Part shown: positions 1 through 58,092 of the stretch, one piece after another
Position numbering within the stretch: the stretch's first letter is position 1
How the letters are laid out: the number at the start of each line of letters is the position of its first letter
Assembly: GCA_013152755.1 (NCBI GenBank)
Contig: JAADFR010000004.1
Span: 5,032 to 63,123 of the forward strand
Direction: 5' to 3'
Origin: Alphaproteobacteria bacterium
GTDB taxonomy: Bacteria > Pseudomonadota > Alphaproteobacteria > Sphingomonadales > Emcibacteraceae
DNA: 58,092 nt
Program-made: the position numbers and the translations under genes
The notes under the pieces: model-generated
Database searches by the model: none
The model's input: only the letters and a program-made list of their open reading frames with translations
Told to the model about the DNA's origin: nothing

Positions 1-815
1 TGAAAGCCATGACGCCCAATTCGGCGGCGGCGGTTCATATCATACTGGAGGCCGAGCGGCTGGGCTATGCGGACCGGGATATGTATATGGCCGACAGTGA
101 TTATGTGTCGGTGCCCCTGTCTATGTTTACGGATCAGACCTATCTGGCACAGCGGGCTAAACTGATTTCACTGGACAGATCAATGGGTAAGGCCACGGCG
201 GGCAAGCCCCCGGTCGATCATGTGGCTTTTGCGGCGGGCATGACACCGGAATTGCCCTCGACCTCGCATTTTTCCATCGTGGATAAATGGGGCGGCATGG
301 TCAGCATGACCGCGACGGTGGAAAGTGCTTTCGGCAGTCGCCTTATGGTCGGCGGCTTTATGCTCAATAATGAGATGACTGACTTTTCCCTGATTGCCGA
401 CCGGAACGGCGTGCCGGTGGCTAACCGGATCGAGCCGGGCAAAAGACCCCGCAGCTCCATGTCCCCGACCTTTGTTCTGGATGATCAGCACCGGGTGATC
501 ATGGCCATTGGCTCCCCCGGCGGCAACAGCATCATCGCCTATGTGACCCAGACGATTATTAATGTGCTGGATTGGGGCATGAGCATGCAACAGGCCATCG
601 ACCAGCCCCATTTCCTGACCCGGGGCGGCAAAGTCTATCTGGAACGGGATACGGCCATTACCGCCTTGATAAAACCCTTGACCGAAAAGGGCCATCAGGT
701 GCAAAGCCGGACCATCAATAGCGGCCTGCACGGCATTATCATCCATTATGACAAGGACGGCATCCGCTATGAAGGCGGCGCCGACAAACGGCGTGAGGGC
801 GTTGTTCTGGAATGA
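1..815 (+). CDS. ggt: Gamma-glutamyltransferase, C-terminal part (5' end outside window)
   Basis: Periplasmic gamma-glutamyl hydrolase/transferase of glutathione metabolism. The reading frame is open to the window edge, so the gene begins upstream. What remains is the end of the large subunit and the whole small subunit. The autoprocessing and nucleophile threonine lies in the motif STSHFSIVD (codon near 261), and the family motifs PGKRPRSSMSP and GSPGGN follow. The frame closes with TGA at 813-815. It converges on the PEP-CTERM gene at 898-1719, and no clear terminator lies between them. Family assignment is secure; specificity within the GGT family is not determined. Confidence 0.93.
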   Translation, partial: KAMTPNSAAAVHIILEAERLGYADRDMYMADSDYVSVPLSMFTDQTYLAQRAKLISLDRSMGKATAGKPPVDHVAFAAGMTPELPSTSHFSIVDKWGGMVSMTATVESAFGSRLMVGGFMLNNEMTDFSLIADRNGVPVANRIEPGKRPRSSMSPTFVLDDQHRVIMAIGSPGGNSIIAYVTQTIINVLDWGMSMQQAIDQPHFLTRGGKVYLERDTAITALIKPLTEKGHQVQSRTINSGLHGIIIHYDKDGIRYEGGADKRREGVVLE

Positions 816-897
816 TCGGGGTGATAAAGAAAATAGAGAAAGTTGGTATTTTGTCTCATTGATTTCCCAGATTCTCAATATAAGAATATATAGTTAA

Positions 898-1719
898 TTA
901 CCCCCGGCGTTTGCGGGCAAGGCCGAGACCCAGCAGGCCTAGACCCAAAAGAGCAAGCGGGGCCGGTTCCGGAACATTTGTCGTTATGGTTCCTCTTGCT
1001 GTATAGGCAATAATATTTGCCCTCAAGATAGCAGCTTGCGGCTTGGGATTATGGAAATTAACTGTTGTCATACCACCAACCAGAACAAGACCTGATCCAT
1101 ACTTCAATTCACCAAGAACCGCATCAGATGTGACAGAATCTTCGATAAGTGTCGTCAGCCCCCCACCGGAAACGGTCGCATGGCTAAAATACCCACCGGT
1201 AAAGGCCGTTCCCGTTGCGCCGTACGGCCCATTAAAGATCGGATGCGCCGGATCAGTAGCATTTACACTAGTAGTCATAAAAGTCTTTCCCGCGTAATTA
1301 AGCGTGATGCCAAAACCAAAATCCATACTGCGCCACCTCCCATAGGGTGCCGCATTGATAAATAACCGGCCGCCAGCAGAAACCCAACTGTCAATATACG
1401 TAGAATAATACAGTAGAAAATCTCCCAGAGAGCCAGCGCTACTAGCGCTACCTTCCAGGAATATAAATTCTGTGCTGGCAGAAAAAAACGGTGCCGCATC
1501 AAAAAATGCCGGTTGAAACTCGTCGTAACGCATGTTATCCCAGTTTCCGATACCGAAAACAGTGTCCATAGCCGCTTCATTTGCGTTGTTGCCCCAAGGT
1601 GGTCGAAATCCTCTTATATAAACCGGCGCGGCAGAGGCACTTTGAATGATAATCAAACTGATCAGCCCGACACTCACCAGAATGATCCCTCGCTTAAATT
1701 TTCCAATAATATTACTCAC
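898..1719 (-). CDS. PEP-CTERM sorting domain protein 1
   Basis: Exported protein of 273 aa that is predicted to be processed by an exosortase. It has an N-terminal signal peptide (hydrophobic stretch about residues 11-30, ending SASA-AP) and a C-terminal sorting signal: VPEP, a Gly/Leu-rich membrane segment, and the basic tail ARKRRG. The start is GTG at 1719 with an AAGGA ribosome site 8-9 nt upstream. The middle (about residues 45-240) is a single soluble domain I do not recognise. A sigma-54 promoter lies at 1785-1800 and a perfect palindromic upstream site at 1865-1901, so expression is probably RpoN-dependent. Substrate status is inferred from the sorting signal; the function is unknown. 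Confidence 0.9.
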   Translation of the reverse strand: MSNIIGKFKRGIILVSVGLISLIIIQSASAAPVYIRGFRPPWGNNANEAAMDTVFGIGNWDNMRYDEFQPAFFDAAPFFSASTEFIFLEGSASSAGSLGDFLLYYSTYIDSWVSAGGRLFINAAPYGRWRSMDFGFGITLNYAGKTFMTTSVNATDPAHPIFNGPYGATGTAFTGGYFSHATVSGGGLTTLIEDSVTSDAVLGELKYGSGLVLVGGMTTVNFHNPKPQAAILRANIIAYTARGTITTNVPEPAPLALLGLGLLGLGLARKRRG

Positions 1720-1784
1720 TGCCTATTTCCTTCATTTAAATTACTTAGAAATAACTTCTTGCTGATATTTAATTGCAAATATCA

Positions 1785-1800
1785 AGCAAATATCAGGCCA
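1785..1800 (-). promoter_or_regulatory. Sigma-54 (-24/-12) promoter of PEP-CTERM gene 1
   Basis: On the minus strand the sequence reads TGGCCTGATATTTGCT, with GG and GC exactly 10 bp apart. It matches the RpoN consensus TGGCACG-N4-TTGCW at nearly all positions. The transcription start would fall near 1774, leaving a leader of about 55 nt before the GTG. Two other PEP-CTERM genes in the window have the same promoter type. Confidence 0.82.
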
Positions 1801-1864
1801 ATTTTGATAAATGGGGGAAACTCACGTTTTTTTAAGGTTTAAGTCACCAACAGATGACTTATAC

Positions 1865-1901
1865 TGTAAAGAAACCTGACAGAGTGTCAGGTTTCTTTAC
1901 A
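1865..1901. promoter_or_regulatory. Perfect 17-bp inverted repeat, PEP-CTERM upstream activator site
   Basis: TGTAAAGAAACCTGACA (1865-1881) is followed by the loop GAG and the exact reverse complement (1885-1901). The left arm matches 16 of 17 positions of the element at 38385-38401 and shares the TGTAAA/GACA frame with 5399-5415. It sits 64 bp upstream of the sigma-54 promoter, a typical enhancer position. As RNA it would also form a strong hairpin, but it lacks a proper terminal T-tract and lies upstream of the promoter. A protein-binding enhancer is therefore favoured. Confidence 0.7.
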
Positions 1902-2031
1902 GCTTTAAAAATACTACGTTACCGAATATGTTTTCTTTGGGGGTAATTCAAGGCTGTTATTGACAATTATTGGGGCGTGTAACACCCTAAATGAAAATAG
2001 ACCAAAAAAAGGCGGTCTCCCGAGAACCAAT

Positions 2032-2049
2032 GGGGACAGGTGCTGCCCC
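2032..2049. repeat. REP-like short hairpin
   Basis: GGGGACAG-GTG-CTGCCCC folds as a short GC-rich stem with one bulged A, inside an AT-rich intergenic stretch. The phrase resembles the GGGGACAG-type termini found near REP-associated transposase genes, but no transposase is present. The call rests on shape and resemblance only. The rest of 1902-2170 shows no gene. Confidence 0.3.
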
Positions 2050-2170
2050 CTTTAACCATAGGTCACACGTCTGCCGCTAAGTACGCAACAGCCCCCAATA
2101 TGACCGTATTTGAATTTTTAGATACAGCCATATAGTTTAGATAATAGGTCGAGGATAAAAAGTCAGTCGC

Positions 2171-2494
2171 TTAAATTTCAAGTGCGGCGAATAGCTCTTT
2201 TTCGGCTTCTGCGCGTGCTTTACGGTGTTTCGCCATTTGAATTTTGGCTTTTTCTTGTACTTCCGCAGCCGCTTTTTTCACCTTGTCGATCGCATTTTTC
2301 TTCACTTCATCGGGCGGGCTTTTAAAGCCATAGTCTTTGGCGATTTGTCCAATTAATTTTGCTGCATATACTTTCTGGTTTTTATCAGCAATAGCGCGTT
2401 CCCTCGCTTGGGTGTTCGCGACCGCCTGTTTTGTGATATCAGCAACAAGATCACGGATTAATTTACGTTTTTGCGTTTTGGAAAGTTTTGTCAT
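2171..2494 (-). CDS. Small Lys/Ala-rich protein of unknown function
   Basis: A 107-aa protein with no signal peptide or membrane segment. It is strongly basic and rich in Lys, Ala and Glu, and most of it (about residues 60-105) looks like a long charged helix or coiled coil. The ATG at 2494 follows an excellent AGGAGG ribosome site (about 9 nt spacing), which supports real translation. I do not recognise a family. It stands alone between a PEP-CTERM gene and the divergent antiporter. A nucleoid- or RNA-associated role would fit the composition, but nothing specific supports it. Confidence 0.6.
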   Translation of the reverse strand: MTKLSKTQKRKLIRDLVADITKQAVANTQARERAIADKNQKVYAAKLIGQIAKDYGFKSPPDEVKKNAIDKVKKAAAEVQEKAKIQMAKHRKARAEAEKELFAALEI

Positions 2495-2528
2495 TATAAT
2501 ATACCTCCTGTTAAATATAAAAACACCC

Positions 2529-2689
2529 CCATCATTATTAGGCGGTATCTGAATAAAAAAGTATTTGATTTAGGTCAACTGTATCGCGCCGGGTTTGTCG
2601 GCGGCTTGCTTGTCTCGGCCTCATTAATCGCGAATAATATCATTCCAGAATTTTCAGGTTCTGGAGTAGAATGGGTACATGTAAAATAA
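2529..2689 (+). pseudogene. Possible short ORF or gene remnant in the gap before the antiporter
   Basis: The 312-bp gap 2495-2806 holds a short frame ending at TAA 2687-2689. It encodes roughly 50 residues with a hydrophobic segment (GFVGGLLVSASLIANNI) and is more GC-rich than its flanks. It has no convincing start codon or ribosome site beyond one that overlaps the preceding gene antisense. It may be a leftover of a membrane protein gene or chance. Nothing else is seen in the gap. Confidence 0.15.
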
Positions 2690-2806
2690 TGGGTTAATCT
2701 TAATACTTGCATCAACAGACCATCACCATTAAAAATTATCTAAAGTAGCGTGAACAGGTCTTTTACCTCAAATCTCTAAGACGCTTTAGTTTCTGGATGA
2801 TATATC

Positions 2807-4393
2807 ATGGATTATATATGGGTTGCCGTGGCATTCGTCTGTGGCTTTCTGGTTAAACAAATGAAATTACCCCCACTTGTCGGGTATCTTGCGGCGGGTT
2901 TTGGCTTGCATGCCTTGGGGGTGGTGCCGGATGATTCACTGGAAACCCTGTCCGATCTCGGCGTTACCCTGCTTCTCTTTACCATCGGCCTGAAGCTCGA
3001 CATCAAAAGTTTATTCAAAATCGAAATATGGGGCGGTGCCACGGGTCATATGGGGGCCATCGTGGTCCTGACGACCCTGAACTGTCTCTTTCTTGCCTCT
3101 TTGGGCGTTGCTTACTTTATCGAACTGGATTTATCCGCCGCCGCCCTAATCGGTTTTGCTGTAAGTTTCAGCAGTACGGTCTGTGCCGTAAAAATACTGG
3201 AGGAAAGAGGCGAACTGCGTGCGCGCCATGGCCAGGTCGCGATTGGCATCCTGATTATTCAGGACATTGCCGCCGTAATATTTGTTACCCTTGCCACGGA
3301 TAAGTCACCGTCATGGTGGGCGTTGGGTTTGCTGGCCCTGCCTCTGGCCCGGCCTTTATTAATTAAAATGCTTCAAAAAAGTGGTCATGGCGAACTCTTG
3401 CCTTTAGCGGGCTTCTTTCTGGCCTTCACAGGCGGGGAATTATTCGAGCTGGTCGGCTTGAAAGCCCATCTTGGTGCCTTGGTATTTGCCATGTTGTTAA
3501 GTGGCCATGACAAGGCAGGGGAACTTGCAAAATCGCTTCTGAATTTTAAAGATATTTTCCTGATTGGCTTTTTCCTGTCTATTGGATTCACCGCCTTGCC
3601 GACAGTGGACATGATCGGCGTGGCCCTCATCATGGCCATCGCTTTGCCCATCAAAGCGGGTCTGTTTTTTCTGTGGCTCACCCGCCTGAAACTGCGCAGC
3701 CGGAGTGCCTTTCTCGCGGCTCTCAGCCTGACAAACTATAGTGAGTTCGGCCTGATCGTCTGTTCTGCAAGTGTCATGCATGGGTTGCTGGCCAAAGAAT
3801 GGCTGGTGATCATGGCGCTGGCCGTAGCCATATCCTTTGTCTTTTCGAGCATCATCAACGCCTATGCCCATGATTTCTATGCCCGCTGGCGAAAAGGCAT
3901 CAAACGTTTTGAACATACAGGGCGTCTTTCTGGTGATCAGTTTCCCCATCCCGGAGACGCCACCATCCTGATTATCGGTATGGGCCGTGTGGGGTCAGGT
4001 GCCTATGATACACTTCGGGATAATCAGGGGAAAAATGTTTGTGGAATAGAAGTTATCAAAGGCCGGGCGGAGGCTAATCAGCAGGAAGGCCGGAATGTTA
4101 TTTTTGCTGATGCGGAAGACCCGGACTTTTGGGAGCATATTGATTTGAAACCGATAGATTTGATTATGTTTGCCATGCCAAACCACCGGGACATACTTGA
4201 GGTGCTAAAGCAACTTCGCCTAGTTGGCTATCAGGGGAAAACGGCTGGTATTATTAGGTACGAAGATCACAAGAAAATACTACTCGATGCCGGTGTTGAT
4301 GTTGTTTTTAATTTTTATCAAAAAGCGGGCACCGGGTTTGCGGATCAAACCATCCAAACCTTATATGCCGGGCAAGGGGATATTAGGGGATAA
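2807..4393 (+). CDS. CPA2-family cation:proton antiporter with NAD-binding domain (KefB/KefC type)
   Basis: Inner-membrane monovalent cation/proton antiporter or K+ efflux protein of 528 aa. Residues 1 to about 370 form the multi-helix Na+/H+ exchanger domain, including the start MDYIWVAVAFVCGFLVKQ and a conserved FTIGLKLD segment. Residues from about 385 form a Rossmann TrkA-N/RCK domain with the nucleotide motif GMGRVGSGA. The ATG at 2807 has only a weak GGA ribosome site. The gene appears monocistronic and converges on the PEP-CTERM gene at 4522, with a shared hairpin at 4474-4508. Ion specificity (K+ or Na+) cannot be read from the sequence. Confidence 0.9.
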   Translation: MDYIWVAVAFVCGFLVKQMKLPPLVGYLAAGFGLHALGVVPDDSLETLSDLGVTLLLFTIGLKLDIKSLFKIEIWGGATGHMGAIVVLTTLNCLFLASLGVAYFIELDLSAAALIGFAVSFSSTVCAVKILEERGELRARHGQVAIGILIIQDIAAVIFVTLATDKSPSWWALGLLALPLARPLLIKMLQKSGHGELLPLAGFFLAFTGGELFELVGLKAHLGALVFAMLLSGHDKAGELAKSLLNFKDIFLIGFFLSIGFTALPTVDMIGVALIMAIALPIKAGLFFLWLTRLKLRSRSAFLAALSLTNYSEFGLIVCSASVMHGLLAKEWLVIMALAVAISFVFSSIINAYAHDFYARWRKGIKRFEHTGRLSGDQFPHPGDATILIIGMGRVGSGAYDTLRDNQGKNVCGIEVIKGRAEANQQEGRNVIFADAEDPDFWEHIDLKPIDLIMFAMPNHRDILEVLKQLRLVGYQGKTAGIIRYEDHKKILLDAGVDVVFNFYQKAGTGFADQTIQTLYAGQGDIRG

Positions 4394-4473
4394 TCCTGAT
4401 ACATAAAGATACCTCAGGAGAAGAGATCCTAGACTCTATGGGGATAGTAATGGGGCTGGTTCATTTGAAAAGA

Positions 4474-4508
4474 AACGAGGCAGAAGAAATAATATCTTCT
4501 GCCTCGTT
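4474..4508. terminator. Bidirectional intrinsic terminator
   Basis: Perfect 14-bp stem AACGAGGCAGAAGA / TCTTCTGCCTCGTT with a 7-nt loop. On the minus strand it is followed by TTCTTTTC, so it best serves the PEP-CTERM gene that ends at 4522. It also lies downstream of the antiporter gene ending at 4393. Confidence 0.8.
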
Positions 4509-4521
4509 CGGAAATCAGATG

Positions 4522-5280
4522 TTATATTTTTGCTTTGCGCCGATAGAGAACTAGTCCGGCAAGACCCATAAATAACAGTCCCAGACCACCCGGCTCTGGC
4601 ACCCTTGTTGTTGGGGTTCCACTGGTATCGAACCAGCCGGAATAGCGGGTAGAGAAACTATTTATGCTACCATTTTGATTATAGGTAATTGCCCCGTTAT
4701 CTGCGAAGAAGGGATGATACCAGATGCCAACGGCATCCGTAAAACGTACGCCGCGCCAACTGGCAGGTTTTCCCGTTGGATCATTAATAATACCAAGATC
4801 AATATTAAAATCAAAGGTGCTGACGCCGTCGTTATTAAGACCAAGGTCGTTGGTGTAAGTTGATGTGAATTCCGTCGTGAATGACTGAATGAAAGTCCCA
4901 TGCAGGAAGCTGCTGGGGTTATTCTGCCCGTTATAAACATATGCTGTCAGGCGATTTGAAAAATAATCCCCATAAAAAATAGCAATTTCATTCACGCGGC
5001 CCTTTGGGTTTGCTGCATCGCCCGGCGAACCACCCCCGTTTAACACCAGCCAGAACCCGTTGGCCAGCCGGTTATTTTTTTCCGTGACAGTAGAAGAAAA
5101 ACTCAACGTATTATTACTATCATCATAACTGGAGCTTAAGTTAGTGACATAGCCGCCACCGGAATTCCCCAACGTCCCGTTCAGGTCAACGCTGTAAACT
5201 GTTGCCTGTGCATTCTGTGTTGCCAATGCTATTAATGACATTACGGTTATCGAAACTGTTCTCATTATTTTTTTCTTCAT
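4522..5280 (-). CDS. PEP-CTERM sorting domain protein 2
   Basis: Exported surface protein of 252 aa. It has a signal peptide starting MKKKIMRTVSITVMS and ending near NAQA, an unrecognised beta-rich, Asn/Ser-rich body, and the C-terminal signal RVPEPGG, hydrophobic segment, YRRKAKI. The start is ATG 5280, preceded by GGAG at good spacing. A TTG at 5325 in the same frame would extend the protein but lies inside the sigma-54 promoter and is rejected. The mature protein is presumably anchored or released through an exosortase encoded elsewhere. Function is unknown. Confidence 0.9.
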   Translation of the reverse strand: MKKKIMRTVSITVMSLIALATQNAQATVYSVDLNGTLGNSGGGYVTNLSSSYDDSNNTLSFSSTVTEKNNRLANGFWLVLNGGGSPGDAANPKGRVNEIAIFYGDYFSNRLTAYVYNGQNNPSSFLHGTFIQSFTTEFTSTYTNDLGLNNDGVSTFDFNIDLGIINDPTGKPASWRGVRFTDAVGIWYHPFFADNGAITYNQNGSINSFSTRYSGWFDTSGTPTTRVPEPGGLGLLFMGLAGLVLYRRKAKI

Positions 5281-5320
5281 CTTGCGCTCCATACAAAAAA
5301 GTGAATTACAAGCACTGTTT

Positions 5321-5336
5321 TGCAACTAACGTGCCA
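5321..5336 (-). promoter_or_regulatory. Sigma-54 promoter of PEP-CTERM gene 2
   Basis: The minus strand reads TGGCACGTTAGTTGCA, a full match to the RpoN consensus TGGCACG-N4-TTGCA. The start of transcription would be near 5310, giving a leader of about 30 nt that contains the GGAG ribosome site. This is the clearest of the three sigma-54 promoters in the window. Confidence 0.9.
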
Positions 5337-5398
5337 TTTTTTGAACTTGCGCTAAGATATTGAAAATAATAGGAAAAATAAAATATGATATTTCAAGC

Positions 5399-5415
5399 TG
5401 TAAAAGGGGCCGACA
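5399..5415 (+). promoter_or_regulatory. Upstream activator element of PEP-CTERM gene 2
   Basis: TGTAAAAGGGGCCGACA keeps the TGTAAA-N5-C-N-GACA frame seen at 1865 and 38385, although the middle differs. It lies 62 bp upstream of the -24/-12 promoter of the minus-strand gene, in the same orientation relative to that gene as the 38385 site. Confidence 0.55.
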
Positions 5416-5486
5416 GTTTTGTTTCATTATGATGCAGTTTATACATTCTGTGAAAACGGATGATACCCATATGGCAGGTTCTGATT

Positions 5487-6905
5487 TTAACTGGCCAAAA
5501 TAATCCGGAAATGGCTGCCGTCTTCATCGGACTTAACCAGTTCGAGGGTGCCGCCGTGGGCTTCCAGAATTTCTTTTGATATGGCAAGGCCAAGGCCCGC
5601 GCCGCCGTTGCTGCTGCCGTGGAAAGGCTGGAACAAGGTCGCTTTGATCTGGCCGGGGATGCCGGGGCCGTTGTCCTTAATGTCGATGATTGTTTGATTA
5701 CTATCTTTTCGGGCGCTGAAGGTAATTTCGCCGCCGTCTTTCATGGCCTGCACCGCATTGCGGGACAGATTCAGGAACACGCGAAATATCTGGTCGCTGT
5801 CGGCACGAATGGTGAAATTTTCGGAGAAATCCGGTGTAATCTGAATATTGCCAAGGTCCGTCACGCCAAGGGAGAGACAGACTTCTTCGATGATATGTTT
5901 CAGATTAACCGATGAGAGATCAGGTTTTTCGACACCGGCCTTGCCATATTTCAGGGTATTTTCACAGAGCCGTATGGCCCGGTCCACCGCCTTGACAAAG
6001 CGGGGGGCCAGTTTCTGGACGACCGGGTTATCAACGCTGCTTAAATGATCGGAGACCATCTGGGCGCTGGACAGGATATTGCGCAGGTCATGGTTGATCT
6101 TGCTGACACTTTCCCCTAATTGGGCCAGATGTTTTTTCTGAATCAGGGCGGCGCGGATTTCATTCTGCATGGCGGCCAGTTCCCGCATGACAATGCCAAT
6201 CTCATCGGCCCGCCCCTCGACGGACAGGTCAATGGGGGCATTTTCCGGGGCCGCCCGAAAGGCGGTGACGCTCTTTGTCATCTTTTTTATTGGCCGGATC
6301 AACAGGTAAGACAGGCTGAAATAAACCAGCCCGGCGGTGATCAGGGATATGATGATCGAAAGCAGCATCACATTGATGGAAAACCGCCGCATATCCTCAC
6401 ATAATAAATTCTCGTAAAAGATAATTTCGATGAAGGTATCTTCGTCGGGCGGGGCAGGCTTTCCCTGAGTGGCATCGGCCTGCATGAAATTGGCATAGCC
6501 TTTGACCTGTATCAGGCTTTTATGGGGATGGGTGTGAAACAGGCTTTTCATGGTATCCCGTATCATGTCCGAAAAGGATGGATCACGGATGTCATAGCGC
6601 ATGGCCACATTCAGGGGTTGATCCGTGTTGAGAACAAGCTGCCTTCTGTCCTTTTGTTTCAGGCTTATGGCCACCACACCTGCATTGCCCAATAGCTTGC
6701 GGGACAGCATCTCGCTGATCATATGGTCGGGGGCGGCTTCGATGGCCAGAATGGCGATATTGGCGGCAGCAAGCCTTTCCTCAAGCCATGTCTTGCGAAA
6801 ATTGACCACTGACGGCACATAGATCAGAACCTCTGCCAGCAGGACAAAGAATATGGTCAGCAGCAAAAGTTGCAGAGAGAGATGAGACCTGAGTTTCTGA
6901 AACAT
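5487..6905 (-). CDS. Membrane sensor histidine kinase
   Basis: Two-component sensor kinase of 472 aa. Transmembrane segments lie at about 12-33 and 178-203 and flank a periplasmic sensor region of about 145 residues. A HAMP linker follows (about 203-255), then the phospho-accepting helix with His272 in KINHDLRN, then the ATP-binding domain with N box (LNLSRNAVQAM), G1 (DNGPGIPG) and G2 (GGAGLGLAI). No response regulator is adjacent. It lies near PEP-CTERM genes but is not PrsK-like: there are only two membrane segments and no GAF domain. The ligand is unknown. The ATG at 6905 has only a distant AGGA. Confidence 0.88.
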   Translation of the reverse strand: MFQKLRSHLSLQLLLLTIFFVLLAEVLIYVPSVVNFRKTWLEERLAAANIAILAIEAAPDHMISEMLSRKLLGNAGVVAISLKQKDRRQLVLNTDQPLNVAMRYDIRDPSFSDMIRDTMKSLFHTHPHKSLIQVKGYANFMQADATQGKPAPPDEDTFIEIIFYENLLCEDMRRFSINVMLLSIIISLITAGLVYFSLSYLLIRPIKKMTKSVTAFRAAPENAPIDLSVEGRADEIGIVMRELAAMQNEIRAALIQKKHLAQLGESVSKINHDLRNILSSAQMVSDHLSSVDNPVVQKLAPRFVKAVDRAIRLCENTLKYGKAGVEKPDLSSVNLKHIIEEVCLSLGVTDLGNIQITPDFSENFTIRADSDQIFRVFLNLSRNAVQAMKDGGEITFSARKDSNQTIIDIKDNGPGIPGQIKATLFQPFHGSSNGGAGLGLAISKEILEAHGGTLELVKSDEDGSHFRIILAS

Positions 6906-6947
6906 GAAAGCGGTGTGTTTCCTCTATGGGGTTATTATGTGCCTGAG

Positions 6948-7000
6948 TTATCCAAGTGTAGCTATTTTTTTGATCAATAGGGAGAAAAAAATTACCCACA
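6948..7000 (+). other. Two DnaA-box-like sequences upstream of rpmH
   Basis: TTATCCAAG (6948-6956) and TTACCCACA (6992-7000) differ from TTATCCACA by two and one bases. They lie in the AT-rich gap 6906-7166 upstream of rpmH. Two degenerate sites are weak evidence for an origin or for DnaA regulation. Confidence 0.15.
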
Positions 7001-7043
7001 GATAACAGGAACCAAAAAAACGATGCAGAGGCGGTGTTGGTGA

Positions 7044-7072
7044 TTGACTCGTCCTGAGAATGGCATTATACA
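7044..7072 (+). promoter_or_regulatory. Sigma-70-type promoter of the rpmH operon
   Basis: A -35 TTGACT (7044-7049) and a -10 TATACA (7067-7072) are separated by exactly 17 bp. Transcription would begin near 7079, about 88 nt before the rpmH start. Confidence 0.65.
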
Positions 7073-7166
7073 CCGCATTTGAAATCGAACGTCAGATTAT
7101 TGTGGTCTGGCGATAATTTATACACGCCGTTATGAGCCTTAAAATAACGGTATATGGAGTAGTCCA

Positions 7167-7301
7167 GTGAAACGTACATTTCAACCAAGTGTTCTGGTTC
7201 GTAAACGCCGTCACGGTTTCCGCTCGCGGTCTGCCACTGTTGGTGGTCGCCGGGTATTATCTGCGCGCCGGGCCAAGGGGCGTAAACGCCTGTCCGCATA
7301 A
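7167..7301 (+). CDS. rpmH: 50S ribosomal protein L34
   Basis: A 44-aa basic protein of the large ribosomal subunit, immediately recognisable from KRTFQPS at the start, [11 protein letters not shown] in the middle and [12 protein letters not shown] at the end; this is the usual family length. The start is GTG (7167) with GGAG 7 nt upstream. It opens the conserved order rpmH-rnpA-yidD-yidC. A hairpin with a T-rich tail (7334-7365) lies before rnpA and probably lowers downstream expression relative to L34. Confidence 0.97.
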
Positions 7302-7333
7302 TCCTGACCACAGGGTTAAGATATTTTCAGCAG

Positions 7334-7365
7334 CCGGCCCTGAGATTTCAGCGGCCGGTTTTGTT
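7334..7365 (+). terminator. Attenuator-type hairpin between rpmH and rnpA
   Basis: CCGGCC (7334-7339) pairs with GGCCGG (7353-7358). The inner pair CTGA/TCAG extends the stem with one bulge, and the tail is TTTTGTTG. It probably causes partial termination, which would give more rpmH than rnpA message. Confidence 0.6.
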
Positions 7366-7379
7366 GTTTGGGAAGAGTG

Positions 7380-7805
7380 ATGACCAAGCCTTCTGATCAT
7401 AACAAGTACAAGATTCCCACGCTGGCAAAGCGGCGGGATTTTCTGCGCATTGCCGCCGCCCGTAAAAAATGGGTGGCCCCCGGCATGATTGTTCAGATGG
7501 CCGCAGGCACAGAGGACAGATCCGCCATCCGGGTTGGCTATACCGCCAGCAAAAAGGTCGGCAATGCGGTCCGGCGCAACCGGGCCAAGCGGCGGCTTCG
7601 GGAAGTGGTACGCAAGAGCCTGTGGGGTCGGGGGGTGCGGGGGCATGATTATGTGCTTATTGCCCGGTCGGCAACGGTGGATATGTCCTTTGATCAGCTG
7701 ATTCGCGATTTTAATTGGTGTCTCAAACGCTTAAAACCCTCAAACGCACAGGATTTATCGGCTGAAACCGCTGATCAGGCCCCCGGCACAGGGGAGAAGG
7801 CGTGA
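7380..7805 (+). CDS. rnpA: Ribonuclease P protein component
   Basis: Protein subunit of RNase P (141 aa), which helps the catalytic RNA mature tRNA 5' ends. The family signature is [13 protein letters not shown] at about residues 63-75; the N-terminal [10 protein letters not shown] and the Tyr-Val-Leu-Ile-Ala strand also fit. ATG 7380 is chosen because GGAAGAG lies directly upstream; the TTG at 7368 is rejected. Its stop overlaps the yidD start (GTGA), so the two are translationally coupled. The C-terminal tail is longer and less conserved than in E. coli. Confidence 0.95.
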
Positions 7806-8056
7806 TTCTCCTCAACTGGCTCTTGAAAGCCTTGATCACAGTCTATAGATATACTCTTTCGCCGCTTTTGGGTAAAAACTGTCGTTATCTGCCCACATGT
7901 TCGGAATATGCCACAGAGGCCATTGATCGTTTTGGGGCTTTTAAAGGCGGCCTGATGGCGATCCGGCGTATTGTCCGCTGCCACCCCTGGGGAGGCCACG
8001 GGTTTGATCCGGTACCGGAAAAAGATAATGACATTGATAATAGGCAAGGCCGATGA
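7802..8056 (+). CDS. yidD: Membrane protein insertion efficiency factor YidD
   Basis: An 84-aa protein of the UPF0161/YidD family, thought to assist YidC-dependent membrane insertion. The diagnostic motif [11 protein letters not shown] is at about residues 27-37, and [14 protein letters not shown] follows. GTG 7802 overlaps the rnpA stop by four bases. It lies between rnpA and yidC as in most Proteobacteria. Confidence 0.95.
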
Positions 8057-8092
8057 TGTCGGTCCAGTGAAAAGTAATTAGAGAAGCAGTCC

Positions 8093-9856
8093 ATGGAAGA
8101 CAACCGTAATTTTATGATCGCCATTGCCCTGACTATGGCGATTTTGCTGGGATATACCTATCTGTATGATGCGCCCCGTCAACAGGCGGCAGAGCAGGTC
8201 CGTCAGGAACAGAAAGTGGCACAGGCCGAACAGAAAAGCGATGAAATCCCTGATTTCAGCAATTCTGCCGCCACGGAAACTATCCCCGGCCAGAATCCCA
8301 TGGATGCGTCCTCCGTGAGCGTTGATCGGGACGAACTGCTGACAGTTCGGGACCGGATTATCATCGAAAGTCCTCATGTGCATGGCTCCATCGCCCTGAA
8401 AGGAGCGCGGATTGATGATCTGACCCTGACCGATTACAAGGAAACGCTGGACCCGGATTCGAAAGATGTGGCCCTGCTCAATCCGGTGGGCACAGCGGAT
8501 GCCTATTTCGTTGATTTCAACTGGGGCGTGGACGGGGCCAAGGGGCCGGATAAAAATTCTGTCTGGACGGCGGACAATGATATGCTTGAGGCCGGGGGCA
8601 GCGTTACCCTTAAATGGGACAATGGCGCGGGATTGCTGTTCAGCCGTACTATCTCCCTTGATGAAAATTACATGTTCTCTGTAACTCAGGAAGTGACCAA
8701 TACAACGGATACGGCGATCAAGGTGGCTCAATATGGTCGCATCGTCCGTCATAGCCGCCCAAAAGGCATGTCGCTTTATATCCTGCATGAAGGCCCTATG
8801 TGGTCACTGGATGACGGTATGGAGGAATTTACCTTCTCTGACCTTGAGGATATGGGCAAGACGGAAAAGAAAACCGCCAAGAGCACCGATGGTGGCTGGG
8901 TTGGTATCACCGACAAATATTGGCTGGTGGCTTTGATCCCGGACCCTAAAAAGGATTTTAATGTAGAGGTCTATCGCCGGGGAGATGACACTTCAGAAAA
9001 ATTCTATGCCAATTTTTTTCATGGCTGGACGACGTTAAAATCCGGGGAAAGCTATGTGGAAAGCTCCCGTCTGTTTGCCGGCGCCAAGAAGGTTTCCCTG
9101 CTGGATTACTATACCGATGTTGAGAATGTCAAAATGCTCAATTATGCCATTGACTGGGGCATGTTTTATTTCCTGACCAAGCCGATTTTCTATCTTCTGG
9201 AACTGCTTTACGGTTTTGTGGGTAACTTCGGTGTTGCCATTTTGCTGTTGACCGCCATTGTCAAGCTAGCCATGTTCCCCATCGCCAACAAGGGCTATAA
9301 GTCCATGAACAAGATGAAGGTTCTGCAACCCAAGATGCAGGCCCTGAAGGAAAAATACAGCGATGACAAAACCAAACTACAACAGGCCACGATGGAACTA
9401 TACAAGAAGGAAAAGGTCAATCCGGTGTCCGGGTGCCTGCCGATGCTCTTGCAGTTTCCGGTATTTTTCGCCCTTTATAAAGTGCTGTATGTGACCATTG
9501 ACATGCGTCACGCGCCTTTCTTTGGCTGGATCAAGGATCTGTCCGGGCCGGATACCATGCTGGTCACCAACTTATTCGGTCTGATTCCGTGGGAGCCAAC
9601 GGGTTTCTTAGCCCTTGGTATTTTGCCGATCTTTATGGGCTTTACCATGTGGTTACAGATGCAAATGAACCCGTCGTCCGGTGACCCCATGCAGCGCAAG
9701 ATCATGATGTTCATGCCCATCATCTTTACCTTCATGCTGGCTCAATTCTCTGTGGGCCTGGTGATCTACTGGACGTTCAGTAATATTCTGGGCATTCTTC
9801 AGCAATGGATATTGATGCGGCGGGCCGACCCAGTGCCGGCAAAGACCAAGGCCTGA
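8093..9856 (+). CDS. yidC: Membrane protein insertase YidC
   Basis: Inner-membrane insertase and chaperone (587 aa) that works alone or with SecYEG. It has the Gram-negative layout: an N-terminal membrane anchor (about 6-23), a large periplasmic beta domain (about 60-345), then the conserved five-helix insertase core starting near YAIDWGMFYFLTKPIF. The core includes the cytoplasmic hairpin KMKVLQPKMQALKEKY and the NPVSGCLPMLLQFPVF segment. The length is normal for alphaproteobacteria. It follows yidD by 36 bp and precedes engB by 3 bp. Confidence 0.97.
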   Translation: MEDNRNFMIAIALTMAILLGYTYLYDAPRQQAAEQVRQEQKVAQAEQKSDEIPDFSNSAATETIPGQNPMDASSVSVDRDELLTVRDRIIIESPHVHGSIALKGARIDDLTLTDYKETLDPDSKDVALLNPVGTADAYFVDFNWGVDGAKGPDKNSVWTADNDMLEAGGSVTLKWDNGAGLLFSRTISLDENYMFSVTQEVTNTTDTAIKVAQYGRIVRHSRPKGMSLYILHEGPMWSLDDGMEEFTFSDLEDMGKTEKKTAKSTDGGWVGITDKYWLVALIPDPKKDFNVEVYRRGDDTSEKFYANFFHGWTTLKSGESYVESSRLFAGAKKVSLLDYYTDVENVKMLNYAIDWGMFYFLTKPIFYLLELLYGFVGNFGVAILLLTAIVKLAMFPIANKGYKSMNKMKVLQPKMQALKEKYSDDKTKLQQATMELYKKEKVNPVSGCLPMLLQFPVFFALYKVLYVTIDMRHAPFFGWIKDLSGPDTMLVTNLFGLIPWEPTGFLALGILPIFMGFTMWLQMQMNPSSGDPMQRKIMMFMPIIFTFMLAQFSVGLVIYWTFSNILGILQQWILMRRADPVPAKTKA

Positions 9857-9859
9857 TCC

Positions 9860-10525
9860 GTGGAAGGACTGAGCGAAGCGGAACAGGCCGCTCAACAGGA
9901 ACAGGAAAGGCTGGAACAGGGCCGCCTATTATTTTCTGGACAGGCAGAATTTCTGCTGGGGGTTGTGGCTTTACAACATCTGCCGCCGCCGGACCGGGTA
10001 GAGGTCTCCTTTGCCGGGCGGTCCAATGTGGGCAAATCGAGCCTGCTGAATGCGCTGGTGGGACAAAATAGTCTGGCCCGCACGTCCAACACGCCGGGCC
10101 GCACGCAGGAGGTTAATTTCTTCACGGTGAAGGATAGCCTCTATCTGTCGGACTTGCCGGGCTATGGTTATGCCAAGGTCTCCCGCTCTCTGGTCAAGGA
10201 TTGGACCAAATTGTTGAAAAGCTATCTGCGCGGGCGGCCCAATTTGCGCCGGGCCTTTGTGCTGGTGGACAGCCGTCATGGCATCAAGGACAGCGACCGG
10301 GACATCATGACCATGATGGATGACGCGGCGGTTTCTTATCAGGTTATCCTGACAAAAGTTGACAAATTAAAAAAAACGGCGCAGGACATGGTGCTGGAAA
10401 AAACCAGAATAGAGATCGCCAAACATGTGGCGGCGCATCCGGATATTATCCTGACCAGTTCGGCCAAGGGGGATGGTATCGGGGAACTTCGGGCGGCTAT
10501 TGCGGACCTTGTTTACGGGAATTAG
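9860..10525 (+). CDS. engB: Ribosome biogenesis GTP-binding protein EngB (YihA/YsxC)
   Basis: A 221-aa GTPase for large-subunit assembly. G motifs are in order: G1 GRSNVGKSS, the NTPGRTQE switch region, G3 DLPGYG, G4 TKVDK and G5 SSAKG. The start is GTG 9860, 3 bp after the yidC stop, and the stop abuts the argB start. The first 30 residues are a charged Glu/Gln-rich extension. Confidence 0.96.
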   Translation: MEGLSEAEQAAQQEQERLEQGRLLFSGQAEFLLGVVALQHLPPPDRVEVSFAGRSNVGKSSLLNALVGQNSLARTSNTPGRTQEVNFFTVKDSLYLSDLPGYGYAKVSRSLVKDWTKLLKSYLRGRPNLRRAFVLVDSRHGIKDSDRDIMTMMDDAAVSYQVILTKVDKLKKTAQDMVLEKTRIEIAKHVAAHPDIILTSSAKGDGIGELRAAIADLVYGN

Positions 10526-11452
10526 ATGACTATGACAGAAAAATATACTTCAAAACTGGACGATCAAAAGACAAGCTGGATCAAAAAAGCCAGCATCCTG
10601 TCAGAGGCCTTGCCCTATATGCGCCGCTATAGTGGCCGGACCATCGTCATCAAATATGGCGGCCATGCCATGGGCGATGAGGATCTGGCCCTGAGCTTTG
10701 CCCATGATGTTGTCCTGATGAAACAGGTGGGGATGAACCCCATTGTGGTTCACGGCGGCGGCCCGCAAATTGGCCGTATGCTGGACCGGTTGAAGATTGA
10801 AAGCTCCTTTGTGGATGGCCTGCGGGTCACGGACAAGGCCACGGTCGAAGTGGTGGAAATGGTCCTGTCGGGCAGTATCAATAAATCCATTGTCGGGGCT
10901 ATCAACAGTGTCGGTGGCCATGCGGTGGGCCTGAGCGGCAAAGATAACAACCTTGTGGTCGCAGAGGCCCTGCGCCGGACCAAGAAAGACCCGGATTCAC
11001 AGATTGAGCAGATTCTGGATCTGGGCTTTGTGGGCTATCCCAAACATGTGAATGCGGATTTCCTCAAGATGTTTAAATCCACCAATATCATTCCGGTCAT
11101 CGCCCCCATTGGCCTTGGCGAAAAGGGTGAGACCTATAACATCAACGCAGATACCATGGCCGGTGCGCTGGCCGGTGCGGTTAAGGCGGAACGCCTGTTG
11201 CTGTTGACCGATGTGGCGGGTGTTATAGGCAGTGACAAACAGCTATTGTCTGATATGACAGAAATTCAGACTCAGAAACTGATCGCCGACGGCACCATTC
11301 ACGGTGGTATGATCCCCAAAGTGAATACCTGTCTTCAGGCCGTGGATCATGGGGTTGGTGGGGCCGTAATTATTGACGGACGGGTGGAACATGCGTTGCT
11401 TTTGGAGCTGTTTACCGAACATGGTGTTGGTACCCTGATCCGCAAGCAGTAA
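10526..11452 (+). CDS. argB: Acetylglutamate kinase
   Basis: Second step of arginine synthesis: phosphorylates N-acetylglutamate (308 aa). Amino-acid-kinase motifs visible are [19 protein letters not shown], the [12 protein letters not shown] segment near residue 200, and [11 protein letters not shown] near the end. The ATG directly follows the engB stop, the usual alphaproteobacterial linkage. The gene converges on the DUF2336 gene with a 3-bp gap. Confidence 0.97.
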
Positions 11453-11455
11453 TTA

Positions 11456-12715
11456 TCACCCACCGTCATACAGGGCCAGATCATATTTCATTTCAATTTC
11501 CGACAGGGGGAAATCAAAGCCGTTTTTGGCGTTGAGCAGCTGGCTTGATGGCACGCAGGCGATTTCCTGCTGAATTTTAAGGGCGGTGCGCATATTCAAC
11601 TCACAGCGCCAAGCCAACGCCACGACCCGGCGGCCTTTTTTGCTGTTGATGATCTTCCGGATGGAATCCAGTGGCATTTTTGCCATATGTGATAGGCATT
11701 GCATTAAAAGCTCTCGCTGGCGGTTCTTGATGGTATTTTCAATGAAGTCATCGTCCAAAAGCCCCTGATCATAGAATTTCCGGGCCTGTTCCGCTAATGT
11801 GTCCTGATCTTCCTGATCAAAATCACTTTCCCTGATCCGCTTGCGTACTTTGGACAAGAGGTTATCGGCAACGGTCTTGTCAAGTTTATGGGTTTTGATC
11901 ATCCGGTCAACCAGTGACGAGGCGACAAAACCGGCGATGCGCTTGATGGCCCGGATCGATAAATTCGCGTTGGTCACCAACGGGGGATGCAGCTCCTCAA
12001 CCTCCTCCGCCTGATTAATGATGGCATCCAGCGTGCTTTCGCGGATTTGGGCATTTTCATTGGCCAGCAGGGCCGCCACCGCCGGAATATCCAGCGACAT
12101 GGTTATGGCTTCCGAAACTTCTTCATCCACATGGGCGCGGCTGGCGATGGCTGTCAGGGCGCCGCTGGCCGTGGTGGCGGCAATGATTTCCGTCAGGTCA
12201 TCGGTGCTGAGTAGCGGCGAATATTCCAGAACCGGGGCGCTGACTTCTTCCGCGCTGTCATGGGCCAGCTTCATGATGATATGCTTGGGCACACAGTCGA
12301 ATGTTTTTAATTCCTCGGACACGATCCGGCGCACTTGCGGCAGTTGATCGCTGGCCAGTGTTTCCAGCATTTCAATGGCCTGTTCGCGTATTTTTGCAAC
12401 TTCGTCAGCCGGAATGTCCGGCAGCATACGGGCAATTTTCCGGGCCAGCTCTTCGCGTACTTCACAATCCTCATCCGTGACAAGGATTTTATCCGCATGA
12501 TAGGGGGTACTTTTATTGGTGGCGATTCTCCGGCGAACTTCCGGGGAATCATCGCTGGCCAGATAATAGAGAATTTCCGGTTTGGTATCCTCATGGGCCG
12601 CCAACCGATGCTTGTCTCGTTTATTCTTGTCTTCCAATGCGGAACGGGCTTCCTCATAGGAATATTTTTTGTCTTTACCGTCCCGAATGCGCTTGAATAT
12701 ATTTTTAAGCATCAT
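11456..12715 (-). CDS. DUF2336 domain-containing protein
   Basis: A 419-aa soluble protein made of HEAT-like alpha-helical repeats such as SDDSPEVRRRIATN and SDQLPQVRRIVSEEL. This architecture is characteristic of the alphaproteobacterial DUF2336 family, whose function is not established. Start ATG 12715 is chosen because GGGGAAA precedes it and it overlaps the end of the upstream diguanylate cyclase gene, indicating translational coupling; an upstream in-frame ATG at 12811 is less likely. Coupling to a GGDEF protein suggests a cyclic-di-GMP-related role (inference). Confidence 0.85.
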   Translation of the reverse strand: MMLKNIFKRIRDGKDKKYSYEEARSALEDKNKRDKHRLAAHEDTKPEILYYLASDDSPEVRRRIATNKSTPYHADKILVTDEDCEVREELARKIARMLPDIPADEVAKIREQAIEMLETLASDQLPQVRRIVSEELKTFDCVPKHIIMKLAHDSAEEVSAPVLEYSPLLSTDDLTEIIAATTASGALTAIASRAHVDEEVSEAITMSLDIPAVAALLANENAQIRESTLDAIINQAEEVEELHPPLVTNANLSIRAIKRIAGFVASSLVDRMIKTHKLDKTVADNLLSKVRKRIRESDFDQEDQDTLAEQARKFYDQGLLDDDFIENTIKNRQRELLMQCLSHMAKMPLDSIRKIINSKKGRRVVALAWRCELNMRTALKIQQEIACVPSSQLLNAKNGFDFPLSEIEMKYDLALYDGG

Positions 12716-14495
12716 TTTCCCCTTTCTGTCTTGTATTTTCAGTGGCCGGATCATAGAGCGCATATGTGGCCTTGCCGGCTGATTTTGCCTGATAGAGGGC
12801 CTTGTCCGCATTATCCATCAGTTGATCAAAAGTCTGACCGTCCTCCGGGTGGCTGATGGCGATGCCCAGCGATATGGAGAGTGGCGGCCCCTCAACATCG
12901 GCCAGATGGCAGAGACGCGCGCCGCTGGTAACAAAATTATGGGCAATGGCAAGGGTATCCTTGGCGGAAATCTCATCAAGCCAGATGGCAAATTCATCGC
13001 CGCCGAGCCGCGCGGCATAATCGCCGACCCGGATGTTATCCCGGATAATTTTGGCCAGCTGTTTTAAAATCATATCGCCGTGGGCATGGCCCTTGCTGTC
13101 ATTGACATTCTTGAAATTATCCAGATCAAGATAAAGCATGGCCCCGTCCCGGCGGCTTCGGGTTTGATTCTTGAGGCGCTTGGTAATTTCTTTGGTAAAG
13201 GCCCGGCGGTTTAACAATGTGGTCAATTCATCGGTAAAGGCCCGCCGTTCAAGTTCCTCATGGGTAATAACCTGTTCCAGCGCGATGCCCAGATGGGCGG
13301 TGATGCCGTTGAACAGATGAACCTCATCCTCCTGCCAATGGTTATCCTTGTCCCGGATCAGGAATATGGCACCGTTACTTTTGCCGTGATGGCTGGTAAT
13401 GCCCATCAGGATCAGATGTGTACCGATCAGCATGGCTTCCGTGGCAATATTTTCCGAATAGCCTGCTGTTTCAGATGGGGTCCAACAGGCCATGGCCTTT
13501 TGGCATAATTTATACATAAAGTCCGCCTCAAGGGGCTGGCCACCCTGCTGTTTGACTTCGGCGGTAAAGTCGCCGCCGGGGTGGTTAGTCTTTTGTATGA
13601 TAAGGCAGCTGTCGGACGGGATACCGTCCAAAGTGGCGGTTGTGGCCTTTGCCAGCATATCGGTCGGGGTGGTCATATCCCGGATGGTGGAGACAATCTT
13701 GCTAAGCACATGCTCCTGCCGATGGGTGCGGCGCAATAGGGCTTCTCTTTCTCGCCGGAGGGTGATGTCGCGGCAGACACCCCGGGCACCTTGCCAGTTG
13801 GCTTCTTCATCCTGCCGGGGGACGGCTGAAATTAGCAAACAGGCCATGGCGCCGTCGGCGCGTTTGAGCCAAAGTTCCATTTCTTCCACTTTGCGGGTCG
13901 TGGAAAAGGGGTTGTTGTCATTATCCCCGATGATCAGGTCACCGGATGGTTTGCCATTTAATTCAAAAGCGGTATAGCCCAGGATTCCTTTGGGTGAGAC
14001 ATAAATGAACTTGCCATTACTGTCGGTTTCCCAGGCAAAGTCGGTGGAGCAATTGACCAGATCCTTGAACATCTGCCGGGAATCGACGAGGGCATTAGTC
14101 AGATTATGCTCTATGGTGGTTTCCCGGCCAAAGAGGAATGCCATGGGCACCGTGTTTTTCTGAACCGCCTTTACGGGAAAGGCGTAAAGGTCATAATGGC
14201 GCAGGCCTGAGGGCTCTTTCAAGGTTGCTTTCTGGGTGTCCGGGCAATTGTTGGACAGGCAGCGGGTGATCATGGTTTCCAGAAAGGCCTCCCGCTTTTC
14301 AAGGGGCGGCATCAGGCTTTTGGCAAAAATATTCTGGTGAATAACCGTCATATCCGCATCGATCAACAGGGCCGGTCCGGGGAACATATCCACCATGACA
14401 CAAGGGTCAAACTGGAACATGGGCAGGACGAGGTCCGGCTGCCGGGTATTTTCGTCTTTGGGTTTTAGCAGAATACGTGCGATATTGGCTTCCAT
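12705..14495 (-). CDS. PAS-GAF diguanylate cyclase
   Basis: Predicted c-di-GMP synthase of 596 aa with no membrane segments. An N-terminal PAS-like region (about 20-120) is followed by a PAS domain (about 140-260, containing FAWETDSNGKFIYVSPKG), a GAF-like region (about 280-420) and a C-terminal GGDEF domain. The active site RLGGDEFAIWL is intact near residue 500. An inhibitory I-site, RVGD, lies five residues upstream, so product inhibition is likely. The start is uncertain: ATG 14495 lacks a good ribosome site, and a longer form from 14615 would overlap the divergent HAD gene. The stop overlaps the DUF2336 start. Confidence 0.88.
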   Translation of the reverse strand: MEANIARILLKPKDENTRQPDLVLPMFQFDPCVMVDMFPGPALLIDADMTVIHQNIFAKSLMPPLEKREAFLETMITRCLSNNCPDTQKATLKEPSGLRHYDLYAFPVKAVQKNTVPMAFLFGRETTIEHNLTNALVDSRQMFKDLVNCSTDFAWETDSNGKFIYVSPKGILGYTAFELNGKPSGDLIIGDNDNNPFSTTRKVEEMELWLKRADGAMACLLISAVPRQDEEANWQGARGVCRDITLRREREALLRRTHRQEHVLSKIVSTIRDMTTPTDMLAKATTATLDGIPSDSCLIIQKTNHPGGDFTAEVKQQGGQPLEADFMYKLCQKAMACWTPSETAGYSENIATEAMLIGTHLILMGITSHHGKSNGAIFLIRDKDNHWQEDEVHLFNGITAHLGIALEQVITHEELERRAFTDELTTLLNRRAFTKEITKRLKNQTRSRRDGAMLYLDLDNFKNVNDSKGHAHGDMILKQLAKIIRDNIRVGDYAARLGGDEFAIWLDEISAKDTLAIAHNFVTSGARLCHLADVEGPPLSISLGIAISHPEDGQTFDQLMDNADKALYQAKSAGKATYALYDPATENTRQKGENDA

Positions 14496-14606
14496 AGGGC
14501 AGACACTCAGGTTAAAAATGGCAACAAACCGGGCAGTATCTGATTGTATCGGAGGAGCCTTAACAAGAAGTTTACGATTTGGTAAAATTATAGGAAGGAC
14601 AGACCC

Positions 14607-15245
14607 ATAGAACATTGGATTTTTGATCTGGATAATACGCTCTACCCGGCGGAGAATAATTTATTCTCTCAAATTGACCGCCGGATGGGGGCTTTTATCG
14701 CCCGGCGGTTTAATCTGTCGCCTGAGGCAGCGCGGGATTTGCAGAAAAGCTATTTCAGAACTTACGGCACCACGCTTAGGGGGCTGATGACCGAGCATGA
14801 TATTGCGCCAGAGGATTTTCTAGAGTATGTCCATGACATTGATTTTGGGGTTTTGACCCCTGATCTGCGGCTAAAGGCGGTGCTTGAAAAGCTCAAGGGA
14901 CCGAAATATATTTATACCAATGCCTCCCGCCCCTATACTGATAAAGTGCTGGCAAAAATTGGCCTTGACGGTATTTTTGATGGTATTTTTGCTATTGAAT
15001 CTGCCGATTACCTGCCCAAACCCCATGATCAGAGTTATCACAGGATGGCAGAGGATATGGGGCTGGACCCGGAAAAATCTGTTATGGTTGAGGATATGGC
15101 GCAAAATCTGGCCCCGGCCAGCCGGATGGGCATGACCACCGTCTGGGTGCCCACGGGGCAAAAATGGTCAGCGGCAGGGCACCGTCCGGAATATATTGAC
15201 CATACGGCCCCTGACCTGACAGAATGGCTGGAAAGTCAGCTATAA
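14607..15245 (+). CDS. HAD-family pyrimidine 5'-nucleotidase, probable ATA start
   Basis: HAD phosphatase of about 212 aa resembling pyrimidine 5'-nucleotidases that act on UMP/CMP. The catalytic motif FDLDNTLYP lies at about residues 6-14, motif II at YTNAS, and motif IV at MVEDMAQN. No ATG, GTG or TTG lies in frame before the catalytic motif, because the frame opens after a TAA at 14583. ATA 14607 sits 8 nt after a strong AGGAAGG and is my choice. The first ATG, 14685, would delete the catalytic aspartates. A base error or a rare AUA/AUU start are both possible. dapD follows closely. Confidence 0.85.
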
Positions 15246-15248
15246 GGA

Positions 15249-15276
15249 TTGACAGCCTGACCCGAATGACTATTGT
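15249..15276 (+). promoter_or_regulatory. Probable dapD promoter
   Basis: TTGACA (15249-15254) is 16 bp from TATTGT (15271-15276), just after the HAD gene stop. Transcription would begin near 15283, giving a 34-nt leader with an AGGA ribosome site before ATG 15317. Confidence 0.5.
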
Positions 15277-15316
15277 CGGGCCGAGTTGGATATTACAGGA
15301 ATTACAGGAAAGAATT

Positions 15317-16162
15317 ATGACCGATCTGTCTTTGGAAAACACCATTGATCAGGCCTGGGAAAACCGCGCCGAAATAAGCTCTGCCACGGTTGGCGAGGTT
15401 CGCGATGCCGTGGAGCATGCCCTTGACCTGCTGGACAGCGGCAAAGCCCGTGTCGCCTCAAAAAAAGACAATGTGTGGACGGTTCACCAATGGCTGAAAA
15501 AGGCCGTGTTGTTGTCGTTTAGCCTTAATGACATGAAGATTATCAAGGGTGCGCCGGGGGACAATAGCAACTGGTATGACAAGGTGCCATCCAAATTTGA
15601 GGGCTGGGATAAATCCAATTTTGCAGACGCCGGATTCCGGGCGGTGCCGGGGTCCATTGTGCGCCGCTCGGCCTATATCGCACCGGGCGCGGTTTTGATG
15701 CCGTCTTTCGTTAATCTGGGGGCCTATGTGGACAGCGGCACCATGGTTGATACCTGGACCACCGTTGGCTCCTGCGCCCAGATTGGCAAGAACGTCCATC
15801 TATCCGGCGGGGTTGGCATTGGCGGCGTGCTGGAGCCATTGCAGGCCGGACCAGTGATTATTGAGGATAACTGCTTTATCGGGGCTCGCTCAGAGGTCGC
15901 CGAAGGGGTAATCGTCGAAGAAGGCGCGGTCTTAAGTATGGGCGTTTATATCGGGGCCTCCACCAAGATCATTGACCGGGAAACCGGCGAAATTTTCATG
16001 GGCCGGGTGCCCAGCTATAGCGTCGTGGTGCCAGGCAACCTGCCGGGCAAGCCGCTGCCGGACGGGACGCCGGGGCCTAGTCTCTATGCGGCGGTGATCG
16101 TCAAGCGGGTTGACGCCCGCACCCGTTCCAAAACCTCTATCAATGATTTGCTGAGGGACTGA
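15317..16162 (+). CDS. dapD: 2,3,4,5-tetrahydropyridine-2,6-dicarboxylate N-succinyltransferase
   Basis: Lysine/diaminopimelate synthesis, succinylase branch (281 aa). It has the left-handed beta-helix hexapeptide repeats ([19 protein letters not shown] onward, about residues 115-240) and the conserved [15 protein letters not shown] and [11 protein letters not shown] segments. ATG 15317 has AGGA 7 nt upstream; an upstream in-frame ATG inside the HAD gene is rejected. Its stop overlaps the dapE start (TGATG), so the two succinyl-branch genes are coupled. Confidence 0.96.
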
Positions 16163-17310
16163 TGCGCGTTGATGCCATTCAACTTACCCGTGATTTGATC
16201 CGTTGCCCCAGCGTGACACCGCAGGATGCGGGGGCGCTGGATGTGGTGCAGGGGGCGTTGGATGGCCTTGGCTTTACCTGTTACCGCCTGCCCTTTGGGG
16301 AGGGCGCGGACAGGGTGGATAATCTCTATGCCCGCTTAGGGACCGCATCGCCTAATTTCTGCTTTGCCGGTCATACGGATGTGGTGCCAGCAGGGGAGCA
16401 GAACCACTGGCAGAATGATCCTTTTGGCGCAGAGATCCGGGACGGGGCCATATTTGGGCGCGGCGCATCGGATATGAAGGGGGCCATTGCCGCCTTTGTC
16501 GCCGCTACATCTGAATTTATCGAAGATGCGGCGGATTTCACAGGCTCCATCAGCTTTCTGATCACCGGGGACGAGGAAGGTCCGGCGGTCAATGGCACCA
16601 TAAAGATGCTGGACTGGCTCACAGAAAAGGGCGAAATTCTGGACTATTGTCTGGTGGGCGAGCCAACCAATCCGGGCAAGGTCGGCGATATGGCCAAGAT
16701 CGGACGGCGGGGCAGCCTGAACGGACGGCTTCAGGTGCGCGGGACGCAGGGCCATGTGGCCTATCCTCATTTGGCCGATAATCCGATCCCGCGTCTGGTG
16801 CGGATATTGGACGGCTTGCTGGCGCGTGATTTTAACGATGGCAACGACCATTTTCAGCCCACCAATCTTGAGATTGTCTCGGTGGATGTGGGCAACGGGG
16901 CCAGCAACGTGATCCCGGAGATGGCCGAGGCCCGTTTTAATATCCGCTTTAACAATGCCCAGAATGATGACGACTTACAGCAATGGGTCCGGTCCGTCTG
17001 TGATGGGGTGGGCGGCAATTACAGTCTGGAGATGAGGGCATCCGGTGATGCCTTTCTGACCCCGCCGGGCATATTGAGCGGTCTGATTACCGATGCGGTC
17101 AGCAAGGTTACCGGACGGGTGGTGGAATTAAGTACCTCCGGCGGCACGTCCGATGCGCGCTTTATCAAGGACCATTGTCCGGTGTCTGAATTTGGCCTAG
17201 TCAATCAAACTATGCATAAGGTGGATGAATGTGTCCGTCTTGACGATCTGGCCGAATTGACGGCCATATACCGGGAAATTTTAACGTCTTTTTTCAAGGG
17301 CAAAAAATAA
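16162..17310 (+). CDS. dapE: Succinyl-diaminopimelate desuccinylase
   Basis: M20-family di-zinc hydrolase (382 aa) releasing LL-diaminopimelate and succinate. Metal-binding and catalytic motifs are [30 protein letters not shown] and, near the C-terminus, GGTSDARFI. Length is normal. The start overlaps the dapD stop, and the stop overlaps the next ATG (TAATG), making a three-gene operon. Confidence 0.96.
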
Positions 17311-17909
17311 TGGCACAGAGCAATTCAACCTTAAATCATATCGCCCGGCAGATTGCTGCCGCATGGCAGTTGGTGCGCCTGTCTCCCCAGGCCATAGATG
17401 AATTTGAGGTCACGGCCAACAGTTTCTGGAAATCTTTTTGGGTGATTATTCTGGTGGCACCCCTGTTTCTGATCGGTGTCTATGTGGGGTCTCAAGTGAT
17501 TGGGGAACTTGAAAACGAACTCAAACAAAAAATTGTCATTTCCATTCCGGGCCAGATTACGGTCTTTCTGGTGCAATTGCCATTGCTGGCCATTGCCTTG
17601 GGCCTTTTTACAAAATTTCTGAAAATAGAGAAGCATTATTCATCCATGATCATCGCCTATAACTGGCTGTGGATGGTTATATCCTATTGTACCGTGCCCT
17701 TTATCATTTTGATGGTGGCAGGCCTTATTCCCGCGCAGATGGCAGCATTGATTTTCTGGATGCTGATGTTTTATTTTAAGGGTTATGTGACCTGGTTCAT
17801 GTTCAAACACGCCCTGAAGATCAGCGGCTGGCTGGCCTTTGGCATAATGGTGTTCCAAACCCTGTTCATCTTATCCGTCAGTCAAGTCGTGATGCTGATT
17901 TTCGTCTAA
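17310..17909 (+). CDS. Multi-pass membrane protein, Yip1-like, function unknown
   Basis: A 199-aa inner-membrane protein with about five hydrophobic segments (about 42-62, 82-100, 112-135, 140-160, 170-198). Its soluble N-terminus contains RLSPQAIDEFEVTANSFWKSFW. The layout resembles bacterial Yip1-domain-like proteins, but the match is weak. It is coupled to dapE by a 1-base start/stop overlap and converges on truA with a 1-bp gap. Nothing indicates a role in lysine synthesis. Confidence 0.75.
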   Translation: MAQSNSTLNHIARQIAAAWQLVRLSPQAIDEFEVTANSFWKSFWVIILVAPLFLIGVYVGSQVIGELENELKQKIVISIPGQITVFLVQLPLLAIALGLFTKFLKIEKHYSSMIIAYNWLWMVISYCTVPFIILMVAGLIPAQMAALIFWMLMFYFKGYVTWFMFKHALKISGWLAFGIMVFQTLFILSVSQVVMLIFV

Positions 17910-17910
17910 A

Positions 17911-18675
17911 TCACTCTTCCGGATAATCCGCACTCAGAAAATACAGGCCCTCCGGCGGGGCGTTATGGGCGAGGGTGCGGCGGTCGCGGGCGGTCAGGGA
18001 TTTTTGCAATTGGGCAATGGTCCATTTTCCCCGCCCCACATAATAGAGCGATCCAACCATGGAACGCACCTGATGGTGGAGAAAGGAGCGGGCCGAGGCT
18101 TCCACATAGATATTTTTGCCCTCCCGCCAGACATCTAACCGGTCAAGGGTTTTCAGCGGTGATTTGGCCTGACAATCCACACTGCGAAAAGTAGTGAAAT
18201 CGTGATGGCCGACCAGTGTCTGTGCCGCCCTATGCATCAGCTCCGCATCCAGCGGGAATTTCACATGCCATGCCCGGTCCGTCTGAAAGGTCAGGGGCGC
18301 GCGGCGGTTGATGATGTGATAGCGGTAATGGCGTTTTACGGCGGAAAAACGGGCCTCGAAACCCGCCCCGACCCGTTCGGAGCTTAACACCGACACCGGC
18401 TTCCATTTTAAATGATAATTAAGCGCGTCCATGACCTTATAGGCGGGATAGTCCTGGGGCATATCCACATGACAGACCATGCCAAGGGCGTGAACCCCGG
18501 CGTCCGTGCGTCCCGCGCCGTGGAAGATAACAGCTTCGTGACAGAATTTCTCGGCGGCTTCGGTGAGGATGCTCTGGACAGAGGTGCCCATATCCTGCCG
18601 CTGCCAACCCACAAGGCCGGTGCCGAAAAATTCCAGCGTCAGTTTATAGCGGAAGAGGGGGGCATCTTCGGTCAT
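17911..18675 (-). CDS. truA: tRNA pseudouridine(38-40) synthase
   Basis: A 254-aa enzyme that modifies the tRNA anticodon stem-loop. The catalytic aspartate is in GAGRTDAGVHALG (about residues 55-67), and the RSFLHHQVRSMVG motif follows near residue 205. The start overlaps the fmt stop (ATGA). It is the last gene of the def-fmt-truA operon. Confidence 0.97.
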   Translation of the reverse strand: MTEDAPLFRYKLTLEFFGTGLVGWQRQDMGTSVQSILTEAAEKFCHEAVIFHGAGRTDAGVHALGMVCHVDMPQDYPAYKVMDALNYHLKWKPVSVLSSERVGAGFEARFSAVKRHYRYHIINRRAPLTFQTDRAWHVKFPLDAELMHRAAQTLVGHHDFTTFRSVDCQAKSPLKTLDRLDVWREGKNIYVEASARSFLHHQVRSMVGSLYYVGRGKWTIAQLQKSLTARDRRTLAHNAPPEGLYFLSADYPEE

Positions 18676-19589
18676 GAAAAGACCGTTCCCGGCGGCAATT
18701 GCAGCCCCCGGCTTAAATCTTCGGCAGTCATGGGGCCTTTTCCGGCCCGCTGGGCGGTCAGGATATTAAGCGCCCTGCCATCGCCGCAAGCAATGACCAA
18801 TGGGGGGGCTAGGAGCGTTCCCGCAGGGCCGTTGCCCTCTGTTACTTCGGCCTTAAGGAATTTAAGCCGGATGTCCCCGGTCATGCTATAGGCCCCGGGA
18901 AAGGGGCTGAGACCGTGGATATGATTGCGCAGGTCTTCGGCGGGTCTGTGCCAGTCAATATGGGCTTCGGCCTTGTCAATTTTATGGGCATAGGTGATGC
19001 CGCTTTCCGGTTGGGCCACGGGCGTGAGTTCACCTGAGACATAGCCCTCAAGAGCGGGCAGGATTATATCCGCCCCTAGCTGTTTCAACTTGTCATGAAG
19101 GCTGCCTGTGGTGTCACTGTCCAGAATAGGGGTGCGCTGTTCTAAGACCACGGGGCCGGTGTCCAGCCCGGCTTCCATGACCATAATATTAATGCCGCTT
19201 TCTTTGTCCCCGGCCATAATTGCCCGGTGGATGGGCGCCGCCCCGCGCCAGCGCGGCAACAGCGAAGCATGAATATTCAGGCAGCCATATTTTGGGGCCG
19301 CCAATATTTCCTTTGGTAAAATCAGGCCGTATGCCACCACCACGGCGGCATCCAGATTGAGGGCGGCAAATTTCTGTTGTTCTTCATCGGATTTCAGGCT
19401 TGTGGGGCAATGGACCGGAATATCATGGCTCATGGCCAGTTGATGAACGGGCGACGGGCGTTCTTTTTTGCCCCGGCCTGACCGGCTTGGCGGTTGGCTA
19501 TAGACGGCGGCGACCTCATGGTCGCTGTTGATCAGCGCGTGCAATATATCCACGGCGAAATCCGGGGTTCCCATAAAGGCCAGCCGCAT
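18672..19589 (-). CDS. fmt: Methionyl-tRNA formyltransferase
   Basis: Formylates initiator Met-tRNA (305 aa). The N-terminal formyltransferase fold begins MRLAFMGTPDFA, with the formyl-folate loop HASLLPRWRGAAPIHRAI near residue 110 and the SGRGKK loop near 37. The C-terminal OB-like domain is present. It begins 3 nt after the def stop and overlaps truA, so all three are probably cotranscribed. Confidence 0.97.
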   Translation of the reverse strand: MRLAFMGTPDFAVDILHALINSDHEVAAVYSQPPSRSGRGKKERPSPVHQLAMSHDIPVHCPTSLKSDEEQQKFAALNLDAAVVVAYGLILPKEILAAPKYGCLNIHASLLPRWRGAAPIHRAIMAGDKESGINIMVMEAGLDTGPVVLEQRTPILDSDTTGSLHDKLKQLGADIILPALEGYVSGELTPVAQPESGITYAHKIDKAEAHIDWHRPAEDLRNHIHGLSPFPGAYSMTGDIRLKFLKAEVTEGNGPAGTLLAPPLVIACGDGRALNILTAQRAGKGPMTAEDLSRGLQLPPGTVFS

Positions 19590-19592
19590 GAC

Positions 19593-20102
19593 CTATCCTT
19601 CCTTGACCAGTTTTTTGACCTTGCGTACCGCCATATTTTTTTTCAGGGTGGACAGATAATCAATGAAGACAATACCGTTTAAATGGTCCATCTCATGCTG
19701 GATACAGGTGGCGAACAGTCCTGTGGCATGGAGGGCCTGTTCCTTGCCGTCATAGTCCAGATAGGTGAGTTTACATTCTGAAGGCCTGTCAATATCGGCA
19801 TATTGTTCCGGCACACTCAGACAGCCTTCGTTATAGGTGGTCAGCTCGTCCGAGGTCCATGTGATTTGCGGGTTGATATAATATTGCGGGTCCGGGTCCG
19901 CATCTTCTTCGGCCAGATCCATGACCAGAAGGCGCAGGGGCTTTCCCACCTGTATGGCGGCAAGGCCGATGCCCGGCGCGGCATACATGGTTTCCAGCAT
20001 ATCATCCATAAGGGCGCGCAAATCGTCATCCACCACCTCCACCGGGGCAGAGACGGTTTTCAGAATGGGGTCCGGGACGGTTATAATGGGCAATATGGCC
20101 AT
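19593..20102 (-). CDS. def: Peptide deformylase
   Basis: Metallo-enzyme that removes N-formyl groups from nascent proteins (169 aa). All three motifs are intact: GIGLAAIQVG, EGCLSVP and QHEMDHLNG; the last two supply the Cys and two His metal ligands. ATG 20102 has AGGA 4 nt upstream. First gene of def-fmt-truA and divergent from rmuC across 99 bp. Confidence 0.97.
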   Translation of the reverse strand: MAILPIITVPDPILKTVSAPVEVVDDDLRALMDDMLETMYAAPGIGLAAIQVGKPLRLLVMDLAEEDADPDPQYYINPQITWTSDELTTYNEGCLSVPEQYADIDRPSECKLTYLDYDGKEQALHATGLFATCIQHEMDHLNGIVFIDYLSTLKKNMAVRKVKKLVKEG

Positions 20103-20201
20103 ATTTTCCTGATCTATCCTTTGCTGTTTCAGCTAGTAGGTAATATGATACAGGCAAATCGTCAAGTAGGCGGTATAATAATTGTAATTGGAATTTTTAC
20201 C

Positions 20202-21305
20202 ATGGACCAGACTGTTATGATATTTATTGCCGGGGCTTTCCTGCTGGTGATCATTCTGGGTGTTTTCCTGATCAAGGGGCAGGGCAGAAACCGCAACAGT
20301 GAGGCCCAGCAGCATCAGATGATGCAGGCCATGGCGGCCTTGGAAGGGCGGCTCAATCAGATGTCTGCACAATCGGCCAAGGATGCGGCAGAGGTCAACC
20401 GTACCCTGTCCGAACGGCTGGACAAGGTCAGCCAGCGTCTGGGCGACAGTCTGGAAAAGACCACCAAAAACACCACCGACAGTCTGGGCGAGCTCAAAAC
20501 CCGGCTCGCGGTCATTGATCAGGCCCAGAAGAATATCACTGACCTGAGCGGGCAGATGGTTAAATTGCAGGACATTCTGTCCAATAAGCAGGCGCGCGGG
20601 ACATTTGGCGAAACTCAGATGAATGACCTGGTCAGCCAGATTTTGCCGCCCAGTGCCTATGATTTTCAGGTAACAATGAGTAATGGTAAACGGGCCGATT
20701 GCCTGATCAAACTGCCCAACCCGCCGGGGGCCATTGTGGTCGATGCCAAATTCCCGCTTGAGGGCTATCATATGTTGCGCCGGGCAGAGGGTGAAGCTCA
20801 GAAGAAAGCCGCCATCAGCCGTTTCAAGGCCGATATGCTCAAACATGTGAAGGATATTTCAGAGAAATATATCATCAACGGCGAGACCGCTGAATCGGCA
20901 CTGATGTTCCTGCCCAGTGAAGCGGTCTATGCGGAACTGCATACTAATTTCACCGATGTGGTGGAAAAATCTTTTCGGGCCAAAGTGTGGATTGTCAGCC
21001 CGACGACCCTGATGGCGACCCTGAATACGGTGCGCGCGGTCTTAAAAGATGCCCGTATGCGCGAACAGGCCGGGGTGATTCAGAAAGAGGTTGTCACATT
21101 GATAGAGGATGTGGCGCGCCTTGATGACCGGGTGGGCAAATTGCGCACCCATTTCCATCTGGCGGAAAAAGACATTGGCATGATCGAAACCTCAACCCGG
21201 AAAATCACCAGCCGGGGGGAGAGGATAGAAGGCCTGCAGATGGAAGAAAGCGAAAGTCCCGAGGCGGTTCTGGAACCGGCCAAGGGACCCACGCATCTGG
21301 AATAA
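20202..21305 (+). CDS. rmuC: DNA recombination protein RmuC family
   Basis: A 367-aa protein with an N-terminal membrane anchor (about 6-24), a coiled-coil region (about 35-120), and a C-terminal nuclease-like RmuC domain with GTFGETQMNDLV and VVDAKFPLEGY. The family is linked to limiting inversions at short repeats. ATG 20202 with GGA about 10 nt upstream gives the usual anchored N-terminus; longer in-frame extensions run antisense to def and are rejected. It converges on the chemotaxis gene with a 4-bp gap. Confidence 0.92.
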   Translation: MDQTVMIFIAGAFLLVIILGVFLIKGQGRNRNSEAQQHQMMQAMAALEGRLNQMSAQSAKDAAEVNRTLSERLDKVSQRLGDSLEKTTKNTTDSLGELKTRLAVIDQAQKNITDLSGQMVKLQDILSNKQARGTFGETQMNDLVSQILPPSAYDFQVTMSNGKRADCLIKLPNPPGAIVVDAKFPLEGYHMLRRAEGEAQKKAAISRFKADMLKHVKDISEKYIINGETAESALMFLPSEAVYAELHTNFTDVVEKSFRAKVWIVSPTTLMATLNTVRAVLKDARMREQAGVIQKEVVTLIEDVARLDDRVGKLRTHFHLAEKDIGMIETSTRKITSRGERIEGLQMEESESPEAVLEPAKGPTHLE

Positions 21306-21309
21306 TGCC

Positions 21310-22623
21310 TTACGCTATTCTGGCAACAAAATCGTTCAGATCTTGTTGGAGAGACGCACTTTTTTCTGCCATGATATTTACGGTGTTTAGCATCTCTGCG
21401 GCGGCCTGCCCGGTTTCATCGGCACCATTGTTGACCTCTCCAATGCGCTGGTTGGCTTCTTCCGTACTGGTGGCGGCCATCTGGGCACTGTGGCTGATTT
21501 CATTGGTGGCGGCGGACTGTTCGCTCATGGAATTATTGATGCCTTGTGAGATTTCCTTGACCTGATCAACCTTCTCACCGATATGGGACACGGTCTCAAT
21601 AGCGGCCTGGGTCACGCTCTGAATTTTCTGTAGCTGGCTGTTGATCTGGTCTGTGGCTTCGGCGGTTTTCTGGGCCAGGCTTTTCACCTCGCTGGCGACC
21701 ACGGCAAAACCTTTACCGGCTTCACCCGCGCGGGCGGCTTCAATGGTGGCATTTAGAGCCAGAAGGTTGGTTTGCCCGGAAATTTCGGTGATTATATTCA
21801 AAATACTGGTAATCCGTTCCACTTCTGTGGATAAATCGGAAATAGCTTTGCTGGTGTCCCCCACATCAGATACGGTTTCCTCAATCAGACCGCCGGAGCG
21901 TTCCACCTGGGCCGAAATTTCGCTGATTGAGCTGCTTAATTCTTCGGCGGCACTGGCCACGGTTTGAACGCTGGATTGGGTCTCATTGGCGGAGCTGACC
22001 GCATGATCACAATATCCCTTGGTATGGCTGGCCGTATCGGCCATGGCGGTGGCTTTGGGGGCCAGATCGCTGGATGAGCTGATCATATCCTCAACATTGG
22101 TGATAAATTTCTTTGTCATATCTTTGACAATGCGGTCTTTCCCCTGAATTTGGATGACAACATCATTGATGGCTCTGCTGTGACGCAGGAATTCGCCGCC
22201 CATGCCCTCGGGCAGAATCCGGCGGTAATATTCACCGTTCCGCACCGCAAGGATCGTTTCACCTGCCTCTGACATGAAACATTGAACCACGTTAAGAAAA
22301 TTATTTATTCCGGTGGCTATTTTTCCAAATTCTGTTTCGCGGTCATGGTCCGTGATTCTTGCCTCCAGATCACCCTTCCTTACCCTGTCCAGAACGTTCA
22401 TAAGGGACGATAGGCCCTCAGGTGATTTATCCTCTTCCGCTTTGCTTTGACTGATAGCATGGATGCTATCGACCAGTTGTTGCAATTCAGGATTTGCGGA
22501 AAATTCTTTAAGGGAATTTGCGTCACTGCCCGTAGCAACTTGTTGACAAATGCGGGTCAATTGCGTGATGTCATTAGAGGTGATTTTACTTTTGGATGCT
22601 GGTTTCTTTGAAAAAATACTCAT
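21310..22623 (-). CDS. Soluble methyl-accepting chemotaxis protein
   Basis: A 437-aa chemotaxis transducer without membrane segments. Residues up to about 160 form a HAMP-like/helical region. The rest is the MCP signalling coiled coil, whose conserved hairpin tip reads [21 protein letters not shown] near residues 280-300. No C-terminal CheR-binding pentapeptide is seen. It follows the PAS gene by 32 bp on the same strand. Together they resemble a split aerotaxis receptor: PAS sensor and cytoplasmic signalling output as separate proteins (inference). Confidence 0.93.
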
Positions 22624-22655
22624 CAGTATCTGCCTTATTTTTTTATACTTATTAT

Positions 22656-23192
22656 TTATGCTGCTTTGCTCAAAGAGAAGATATATTCCGCATAGGAAAT
22701 ATCCTGTTGTTTCAGCACATTGTTGAAACTATCGAGGGCTGCTTGCATGCCTTGTTTTACATTGGCATGACTTTTTTCGATTTCCCGCAATTCTGCATAA
22801 TAGCTCGTCATCTGCTGGACGATTTTTTTATCAGGGTAGCGGCGGCTGGAATGGTATCCCACATGATTGCCCATCAAATCATAAGTTGGGACAACATGGG
22901 CCAATACCCAGTAATGATCGCCGGAGCGGTGCATATTTACGACGTAAGCGAAAATTTCCTTTTTCTGCTGAAGCGTATCCCAGAAAAGCTTGAAAATACA
23001 GTGGGGCATATCGGGGTGCCGGATCATGTTATGGGGCTGACCCAATATTTCATCCCGGCTGTAGCCGCTCATGGTTTCAAACAAAACATTGGTATAGGTG
23101 ATGATCCCTTTAAGGTCGGTTTTGCTGACGATTAATTTATCTTCGGGGAAGAAAATTTCAGTACCGGTAGGGGTTATTTTCTCTCTGGGCAT
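22656..23192 (-). CDS. PAS-domain sensor protein, Aer-like
   Basis: A 178-aa soluble protein. The PAS domain (about 15-125) resembles the FAD-binding domain of the aerotaxis receptor Aer: [34 protein letters not shown] and [10 protein letters not shown] are typical. The C-terminal 50 residues are helical. It lacks the HAMP and signalling domains of full-length Aer, which the downstream MCP gene could supply. ATG 23192 with AAGAG upstream is preferred over GTG 23198. Cofactor (FAD or heme) is not determined. Confidence 0.88.
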
Positions 23193-23288
23193 ATACACAC
23201 TCTTTTACTTTTATTGGAATAACTTTAAACTACAATGTTATGGGTAGCCGATATTATTTAAAATTCTATTAAAACGCCTAAAAAAGCA

Positions 23289-23657
23289 TCAGATCAGCTG
23301 ATTAATATTATCTTCCCAGTTCTGTCCGTCGAAATCTTCTATGATGATTTTGGTGAATCTTTTCCGGTTCAGACAATTGATATTGACACTGTAACCATTC
23401 GGATGAGAGCGCGGCACATAAAAGGATTTCACGCCGCAGGTTTTGCAGAATAGATGCCGGGCCGTATGGCTGTTAAAGCTGTATAGGGTCAGATTGTCCT
23501 TGCCTTGAAGCAGGGTAAACTCCCCGGCCTTGACGATCAGATGCAGGAACCCGGTCTGGCTACAAATGGAACAGTTACATTTGCTGACCGTGATCTCTGG
23601 CGGGGCCTCAACCGTAAATTTTACCGCGCCGCAATGGCAGGAACCATGGTGGATCAT
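23289..23657 (-). CDS. GFA-family zinc protein (Gfa/CENP-V fold)
   Basis: A 122-aa protein of the glutathione-dependent formaldehyde-activating enzyme fold. Zinc ligands appear as SCHCGAV near the N-terminus, CNCSICSQTG near 28-36, and FCKTCGVKSFY near 70-80. Most family members have no proven substrate, so the formaldehyde link is not claimed. It stands alone between the PAS gene and recR. Confidence 0.88.
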   Translation of the reverse strand: MIHHGSCHCGAVKFTVEAPPEITVSKCNCSICSQTGFLHLIVKAGEFTLLQGKDNLTLYSFNSHTARHLFCKTCGVKSFYVPRSHPNGYSVNINCLNRKRFTKIIIEDFDGQNWEDNINQLI

Positions 23658-23702
23658 GTTGTTTATCTCTTTTTATTTAGGGGATAACGCCCTCGTGCTT
23701 TC

Positions 23703-23735
23703 CCTATTTTCCGCTTTAGTAAACTAAAGCTAGGG
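23703..23735. repeat. Nested inverted repeat in GFA-recR gap
   Basis: GCTTTAGT-AA-ACTAAAGC (23713-23730) is a perfect 8-bp stem. It is enclosed by CCCTA (23703-23707) and TAGGG (23731-23735), giving a second outer stem. There is no T-tract on either side. The function is unknown; an intergenic repeat or a small structured RNA are options. Confidence 0.35.
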
Positions 23736-23802
23736 CGACCTCCCCCTCCTCGTATTAACGCGGGCGGCCTTTGGCCTTGCTTCGCTAGGCTCATAAATAT
23801 CT

Positions 23803-24411
23803 CTAAAAAGGCCGCCGGGATTTGAGGGCGGCAGTCAGGGTGCCATCGTCCAGATAATCCAGCTCGCCGCCCACTGGAACCCCATGGGCAAGGCGGGTGA
23901 CCGTGACCGCGCACTGTTTCAGCCGGTCAGTGATATAATGGGCCGTGGTCTGGCCGTCAACGGTGGCATTGGTGGCAATAATAATCTCCGTAACCTGCTC
24001 CTCCTCCGCCCGTTCAATCAGGCCGAAGATATTCAGGTCATCGGGTCCAACCCCGTCTAATGCCGACAGGGTGCCGCCGATCACATGGTACAAGCCGCGA
24101 AAAGCCCCGGCGCGCTCCAAAGCCCACAGGTCGGCCACATCCTCCACCACACAAATGCTGGTCCGGTCCCGCCGGTCACCGTCGCAGATATGACAGGGGT
24201 CGCTGGTGTCCAGATTGCCGCAGGTGGAGCAGGGATTCACATGTTCCGCCGCCGCCGCCAAAGCCGTGGCCAGAGGCCGCATGAGCGAATCCTTGCGCTT
24301 GATCAGTTGCAGGGCCGCCCGCCGGGCCGAGCGCGGGCCCAGTCCCGGCAGTTTGGAGAGCAGTTGGATCAACTGATCCAGTTCAGAACCATAGGAGGCC
24401 TTGCGATACAT
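23803..24411 (-). CDS. recR: Recombination mediator protein RecR
   Basis: RecFOR-pathway protein for gap repair (202 aa). It has the N-terminal helix-hairpin-helix ([17 protein letters not shown]), the four-cysteine zinc finger ([13 protein letters not shown] and a following CxxC-type pair) and the Toprim domain ([14 protein letters not shown]). It is the last gene of the dnaX-ybaB-recR cluster. The final codons include a hairpin with a T-tract (23805-23832), so the terminator overlaps the coding end. Confidence 0.97.
23805..23832 (-). terminator. Intrinsic terminator embedded in the 3' end of recR
   Basis: Read on the minus strand, GCCGCC (23832-23827) and GGCGGC (23816-23811) pair around a 10-nt loop, followed by C and TTTTT (23809-23805). 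The stem lies inside the last codons of recR and the T-run touches the stop codon. Confidence 0.55.
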
Positions 24412-24434
24412 TTTGTGTTCCTTGTACCTTGGCC

Positions 24435-24758
24435 TTAAAACGGCAGGTTTAACCCGTCCGGTAATTGCATCCCGCCGGTGATCTTGGCCATTTCGCTTTG
24501 GGTATGTTCTTCGACCTTGCGCTTGGCTTCATTAAAGGCGGCAACGATTAGGTCTTCGGCCATCTCCGCGTCATCGCTGTTAAAGATGCTCGGGTCAATT
24601 TTAAGGCTTTTCATATTGCCCTTGCCATTCAGGGTGACGCTTACCAAGCCGCCGCCGGACTGGCCACTGCATTCCGCCTGTTCCAGCGCGGCCTGCATTT
24701 CGGCCATCTTGCCTTGCATTTCCTGAGCTTGTTTCATCATTTTACCAAGGTTTTTCAT
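24435..24758 (-). CDS. ybaB: YbaB/EbfC family nucleoid-associated protein
   Basis: A 107-aa DNA-binding protein. The start [22 protein letters not shown] and the segment [17 protein letters not shown] are family hallmarks. It sits between dnaX and recR as in most bacteria, 28 bp after the dnaX stop, and is probably cotranscribed with both. Confidence 0.96.
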
Positions 24759-24786
24759 AAAGTCTCCGTGGGGGTTTCATCGGGGG

Positions 24787-26580
24787 TTAATCAAGGCCGA
24801 ATTCGTCTTCGCCAATCAGGAAATGGTCATTGATAAAATCCGCTGACCCGTCATCCATGAGGGAAAATTCATCGGCTTTTTTCTGAATATCGGAAACCTT
24901 GGCACCGGGGAAGCGGGTTAATACGGCTTTGATCAGCGGGTTTTCCATGAGTTTCTGCCGTAATTCCCGCTCGGTCTCCTGCCCCTGTTCAAACAGGGTG
25001 TCCTCGCCCTGTTCCGTGGTCAGCGATATGATCCAGCTTTGACCCGTCCATTCTTTCAGCAGGCTGATCATGCGCCCGGTCAAATTGTTTGGCGCCTGTT
25101 CTTTCAGGCGAATATCCAGCCGTCCTTCGGCAAAGCTTTCCAGATGGGCATTGTCGGTGAGCTGAAAGGCGATTGAGGCCTCATTATGGCGTTCAAACAG
25201 GGCAACCAGTTCGGCAAAACTCTTTGGGGATGGCTCAAGGACTTGGCCTTCGGCGGGCAGGGGGTCTTGCGCTAATATTCTGGTCTGTCCCTGTCCCCGG
25301 ATGACTTGAAAGGCCGTTGGGCCGCCGGTGGAGCCTTTATCGCCGGTATTTTGCGGCGCTGGTATATTGGTGCCGCCTGTGGTTGTCCCGCCGCCCTGAG
25401 AGGGCGAATTTTGAATTTTCCGGATCATCTCGCCGGGGGTGGGCAGTTTGGCGGCATAGGTCATACGCACCAGAACCATCTCGGCAGCGGCCAGCGGGGC
25501 GGGGGCGAATTTCACTTCTTCCAGCCCTTTCAGTAGCATTTGCCATGTGCGGGTCAGGACGGGCATGGTCAGGGCAGCGGCCATCTCCAGCCCTTCCTTG
25601 CGTTCGGCCTCGGAGGTAACAACATCCTCGCCCGCGTCCGGCACCACTTTCAGGCGGGTCAGCCAATGGGTCAGCTCCAGCATATCGCTCAACACCACCT
25701 CCGGGTCAGCGCCGAAATCATATTGGTGGCGCAATTGTTTCAGCGCCGTTGCCGTATCACCCTTGAGGGTGACTTTATAGAGGTCCAGCACCTGTCCCCG
25801 GTCGGCAAGGCCCAGCATATCACGGACCTGCTGTTCAGTGACTTTTCCGGCACCATGGGCAAAGGCCTGATCCAGAAGGCTGAGACCATCGCGCACGGAC
25901 CCTTCGGCGGCGCGAGAGATCATGGCCAGCGCCTTGTCCTCTATGGTACAATTTTCCTGTTCGGCGATATTGCTAAAATGTGCGGTAAGCTGTTCTATGG
26001 AAATCCGCCGCAGGTCGAACCGCTGACAGCGGCTGAGGACCGTGACCGGGACTTTGCGGATTTCGGTGGTGGCAAAGATGAACTTCACATGTTCCGGCGG
26101 TTCTTCCAGTGTTTTAAGCAGGGCGTTAAAGGCATTACGCGACAGCATATGCACTTCGTCAATGATATAAATCTTGAAACGGGCGGAAACGGAGGCATAG
26201 CGCACGCCTTCGATAATTTCGCGAATGTCATCAACGCCGGTGCGGCTGGCGGCATCCATCTCCATCACATCCACATGGCGGGATTCGGCAATGGCGCGGC
26301 AATTGTCACAAGCGCCGCAGGGGGATATGGTTGGTCCGCCTGTGCCGTCCGGCCCAACACAATTCAGGGCCTTGGCAATGATGCGGGCGGTGGTGGTCTT
26401 GCCAACCCCGCGCACCCCGGTAAGGATAAAGGCGTGGGCCAGCCGTCCGGTTTCAATGGCATTGGACAGGGTGCGGACCATGGCGTCCTGACCGATCAAT
26501 TCATCAAAATTAACCGGCCGGTATTTCCGGGCCAATACGCGGTAATTCTCATCGTTTTTATTGGGGTCGTTATCTGACAT
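24787..26580 (-). CDS. dnaX: DNA polymerase III subunit gamma/tau
   Basis: Clamp-loader ATPase of the replisome (597 aa). Motifs are Walker A GVRGVGKTT (about residue 58), the zinc module with four cysteines near 74-95, Walker B DEVH, and the sensor SRCQRFDLR. A Gly/Thr/Pro-rich linker lies near residues 400-420 and the tau C-terminal domain follows. An AAAAAAG run occurs only about 20 codons before the stop, so a programmed gamma-producing frameshift as in E. coli is not supported. First gene of the recR cluster. Confidence 0.96.
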   Translation of the reverse strand: MSDNDPNKNDENYRVLARKYRPVNFDELIGQDAMVRTLSNAIETGRLAHAFILTGVRGVGKTTTARIIAKALNCVGPDGTGGPTISPCGACDNCRAIAESRHVDVMEMDAASRTGVDDIREIIEGVRYASVSARFKIYIIDEVHMLSRNAFNALLKTLEEPPEHVKFIFATTEIRKVPVTVLSRCQRFDLRRISIEQLTAHFSNIAEQENCTIEDKALAMISRAAEGSVRDGLSLLDQAFAHGAGKVTEQQVRDMLGLADRGQVLDLYKVTLKGDTATALKQLRHQYDFGADPEVVLSDMLELTHWLTRLKVVPDAGEDVVTSEAERKEGLEMAAALTMPVLTRTWQMLLKGLEEVKFAPAPLAAAEMVLVRMTYAAKLPTPGEMIRKIQNSPSQGGGTTTGGTNIPAPQNTGDKGSTGGPTAFQVIRGQGQTRILAQDPLPAEGQVLEPSPKSFAELVALFERHNEASIAFQLTDNAHLESFAEGRLDIRLKEQAPNNLTGRMISLLKEWTGQSWIISLTTEQGEDTLFEQGQETERELRQKLMENPLIKAVLTRFPGAKVSDIQKKADEFSLMDDGSADFINDHFLIGEDEFGLD

Positions 26581-26687
26581 TCAGCATGAATCCACAGGCA
26601 AAAGGTTATTTTTGTCTACTATAGAACCCCCATAAAAATTTTGCCAGTGGTGCGTGTCATTTATTTAAAATATTGAATTTTCCGGGT

Positions 26688-26701
26688 TAAGAATATTCTT
26701 A
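26688..26701. promoter_or_regulatory. Perfect 14-bp palindrome upstream of the efflux operon
   Basis: TAAGAATATTCTTA lies in the 193-bp gap between dnaX and the divergent efflux operon, 72 bp before the first ATG. A second short dyad, AGGGAT-C-ATCCCT, lies at 26728-26740. Either could be an operator for a repressor of the pump; none is encoded beside it. Confidence 0.35.
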
Positions 26702-26773
26702 TAAGTCTTGATTATTCTTTCATTTACAGGGATCATCCCTATAGTTAGAGTGTGCGCCTAAAAAAGCTAGAGT

Positions 26774-27814
26774 ATGGAAATGACTGACAAAAGTGAACTC
26801 CTCAATCAATTGAAAATAGATCGTTCGGAAAAAGAAGAAACGGGCGGTATTTCGGTTCTCATTCTGATTGTGTTAATGGCCTTTTCGGCCCTCCTTGGCG
26901 GGGCCGGAACATGGTTTATGTCGAGCGGGGCGGATGCGGATAAGCAGACAGCGGTAAAAGCCTCTGTTACATCGCCGGCGCTTGCATCAAATATTGCGGC
27001 CACACCAGCGGTCAGTGATGACACCGCTCAGAGGCCTGAGAAAATACTCAATGCCTCCGGCTATATCACCGCGCGCCGCATGGCAACGGTGTCGGCAGAG
27101 GTCATGGGGCTCATTACCGAGGTTGATGTGGAAGAAGGCATGTCGGTCCGGAAAGGCCAGGTTCTGGCCCGCCTTGATGATGCCGTGGCAACGGTAAATT
27201 TAAATTATGCTTTGGCTCAAAAGGCAATAGCGGAAACGCGCATAAGGCGTATTCTGGCCAATCTCGCGGAAGCAAAACGGGTGGTAAAGCGTTCAAAAGA
27301 CCTGAGTTTAAATAATTTCTCTTCCATCGCCGCGTTAACAAGCGCACAGGCGAATATGGAAAGTCTGGAAGCCGACCTTATTACGGCAAAAGCTGAAATA
27401 AAGGTTGCCGGGCTTGAGGTGGAGCGACAGCGGGAACGTCTGGACAACTATACCATCAGAGCGCCCTTTGACGGCGTGGTAACCGTGAAAAATGCACAGC
27501 CCGGTGAGATCGTGTCGCCCTCATCGGCGGGGGGCGGATTTACCCGGACCGGAATTTGCACCATCGTGGATATGAACTCTCTGGAGATTGAGGTGGATGT
27601 GAATGAGGCCTTCATTGGCCGGGTCTTTGAAGGCCAAAAAGTAGAGGGCCGTCTGGATGCCTATCCGGACTGGACAATCCCCGCATCGGTGATCGCGGTC
27701 ATTCCGACCGCTGACCGGGCAAAAGCAACGGTTCGTGTGCGCATACGTATAGACAGCAAGGATGCTCGCATATTACCGGATATGGGCGTTAAGGTCGCTT
27801 TTTTAAAAAGCTGA
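26774..27814 (+). CDS. Periplasmic adaptor (HlyD/MacA-type membrane fusion protein)
   Basis: A 346-aa membrane-fusion protein that links an inner-membrane ABC exporter to an outer-membrane channel. It has a cytoplasmic N-terminus, one membrane anchor (about 28-52), a lipoyl half-motif (VSAEVMGLITEVDVEEGMSVRKGQVLARLDD), a coiled-coil hairpin (about 140-215), then the second lipoyl half and beta-barrel (YTIRAPFDGVV, PGEIVSP). ATG 26774 is used, though ATG 26780 is equally possible. First gene of a four-gene operon. Confidence 0.9.
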   Translation: MEMTDKSELLNQLKIDRSEKEETGGISVLILIVLMAFSALLGGAGTWFMSSGADADKQTAVKASVTSPALASNIAATPAVSDDTAQRPEKILNASGYITARRMATVSAEVMGLITEVDVEEGMSVRKGQVLARLDDAVATVNLNYALAQKAIAETRIRRILANLAEAKRVVKRSKDLSLNNFSSIAALTSAQANMESLEADLITAKAEIKVAGLEVERQRERLDNYTIRAPFDGVVTVKNAQPGEIVSPSSAGGGFTRTGICTIVDMNSLEIEVDVNEAFIGRVFEGQKVEGRLDAYPDWTIPASVIAVIPTADRAKATVRVRIRIDSKDARILPDMGVKVAFLKS

Positions 27815-27848
27815 TCATAAAAATTATATGATTTGAGGAGAGAACGGA

Positions 27849-28544
27849 ATGACTGGCGGAAAATTATATGACCTTCGTGGTGTATCCAAAAGCTTTACTA
27901 AAGGTAAAGAAAAAATCACCATCTTTAATGATCTGAATATGTCAATCAGTGAAGGGGATTTTCTGGCCATAATGGGACCGTCCGGGTCGGGGAAAACCAC
28001 GCTCCTTAATCTGCTGGGTGGGGTGGATAAACCTACGGGCGGTGAAATCTGGTTTGATGACAGCCGGGTGGATAATTTATCGGAAAGCCAGCTTGCAAAA
28101 TGGCGGGCCAATAATATTGGCTTCATATTCCAGTTTTATAACCTCATGCCCATGCTGAATGCGGAACGCAATGTGGAGCTGCCCCTGTTGCTGACAAAAT
28201 TATCCGCCAAAGAGCGCAAGAAAAATGTGGCCGCCGCCATGGAGCTTGTGGGCCTGTCGGACCGGGCAAAGCATATGACCAGCGAGATGTCCGGTGGTCA
28301 ACAGCAACGGGTGGCTATTGCCCGGGCTATTGTCTCTGACCCCAAGCTCATTTTATGTGACGAGCCAACCGGTGATCTGGACCGCAAAACAGCCGATGAA
28401 ATCCTGTCCATGCTGCAACTCCTAAACCGGGAATTTGGCAAGACCATTGTCATGGTGACCCATGATCCCTCGGCGGCTAATTATGCAAAGCGGGTATTGC
28501 ATCTGGACAAGGGTGAATTTGTCGAGAAGGATCTGGTCGCATGA
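27849..28544 (+). CDS. ABC transporter ATPase (MacB/LolD class)
   Basis: A 231-aa ATPase with Walker [11 protein letters not shown]-loop FQFYNLMP, signature [14 protein letters not shown] and Walker [13 protein letters not shown], followed by the H-loop THD. This matches the MacB/LolD/FtsE class that powers FtsX-type permeases. Its stop overlaps the next start (ATGA), so the permease is coupled. Confidence 0.95.
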
Positions 28545-29701
28545 GTGATCTCTATCTGGTTTATAAAAACCTGACCCGGAAGAAGCTCAGATTCTTTCTG
28601 ACGCTGTTTGCCATATTCATTGCGTTTCTCATATACGGGGCGCTGACGGCCTTTGATACGGCGCTTAATGCCGGGGTTGAGTTGTCGGCGGATAATCGAC
28701 TGGTTACGGTCAACAAGATCAATTTTACCCAGCCTTTGCCCATATCTTACGTCCGCAAAGTGGAGACCATTAAAGGTATCGCGGCGGTTGTTCCTCTCAA
28801 CTGGTTCGGCGGTTATTACAAGGATCCCCAGCAGCAGGTGCTGACCTTTGCGGTTGACCCGCCTAAACTTATGGCGGTTTACGGGGATGATCTGGCCATT
28901 GATGAGGACCATTATAAAAACTGGCTCAAGAACCAGCAGGGTATCCTTGTGGGTAAAAGCGTGGCCGACATGTATGGCTGGAAAGTCGGGGACCGTATCC
29001 CGTTGAATTCCAATATATTTTCCAAGCGCGATGGCTCCACGTCATGGGAATTTGACGTGGAAGGCATCTATACCGGTAAGCGTCCGCAGGCCGATACCAA
29101 CGGCGTTTATATCCATTATAAATATTTCAATGAGACCCAATCCTTTGGCGGTAATTATATCGGTTGGATGGGAATCAAAACCACAGATCCGGCCCTGAAT
29201 GAACAGGTCATCAAAACCCTTGATGAAATGTTTGTCAATACGCCTTTTGAAACAGAGACCGTTCCGGAAAAAGCCTTTAACAAAAGCTTCATTGCCCAGC
29301 TTGGAAATATCGGGTTGATTATCTCGTCAGTGGTATTTGCGGCTTTCTTTATCATTCTGGTGATTGTCGGATTTTCCATGGCGTTGGCCATCCGGGAAAG
29401 GACCGGCGAAATCGGCGTTATGAAAACCCTTGGTTTCCCATCACAGCGTATTTTCAAGATGGTGTTGATGGAATCCTTCATGCTGACCTTTCTGGGCGGC
29501 AGTATCGGATTGCTGGTGGCCACGTTATTTCTGGGCTTCCTGAATGAAGCGCCGCAATTCCCTATTGCGGACCTTATCCTGACCAAGGGGATTATTCTTC
29601 AGGCGGTGGGTGTGATGATTGTCCTCAGCCTGATTACGGGGATTATTCCGGCGGTGAACGCCCTTAAACTGAATATTGTAACCGCCCTGAGCCGTCGATA
29701 G
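28541..29701 (+). CDS. ABC transporter permease, FtsX/MacB type (first)
   Basis: A 386-aa permease: membrane helix near 18-38, a large periplasmic MacB-core domain (about 40-260), then three C-terminal helices with the FtsX segment (RERTGEIGVMKTLGFPSQRIF near 285-305). It is 12 bp from the second permease, suggesting a heterodimer. Transport mechanism and substrate are not evident; mechanotransmission type is inferred from the family. Confidence 0.92.
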   Translation: MSDLYLVYKNLTRKKLRFFLTLFAIFIAFLIYGALTAFDTALNAGVELSADNRLVTVNKINFTQPLPISYVRKVETIKGIAAVVPLNWFGGYYKDPQQQVLTFAVDPPKLMAVYGDDLAIDEDHYKNWLKNQQGILVGKSVADMYGWKVGDRIPLNSNIFSKRDGSTSWEFDVEGIYTGKRPQADTNGVYIHYKYFNETQSFGGNYIGWMGIKTTDPALNEQVIKTLDEMFVNTPFETETVPEKAFNKSFIAQLGNIGLIISSVVFAAFFIILVIVGFSMALAIRERTGEIGVMKTLGFPSQRIFKMVLMESFMLTFLGGSIGLLVATLFLGFLNEAPQFPIADLILTKGIILQAVGVMIVLSLITGIIPAVNALKLNIVTALSRR

Positions 29702-29713
29702 AAAGGACATGAT

Positions 29714-30904
29714 ATGACCAGCATCTTTTCCCAGATCATAACCGTGGTGATGATGAATATCCGCAGCCTGCCTAGGCGGTTCTGGATGTCATTGGCGGCG
29801 ACTTTAGCCATTGCGGTTGTGGTGGCAGTACTGCTGTCTTTTCTGTCCATGTCCAACGGGTTTCGCAAAACGCTGGAGGGTGCTGGGACAGAGGATACGG
29901 CCATCATCACCCGCAGTGGCTCTAAATCAGAACTGAATAGTGTGCTGTCCAACGATGTGGTGAATATCATCACCACGGCTCCCGGCATTGCCAAGGATGC
30001 CAATGACAGGCCCATCTATTCCGCAGAACTTTATGTGGTTGTGGACGGCATAAAACGCACCACCAACACCAAGGTTAATATCCCCATGCGCGGCATTTCT
30101 CAAACCGGTTTTGATTTGCGCAAGAATGTGAAGATCACAGAAGGCCGCATGTTTGAACCGGGTAAGAATGAAATCATTGCCGGGGCGTCTATTCAGCGGG
30201 AATTTTCCGGCTTTGAATTGGGCAACAGGGTCAAGTTCGGTAAGACCACATGGACGGTTGTCGGCATATTCAGCACCGGTGGTTCCGCTTTTGAAAGTGA
30301 GCTTTGGGCCGATGCCCGGGTGTTGCAAAGTCAGTTTCGCCGGGGTAACAGCTTTCAGACTGTCCGGGTTCTCTTGTCGGAACCGGGCAATATTGATGGC
30401 CTGTTAAAGGCAGTTGAGGATGACCCGCGCCTGATGCTGGACATTCAGACCGAAGCTGACTTTTTCAAAGAACAGGGTGAGGCCCTTGGCGGCATGGTAA
30501 AGCTCGGCTGGATTTTGAGCATCGTCATGAGCCTTGGGGCCTTGGCCGGGGCATTGAACACCATGTATATATCGGTGACGGAGCGGGAGCAGGAAATCGC
30601 AACCCTGCGGGCTATTGGTTTCAGCAATATTTCCGCCTTTTTCGGTACCTTGGTTGAATCGCTTGTCCTGTCTTTACTGGGCGGCATCATTGGGACTGTG
30701 GCGGCCTATCTGTTCATGGATGGTTTGACCACCTCAACCCTTGGCGGCAATTTTACCCAGGTGGCGTTCACCTTTGAAATGAGCTCAGATCTCCTTATGA
30801 ACGGGATCATTCTGGCCCTGATTATTGGCCTTGTGGGGGGCTTTTTCCCCGCATGGCGCGCCGCCCGCCTGCCCGTCGTCCTCGCCTTTCGCGGCGGGGC
30901 GTGA
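29714..30904 (+). CDS. ABC transporter permease, FtsX/MacB type (second)
   Basis: A 396-aa paralogue of the preceding permease with the same layout: one N-terminal helix (about 20-42), a periplasmic domain, and three C-terminal helices with TEREQEIATLRAIGFSN. The arrangement adaptor, ATPase, two permeases is common among Proteobacteria for export of lipids or small hydrophobic molecules. No outer-membrane TolC partner is in the window. Confidence 0.92.
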   Translation: MTSIFSQIITVVMMNIRSLPRRFWMSLAATLAIAVVVAVLLSFLSMSNGFRKTLEGAGTEDTAIITRSGSKSELNSVLSNDVVNIITTAPGIAKDANDRPIYSAELYVVVDGIKRTTNTKVNIPMRGISQTGFDLRKNVKITEGRMFEPGKNEIIAGASIQREFSGFELGNRVKFGKTTWTVVGIFSTGGSAFESELWADARVLQSQFRRGNSFQTVRVLLSEPGNIDGLLKAVEDDPRLMLDIQTEADFFKEQGEALGGMVKLGWILSIVMSLGALAGALNTMYISVTEREQEIATLRAIGFSNISAFFGTLVESLVLSLLGGIIGTVAAYLFMDGLTTSTLGGNFTQVAFTFEMSSDLLMNGIILALIIGLVGGFFPAWRAARLPVVLAFRGGA

Positions 30905-30938
30905 GGGCAGGGCGTTATTATGTGAAAATTGGGGGCTG

Positions 30939-31490
30939 TTAATTGCCGAAGGCTTCCCTTATGACGGTATTTATATTACTGCAACTGCCACCAGCTTTTT
31001 TAAGCCATATTTTTTTCAGGGTAAGGGACCATTTGTTTTTTATGGATTTGGTGTCCTGAAAAATAATTCCACCTAAAGAACTAGACTTTTTCTGCCCACC
31101 GCCACTCGTACTATATCTGGATATTTTCCAGCCATTTAAGGGCCAGCCAGGATTTTTATTGAAAGCATCCAGTCTATATTTATCTGAGTATCCTGTGGAC
31201 TTTCGCGCAAGGATTAAAGCTGCTTTTGGCGAGTTTAGTTTTTTATGGTAACATTTTAGGCCATTAGGGAGGGGCAAAAACACAACGGTAGCATCAGATA
31301 CATATTTCCTTTTTATGAAGTTATACGTAAGGCATTTGAATCTGGCACCGTTATTTACCGCCTTTGAATATGCGTGTAAAAGGTTCGCGTTCTTTATTTC
31401 ACATTCTGCCGCCATGAGCGTGCTACTGCTAAATATGGTAATAAGGGTTGTCGCGGCGATGGTTCTGGCTAAGGTATATTGTTTCTGCAT
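30939..31490 (-). CDS. Secreted four-cysteine protein A, unknown function
   Basis: A 183-aa exported protein. The signal peptide begins MQKQYTLARTIAATTLITIF and is cleaved near LMAA-EC. The mature part has cysteines at about 30, 53, 80 and 170, enough for two disulfides, and is basic. Start ATG 31490 has GGGAG about 10 nt upstream; a much longer in-frame extension running into the regulator gene is rejected. The C-terminal half resembles the product of 33174-33689: W-K/F-I-x-R, a GG pair, then SL and SCxN at the end. A TCAAGCA tandem-repeat site lies 68 bp upstream. Confidence 0.8.
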   Translation of the reverse strand: MQKQYTLARTIAATTLITIFSSSTLMAAECEIKNANLLHAYSKAVNNGARFKCLTYNFIKRKYVSDATVVFLPLPNGLKCYHKKLNSPKAALILARKSTGYSDKYRLDAFNKNPGWPLNGWKISRYSTSGGGQKKSSSLGGIIFQDTKSIKNKWSLTLKKIWLKKAGGSCSNINTVIREAFGN

Positions 31491-31558
31491 TTGATATGTC
31501 TCCCTTTGGTCAAAATTATTTTCGACTATGTTCAACCATAAGGAGACAGTAATGACTT

Positions 31559-31586
31559 TGCTTGATTGTTCTTTGAGGAAGTTTGA
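31559..31586 (-). promoter_or_regulatory. Tandem TCAA-repeat operator, site 3
   Basis: Reading on the minus strand: TCAAA (31586), TCAAA 10 bp on, and TCAAGCA (ending 31559) 21 bp from the first. The phasing 0/10/21 is the same as at 33084 and 33708. It lies 68 bp upstream of the secreted protein A start. A possible -10, TATGGT, follows 18 bp after the last half-site. Confidence 0.55.
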
Positions 31587-31647
31587 GGGGAATGTGAAAA
31601 ATGAATAGCCGGGAAAGAAAAGAAATATTGCTGAAAAACGGCGTTTC

Positions 31648-32994
31648 TTATAACTTTTTATCGTGGGACTGAAGCCAGTCGGAAACTTTCTGGTCAATGC
31701 CGGACGGAAAGGGGACCGCGTCTTCCACGCCAACATAAAGCAAACACATATCGTCCCGTTGCAGGAAGACCTGATGATATTTATTGATCCAGAAGGTCAA
31801 ATGTTTACGGACATTTTCGAGTTTTGGCACTTCCCGGATCAGGGTCGGGTTGCTTTCCAGCAGCGTGAGCATATTGCGGTTGCCTTGGTATAATGTTCCT
31901 TCTGTCATGGCGCGTATCTGATCAAAAATAAACCTTTCCTGCTTGTTCATCTGATCAAAATAGGTAATGAAGAATTTTTCATACTGTTGTTTGCGCTTGA
32001 TGTTGAGCCGCTCGGTGATCAATTGAACCAATTCATTGCGCCGCCGGGCCTGGGCCACAAAGGTCACATAGGTATTTTCAAGGTTGATATGCATCCGGTA
32101 CATATCCTGAAAAATTTGATCGGGATGTTGCATCAGGATCGACAGGGGCAGGGGGAAATAATCCGACGACCGGTTCATGGTGCTGGCCACCGCATCGCGC
32201 AGGGCGGAAATCAGGAAAATCTGATTGGAACTGATCAGTTCCCTTTCTTCTTCCTTGATACCGTCCGACATCACCTGATAGCGGTAGGCGGCCCCTTTAC
32301 CGTTCTTGCGTATGGTAATCAGAATAAGCTGACTGCATTTGTCACTGTCACAATAATGTTCGTACAGGCCCACCCCCCCGGTATCGGTGTCATGAGTTTT
32401 GTCTTTGAGGAGAATCATATCATCCTGAGACAAGGCCCAATCTTCCAGAATATCATTTAATTGGGATTTTTCGGAGCTGGACATATTAATCAGGGCGGTA
32501 ACATCACGCCTCTCCGGTGGGCTGTCGGAAAGATAGTTAATGCCGATTAACAGGGCGATCAGGAACAGTAAGCCGACTAATAAATATTTTAATAAAACCG
32601 GATTGTCGGTAGGGGCAGGCGGGTCGTCCGTATCTACTTCCGGGACCGGTGCCTCAGAGGAAGGCAACAGCTTGAAACCTTCATAAAACTGAAACCCGCG
32701 CCCCCTTATGGTTTGGATGATGCGTTGGTTGTCTCCGTCATCACCCAGCATCTTCCGTGTGTCAGAGATCAGACGGGACAAGGCCCAGTCGGTAATTTCC
32801 TGATCAGGCCACAGGCGGTCAAGCAGGTCATTTTTTTCGACCCAGTCCGGGGAAGCCTGAATAAGGCAGGTGAGAAGATCAATGGTGCGCAGGTCCGCAT
32901 TTACGGCTCTACCATCCCGGAACAGCCGTTGTTTTTTCACGTCCAGAATAAAATTTTCAAACTGATAGATTACATCAGCCATACCATCCATCAT
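31648..32994 (-). CDS. Membrane-anchored winged-helix regulator, CadC/ToxR-like
   Basis: A 448-aa one-component regulator. Residues about 8-105 form an OmpR/Trans_reg_C winged helix (YQFENFILDVKKQRLFRDGR at the start; the recognition region IIQTIRGRGFQFYE at the end). A Pro/Asp-rich linker follows, then one transmembrane helix (about 134-154) and a periplasmic sensor domain of about 290 residues with a Cys pair in EHYCDSDKC. It lies between two related secreted-protein genes and beside an outer-membrane barrel operon, all three preceded by the same tandem repeat. It is the probable activator of all three. The input signal is unknown. Confidence 0.88.
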   Translation of the reverse strand: MMDGMADVIYQFENFILDVKKQRLFRDGRAVNADLRTIDLLTCLIQASPDWVEKNDLLDRLWPDQEITDWALSRLISDTRKMLGDDGDNQRIIQTIRGRGFQFYEGFKLLPSSEAPVPEVDTDDPPAPTDNPVLLKYLLVGLLFLIALLIGINYLSDSPPERRDVTALINMSSSEKSQLNDILEDWALSQDDMILLKDKTHDTDTGGVGLYEHYCDSDKCSQLILITIRKNGKGAAYRYQVMSDGIKEEERELISSNQIFLISALRDAVASTMNRSSDYFPLPLSILMQHPDQIFQDMYRMHINLENTYVTFVAQARRRNELVQLITERLNIKRKQQYEKFFITYFDQMNKQERFIFDQIRAMTEGTLYQGNRNMLTLLESNPTLIREVPKLENVRKHLTFWINKYHQVFLQRDDMCLLYVGVEDAVPFPSGIDQKVSDWLQSHDKKL

Positions 32995-33083
32995 ACCCCA
33001 TTTTTTTATTTTGCTGTTGTTTCAGATTTGCTTTTGTCGTTTTTCAGCATTTTTTTATAAAAAAACGTTGCCCTTTTCTTTGA

Positions 33084-33111
33084 TCAAGCTTTTTCACTTT
33101 CTGCTCAAGCA
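33084..33111 (+). promoter_or_regulatory. Tandem TCAA-repeat operator, site 1
   Basis: TCAAG (33084), TCACT (33094) and TCAAGCA (33105-33111) form three direct half-sites at 0, 10 and 21 bp. The 13 bases TTCTTTGATCAAG at 33076-33088 are identical to those at site 2. The site lies in the divergent region between the regulator and secreted protein B, 62 bp before the latter. A -10-like TATTAT (33130-33135) follows 18 bp after the last half-site. Confidence 0.65.
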
Positions 33112-33173
33112 CAGATTATTTTTTTCTAATATTATACATGTAATTGCAATAGTAAAAAGATTTTAAAAGTTTC

Positions 33174-33689
33174 ATGAACAAAAATTTGTCTTTAACATCA
33201 GTTCTGGCAGTGCTTTTGCTTGGCGTTTCTGTGTCACAAATGACCAAAGCCATGCCCTCAAAAGTCAATTGCCGGGTGATATGGTCGGACTTTTCGCAAA
33301 CTTTAAAGCAAAAAAATCGCACATTATCCCTCCGCCATGTCATCCCGAAAAACAGCAGTAGCCAGAATATCAAATATTGCCGACTGGATGAAGAAGCAGG
33401 CAAGTTGACCATACTGCCTTTTGGACCGGAGGATCATTTTTGTGAGTTACGGTTTCCCGCCGTGTCCAAGAAGCTGAAAAATGACTGGTTTATTCAGCGT
33501 CTTGATGTTCTTGCCGGGGGGGCGCGCTGGCGTATGAAGCGGGATCATGGAACCGGGGGTTTTGTGCTTAACCTGCAGGGGGACAATCGGCGCAGTTATA
33601 GCTTGCGCATCACATCCCTTTATTTGCGTAATCAGAAAAATGATGCGTCCTGTCAAAATGTTGGGAATGGCTGGAAAATGCTGTTCTAA
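33174..33689 (+). CDS. Secreted four-cysteine protein B, unknown function
   Basis: A 171-aa exported protein with signal peptide MNKNLSLTSVLAVLLLGVSVS, cleaved near TKA-MP. Cysteines are at about 33, 69, 90 and 160. The C-terminal half aligns with secreted protein A: NDWFIQRL, AGG, TGGFVLN, YSLRITSLYLRN, ASCQN. The two are probably distant paralogues that diverged on opposite sides of the regulator gene. The ribosome site is weak. It precedes the outer-membrane barrel gene but has its own operator. Confidence 0.8.
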   Translation: MNKNLSLTSVLAVLLLGVSVSQMTKAMPSKVNCRVIWSDFSQTLKQKNRTLSLRHVIPKNSSSQNIKYCRLDEEAGKLTILPFGPEDHFCELRFPAVSKKLKNDWFIQRLDVLAGGARWRMKRDHGTGGFVLNLQGDNRRSYSLRITSLYLRNQKNDASCQNVGNGWKMLF

Positions 33690-33707
33690 ATATAATTTCT
33701 TCTTTGA

Positions 33708-33735
33708 TCAAGGTATCTCAACCAACCGTCAAGCA
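33708..33735 (+). promoter_or_regulatory. Tandem TCAA-repeat operator, site 2
   Basis: TCAAG (33708), TCAAC (33718) and TCAAGCA (33729-33735) repeat the 0/10/21 bp phasing of site 1. The preceding 8 bases are identical to site 1. It lies 50 bp before the barrel start at 33786. The spacing to a -10-like element (TATGAT, 33758) is less regular here. Confidence 0.65.
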
Positions 33736-33785
33736 ATCCATCGTCCTGCTATGCCACTATGATTATGTGGAACGAGGGAAATAAA

Positions 33786-35873
33786 ATGATCTGTCAAAAT
33801 AATATAAAAATATGGCTTATGTTGGCATTATCACTATGTGGATTTCAGGCCAGCGCTCAAGAGGAAACAAGTATAATATTCCGAACAAAGGAAATTACGA
33901 TCCCGTTATCGGAATTGTCCGGAGCTTTGTCACCGGAACAAGGTTTGGCTGAGGCTACTGTTAAGATAAACGGTGTCATTATAAATGATTTTACCCGTAT
34001 GGGGGATGATCGTCTTTATGTCATACCGCCCTTGCAGGATAAAAAAGAATTTAATCTGATCATCACTAATAATGACGGTGATATTTTATACCGGAAAAAA
34101 TATCGTCGTCCTCATAAGGGTGAATTTTTCGATGATGTCAAAGCCGGAGCTGAAATGGATATGACCCTGAATGGGGTGGGACATTTTGAGCCGGTGCCCA
34201 AACAGGATGATTTTGATAAAACGCAAATGGATGCCAATGCTCAGGCCCGGCTTTTTGTTCATGCCAAACGGGGGAGCTGGACGGTTGGTCTTGAAAATGA
34301 CTGGCAAGTGGTGAGCAACAGCCAACAGACTTTGCGTCCCGAAGGCTCCCTTCTTGATCTGGACCGGGGGACGGCTTTTCTGAAATATGATGATGGCCAA
34401 AATGCGTTGCAGGTCAGTATGGGCGATGTGCAGGTTTCCGGTGTTAATCCGTTGGTGTCATCGGGGATGAGTTCCCGGGGGGCCAATGTTACCTTTACCG
34501 GCCTGAAGGGGCGGCTGCGCATTTCCGCCGCACAGGTCTTTGGGCAGGATATTCGGGGCTTGACGGAAGGGGTGCTAGCCTTGCGGCGGGAGAATTATCG
34601 CCGCAGTTTCGATATGGAGGCCGATGTCATGACCTCTGATATGATGAGTGTAACGGTTAGCACATCATTCTATAAAGCCAGCCGCCCGTCGAATTTTGGC
34701 TTTAGAACAAGCTATGTGCCGGAAGGGGAGACTAACCTTGTTCGTGGGATAGGGGCCCGAATAACGCTATTTGAGGCGGCTTTTTCCATTGAGGGGGAAT
34801 ATGCCTGGGCGGCCTATGAAAATCCGGCGGCGTTAAATGATTTTAATACGGTGCCGGGGGCCCTTGAGGCCGGAAAAGATGAGGATTCCGCCCGGCATAT
34901 ACGCCTGAGCTGGCAGGGCTGGACAGGGAATATTGCCGGACAGGACGCCAGCCTTAATATTTTCGGGGACTATCGCCGGAACGGGGCTTTGTTTAATGCC
35001 ATACAGGCCGGGATACAGGCAGACCTTGATCGCCGGGAACTGGCCGGGAATCTTCAGCTCGGCCCGCTGAATATGCAGATCGGCCATGTGCGGCTGGTCA
35101 ATAATGTGGATGATGTTGCCGGTATCCTCAAAACAAAACGCAATCAGACTGAAATAGCCCTTCAGTTTGATATGACACGCTTTGCGGATATGGATGATGA
35201 GCTACAGCCCTTTGGCCTGACATCACTGTTGCCAGACAGCATAGAGGTGGCCTATCGCCGGGACCGGGAAACCACTTTGAATGGCGATATTGTCATTAAT
35301 AATTCCAGTCTGGAGGGCAGTGAATTGCCTGATACCAGTGAGAATAACTGGACGGTTGCCTTGAACTGGAGTTGGCCCATGGGGGCGACGTCCTTGGGTT
35401 ATAGCCATAATTTTTATGACAGTCGGCAAATTGGCCGTGAAACAGCCGACCGCCGGAACCGGGTCTGGAATGCCTCTCAAAGTCTGTTTGGGGACGTATG
35501 GGAGATAGAAGGCCATGCCACATGGGCGCAGGATGATAATCTGGATATTGACAGCAAATCACAGGAAAATCAGCTGGATTGGGGCGGGCGGATTGGCCTT
35601 AACTTTCCTGACCTGCCCACGTTACTGATCAGTTATGATCAGGGTCGCACCAAATCACAGGATTTTGTTTTTTTGGAGAATTCCCTGAACCGGACCAAGA
35701 GACTTGATATATCCATAAATTTTTCACCCTATGTGGCAATTTGGTGGCCCGATGATCTTCCGCCACAGATTAGCCTGAATTTTCAGTATAGTGATGGTAT
35801 GTTCTTTTCCGATTTCTTTGAAGAAAAAAACCGTCAGGCTTCTGTTACCCTTAACCTGAGCAAGAGTTTCTAG
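33786..35873 (+). CDS. Outer-membrane beta-barrel protein of unknown function
   Basis: A 695-aa exported protein. Signal peptide MICQNNIKIWLMLALSLCG is cleaved near ASA-QE. A small N-terminal beta domain (about 25-110) precedes a long region of alternating aromatic/polar strands. The C-terminus reads VTLNLSKSF; the final Phe is the outer-membrane assembly signal. ATG 33786 has GAGGGA 6 nt upstream and is preferred over ATG 33759. No TonB box, plug domain or usher motif is recognisable, so it is neither a clear receptor nor a clear usher. The next gene follows by 17 bp and encodes an exported partner. Confidence 0.8.
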   Translation: MICQNNIKIWLMLALSLCGFQASAQEETSIIFRTKEITIPLSELSGALSPEQGLAEATVKINGVIINDFTRMGDDRLYVIPPLQDKKEFNLIITNNDGDILYRKKYRRPHKGEFFDDVKAGAEMDMTLNGVGHFEPVPKQDDFDKTQMDANAQARLFVHAKRGSWTVGLENDWQVVSNSQQTLRPEGSLLDLDRGTAFLKYDDGQNALQVSMGDVQVSGVNPLVSSGMSSRGANVTFTGLKGRLRISAAQVFGQDIRGLTEGVLALRRENYRRSFDMEADVMTSDMMSVTVSTSFYKASRPSNFGFRTSYVPEGETNLVRGIGARITLFEAAFSIEGEYAWAAYENPAALNDFNTVPGALEAGKDEDSARHIRLSWQGWTGNIAGQDASLNIFGDYRRNGALFNAIQAGIQADLDRRELAGNLQLGPLNMQIGHVRLVNNVDDVAGILKTKRNQTEIALQFDMTRFADMDDELQPFGLTSLLPDSIEVAYRRDRETTLNGDIVINNSSLEGSELPDTSENNWTVALNWSWPMGATSLGYSHNFYDSRQIGRETADRRNRVWNASQSLFGDVWEIEGHATWAQDDNLDIDSKSQENQLDWGGRIGLNFPDLPTLLISYDQGRTKSQDFVFLENSLNRTKRLDISINFSPYVAIWWPDDLPPQISLNFQYSDGMFFSDFFEEKNRQASVTLNLSKSF

Positions 35874-35890
35874 AAGAGAAGGATATAAAT

Positions 35891-37255
35891 ATGGCCTATA
35901 GAAAATCGCTGATTTTTTCTTTGTTAGTCATCACCACCCTCCTTCTGTTCTATACAGAAGTCAAGGCGGATATGAGGCGCAATCCCACAGGTGTGAATGT
36001 TTCCACAACGCGTCCCACCTCACTCTCTATCCGCTTTGCTGATAATCAGGGGGCACAGTTCACAACAACAGAGGCCCTGTTCTGTATGAGGTTGCAATCA
36101 AATGGGGCTTGCGCGGCGGGGACTATTCTGGGCCGGTTGCCCGTTGTTTTTGACCGGGGGTCCACCAGCGTGGGTCGGTCAAATATCACTGATATTATGA
36201 CCATTCCTTTTTCCGTGGTCCGTACTGCTGTATCTCAGGCCCGTCAGGGCGCTTTCTCTGATTTCTTTTATGTGCGCCGGTTCAGCCCGGTGGGCAATGC
36301 AGACCTTGGGGCCGGACCGGGTGTTGATGTCTTTGTCAGTGTGACCTGTCGTCTGGCGGGGGGAACGTCACGCACGCCTCTGTCCTTTTCCAACGTCAAA
36401 ATCATGGGTTTGGATGATAATAATGCTACAGGGCAGAAGATCATCACCCTTGATCCTAAAAACCTGGAAACCGGGCGGGTCATTGCCAATCTTGAATATA
36501 CCGGACGGGGCCAATTGCAGGGCTGGTGGGAGGTTCGTCGTCCGGGAGATCCGGAAATAACCCCTCTGGATCTGTTGCCGGAAGCCTCTCTGACACAGGC
36601 GGAGCGGGCAAAACAGACCCGTTTTTTCCGGGTGAAGTATTTTAATATTACCCTGCCCAATACGGGGTCATACGACCTTGTTGGCCCGGCCTATAGCGAA
36701 TTGCCGGCGGACCTTGGCGGGGCCTATCGTTTGTTGCTGCGCCTGAAGGTGAGCCGTGACCGTGAGGCCCTGTCCAATCTGACCATTTTGCCTGCGGCTC
36801 CCGTGCCACCCGTAACGCCGCCGCCATCTTTGGGCGCTACCGGGGCCTCCAAGAAAATACGGGCAACAACCCCGGCGACCACTGAACCGCGTCTATCCTT
36901 TTCCGGGGGAGCTGCTGGTTTTCCCATTTTCCCTCTTGAATATAGGGTTCCGGCCAATCTGTCAGCATTCTCTGTGAAAGAACTTTCTGCCCGGTTGATG
37001 ACAGATGGGAAAGACTATAGTCTGACCTGGCGGCCCGTAGATGACAGCCGCCTTGTTGTTAAGCTGGTTCTATATACGCCGGAGGGCAGCCAAACCTATT
37101 ATTTGCCGGCCGCAAATCATATAAGCCATTTGCCGATGAGCTGGGCAAAGGGGGTGCCGCCAACAGGGGCAACTGTTACCCTGCTTGGGCCTGATAATGC
37201 TCAGATGGGTAAAGAAATACGGTTGGAGATCACGCCCTTAAAACCGGAAGAGTGA
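35891..37255 (+). CDS. Exported protein, partner of the outer-membrane barrel, unknown function
   Basis: A 454-aa protein with signal peptide MAYRKSLIFSLLVITTLLLFY cleaved near VKA-DM. The N-terminal half (about 27-170) is beta-rich with cysteines near 65, 73 and 156. A middle domain (about 180-290) and a Pro/Thr-rich linker (about 298-335) lead to a C-terminal beta-sandwich-like domain. The N-terminal half has a faint look of secreted pilus or coat subunits, but this is not strong enough to name. The GAAGGA ribosome site and 17-bp gap show cotranscription with the barrel. A terminator follows at 37309-37338. Confidence 0.78.
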   Translation: MAYRKSLIFSLLVITTLLLFYTEVKADMRRNPTGVNVSTTRPTSLSIRFADNQGAQFTTTEALFCMRLQSNGACAAGTILGRLPVVFDRGSTSVGRSNITDIMTIPFSVVRTAVSQARQGAFSDFFYVRRFSPVGNADLGAGPGVDVFVSVTCRLAGGTSRTPLSFSNVKIMGLDDNNATGQKIITLDPKNLETGRVIANLEYTGRGQLQGWWEVRRPGDPEITPLDLLPEASLTQAERAKQTRFFRVKYFNITLPNTGSYDLVGPAYSELPADLGGAYRLLLRLKVSRDREALSNLTILPAAPVPPVTPPPSLGATGASKKIRATTPATTEPRLSFSGGAAGFPIFPLEYRVPANLSAFSVKELSARLMTDGKDYSLTWRPVDDSRLVVKLVLYTPEGSQTYYLPAANHISHLPMSWAKGVPPTGATVTLLGPDNAQMGKEIRLEITPLKPEE

Positions 37256-37308
37256 ATAGGTCACTTTAGCGCTGATAGGTAATTTGTCTGTTGGGATCCC
37301 CAATGGAT

Positions 37309-37338
37309 AACGGGGCCTGCATATGTACAGGCCCCGTT
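37309..37338. terminator. Bidirectional intrinsic terminator
   Basis: A perfect 11-bp stem AACGGGGCCTG / CAGGCCCCGTT with an 8-nt loop lies between the barrel-partner gene (+) and PEP-CTERM gene 3 (-). Moderately T-rich tails flank both sides. Confidence 0.75.
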
Positions 37339-37360
37339 GATTTTCTACGAGACAGGTCGT

Positions 37361-38218
37361 TTATTTTTTGCGTCTACGCATCATCGTGCCAAACAGGCCA
37401 AGCCCGCCCAACAGAAGGCCAATGACCCCTGGTTCTGATACCGGAGTTGATTGACGCAGGCTTGTTGTTTGAGGTAAGCCACCACCAGCAGGTGTGCTGG
37501 GGTCACCGGTATTGGCCGGGAATTCAATCCATGAGGTCTGGAAAGGAGCCGCTACGGGAGACAGGCCCGCCGTAAAGCCAAATCCTGTCAGATTTCCACC
37601 TTCGTCGATACAAGGGGCCGTATTCAGGAAATCACACCCAGCTTGAATCTGTGGGTCAACATACCAATGTAAAACAAAGGTGTTACTGTCAAAGGGGTTG
37701 CTGTTGGCGCCGTAAATATTATCAAAAATAATATTCCAGGGGTCGGATGGGTTTTGCCATACAGCGATACCATCCCACCCTGTAGAAGAGTTGACGACAC
37801 CGACGGTTTCGATATTCCAGTTCCAGCCAGAAGGGGATGTTATACTTGTCAGATTAACCCCGCCCACTTCTGAAATAAAATTACCCTGGTTATCATAATC
37901 GCCGAAAATAGGGATTTCCCAGTCACGAATGATGAACTGACTTCCTCTTATGGGGCCTGCATCAGTAAACTGAGCCTCTATATTTGGGGAAAGGGATAGG
38001 TTGCATACGCGATATGCGTAATCAAAGCCACCAGCGCCATTGGCTGTTACAACATCGGTAACGGCAGAATTTTGACCGACCAATTGGGTTGTTGGGCATG
38101 CTGTTGGGCTTGGGGCTATAGTGATGGCATAAGCGTGTGATGATGTTGCCATGCCAAGAACAAGAGATGTCCCCATTATTGCGGCAACAGAAATTGTGGA
38201 GAGGTATTTTTTCTTCAT
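37361..38218 (-). CDS. PEP-CTERM-type sorting domain protein 3 (SEP variant)
   Basis: A 285-aa exported protein with signal peptide MKKKYLSTISVAAIMGTSLVL cleaved near SHA-YA. The body is unrecognised, with several cysteines. The C-terminal sorting signal is VSEPGVIGLLLGGLGLFG followed by MMRRRKK, so the first Pro of PEP is replaced by Ser. Such SEP variants occur in the family and may still be processed. ATG 38218 has AGGAAG upstream. A sigma-54 promoter (38294-38309) and an activator element (38385-38401) precede it. Confidence 0.88.
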   Translation of the reverse strand: MKKKYLSTISVAAIMGTSLVLGMATSSHAYAITIAPSPTACPTTQLVGQNSAVTDVVTANGAGGFDYAYRVCNLSLSPNIEAQFTDAGPIRGSQFIIRDWEIPIFGDYDNQGNFISEVGGVNLTSITSPSGWNWNIETVGVVNSSTGWDGIAVWQNPSDPWNIIFDNIYGANSNPFDSNTFVLHWYVDPQIQAGCDFLNTAPCIDEGGNLTGFGFTAGLSPVAAPFQTSWIEFPANTGDPSTPAGGGLPQTTSLRQSTPVSEPGVIGLLLGGLGLFGTMMRRRKK

Positions 38219-38293
38219 TTTCTTCCTAACAAATTTATTTATTTATGAGAATGTGTAAATTATTACTTTCTGTACATTCAACTTTGTGAAGAA

Positions 38294-38309
38294 TGCAATT
38301 TTGGGGCCA
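38294..38309 (-). promoter_or_regulatory. Sigma-54 promoter of PEP-CTERM gene 3
   Basis: The minus strand reads TGGCCCCAAAATTGCA, with GG and GC 10 bp apart, matching TGGC-N8-TTGCA. The start of transcription would be near 38283, with a leader of about 65 nt. Confidence 0.82.
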
Positions 38310-38384
38310 AGAGTTATATATCACATTTTATTGTTTTATTTCATGTAGTTGGGTAAAAATCAGAAATACTCTACAATGACAAAC

Positions 38385-38401
38385 TGTAAAGAATCCTGAC
38401 A
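38385..38401 (+). promoter_or_regulatory. Upstream activator element of PEP-CTERM gene 3
   Basis: TGTAAAGAATCCTGACA is an imperfect dyad (TGTAA-N7-TGACA) that matches the arm of the palindrome at 1865-1901 in 16 of 17 positions. It lies 75 bp upstream of the sigma-54 promoter of the minus-strand gene. It is also about 180 bp upstream of the acyltransferase operon on the plus strand, but no -24/-12 promoter was found there. In the rest of the gap 38219-38582 I see only a 14-bp dyad, GCCAAT-TC-ATTGGC, at 38462-38475. Confidence 0.65.
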
Positions 38402-38582
38402 GTTTTTAAGGTTATCTCATATATTTTTTACACTTTAGTAGATTTTGCGGTGTGCAAACTCGCCAATTCATTGGCTCTCTGTTCGTATTCTTAACTAAAA
38501 CGGGGAATTACTGTTTATCGTCTCTGTTAAACTATTCCTTAACGGTGTTAGGTATAGAATCATGTGGTAATTATTATTTAAT

Positions 38583-39407
38583 ATGCAGAGATCAGGCATT
38601 TATATGAAGAATCAGCTTTCAAAGCAGAAAAATTGTGATACACAGCCCGGCGGGGACGTGCAGCTGGTAACCGATTATAATATGCTATTTGATGTCATTG
38701 CCGCAGATACACCGGCCCTCCTTGAGGAGTGCTTTAAACTGCGCTATCAGGTTTATTGCCTGGAAACTGAATTTGAAGATAAAAATCAATTTGTGAATTG
38801 TCTGGAGAGGGATGTCTATGATGACAGATCCGTTTCTAGTTTGCTCATCCATAAAAGTACCGGAATGGTGGCTGGAACGGTCAGGCTGATATTGCCGCCA
38901 AGTGAGGCTCTGCCGGACCCTCTGCCGGTTTTTAATATATCTTCTGATTTAGCCGGGTTGAGCGAACAGGTCATTCCACGGCAGACAACGGCCGAGATTT
39001 CCCGGTTTTCCATTTCAAAGAAATTCCGTCAACGGCATTATGATACGCATATTCCGGGCCTTGAGGAAAATATTGGTGGTGTGAACAACGCGAACAGGGT
39101 CATACCCCACATCACACTCGGGCTTATGAAAGCCATTGTCAGAATGAGCGTTGAAAATAATATTTCGCACTGGTCGGTTGTTATTGAACCAACATTACAG
39201 CGTCTGCTGAGAAAGCTTGGTATTTATTTTATTCCCGTTGGTAAGATGGTAGAATATCATGGCAGGCGCAGAACATTATATAATGAAATTAGTGTCCTGC
39301 TTGATAGAATGTATGAGACACATTATGAAATTTGGTCGGTTGTAACAGATTACGGCCAATTGTGGTCTTATCATGGGACATATGAGAGCAAAGAAGTTTA
39401 TAAATAA
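38583..39407 (+). CDS. PEP-CTERM/exosortase system-associated acyltransferase
   Basis: A 274-aa protein of the exosortase-associated acyltransferase family, a GNAT-like fold related to autoinducer synthases. Recognisable segments are LRYQVYCLETEFED (about 52-65), CLERDVYDDRSVSSLLIHKSTGMVAGTVRLILP (about 72-105, quoted in parts by the family) and EISRFSISKKFR (about 138-149). The substrate is not known. ATG 38604 is an alternative start with AGG upstream. It precedes the TPR lipoprotein and the E1/nitroreductase gene on the same strand. Confidence 0.88.
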   Translation: MQRSGIYMKNQLSKQKNCDTQPGGDVQLVTDYNMLFDVIAADTPALLEECFKLRYQVYCLETEFEDKNQFVNCLERDVYDDRSVSSLLIHKSTGMVAGTVRLILPPSEALPDPLPVFNISSDLAGLSEQVIPRQTTAEISRFSISKKFRQRHYDTHIPGLEENIGGVNNANRVIPHITLGLMKAIVRMSVENNISHWSVVIEPTLQRLLRKLGIYFIPVGKMVEYHGRRRTLYNEISVLLDRMYETHYEIWSVVTDYGQLWSYHGTYESKEVYK

Positions 39408-39491
39408 ATGATAATAAAACTATCATGTCAAAATTTGAATTAGCATGATATTATAAACCTGTTGACCTAAACAGTCTGAAGCGAGGAGATT

Positions 39492-42317
39492 ATGGTGTTA
39501 ACCCAATCCGTTATCAAAATTTTATCAGGAGCCAGAAAGACCGGTACAGGGCTTTTAATGGTCATTATGGCAACGTTGTTATTGTCTGCTTGTGGCGGGG
39601 AGGATTCGGTTAGTCTGGAAGACCGTATGCAACGTGCCCTTGACGGGCAGTCGGACGGCGATCTTAAAACCGCTGTTATTGAGTTGAAAAACGCACTCGT
39701 TACCTACCCGGACAGTCAGGATGCCCGGATTTTACTGGGGCGAATTTACCTTGAACTTGGTATGGGCGCGGCGGCAGAAAAGGAAATTTCAAAAGCGGAA
39801 GAATTAGGTGCTGATGAAAATATGGTCATCCTGCCGCTGGCGGAAAGTTGGCTATTACAGTATAAATTAGATGAAATTATCGAGAGACTTTCCTATGAAC
39901 CAGACAGTGTAACGGCTGTTTCTTTGGGGAAACGTTATTTTCTGGGGGCGGCGTATCTCGGCAAGGGAGAGATCAAAAAGGCAGAGGGGTATTTTGATGA
40001 GGTTCTTCAGGCGACGCCCGGCAATATGAAAGCCCTTGTGGGCAAGGCACGCATCAGTTTTATTCGGAAAGACATTGAAAATACGGATAAATATATTGCC
40101 CTTGCGGAGGCTATTTTACCAAATAATCAAGAACTTTTGCAATTGAAAGCAAGCCGTAGCTGGACGGCGGGAGATTTTGAGGCGGTCGAGGGGTATTATC
40201 GCAAGCTGGTTGAATATTATCCCAGCTATAACATTAACGAGGTATATCTGGCATGGGTGGAGCTGATAAACGGTAAAGCCGATGAGGCCGGACCACGCCT
40301 TGCAAAACTCAGAAAAATAGCGCCTGAGTATAGTCTGGTCAATTTTGTTTCTGCCTTACATGCCATCATAGAAAAGGATTACTCTGGCGCAAAGGAATAT
40401 GCAGAAAAGGTATTATCAAGGGTTCCGGGTGATTATAGAACGAAATTCATTGGGGCGACAGCAACATATGCTCTTGGTGAATATGAGCAGAGCTATGCCT
40501 ATATCCAGCAATATCTGGAGGTTGTACCGGATGATGAGCGGGCAAAGGAACTTCTGGTACAGCTGCAAGTTCGAATGAACAAAAATGAAGAGGCCTATGC
40601 AACCCTGAAAGACCTTAGCGATCAAGCTGAGAAAAAAGAGAAGTTTCTCAATATTCTAGCAAGTTATGAGTTGCAAAAAGGTGATATTGAGCAGGCCCGG
40701 CAACACCTGGAACAGTCTTTGGATGAAAACCCGGATCAGGTGAAAAGCCGTCAGAAACTCGCTTATATGAAAATAGCAGATGGGGAGGTTGATGAAGGTC
40801 TGGAAGAGATGGAGCGCGCCCTTGAAGGGATTTCCAGTAAATATAAGCGTAAATTTGAACAGGCTAAAACATTAATTATTGTACAAAAATATACAGAAGC
40901 CATGAAAGTTTGTCAGGAACTGAAAAAGATTGATTCTGAAAATATTAAGGGGATTTTATGTGAGGCTAGGGTTTTGTATAAAAAGGGTGACGAACAAAAA
41001 TCTTTACCTGTTTTGGCCAAAATTCTGGAGAAGGATGCGGGAAACCCTGATGCGTCACGTATGATAACGGCAATTTACCTGAGAAATGATGAGTTTGATA
41101 AAGCGCAAGCGGTTCAGGTTCAATATTTAAAAACTCATCCGAAAGATGCAAGGTCGGTTTTTGGTATGTATATGCTAAAAATGAAGACGGGAGCAAAGGT
41201 AGAAGCTATTGAATATTTGAAAAAATCCGTGGAATTGGCCCCAAATGCGCGTAAGCCGATTCTGGAATTAGCACGTTATTATTTAATTTCAAAAGAGCCG
41301 GAAAAGGCTCTTGAGGTAAGTGACAGGCTTATCAAGCTAGCGCCTAATGCACAAGGGTTGCTTGAAGTCAGAGGCAAAGCTCAAATGGCACTGAAGCGGT
41401 TTGTGGAGGCTGCGCGGTCATTTGAAAAACTTGCAAAAATGAATCCGGGTAACATCGCCGCACTGTATCTTCTTGCCGCTGCTCACGATGGGGGTGGTGA
41501 TTATAGGAAATTGGAGCAAGTGGTTCAGGAGATATTATCTATAAAGCCAAATGATACAAAGGCCCGAATTTTTCTGGCAAAGGCTGAGGCTTCAAAGGGA
41601 AATTGGCAAAAGGCAGATGACATTCTGTCAAAAATCAAGGGTAATTATAAAAATAATGCGGAATATTTTTCACTCAGAGGCCGGATAAATATCGTTAAAA
41701 AAGATTATGACAAGGCGCTCGGTTTCTTTAAGAAAAGTTTTCAGACAGGCAAGAGCACAGCAACATTAATACAGCTTGCAACAGCCTATCGTCTTTCTGG
41801 CAATATGACAGCTGCCATTGACTTGTTGGCGGATTGGCACCAGAAATACCCGGTTGATATGTTTGTTGTTCCGCTACTGGGGGATTATTATCTTAAAGGT
41901 GGTTCCTATGAAAAAGCTATCGAAATATATACTCTGATTCTGGAGAAACAGCCTGATCAACCTGCGGTGCTGAATAATATGGCATGGGCACTCTACAAGT
42001 TGGATAGGAAAGACGAGGCTCTGTCTGCGATCCGCAAGGCGCGTGAGATCAAGCTGGATGTTGCGGAATTCTTTGATACGGAAGCTGAAATTCTTTTATC
42101 GCAGGGGAAAGTCAAAGAGGCCATCCGGCAATATAGAAAGGCCACGGATAAGGCGCCAAGTGACCTGAAATACCAATACCACCTTACTCTGGCTTTGGTT
42201 AAAGCGGGGCAACAGGAAGAAGCCATTGGTCTGTTAAAAGATTTGAAGGCGGATGGTCGTTTATTTGAGGGACAGAAAGAAGCCTTTGACCTTTTGGATC
42301 AGCTTCAAGCAGAGTGA
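39492..42317 (+). CDS. prsT: PEP-CTERM system TPR-repeat lipoprotein (PrsT-like)
   Basis: A 941-aa lipoprotein, close to the usual size of this family. The lipobox LLSAC places the lipidated Cys at 34. The rest is nearly continuous TPR repeats (for example DARILLGRIYLELGMGAAAEKEI, and the last units near 830-930), so it is probably a periplasmic scaffold attached to a membrane. GAGGAG lies just before the ATG; GTG 39495 is an alternative with better spacing. In other proteobacteria this family is linked to PEP-CTERM and exopolysaccharide loci, often beside prsK and prsR, which are not here. The E1-like gene follows by 6 bp. Confidence 0.9.
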   Translation: MVLTQSVIKILSGARKTGTGLLMVIMATLLLSACGGEDSVSLEDRMQRALDGQSDGDLKTAVIELKNALVTYPDSQDARILLGRIYLELGMGAAAEKEISKAEELGADENMVILPLAESWLLQYKLDEIIERLSYEPDSVTAVSLGKRYFLGAAYLGKGEIKKAEGYFDEVLQATPGNMKALVGKARISFIRKDIENTDKYIALAEAILPNNQELLQLKASRSWTAGDFEAVEGYYRKLVEYYPSYNINEVYLAWVELINGKADEAGPRLAKLRKIAPEYSLVNFVSALHAIIEKDYSGAKEYAEKVLSRVPGDYRTKFIGATATYALGEYEQSYAYIQQYLEVVPDDERAKELLVQLQVRMNKNEEAYATLKDLSDQAEKKEKFLNILASYELQKGDIEQARQHLEQSLDENPDQVKSRQKLAYMKIADGEVDEGLEEMERALEGISSKYKRKFEQAKTLIIVQKYTEAMKVCQELKKIDSENIKGILCEARVLYKKGDEQKSLPVLAKILEKDAGNPDASRMITAIYLRNDEFDKAQAVQVQYLKTHPKDARSVFGMYMLKMKTGAKVEAIEYLKKSVELAPNARKPILELARYYLISKEPEKALEVSDRLIKLAPNAQGLLEVRGKAQMALKRFVEAARSFEKLAKMNPGNIAALYLLAAAHDGGGDYRKLEQVVQEILSIKPNDTKARIFLAKAEASKGNWQKADDILSKIKGNYKNNAEYFSLRGRINIVKKDYDKALGFFKKSFQTGKSTATLIQLATAYRLSGNMTAAIDLLADWHQKYPVDMFVVPLLGDYYLKGGSYEKAIEIYTLILEKQPDQPAVLNNMAWALYKLDRKDEALSAIRKAREIKLDVAEFFDTEAEILLSQGKVKEAIRQYRKATDKAPSDLKYQYHLTLALVKAGQQEEAIGLLKDLKADGRLFEGQKEAFDLLDQLQAE

Positions 42318-42323
42318 TGAGTT

Positions 42324-44303
42324 ATGACCCCTCCGGACTTTTCCCATGCAGAGGCCTTTGCCCGGAATTTGGGCTGGCTGACGCAGGGCGAACTTCTATC
42401 TCTTCGCCATAAAAGGGTAGCCATTCCCGGCATGGGCGGGGTTGGGAGTGCTTATCTTCTGGCTTTGGTGCGGCTTGGCGTGTCAAAATTTCATATTTCG
42501 GATATGGATATTTTTGAACAGGCTAATTTCAACCGTCAGGTGGGGGCTTTCATGTCCACGGTGGGACGGCCAAAAGTAGAGGTCATGGCGGAAATGGCCG
42601 CCGATATTAACCCGGAAATAGATATCAAGTCTTTTGGTGATGGTATATCCAAAGACAATATCGACGCCTTTCTGGAGGGTGTGGATATATTGGTTGATGG
42701 CTTTGATTTCTTTGCCCTTGATATTCGCCGCGATGTTTTTAAACGCTGTCATGAGCTGTCAATCCCGGCCATTACCTGTGCGCCGGTGGGCATGGGGGCT
42801 GCGTTATTGTCTTTCATGCCGGGGAAAATGAGTTTCGAGGACTATTTCAGAATTACGGATCAGGACAGTGAAGAAGACAAATATATTAAATTTCTGATCG
42901 GTCTGACACCGCGTCCGGCCCATCGGGGGTATCTGGTGGATCCGTCATATGTGGATATGAAAAACCATAAAGTCCCCTCGACCCCAATCGGCATACAATT
43001 ATGCACGGGCCTTATTGTGACAGAGGTTCTGAAGGTTCTTCTGGAGCGGGGCGGTGTCAAGGCCGCGCCTCATTACCAGCTTTATGATGCTTACCGGGGT
43101 ATCCTCAGGAAAGGCTATATTCCGTATGGCAATGGCAATCCGCTTCAACGGCTTAAATATTTCTTTGGCCGGATGCTGTATGCCAAAATGTCAGAAACCG
43201 CGACGCAACAAGAGGACGCGCCGCTGTCATCCGTCATGGAACAGATCATTGATCAGGCCCGTTGGGCACCTAGCGGGGATAATACACAGCCCTGGCAGTT
43301 TGAGATCAAAAGTGAGCGGAAGATCATCGTCCATATCCCGGAGATCGAACAGGATAATCTTTATGAGTTTGATCATGGTAGGCCCACTTACCTGGCCGTC
43401 GGCATGATGATGGAAACCCTGCGGATGGCGGCCTCCTCTCATGGCCTTGCTCTGCGTTGGGCATTAGCGAAAGATGCTGTGTGGGATGGCCGGGCGCAGG
43501 AGATAACGGTAAATTTCAGGAAGCTCAAGAAAACCGTTTCGGATGATCTTCTGGATTATGTACCGTTGCGCTCTGTGAATAGATTTTCCTATCAGACAAA
43601 GGCTCTGCCGGATCGGGCCAAAAAGCTGCTTTCAGATGAAATAGACGAATTATTTGATATTCAATGGTTTGAAAGTCCGGTTGAGCGGCGGCGTTTCTCC
43701 CGCCTCAATGCGGCGGCAACGGATATTCGGCTTCGTCTTGAAAAATGCTTCAAAGTACACAAAAAAATCATCGACTGGACGGCGGGCAACAGCCGGGAAG
43801 GCGTACCGGCGGGGGCCGTGGGCATGGACAAGGTCAGCCTATTGCTCATGAAGCAGGCCATGAAAAGCTGGTCCCGTATGGATTTTATGAATAAGTATAT
43901 GGGCGGCACCCTGCTTGCTCAATTACAGATGGATATTCTGCCGGGCCATAAATGCGCGGGCCATTTTGCGCTGCTCTGGAAAGATGGGGGCAAGAAAGAC
44001 CTTGCCCATATAATGCAGGCTGGGGAGAAATTACAGCGTTTCTGGCTTCAGGCCACCAAACAGGGGTTGGTGATGCAACCGTCCATGGCGACCATTTGTT
44101 TCAGCTATTACGCGGAACAGGGCATCGACTTTTCCGAGGGTAATCTTACCCTTGCCAATAAGGCAACCCGGCTTGGTAATGATTTTGACACCTTGCTGGG
44201 CGGACGTCTGTCAGATGTGGTTTTTTCCGGCAGAATAGGCTATCCGGGCAAGATGCGAACACCTGAACGGTCGATCAGGAAGAAACTTCAGGATTTGTTA
44301 TAA
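42324..44303 (+). CDS. ThiF/E1-like adenylyltransferase fused to a nitroreductase domain
   Basis: A 659-aa two-domain enzyme. Residues about 10-270 form an E1/ThiF fold with the nucleotide loop GMGGVGS (36-42), the NFNRQ arginine motif and a Cys in ITCAPVG; the zinc CxxC pairs of MoeB/ThiF are not evident. Residues about 300-650 form a nitroreductase-like flavin domain with ARWAPSGDNTQPWQF. The architecture resembles the Rv1355c-type family. It starts 6 bp after the TPR lipoprotein gene and is surely cotranscribed with it. An adenylated and redox-tailored small molecule or peptide product is plausible (inference). It overlaps the convergent CoA-binding gene by 6 bp. Confidence 0.88.
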   Translation: MTPPDFSHAEAFARNLGWLTQGELLSLRHKRVAIPGMGGVGSAYLLALVRLGVSKFHISDMDIFEQANFNRQVGAFMSTVGRPKVEVMAEMAADINPEIDIKSFGDGISKDNIDAFLEGVDILVDGFDFFALDIRRDVFKRCHELSIPAITCAPVGMGAALLSFMPGKMSFEDYFRITDQDSEEDKYIKFLIGLTPRPAHRGYLVDPSYVDMKNHKVPSTPIGIQLCTGLIVTEVLKVLLERGGVKAAPHYQLYDAYRGILRKGYIPYGNGNPLQRLKYFFGRMLYAKMSETATQQEDAPLSSVMEQIIDQARWAPSGDNTQPWQFEIKSERKIIVHIPEIEQDNLYEFDHGRPTYLAVGMMMETLRMAASSHGLALRWALAKDAVWDGRAQEITVNFRKLKKTVSDDLLDYVPLRSVNRFSYQTKALPDRAKKLLSDEIDELFDIQWFESPVERRRFSRLNAAATDIRLRLEKCFKVHKKIIDWTAGNSREGVPAGAVGMDKVSLLLMKQAMKSWSRMDFMNKYMGGTLLAQLQMDILPGHKCAGHFALLWKDGGKKDLAHIMQAGEKLQRFWLQATKQGLVMQPSMATICFSYYAEQGIDFSEGNLTLANKATRLGNDFDTLLGGRLSDVVFSGRIGYPGKMRTPERSIRKKLQDLL

Positions 44304-44711
44304 ATCTATCGCCAACCGGGGGATTTCGATTGCGGGACAGCGGTCCATGACCACTTTCAGGCCTGCGTGTTTTGCGGTTTCTGCGGCGTCCTTGTTTATG
44401 ACTCCCAATTGCATCCAGACCACTTTGGCGGTTTTTTCAATGGCCTCTTTAACAACTGGCCCCACTTTGTCGGATGCCCGGAAAATATCGACCATATCAA
44501 TTGGCCCCGGAATATCAGACAGGCTTGCATAGACCTGTCGCCCCAACAGCTCTGATCCTGCAAGGCCCGGATTTACCGGGTAGAGGTCATACCCCTGATC
44601 AATCAGGAATTTCATCACCCGGTAAGACGGCCGTTCCGGCTTCTTGCTGGCCCCCACAAGGGCGATGGATTTTACCGAGGTCAGAATATCCTTGATTTCA
44701 GCATCATTCAT
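44298..44711 (-). CDS. CoA-binding domain protein (YccU family)
   Basis: A 137-aa single Rossmann-domain protein of the CoA-binding family related to succinyl-CoA synthetase alpha: IALVGASKKPERPSYRV near the start and YPVNPG near residue 50. The physiological role of these small proteins is unclear. Its start overlaps the apbC stop (ATGA), so it is the second gene of that operon. Confidence 0.93.
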   Translation of the reverse strand: MNDAEIKDILTSVKSIALVGASKKPERPSYRVMKFLIDQGYDLYPVNPGLAGSELLGRQVYASLSDIPGPIDMVDIFRASDKVGPVVKEAIEKTAKVVWMQLGVINKDAAETAKHAGLKVVMDRCPAIEIPRLAIDL

Positions 44712-45790
44712 AACTTTGCCTGTATCTTGCGGGCAATATCCAGATAGATGGCCGTATGGGGGCTGTCCGGATTATGGACCACGATGGGGGTGCCGCTGTC
44801 GGATGTTTCGCGAATATCCATATGAAGCGGAATTTCGCCAAGGAAATCTATCTCAAGCTTTGCCGCAATCTCCCGCGCGCCGCCGTGGCCAAATATATCG
44901 GACCGCTCGCCGCAGGACGGGCAGAGGAAATAGCTCATATTCTCCACAATGCCGAAAACCTCCGTATCGGTCTTCTGGAACATATCCAGCCCCTTGCGGG
45001 CATCGATCAGGGCAATATCCTGCGGCGTGGAGACCACAATGGCACCGTCCATGTCAATGGTTTGGGCCAGGGTGAGCTGCACATCCCCGGTCCCCGGCGG
45101 CAGGTCCAGAACCAGCACGTCCAGCTCCCCAGCCACATCCCATTTGGTGTCATTGGTCATCTGCTTGACCGCGCCCATAACCATGGGACCACGCCAGATG
45201 GTGGCGGTATCCTGTTTCATGAGATAGCCTAATGACATGCTCACAAGGCCGTGGCTGATGATAGGGATAATTTTCTTGTCTTCGCTTTGATGAGGTTTCT
45301 CATCCACGCCGAGCAGGGTCGGGATAGAGGGGCCGTAAATATCCACATCAAAAATCCCGGCTTTCAGGCCGATGGCTTGCAGGGCGAGGGCCAGATTAAC
45401 GGCGGTGGTGGATTTGCCGACCCCGCCCTTGCCGCTGGCCACCGCAATCACATGCTTGACGCCGGGGATTTTACTAGTGTTTTTTAGCGGGCCGGAGCCT
45501 TTTTCCGGGGCCTGCATGGCGGGGATTTCCTTGGCTGGGTCTCGCTGGGCGGTCAGCACAGAGGTAATCTTGCTTGCCGCCGTCAGGTCCAGAAGTTTTG
45601 CATCACATTTTTGTCTGATCTGCTCCATCATTTCGGCCTCGGCGGGGTCGATATTGAGGGCAAAACCGACCTCGTTATCTTTAATGACCAACCCCTGAAC
45701 CATACCAAGGGTGACAATATCGCGGCCCTTGCCCGGATGAGTGATGGATTTTAGAATATTTATAACCTGTTCGCGCTTGACCTCTGACAT
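44708..45790 (-). CDS. apbC: Mrp/NBP35-family iron-sulfur carrier ATPase
   Basis: A 360-aa P-loop protein that helps deliver Fe-S clusters. An N-terminal MIP18-like (DUF59) domain (about 1-85) precedes the ATPase with deviant Walker A GKGGVGKSTTAVNLA and switch segment DLPPGTGD. A CPSCG motif near residue 285 holds the cluster cysteines. ATG 45790 has AGGA about 7 nt upstream; an in-frame extension to 45982 runs over the divergent hflK start and is rejected. Confidence 0.95.
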   Translation of the reverse strand: MSEVKREQVINILKSITHPGKGRDIVTLGMVQGLVIKDNEVGFALNIDPAEAEMMEQIRQKCDAKLLDLTAASKITSVLTAQRDPAKEIPAMQAPEKGSGPLKNTSKIPGVKHVIAVASGKGGVGKSTTAVNLALALQAIGLKAGIFDVDIYGPSIPTLLGVDEKPHQSEDKKIIPIISHGLVSMSLGYLMKQDTATIWRGPMVMGAVKQMTNDTKWDVAGELDVLVLDLPPGTGDVQLTLAQTIDMDGAIVVSTPQDIALIDARKGLDMFQKTDTEVFGIVENMSYFLCPSCGERSDIFGHGGAREIAAKLEIDFLGEIPLHMDIRETSDSGTPIVVHNPDSPHTAIYLDIARKIQAKL

Positions 45791-45823
45791 TTTAATCCTA
45801 TCTATGATACTATTGTAATATTG

Positions 45824-45852
45824 TTGTTCTTGTCCCCCACATAGAATATATA
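45824..45852 (+). promoter_or_regulatory. Probable hflK promoter
   Basis: TTGTTC (45824-45829) and TATATA (45847-45852) are 17 bp apart in the 142-bp divergent gap between apbC and hflK. The leader would be about 74 nt and ends with AAGGAG 7 nt before the hflK ATG. Confidence 0.45.
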
Positions 45853-45932
45853 AGTGGTAAGAATAAAAAATATAGGGGGAATAGTGTTTTTTCCAAATTT
45901 GGGTCGATATTTTCTTTTTAAGGAGCGCAAGT

Positions 45933-46967
45933 ATGTCTTGGCAAAATAATAATGGTGGTAAGGATCGGGGACCATGGGGCAACGGCCCGGGCGGCGGCGG
46001 TCAGGAGCCACCGGATATCGACGAATTGATCCGCAAGGGTCAGGATAAATTCCGCAATGCCTTTGGCGGCGGCAAAGGCGGTGGTAAGGGCATGTTTATG
46101 CTGATCGCCCTGCTGTTCGTTGTTGGTTATCTCTATGCGGCACTATACAAGGTTCAGCCCGATGAAGCCGGGGTTGTCCTGCGCTTTGGCAAATGGGTTG
46201 AAACCACGGATACCGGTCTTCATTTTCATTGGCCGCCCATTGATGAGGTCATCATTCCCAAAGTAACGGCGGTGAACAAGATCGATGTGGGCTTCGGGGC
46301 CGGAAAAAAAGAACGTCAGATGTTGACCGGGGATGAGAATATTGTTGATGTACGCTATTCTGTCCTGTGGCGGATCAAGGATCCGGCCCGTTTTCTGTTT
46401 AACCTTGATCAGAAAGAGCAGAGCATCAAATCCATTTCAGAAAGTGCCATGCGCGAAGTGGTGGCCAAGACGGACATTCAGCAGATCATGACATCTGAAC
46501 GGTTTGGTATTGAGGTAGAGGTGCGCGGCATCATGCAGGAAGTCCTCGACAAATATGAGGCCGGCATTGAGATCACACAAGTCAAGATGGATACGGTATC
46601 GCCGCCCGCGCAGGTATCCGAAGCGTTCAATGATGTGCAGAAGGCCGAAGCGGACCGGGATAAAACCATCAATGAAGCCAAGAAATATCAAAATAAAATC
46701 GTACCGACAGCACGCGGGACGGCGGAAAGAATGAATCAGGAAGCCCAAGCCTATAAAGCCCGGGCCATCACCATGGCGCAGGGGGAAAGCGCGCGCTTCC
46801 TGTCCGTTTATGAGCAATATAAAATGGCCAAGGATGTGACCCGGCGCCGGATATATCTGGAAACCATGGAAAGAATCCTCAGCAATACGGACAAGGTCAT
46901 TCTGGAAAATGAGGGCGGCGGCGTGTTGCCCTATCTTCCCTTGCCCGCGATCAAGAAACAGAATTAG
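45933..46967 (+). CDS. hflK: FtsH protease modulator HflK
   Basis: A 344-aa SPFH/prohibitin-family membrane protein. It has a Gly/Pro-rich cytoplasmic N-terminus (GGGGQEPPDIDELI), one membrane helix (about 50-70) and the periplasmic SPFH domain with helical tail. With HflC it forms a cage around FtsH that limits proteolysis of membrane proteins. It starts at ATG 45933 with AAGGAG. hflC follows by 15 bp. Confidence 0.96.
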   Translation: MSWQNNNGGKDRGPWGNGPGGGGQEPPDIDELIRKGQDKFRNAFGGGKGGGKGMFMLIALLFVVGYLYAALYKVQPDEAGVVLRFGKWVETTDTGLHFHWPPIDEVIIPKVTAVNKIDVGFGAGKKERQMLTGDENIVDVRYSVLWRIKDPARFLFNLDQKEQSIKSISESAMREVVAKTDIQQIMTSERFGIEVEVRGIMQEVLDKYEAGIEITQVKMDTVSPPAQVSEAFNDVQKAEADRDKTINEAKKYQNKIVPTARGTAERMNQEAQAYKARAITMAQGESARFLSVYEQYKMAKDVTRRRIYLETMERILSNTDKVILENEGGGVLPYLPLPAIKKQN

Positions 46968-46982
46968 GACAGGATAGAGATC

Positions 46983-47867
46983 ATGAATAATCTAAAAACT
47001 TTAATTGCGTTGATTGTCCTGGGCGGTAGTGTTGTGTTGCTGGGGGCATCCATATTCACCGTACGGGAAACGGAGCAGGCTCTGGTTCTGGAACTTGGTA
47101 AATGGAAGAAGACTGTTACCGAACCCGGCTTGCATCTGAAAACACCATTTTTGGAAAATGTGGTTTATTTTGACAAGCGGATTCTGTTGCTTGATACCCC
47201 GGAATTGATTGTTATTACCGAGGATCAGAAACGGATCATTGTCGATGCCTTTACCGAATTTCGGGTTGAGGATCCTCTGAAAGTTTATCAGGCGGTCCGT
47301 AATGTGAGCGGTGCGGAATCACGGCTTTCCATCATTATCAATTCCAACCTGCGTAAAGTTTTCGGTCAGCGGGAGTTCAAAGACGCCCTGTCCGGAGAGC
47401 GGCGGACTCTGCGCAAAGCTATTTCGGATTCAGTGCGTGATGAGGCCGATGCCCTTGGCATCAAGGTGGTGGATGTGCGCATTAAACGTACCGACCTGCC
47501 TGCGGAAAACAGCAAGCCGATCTTTGACAGCATGATTGCCGAACGTCAACAGGTGGCCCGTGAAATTCGTGCGCGCGGCGAGGAACAGGCTATCCGAATC
47601 AAGTCAAAAGCCGATCGGGACCGTACAGTTCTGTTGGCGGAAGCGGAACGGGATGCCCAGAAACTGCGCGGTGAAGGGGATGCCACAGCGGCCAAGATTT
47701 TTGCTGATGCCTATAATCAGGATCCGGAGTTTTATGCTTTTTATCGGTCCATGCGCGCCTATAATGTGGCCTTCAAGAAGAATAACACGACCATGATTCT
47801 GTCACCTGACAGTGACTTTTTCAAGTATTTCAGGGATATGAATGGTAAAGAAAAATCTAAGAAATAG
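46983..47867 (+). CDS. hflC: FtsH protease modulator HflC
   Basis: A 294-aa partner of HflK with an N-terminal membrane anchor (about 5-25), an SPFH domain starting VRETEQALVLELGKW, and the conserved VRIKRTDLP and DPEFYAFYRSMRAY segments. The stop at 47867 is followed by a hairpin at 47885-47913. Confidence 0.96.
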   Translation: MNNLKTLIALIVLGGSVVLLGASIFTVRETEQALVLELGKWKKTVTEPGLHLKTPFLENVVYFDKRILLLDTPELIVITEDQKRIIVDAFTEFRVEDPLKVYQAVRNVSGAESRLSIIINSNLRKVFGQREFKDALSGERRTLRKAISDSVRDEADALGIKVVDVRIKRTDLPAENSKPIFDSMIAERQQVAREIRARGEEQAIRIKSKADRDRTVLLAEAERDAQKLRGEGDATAAKIFADAYNQDPEFYAFYRSMRAYNVAFKKNNTTMILSPDSDFFKYFRDMNGKEKSKK

Positions 47868-47884
47868 GCAGGTTTTTTTAAGTC

Positions 47885-47913
47885 GGGAGCAAGGGCCAAT
47901 GGTCTTTGCTCCC
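47885..47913 (+). terminator. Hairpin after hflKC
   Basis: A 13-bp stem (GGGAGCAAGGGCC / GGTCTTTGCTCCC, two G-T pairs) with loop AAT lies 17 bp after hflC. The tail is only moderately T-rich, so termination may be partial. The remaining gap to degP (to 48103) shows no other feature. Confidence 0.55.
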
Positions 47914-48103
47914 ATGTCTGTTTCTTGGGCTAGTCTCTTGGGCCTGTTTCTCGGACCGGATTAATGCGATAAAGTGATGGAAAAATACGACCAACTGCTT
48001 TTGAGCCTCTCATTTCTGTCACAAAGTATGGTAATGATGTGAAAAATAATATTTCCAGGGAAGAAATTTAACTTTGGATAAACGGAAGATATCAGGAATG
48101 CGT

Positions 48104-49570
48104 ATGAGTGAAATAAAGAAAATTTTTGCGGGGGCAATGATCATTGTCTCTGCTGTGGTAATCATGCCCGTTGCCGCCTTTGCAAAAGGCGCACCGGACA
48201 GCTTTGCGGACCTTGCGGAAAAATTATTGCCGGCAGTGGTTAATGTGAATACGACCCAAACCATCAAGATCAATCGGCGGTCCATGCCGCGAATCCCCGG
48301 TATGGAGGATTTCTTCAAACGGTTTGATCGTGGGCAGGGCAAGGATAACGGTGAGGATGAGGACGGTAAAGAACGCCCTCTGACCCGTCAGCGTCAATCA
48401 CTTGGCACCGGCTTTATCATTGATCCGTCCGGCATTATTGTCACCAATAATCATGTGATCGACAAGGCCGATGAAATTATGATCAAAATGCCCGATGGTC
48501 GGGAGTTTGAGGCTAAACTTATCGGTAAAGACAGTAAACTTGATCTGGCCGTCCTTAAAGTGGAAAGCGACAAGCCTCTGCCTTTCGTCCGGTTTGGCGA
48601 TGACAGTAAATCCCGCATCGGGGACTGGGTGCTGGCTATCGGCAATCCTTATTCCCTTGGCGGGACCATTACGGCAGGTATTATCTCCGCCCGTAACCGT
48701 GACATCAATTCCGGGCCCTATGATAAATATATTCAGACCGATGCCTCCATCAACCGGGGCAACAGCGGTGGCCCCATGTTCAATATGAAGGGTGAAGTGA
48801 TCGGCATCAATACGGCTATCTTCTCGCCTTCTGGCGGCAATATCGGTATTGGTTTTGCTATTCCCTCCAATCAGGCCCAGCATGTGATCAGCCAATTGCG
48901 CAAATATGGTCATACCAAACGGGGCCGTATCGGGATCAGCTTTCAACCTGTGACCGATGATATTGCCGAAAGTCTTGGCATGGAAGCGGGCCACGGTGCG
49001 CTTGTAACCTCTGTTGTCGAAGGCGGTCCCGCGGATAAGGCGGGCATATTGGCCGATGATATTATTATCGAATTTGAAGGCAAGACCATCAAGGAACGTA
49101 ATGATCTGCCGATCTGGGTGGCCAATACGGAAGTTGGCAAGAAGGTGAAAATGGTTGTCCTGCGCAAAGGCAAGCGCAAGAATCTGACCCTTATGATTGA
49201 CGAGCTTCCTGAGAATGAGGAAATCGCCGAGAATATTCCCGATAATCCGGATGCGGTTATCCCCAGCAAGGAAGTTCTGGGCATGAGCCTTGAGCCAATT
49301 ACTGAGAAAACCCGCAAAGCCCTGAAATTGGACGACGATGTGAAAGGTGTCTTCATCGCCGGGGTGGACCGTAACAGTCCAGCCGGGGAAAAAGGCCTTC
49401 GCCGGGGTGATATTATCGTTGGGATTACCCAGGAAGAAGTAACTTCAGTGGATGAGGCCCTCAAACGGATTGAGGAATTGAAGAAAAAAGGACGTAAAAG
49501 CATCCTTCTTAAATTTATCCGTCGGGGCAATACAGCCTTTGTCACGGTAAAGTTTGATAAGGAAGATTAA
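48104..49570 (+). CDS. degP: Do-family periplasmic serine protease
   Basis: DegP/HtrA-type protease and chaperone for envelope protein quality control (488 aa). The signal peptide (MSEIKKIFAGAMIIVSAVVIM, cleaved near AFA-KG) precedes a trypsin-like domain with His in TNNHVID, Asp in KLDLAVL and Ser in RGNSGGPM. Two PDZ domains follow (about 275-365 and 390-485). ATG 48104 has AGGA 6 nt upstream; ATG 48098 is also possible. The hflKC-degP order is usual in alphaproteobacteria. A strong terminator follows. Confidence 0.96.
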   Translation: MSEIKKIFAGAMIIVSAVVIMPVAAFAKGAPDSFADLAEKLLPAVVNVNTTQTIKINRRSMPRIPGMEDFFKRFDRGQGKDNGEDEDGKERPLTRQRQSLGTGFIIDPSGIIVTNNHVIDKADEIMIKMPDGREFEAKLIGKDSKLDLAVLKVESDKPLPFVRFGDDSKSRIGDWVLAIGNPYSLGGTITAGIISARNRDINSGPYDKYIQTDASINRGNSGGPMFNMKGEVIGINTAIFSPSGGNIGIGFAIPSNQAQHVISQLRKYGHTKRGRIGISFQPVTDDIAESLGMEAGHGALVTSVVEGGPADKAGILADDIIIEFEGKTIKERNDLPIWVANTEVGKKVKMVVLRKGKRKNLTLMIDELPENEEIAENIPDNPDAVIPSKEVLGMSLEPITEKTRKALKLDDDVKGVFIAGVDRNSPAGEKGLRRGDIIVGITQEEVTSVDEALKRIEELKKKGRKSILLKFIRRGNTAFVTVKFDKED

Positions 49571-49594
49571 CCCTTCATCGCAAATTTTTAAATG

Positions 49595-49623
49595 GGCCGG
49601 GTCATATGATCCGGCCTTTTTTT
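49595..49623 (+). terminator. Intrinsic terminator of degP
   Basis: GGCCGG (49595-49600) pairs with CCGGCC (49611-49616). The inner TCA/TGA pairs extend the stem, and seven T follow. It lies 25 bp after the degP stop. Confidence 0.85.
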
Positions 49624-49766
49624 GTTTGTTGATGGTCCAAATGTTGTATAATGATCCGGTAAATGAGGGGCAGGCCTGTGGTGGGTCACAGATAGCGTGT
49701 TTTAAGATGGATATTCAGTTATAAGAAAATTAGAACCTTTGCTTTATAGCGGTTTATTTTATTAAA

Positions 49767-49779
49767 TAGAATAATTCTA
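49767..49779. promoter_or_regulatory. Palindromic operator candidate upstream of peroxiredoxin
   Basis: TAGAA-TAA-TTCTA is a perfect interrupted palindrome placed 2 bp upstream of the -35 element. The core resembles the Irr iron-control element of alphaproteobacteria (TTAGAA-N3-TTCTAA, from memory). One site cannot prove the regulator. Confidence 0.35.
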
Positions 49780-49781
49780 AG

Positions 49782-49810
49782 TTGATCTTTTTGCCGTGAC
49801 ACTGTATAAA
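49782..49810 (+). promoter_or_regulatory. Promoter of the peroxiredoxin gene
   Basis: TTGATC (49782-49787) and TATAAA (49805-49810) are separated by 17 bp. Transcription would begin near 49817, about 46 nt before ATG 49863. Confidence 0.65.
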
Positions 49811-49862
49811 TGCTTTAGAATTTTGCGACTCCAATTCGATGTTTAACTTAAAGGAAAATAAT

Positions 49863-50381
49863 ATGACCCGAGTACCTGACGTAACTTTTATGACCCGTGT
49901 GCGCAACGATGCCCTGGACGGCCCAAATCCGTTTGAATGGAAGGCTTTGACCTCTGATGAAATTTTCAAAGGCAAGAAAGTCATTTTGTTTGCTCTGCCG
50001 GGCGCCTATACGCCTACCTGTTCCACAACCCATTTGCCGGGCTATGAAAAGCATTTTGACGAGATGAAGGCGCTGGGCGTGGATTCCGTGGTCTGCCTGT
50101 CCGTCAATGATGCCTTCGTCATGTATAACTGGGGCAAGGCCCAGAATGTGGAAAATGTATTCCTGCTTCCGGATGGTAGCGGTGAATTTTCCCGCAAGAT
50201 GGGTATGTTGGTCAATAAAGACAATGTGGGCTTTGGCTTCCGCAGTTGGCGTTATTCCATGGTTGTGGACGATGGCGAGATTACAAAAATGTTTGTTGAG
50301 CCGGGCTTTAGCGACAATTGCCCAACGGACCCGTTTGAAGTATCCGATGCGGACACAATGCTGGCTTACTTGAAAAGCTAA
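49863..50381 (+). CDS. Peroxiredoxin, Prx5/AhpE-like
   Basis: A 172-aa thiol peroxidase. The peroxidatic Cys lies in ALPGAYTPTCSTTHLPGY (about residue 50), the Prx5-type active site; an SDNCPTDPFEVSDA tail is typical of this group. ATG 49863 has AAGGAA 6 nt upstream and is preferred over ATG 49839. It has its own promoter and a strong terminator, so it is monocistronic. The reducing partner (glutaredoxin or thioredoxin) is not adjacent. Confidence 0.94.
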   Translation: MTRVPDVTFMTRVRNDALDGPNPFEWKALTSDEIFKGKKVILFALPGAYTPTCSTTHLPGYEKHFDEMKALGVDSVVCLSVNDAFVMYNWGKAQNVENVFLLPDGSGEFSRKMGMLVNKDNVGFGFRSWRYSMVVDDGEITKMFVEPGFSDNCPTDPFEVSDADTMLAYLKS

Positions 50382-50403
50382 ACCATATATAAAGTTATTT
50401 ATT

Positions 50404-50437
50404 AAAAGGTCATAGCAGAAATGCTATGGCCTTTTTT
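50404..50437 (+). terminator. Intrinsic terminator of the peroxiredoxin gene
   Basis: A 14-bp stem (AAAAGGTCATAGCA / TGCTATGGCCTTTT, one G-T pair) with a GAAA tetraloop ends in a run of T. Confidence 0.92.
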
Positions 50438-50536
50438 ATTTCTTGTCTCAAAAAAATATCTCCTTATCGCATGGTGTAATGCAGTTATAAGCCTTTGGGT
50501 TATGACATATCACGCTGGTTATCAGGAGGAATATCC

Positions 50537-51514
50537 ATGAAAGCGATGATCTATACAAAATACGGTTCCCCGGATGTTCTTGAGTTAACAGAGGTTGAAA
50601 AACCAACCCCTCGGGGTGATGAGGTTCTGGTAAAGCTTCATGCGGTATCGCTGAATTCATCAGATTGGGAATTCTTAACCGCCAAGTCATTTATAATCCG
50701 TCTGTTATCGGGGCTGTTAAAGCCAAAATACACAATCCTTGGCTCTGATATAGCCGGGCGGGTTGAAGCTGTTGGCAAGGACGTCAAGCAGTTCCAGCCG
50801 GGGGATGAGGTATATGGGGACATATTCATGCGTTGGGGCGGGTTTGCCGAGTATGTATGTGCATCGGAAGATACCTTGATGAAGAAACCAGCCTGTATGA
50901 CATTTGAGGAAGCTGCGGCTATGCCTCAGGCGGGGACTCTTGCACTTCAGGGGCTTCGTGATAAAGGACAGGTTAAGACGGGGCAGAATATTTTGATTAA
51001 TGGCGCGGGGGGTGGCGCTGGTACATTTGCAATACAGATTGCAAAATCATATGGGGCAGAGGTGACCGGCGTGGATAATGCAGGGAAACTTGACATGATG
51101 CGCAGGGTCGGAGCCGATCATGTTATTGATTATACGAAAGAAGATTTTACCAGAAATGGAAAATCATATGACTTGATTCTTGATTTTGCGGCTTATCGTT
51201 CGATTTTCCATAACAAGCGGGCATTGGCACCGAAGGGAATTTATGTCTTCGTCGGCGGTTCTATGGCTTGGGCTTTTCAAATATTGTGTTTGGGGCCACT
51301 GATTAAGAAAATTGGAGGACAGGAAATAGGGATTTTATCACATCATCAAAATAAAAAGGATATGGCTCTTATGGCGGATCTTTTTGAAAGAGGTACAGTC
51401 GTCCCTATTATAGATAGATGTTATACTTTTAGTGAGGCGGCAAAAGCTTTTCGGTATCTTGGGGAGGGCAAAGCTCAGGGCAAAGTGGTTATCACCATGG
51501 AGACATGTTCATGA
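50537..51514 (+). CDS. Zinc-independent MDR oxidoreductase (quinone reductase-like), copy 1
   Basis: A 325-aa NAD(P)H-dependent medium-chain dehydrogenase/reductase of the quinone/enone reductase type. The catalytic GroES-like domain (about 1-125) lacks the zinc-binding cysteine cluster. The Rossmann domain has INGAGGGAGTFAIQIAKSYGAEVTGV (in parts, about 150-175). ATG 50537 has a perfect AGGAGGA 6 nt upstream. It overlaps the next gene by 4 bp, and the two products are clear paralogues. The substrate is unknown. Confidence 0.9.
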   Translation: MKAMIYTKYGSPDVLELTEVEKPTPRGDEVLVKLHAVSLNSSDWEFLTAKSFIIRLLSGLLKPKYTILGSDIAGRVEAVGKDVKQFQPGDEVYGDIFMRWGGFAEYVCASEDTLMKKPACMTFEEAAAMPQAGTLALQGLRDKGQVKTGQNILINGAGGGAGTFAIQIAKSYGAEVTGVDNAGKLDMMRRVGADHVIDYTKEDFTRNGKSYDLILDFAAYRSIFHNKRALAPKGIYVFVGGSMAWAFQILCLGPLIKKIGGQEIGILSHHQNKKDMALMADLFERGTVVPIIDRCYTFSEAAKAFRYLGEGKAQGKVVITMETCS

Positions 51515-52485
51515 AAGCAATGATATTTGAAAAATACGGCCCACCTGATGTTCTAGAGCTGACAGAGGTTGAAAAACCAGCGCCCAAGGATGATGAAGTT
51601 CTGATCCGGATTCATGGGACGACTGTGATCATGGGGGACTGTGAATTTCGCGGCTTTAATTTTCCATTATGGTTCTGGCTGCCCTTGCGGTTGTATGCGG
51701 GGCTTTTGCGGCCAAAGAGAGTTAACATTCTGGGGCAGGAACTGGCCGGGCAAATAGAAGCCATTGGCAAGGATGTCAGGAAGTTTAAAACGGGAGATAA
51801 GGTTTTCGCGGCCACTGATATTGGTTTCGGAGCCTATGCGGAATATAAATGTATGGGAGAAAATAAGGTCATTGCCCTGAAACCTGACAATATGACTTAC
51901 CTGGAGGCTGCCGTCGTACCCACCGGGGGGTTAAATGCCCTGCATTACATCAGAAGGGCCAATATTAAGCCGGGTGATAAGGTTCTTATCGTTGGCGCGG
52001 CCGGAAATATCGGGTCTTTTGCAGTGCAGCTTGCTAAGCATTTCGGCGGTTATGTCACGGCGGTGGATAGCCCGGACAAGATGGATATGTTGTTTGAGAT
52101 CGGGGCTGATCAGGTCATTGATTATACGCGGGAGGATTTTACCAAAAATGGAAAATCCTATGACGTAATTTTTGATGCGGTGGGCAAGAGTGCCTATTCC
52201 CGCAGTGTCCGGTCGTTAAAGCCAAAGGGCTGCTATTTACTGGCTAACCCCAAGTTCTCTCAGATGATAAGAAGCCTGTGGACACCTCTGGTGACCGGCA
52301 AAAAAGTTATATTTCAATTTGCCCCTTACCGGATCGAGGATTTAATTTTCCTCAAAGGCCTTATTGAGGCGGGTGAGATTACATCGCCCATTGATCGCAG
52401 TTATCCGCTGGAACAAATGGCTGAGGCGCACAGATATGTGGAATCAGGCTGCAAAAAGGGTCATGTGGCGATCACGATAGGGTAA
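51511..52485 (+). CDS. Zinc-independent MDR oxidoreductase (quinone reductase-like), copy 2
   Basis: A 324-aa paralogue of the preceding enzyme. Its N-terminus (MKAMIFEKYGPPDVLELTEV) and Rossmann motif (IVGAAGNIGSFAVQLAKHFGG) closely match. ATG 51511 lies inside the end of copy 1, with GGAG 8 nt upstream. The pair arose by tandem duplication and may act as a heteromer or on different carbonyl or quinone substrates (inference). Its 3' end overlaps the convergent serB gene by 14 bp. Confidence 0.9.
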   Translation: MKAMIFEKYGPPDVLELTEVEKPAPKDDEVLIRIHGTTVIMGDCEFRGFNFPLWFWLPLRLYAGLLRPKRVNILGQELAGQIEAIGKDVRKFKTGDKVFAATDIGFGAYAEYKCMGENKVIALKPDNMTYLEAAVVPTGGLNALHYIRRANIKPGDKVLIVGAAGNIGSFAVQLAKHFGGYVTAVDSPDKMDMLFEIGADQVIDYTREDFTKNGKSYDVIFDAVGKSAYSRSVRSLKPKGCYLLANPKFSQMIRSLWTPLVTGKKVIFQFAPYRIEDLIFLKGLIEAGEITSPIDRSYPLEQMAEAHRYVESGCKKGHVAITIG

Positions 52486-53359
52486 AATCCTTATCCGAAT
52501 AGCCTTGTAAATAGAGCAACGCGGTGAGGTCGGCATGGTTAAGGGCGATATTGGCAGCTTTTGCGGCGGCGGGTTTGGCGTGATAGGCAATGCCAAGCCC
52601 TGCTGCGCGGATCATGGGAATGTCGTTGGCCCCGTCACCGATGGCCATAATTTCATGGTCAGATAACCCGGCCTTGTTTTTAAATTCATTCAGACTGTCA
52701 AGCTTTGTTGTGCTGTCCACGATAGGCGGCAGCACATGGCCGGTGAGCTTGCCGTCCTTGATCTCCAGTGTATTGCCCCGGTTGACCTGAAAGCCGGTGA
52801 CCGCCGCCACCCTGCTGGTGAAGAAGGTAAAACCACCGGAGACCAATACCGTATTGGCCCCATTGGCATTCATGGTTTTTATCAGGGCAACCGCCCCGGG
52901 CATCAGCTTTACTCGGGCCTGATAGACCTCTTCCAACAGGCCAGCATCCATATTGGCCAATAGAGCCACCCGTTCCCGTAACGCCTGTTCAAAATCCAGA
53001 TGCCCCTGCATGGCGGCTTCGGTGATGGCGGATACCTTTTCCTTCATCCCGACAAAGTCAGCCAGTTCATCAATGCATTCGCATTGGATGATGGTGCTGT
53101 CCATATCGGCGACCAGAAGTTTTTTTACCCTTTGATTTGTCTGCTGAAAACCAAAGTCGAAATTCTCGCCGCTTAAATCAGGGCTGAGGCCGCGGCGGGC
53201 CTTGTCCAGATCACCGTCGAAAAATATATCCACGGCCACGCCCTCCGACAGCCATGAGACGGCGGTCACCCCGTCAAGGCGGGCCACATAGGTGGAAACA
53301 ATGTCATCGGTCAGGGTTGGTGCGGCGGGATTGGAGATCAGGGTGAGTAGGCTGTGCAT
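52472..53359 (-). CDS. serB: Phosphoserine phosphatase
   Basis: Last step of serine synthesis (295 aa). An N-terminal ACT-like region (about 1-80) precedes the HAD phosphatase domain with DMDSTIIQCECIDELAD (nucleophile and acid Asp), the VSGGFTFF motif and GDGANDIPMI. Length and layout match alphaproteobacterial SerB. It is divergent from miaA. Confidence 0.96.
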   Translation of the reverse strand: MHSLLTLISNPAAPTLTDDIVSTYVARLDGVTAVSWLSEGVAVDIFFDGDLDKARRGLSPDLSGENFDFGFQQTNQRVKKLLVADMDSTIIQCECIDELADFVGMKEKVSAITEAAMQGHLDFEQALRERVALLANMDAGLLEEVYQARVKLMPGAVALIKTMNANGANTVLVSGGFTFFTSRVAAVTGFQVNRGNTLEIKDGKLTGHVLPPIVDSTTKLDSLNEFKNKAGLSDHEIMAIGDGANDIPMIRAAGLGIAYHAKPAAAKAANIALNHADLTALLYLQGYSDKDFTLS

Positions 53360-53412
53360 AAATCGTAAACCTGTTTTGCGGTTGGAAAGAACTTACTATA
53401 TAAGTCAATATT

Positions 53413-54309
53413 ATGAAAAAAGGCATGAAAAAAATTATTTTACTGGCCGGACCAACGGCTAGCGGAAAATCGGCTACGGCCCTTGATTGGGCTTTAGTGC
53501 AGGGCGGGGAAATTGTCAATTCTGACAGTATGCAGATTTACTGTGACCTCAATGAGTTGACCGCCCGGCCTACGGTAGCGGAGATGACCCGTTGCCCCCA
53601 TCACCTTTACGGGGTTTTGCCGGGTGATGATCTTTGCTCGGCGGAACGCTGGCGGAATATGGCGCTCGGGGTGATTGAGGATATATGGCAAAGGGGCGCC
53701 ATTCCCATTGTGGTTGGCGGGACGGGACTTTATTTCAGGAGTCTGATAGAGGGCCTGTCGGCAGTGCCGGAAATTGACCCGCAGATCCGCCGGGAAATTC
53801 GGGAAACCGTAACGCCTGAGACCGCGGAAGATGCCCACGCGCGGTTGGCTTCTCTGGACCCGGTCATGGCGGACAGGTTGCCTTCCGGTGACAGTCAGCG
53901 CATTGCCCGCGCGCTGGAGGTTATCCTGTCCACCGGGAAATCCCTGAAATACTGGCAGGATATTCCGCCCACAGGCGGCCTTGAGGAACGGGCGGATGTG
54001 GTGATTGAAAAGAATGTCACGGTTATGGAGCGGGCGACCCTCTATGAACGCTGTGACCGGCGGTTGCGTCAGATGGTGGAGCAGGGTGCCGCTATCCAAG
54101 AGGTGCGCGCTCTATTGGCCTTGGACTATCCCCCCACATTACCGGTGATGAAATCATTGGGCGTGCCACAAATCACCCGCTATTTGCGGGATGAGATTTC
54201 GCTGGAGGAAGCGATTATATTAAGTCAGACCGCTACCCGTCAGTTTGCCAAACGGCAGATGACCTGGTTTCGTAATCAGTGCGGACAGTGGAATAAGATA
54301 GAATTGTAA
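53413..54309 (+). CDS. miaA: tRNA dimethylallyltransferase
   Basis: Transfers an isopentenyl group to A37 of tRNAs reading UNN codons (about 298 aa). Motifs are Walker A AGPTASGKSATA, VNSDSMQIY, VVGGTGLYFRSL and RQFAKRQMTWFRNQ at the C-terminus. Two starts are possible: ATG 53413 without a ribosome site (TATATA lies about 20 bp upstream), or ATG 53425. The order serB/miaA then ilvB is common in this class. Confidence 0.96.
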   Translation: MKKGMKKIILLAGPTASGKSATALDWALVQGGEIVNSDSMQIYCDLNELTARPTVAEMTRCPHHLYGVLPGDDLCSAERWRNMALGVIEDIWQRGAIPIVVGGTGLYFRSLIEGLSAVPEIDPQIRREIRETVTPETAEDAHARLASLDPVMADRLPSGDSQRIARALEVILSTGKSLKYWQDIPPTGGLEERADVVIEKNVTVMERATLYERCDRRLRQMVEQGAAIQEVRALLALDYPPTLPVMKSLGVPQITRYLRDEISLEEAIILSQTATRQFAKRQMTWFRNQCGQWNKIEL

Positions 54310-54426
54310 TATTAATAAATAAATTAACATTATTTTATACTATTATTACAATAATATGGCTTGACTTGGTAATAATATGACTTTAGGGTGCCAAAAGTCA
54401 GGAAGCCATTATGATATGTGTTTCAT

Positions 54427-54455
54427 TTGCCAAAGGGCATGGAAACGGATATATA
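54427..54455 (+). promoter_or_regulatory. Candidate promoter of the ilvBNC operon
   Basis: TTGCCA (54427-54432) and TATATA (54450-54455) are 17 bp apart. The leader would run from about 54462 to 54564 and contains a hairpin. No leader peptide rich in Ile, Leu and Val is seen; a 23-codon frame at 54411-54482 is not enriched enough. Confidence 0.4.
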
Positions 54456-54503
54456 GTGCTTTCTTTTCTTATGTTTGCATAAGATGACATAATATTTTGC
54501 GTT

Positions 54504-54529
54504 CGAAGTATCTTTATAGAGATTCTTCG
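54504..54529 (+). other. Hairpin in the ilvB leader
   Basis: CGAAGTATCT and AGATTCTTCG pair with one mismatch around a 6-nt loop, 35 bp before the ilvB start. There is no T-tract, so it is not a simple terminator. It may be a protein site or a leader structure. Confidence 0.3.
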
Positions 54530-54564
54530 GAATTGACACAGAACGGAATTAGGAAAGGGTTATC

Positions 54565-56322
54565 ATGTCCGGTAAAGCCATCAGCGGCGCAGAGATCATC
54601 ATAAATTCACTGGTGGATTTGGGTGTCGAGGTGATTTTTGGCTATCCTGGCGGGGCGGTATTGCCGCTCTATGATGCCCTGTATGATCAGGATAAGATCC
54701 GTCATATTCTGGTCCGTCACGAACAGGCTGCCGTTCATGCGGCGGAGGGCTATGCCCGCTCCACCGGAAAGGTCGGCGTTGTTCTGGTCACCTCCGGCCC
54801 CGGGGCGACCAATGCGGTCACCGGCCTTACCGATGCCATGCTGGATTCCATCCCGGTGATCTGTATTACCGGGCAGGTGCCGGTTCACCTGATTGGCAGT
54901 GATGCCTTTCAGGAGGCCGATACAGTGGGCATAACCCGCCATTGTACCAAGCATAATTATCTGGTGCGGGATGTGGACAAGCTGTCGCGGACCATGCATG
55001 AGGCCTTCTATGTGGCCACCAGTGGCCGTCCCGGCCCGGTGGTGATTGATGTGCCAAAGGATGTTCAGATTTACACCAGTGATCACGTCCACAGCGGCAC
55101 CATAAAACACGCGAGCTATCGCCCGGAAGTCAAGGGCGACATTAACGCCATTCGGGAAGCGGTAAAGCTCTTGGCCGGGGCTAAAAAGCCGGTTTTCTAT
55201 ACGGGCGGCGGGGTGATCAACTCAGGTCCGGCGGCGGCGCAGTTGCTCCGTGAAATGGTACAGCTCACCGGCGCGCCAATCACCAGCACCCTTATGGGTC
55301 TTGGAGCCTATCCCGCTTCTGACAAGCAATTTTTGGGCATGTTGGGTATGCATGGCACTTATGAGGCCAATAATGCCATGCATGACTGCGATGTGATGAT
55401 CTGTGTGGGGGCGCGTTTTGATGACCGGGTAACCGGGCGTCTGGATGCTTTTTCACCAAACTCCAAGAAAATCCATATAGATATTGACCGTTCATCCATT
55501 AACAAGACCGTGCGTGTTGATGTGCCTATCGTTGGCGATGTGGCCCATGTTCTGGAAGATATGCTTAAATTATGGAAAGCCACCACGCTTGAGAATGGCC
55601 GCCAGTCCTATGATGACTGGTGGGCGGAAATTGAGGTTTGGCGTCAGCGGGATTGCTTGAAATACACACCGCAGGACGATGTGATCATGCCGCAATACGC
55701 CCTTGAACGCTTGCAGGAGCTGACCAAAGACAAGGATGTTTATTTCACTACCGAGGTGGGACAGCATCAGATGTGGGCGGCGCAATATCTGAAATTTGAC
55801 CAGCCCAACCGCTGGATGACCTCCGGCGGCCTCGGTACTATGGGCTATGGTTTCCCGGCGGCGGTGGGGGTACAGATCGCCCATCCGGATGCGTTGGTCA
55901 TTGATGTGGCGGGGGAAGCCTCTATCCAGATGAATATTCAGGAAATCGGCACCGCCATTCAATATGGCCTTCCGGTCAAGATTTTCATTCTCAATAATGA
56001 ATATATGGGCATGGTGCGCCAGTGGCAGGAACTGAACCACGGCGGCCGTTATTCACAATCCTATTCCGAAAGCCTGCCCGATTTTGTGGCTTTGGCCAAG
56101 GCCTACGGTGGTCACGGTATCGTGGTGGAAAAGCCGGATGAGGTAGACGGGGCGATCCGCGAAATGATTGAGACGGACGGTCTGGTTATTGTGGATTGCC
56201 GGGTGGCAAAGCTGGCCAATTGTTTCCCTATGGTGCCCAGCGGCGCGGCCCATAATGAAATGATTTTGCCCGAGGAAGACGAGGAAAATCAGGAATATGA
56301 AGGGGGCGCGGCCCTGGTATAG
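54565..56322 (+). CDS. ilvB: Acetolactate synthase, large subunit
   Basis: Thiamine-diphosphate enzyme for the first common step of branched-chain amino acid synthesis (585 aa). The N-terminal domain begins with GYPGGAVLPLYDAL and has the catalytic Glu in VRHEQAAVHAAEGYAR. The C-terminal ThDP domain has GEASIQMNIQEIGTA and NNEYMGMVRQWQE. ATG 54565 has AGGAAAGG upstream. ilvN follows by 20 bp. Confidence 0.97.
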   Translation: MSGKAISGAEIIINSLVDLGVEVIFGYPGGAVLPLYDALYDQDKIRHILVRHEQAAVHAAEGYARSTGKVGVVLVTSGPGATNAVTGLTDAMLDSIPVICITGQVPVHLIGSDAFQEADTVGITRHCTKHNYLVRDVDKLSRTMHEAFYVATSGRPGPVVIDVPKDVQIYTSDHVHSGTIKHASYRPEVKGDINAIREAVKLLAGAKKPVFYTGGGVINSGPAAAQLLREMVQLTGAPITSTLMGLGAYPASDKQFLGMLGMHGTYEANNAMHDCDVMICVGARFDDRVTGRLDAFSPNSKKIHIDIDRSSINKTVRVDVPIVGDVAHVLEDMLKLWKATTLENGRQSYDDWWAEIEVWRQRDCLKYTPQDDVIMPQYALERLQELTKDKDVYFTTEVGQHQMWAAQYLKFDQPNRWMTSGGLGTMGYGFPAAVGVQIAHPDALVIDVAGEASIQMNIQEIGTAIQYGLPVKIFILNNEYMGMVRQWQELNHGGRYSQSYSESLPDFVALAKAYGGHGIVVEKPDEVDGAIREMIETDGLVIVDCRVAKLANCFPMVPSGAAHNEMILPEEDEENQEYEGGAALV

Positions 56323-56342
56323 CCGGGCGCAGGAGAAGAGAT

Positions 56343-57927
<1,585 letters not shown>

Positions 57928-57944
57928 GCTGATACAAATCATTA

Positions 57945-57978
57945 AATGGCCCCCTTGGGAAACCGAGGGGGCCATTTT
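57945..57978 (+). terminator. Intrinsic terminator of ilvBNC
   Basis: A 14-bp stem (AATGGCCCCCTTGG / CCGAGGGGGCCATT, one G-T pair) with a GAAA loop and a short T-run. Confidence 0.9.
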
Positions 57979-57993
57979 CATATAATAATGTCT

Positions 57994-58016
57994 TTCCTGC
58001 ACAGGCAGGAATCCAG
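57994..58016. repeat. Short palindromic intergenic repeat candidate
   Basis: TTCCTGC-ACAG-GCAGGAA followed by TCCAG resembles a common dispersed intergenic repeat of the form TTCCTGCG-N-GCAGGAATCCAG seen in many proteobacterial genomes. Only one copy is in the window, so repeat status is inferred. Confidence 0.4.
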
Positions 58017-58061
58017 TATGATGGGGAAAGATGGTGCAGATACGGGTAGAAGTTGGGACGT

Positions 58062-58092
58062 ATGATACAATTGGATGACCTGAAAAAGAATA
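58062..58092 (+). CDS. Possible start of a gene cut by the window end
   Basis: ATG 58062 opens a frame of 10 codons (MIQLDDLKKN) that runs off the window, with a weak GGGAC about 4 nt upstream. It is too short to name. Confidence 0.2.
   Translation, partial: MIQLDDLKKN

Follow-up and report, generated by a model that had tools for sequence, protein, structure and literature searches.

OmpR/PhoB response regulators combine an N-terminal receiver with a C-terminal PF00486 winged helix, and their operators are typically direct repeats with half-sites spaced by about one helical turn. ToxR of Vibrio cholerae has its winged helix at the N-terminus and a single transmembrane segment, and two reports describe its box as TNAAA-N5-TNAAA repeats every 10 bp (PMC8517210, PMC4829181); one of them presents ToxR as an activator, repressor or coactivator (PMC8517210). 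CadC of Escherichia coli has been modelled head-to-head on two TTAxxxxT sites, not on direct repeats (PMC5430869). For PEP-CTERM protein genes, two papers describe sigma-54/PrsR control through a GG/GC promoter (-24 GG/-12 GC) with an upstream TTTACA motif (PMC9850573, PMC1569441), and the founding paper regards further PEP-CTERM regulators and motifs as still to be found (PMC1569441). In our literature search, Emcibacter was not found in connection with PEP-CTERM, and PEP-CTERM appeared together with CadC only in a hydrocarbon-biosensor review.

The stretch analysed here (the window) comprises 58,092 nt of assembly GCA_013152755.1 (contig JAADFR010000004.1, positions 5,032-63,123, forward strand). 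The source assembly, labelled G000, contains 2,895,410 bases in 191 contigs and is 95.5% complete. It was compared within a panel of 60 genomes including G000, with a genus subset of 16 also including G000; the relatives are draft assemblies for the most part. Our main reading, to which we assign a probability of roughly two in three, is that a set of repeated sites in this genome are operators of a ToxR/CadC-type membrane regulator (31648-32994), which would activate genes for exported and PEP-CTERM proteins. The features of the window concerned are as follows.

30939-31490, minus strand: secreted protein A, 183 aa; its start resembles a signal peptide (by eye), and no Pfam family was matched
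31552-31597, minus strand: candidate operator array of gene A, five TCA(A) half-sites, core at 31559-31586, 68 bp from core to ATG (31490)
31648-32994, minus strand: regulator, with a PF00486 winged helix, one hydrophobic segment and a C-terminal domain without a Pfam match
33076-33088, plus strand: 13-mer TTCTTTGATCAAG, also at the barrel site, including the palindrome TTGATCAA
33084-33111, plus strand: candidate operator of gene B, half-sites at 0, 10 and 21, in the divergent gap, 90 bp from the regulator start
33174-33689, plus strand: secreted protein B, 171 aa, a weak paralogue of A
33708-33735, plus strand: candidate operator of the barrel gene, half-sites at 0, 10 and 21
33786-35873, plus strand: putative outer-membrane protein ("barrel"), 695 aa from the ATG at 33786
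35891-37255, plus strand: 454-aa protein, beginning 17 bp past the barrel gene, no family found

A sequence-only reading of the window had proposed a layout common to three promoters, TCAAR-N5-TCA-N8-TCAAGCA, and the pattern scan matched it exactly at 31559-31586 (minus), 33084-33111 (plus) and 33708-33735 (plus). The proposed distance of 50-68 bp to the start codon was also reproduced, with 68 bp for A, 62 bp for B and 50 bp for the barrel gene when measured from the site end; the listed 265-aa frame of protein A has an over-extended start, and its true ATG was taken as 31490. Site A proved longer than the three half-sites originally proposed, having five (TCAC, TCAA, TCAA, TCAA and TCAT at -11, 0, 10, 21 and 31) with a mean step of 10.5 bp. 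The 13 bases said to be shared by two sites are indeed common to B and barrel, where TTCTTTGATCAAG has its only two exact matches genome-wide (33076-33088 and 33700-33712), and are absent from site A; the site numbering in that reading apparently switches between B and A. The regulator had further been thought to control itself through the first site. If this means A's site, the proposal is not supported; that site is situated past the 3′ end of the gene for the regulator. Because B's site lies in the divergent gap and fronts the regulator, the candidate autoregulatory site is B's, not A's, and the single array in this gap reads TCAA toward B and TTGA toward the regulator. When up to three mismatches were allowed, the window contained nine matches compared with a shuffle mean of 3.56, and nine were reached in 2 of 100 shuffles.

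Proteins A and B have a C-terminal stretch in common (16/61 identical, E 2e-4 in a single comparison). The "barrel" label was taken over from the sequence-only reading, and no family or solved-structure match stands behind it. The 454-aa gene is perhaps co-transcribed with the barrel gene. Barrel orthologues were found in 2 of 32 genomes, the second being a 111-residue end piece at a contig edge in G014, and when the DNA of 30900-33800 was compared with five genomes, only the regulator gene was matched, in G003 and G011.

In the regulator, the PF00486 domain occupies residues 32-103 (E 9.4e-13, 48.5 bits against a cut-off of 26.2). Hydropathy reaches its maximum of 2.66 at residue 134, in a segment of about residues 133-155, and all other windows remain at or below 1.6. 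The protein thus has the ToxR/CadC-type features of an N-terminal winged helix and a single hydrophobic segment behind it. The structure prediction was of low quality (mean pLDDT 38.9). The nearest solved structures by sequence were CadC (5ju7, E 1.2e-7), in which the winged helix is equally placed, and ToxR (8b4b, E 3.6e-5), with likeness confined to the winged helix; all NCBIfam matches, HilA/EilA and CadC first, were far below their cut-offs. The OmpR/PhoB response regulators share the winged helix and the direct-repeat operators with this locus, whereas no receiver was found here and the winged helix is N-terminal, followed by the hydrophobic segment. The G000 assembly contains eight PF00486 genes. 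The remaining seven frames carry the domain at their C-terminal end, with a receiver-like start (by eye) in five (L156, L157, L158, L160 and L162) and an unclear start in L159 and L161; therefore, the regulator is the only protein of ToxR/CadC layout seen among the eight. Near full-length orthologues were present in 3 of the 60 genomes (G000, G003 at 69% and G011 at 67%), and some winged-helix match in 27 of 60. A scan of a species-genome collection recovered one locus in a bin assigned to Emcibacter sp. and one in an alphaproteobacterial bin, apparently the same as those of G003 and G011, and none of the 202 matching plasmid records covered 80% of the regulator.

Across the G000 assembly, the exact pattern had four matches, the three window sites and C148:14451-14478, compared with 0.05 expected from half-site frequencies in 86 kb of G000 sequence. 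The frequency is therefore well above chance and not at the genomic background that would have spoken against the proposed motif. Five one-mismatch matches were found, of which the four inspected lay inside open frames and the fifth lies on C114; the backwards-read pattern gave none. Because the pattern was fitted to the first three sites, the fourth is a fair out-of-sample test. It forms part of an array with TCAA at -10, 0, 10 and 21 (10-10-11 spacing) and lies 71 bp upstream of a gene whose 373-aa product has a start resembling a signal peptide (by eye). The 373-aa protein was found in only 1 of the 16 genus genomes, G000 itself. No orthologues suitable for cross-species footprinting of the A, B, barrel and C148 promoters were found in these searches. 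The notion of an accessory regulon is indirectly supported in that the sites stand before a small group of genes for exported proteins, although its autoregulatory part, as far as it concerned A's site, is not supported. In the other genomes, all nine exact matches (eight genomes) fell inside reading frames, so that in this sample the exact 28-bp form precedes genes only in G000. Conservation in relatives is correspondingly mixed: the half-site and its phasing are kept, but the exact 28-bp pattern and its orientation are not.

Phased TCAA arrays were also found upstream of PEP-CTERM genes. In G011, a single PEP-CTERM gene lies between the regulator orthologue (67%) and an array of four TCAA units at exact 10-bp steps, which is about 100 bp upstream of this gene; its 254-aa product scored 22.2 bits against a TIGR02595 cut-off of 16, and the Pfam match was below its cut-off. 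A second four-unit array on G011 contig C18 is upstream of two more PEP-CTERM genes. In G000, contig C7 carries a three-unit array with the flank TTAATTTTGTTTGAATAAG, followed by a 407-aa PEP-CTERM protein. Among the 60 genomes, this 19-mer flank occurs exactly only at C7 and the two G011 arrays, the same three places from which it was written, and G000 and G011 are two of the three regulator-bearing genomes. A single match with two mismatches is present in each of five further genomes; when up to two mismatches were allowed, the backwards control gave nine matches against eight for the pattern, so only the exact matches stand out. Beyond the array, the C7 and C18 promoters also have TATATCTTA and CTCTTATATGC in common, and these matching promoters of two species differ in unit number, with four units in C18 (L056 1490-1562) and three in C7 (L123 6540-6660), 10 bp each. 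The encoded proteins differ at least partly, a DUF3466 match being present only in the C7 protein. Because of the common flanks, the two G011 arrays and that of C7 are probably copies of one promoter and not independent. No array was found in G003, whose assembly is 64% complete and whose regulator (69%) lies on a contig that stops about 160-220 bp upstream of it. The PEP-CTERM gene of the window (37361-38218) has no array in front.

One alternative is chance, with frequent TCAA words in A+T-rich intergenic DNA picked out by eye. A genome should contain about 4.8 instances of three TCAA words at 10-11 bp steps, and such triplets were present in all six genomes tested, as this explanation would predict. 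However, the exact pattern recurs at a fourth promoter, and four-copy arrays are expected only 0.06 times in a genome of this size, whereas G011 has two with flanks in common. Chance is accordingly very improbable.

Whether the window-type sites and the PEP-CTERM arrays represent one motif or two deserves closer consideration. The orientation toward the gene is TCAA at four window-type sites and TTGA at three PEP-CTERM arrays; the third half-site is also spaced differently (0-10-21 against 0-10-20-30) and the kinds of target differ, and two systems with different regulators could therefore be envisaged. Their spacer letters are nevertheless alike. Scored at bases 6-10 with a matrix built from the G011 and C7 units, the first units of A, B and barrel averaged 1.63 bits compared with -4.8 for 568 TCAAR words (P 0.003; 0.0006 when the first C148 unit was added and 0.0003 with both C148 units), in a test of few units that are related to one another. 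The barrel unit alone was unremarkable, with 19% of background words scoring as high. In addition, for either type there is one genome in which its arrays are linked to this regulator gene, and the 10-10-11 spacing of the C148 array is intermediate. Two separate systems thus appear rather unlikely, and a single membrane regulator probably recognises TCAA words repeated once per helix turn before several exported-protein genes.

Looser searches indicated how far the half-sites can be used as a marker. In the 16 genus genomes, TCAARN5TCAN{7,8}TCAAG gave 33 matches in 13 genomes; its control gave 0 in all 16, which is implausibly good and was set aside. Of the 30 matches with context, 22 lay in frames of at least 100 aa, five were described arrays and three lay between genes at other places, one of them in G001 and the other two at a position conserved between G014 and G000:C13; site A had to be assigned to the arrays by hand because the over-extended frame covers it. 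The remaining three comprised two at the C148 site and one on C40. At L080 (G000:C13) and L068 (G014:C243), a conserved intergenic TCAAAATGGATCACTTACT[AC]TCAAG was observed, in both genomes 155 bp upstream of a gene of the same kind. Three TCAA words at 10-11 bp steps gave 32 matches in six genomes, compared with two for the control. Among the 30 with context, 18 were in frames of at least 90 aa, eight were described arrays (overlaps counted, site A by hand) and four were intergenic elsewhere, namely two in G013, one in G008 and one on G000:C57; the two without context were on C148 and C171. In G013, which lacks a full-length orthologue, the two triplets (L103 and L110) precede secreted-looking genes by 93 and 115 bp, and for this reason TCAA triplets alone are not diagnostic. 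Similarly, the p145-proS surroundings contain one triplet scoring 11/12 in each of L145, L146 and L152, that is, three in 44 kb of relatives without the full-length regulator compared with two places outside the sites in the 58-kb window. In L145 (G004) the triplet is found about 85 bp upstream of p145, and in G000:C7 an extra triplet is present between p145 and the array (L123 6737).

The G013 triplets are also what might be expected if another protein, for example one of the seven other PF00486 proteins of this assembly, bound the arrays and the membrane regulator were a mere neighbour. This assignment would also fit the one-turn direct repeats, which are typical of OmpR/PhoB response regulators. 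Nevertheless, in two genomes arrays occur together with the regulator, at loci that are unrelated to each other, and the exact PEP-type array was found only in regulator-bearing genomes. Another binder is therefore unlikely, and the sequence evidence points to the regulator beside the sites as the likely one.

Under the main reading, the cytoplasmic winged helix would read TCAA half-sites every 10-11 bp on one helix face, and because the half-sites share this face, several membrane-held monomers could bind side by side. Bound just upstream of the promoter, the regulator would most likely activate its targets. The predicted exported targets are A, B, the barrel gene with the gene after it, and the 373-aa protein on C148, and the predicted PEP-CTERM targets, reached via the more regular arrays, are those of C7 in G000 and of C28 and C18 in G011. 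The regulator gene itself is probably a further target, through the B site in the divergent gap. Repression is a possible though doubtful alternative, in which the bound regulator would cover the promoter and be released by its signal. The window-type arrays end 50-71 bp from the start codons, near enough to overlap promoters, and ToxR can take any of three roles, including repressor (PMC8517210). By eye, no -35/-10 pair was resolved near the window-type arrays.

Control by the membrane regulator would make this an orderly yet not unprecedented kind of regulon, and by analogy its operators would work like those of ToxR. The tox-box is a direct repeat with a 10-bp step, and the seven arrays step by 10 or 11 bp; however, the tox-box has two TNAAA half-sites, whereas the arrays have three to five, mostly TCAAG. 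An exact tox-box is present in two of the seven (A and C7) and absent from the other five; the single tox-box match of B falls outside its array, and the 58-kb window contains six such matches. The proteins resemble each other only in the winged helix, the C-terminal domain here being without a Pfam match. The head-to-head arrangement modelled for CadC (PMC5430869) differs from the direct repeats found here. PrsK/PrsR also controls PEP-CTERM genes, and PrsT is encoded in the window; nevertheless, neither GG-N10-GC on the gene strand nor TTTACA/TGTAAA on either strand was found in any of the seven array promoters (95-159 bp each), and the barrel promoter stretch has one GG-N10-GC on the opposite strand. 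The window also contains, at 37361-44303, a PEP-CTERM protein (minus strand), an exosortase-associated acyltransferase (TIGR03694), PrsT (TIGR02917) and a ThiF-nitroreductase fusion.

If correct, the main reading would provide a ToxR/CadC-type regulator with a defined operator and with a small set of targets open to testing, and PEP-CTERM surface proteins would gain a second mode of control. The three versus four units in two matching promoters would then be a natural experiment on helical phasing, copy number and operator strength.

The position of the PEP-CTERM arrays relative to p145 and proS suggested how this distribution may have arisen. The two genes lie about 70-140 bp apart in eight genus genomes (G002, G004, G005, G006, G008, G009, G012 and G013), all without the full-length regulator and without an insert; in the locus fetched from G010, neither gene was seen. 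In G000 the gap holds an array and the PEP407 gene, and in G003 the regulator is directly adjacent to proS. The p145 side of G011 carries an array, PEP254, the regulator and then an integrase-core fragment, and the proS side, on a separate contig, carries an array, PEP270 and PEP262; the two contigs are unjoined. On the basis of this comparison, a single accessory insert appears to comprise the regulator, the arrays and the PEP-CTERM genes, and from these draft genomes we infer that the regulator moved from the insert to the window's locus in the G000 lineage. As a tentative scenario, an accessory cassette of a ToxR-type regulator, phased arrays and PEP-CTERM genes may sit between p145 and proS in a few species. 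The regulator would have left it for the PEP-CTERM-associated locus of the window in the G000 lineage, where further exported-protein genes would carry its operators, with strength tuned by gain or loss of one-turn units, along a control route apart from PrsK/PrsR/sigma-54. The integrase-core fragment (rve_2/rve_3; L051 7512-7814) directly 3′ of the G011 regulator is perhaps the agent that split the locus.
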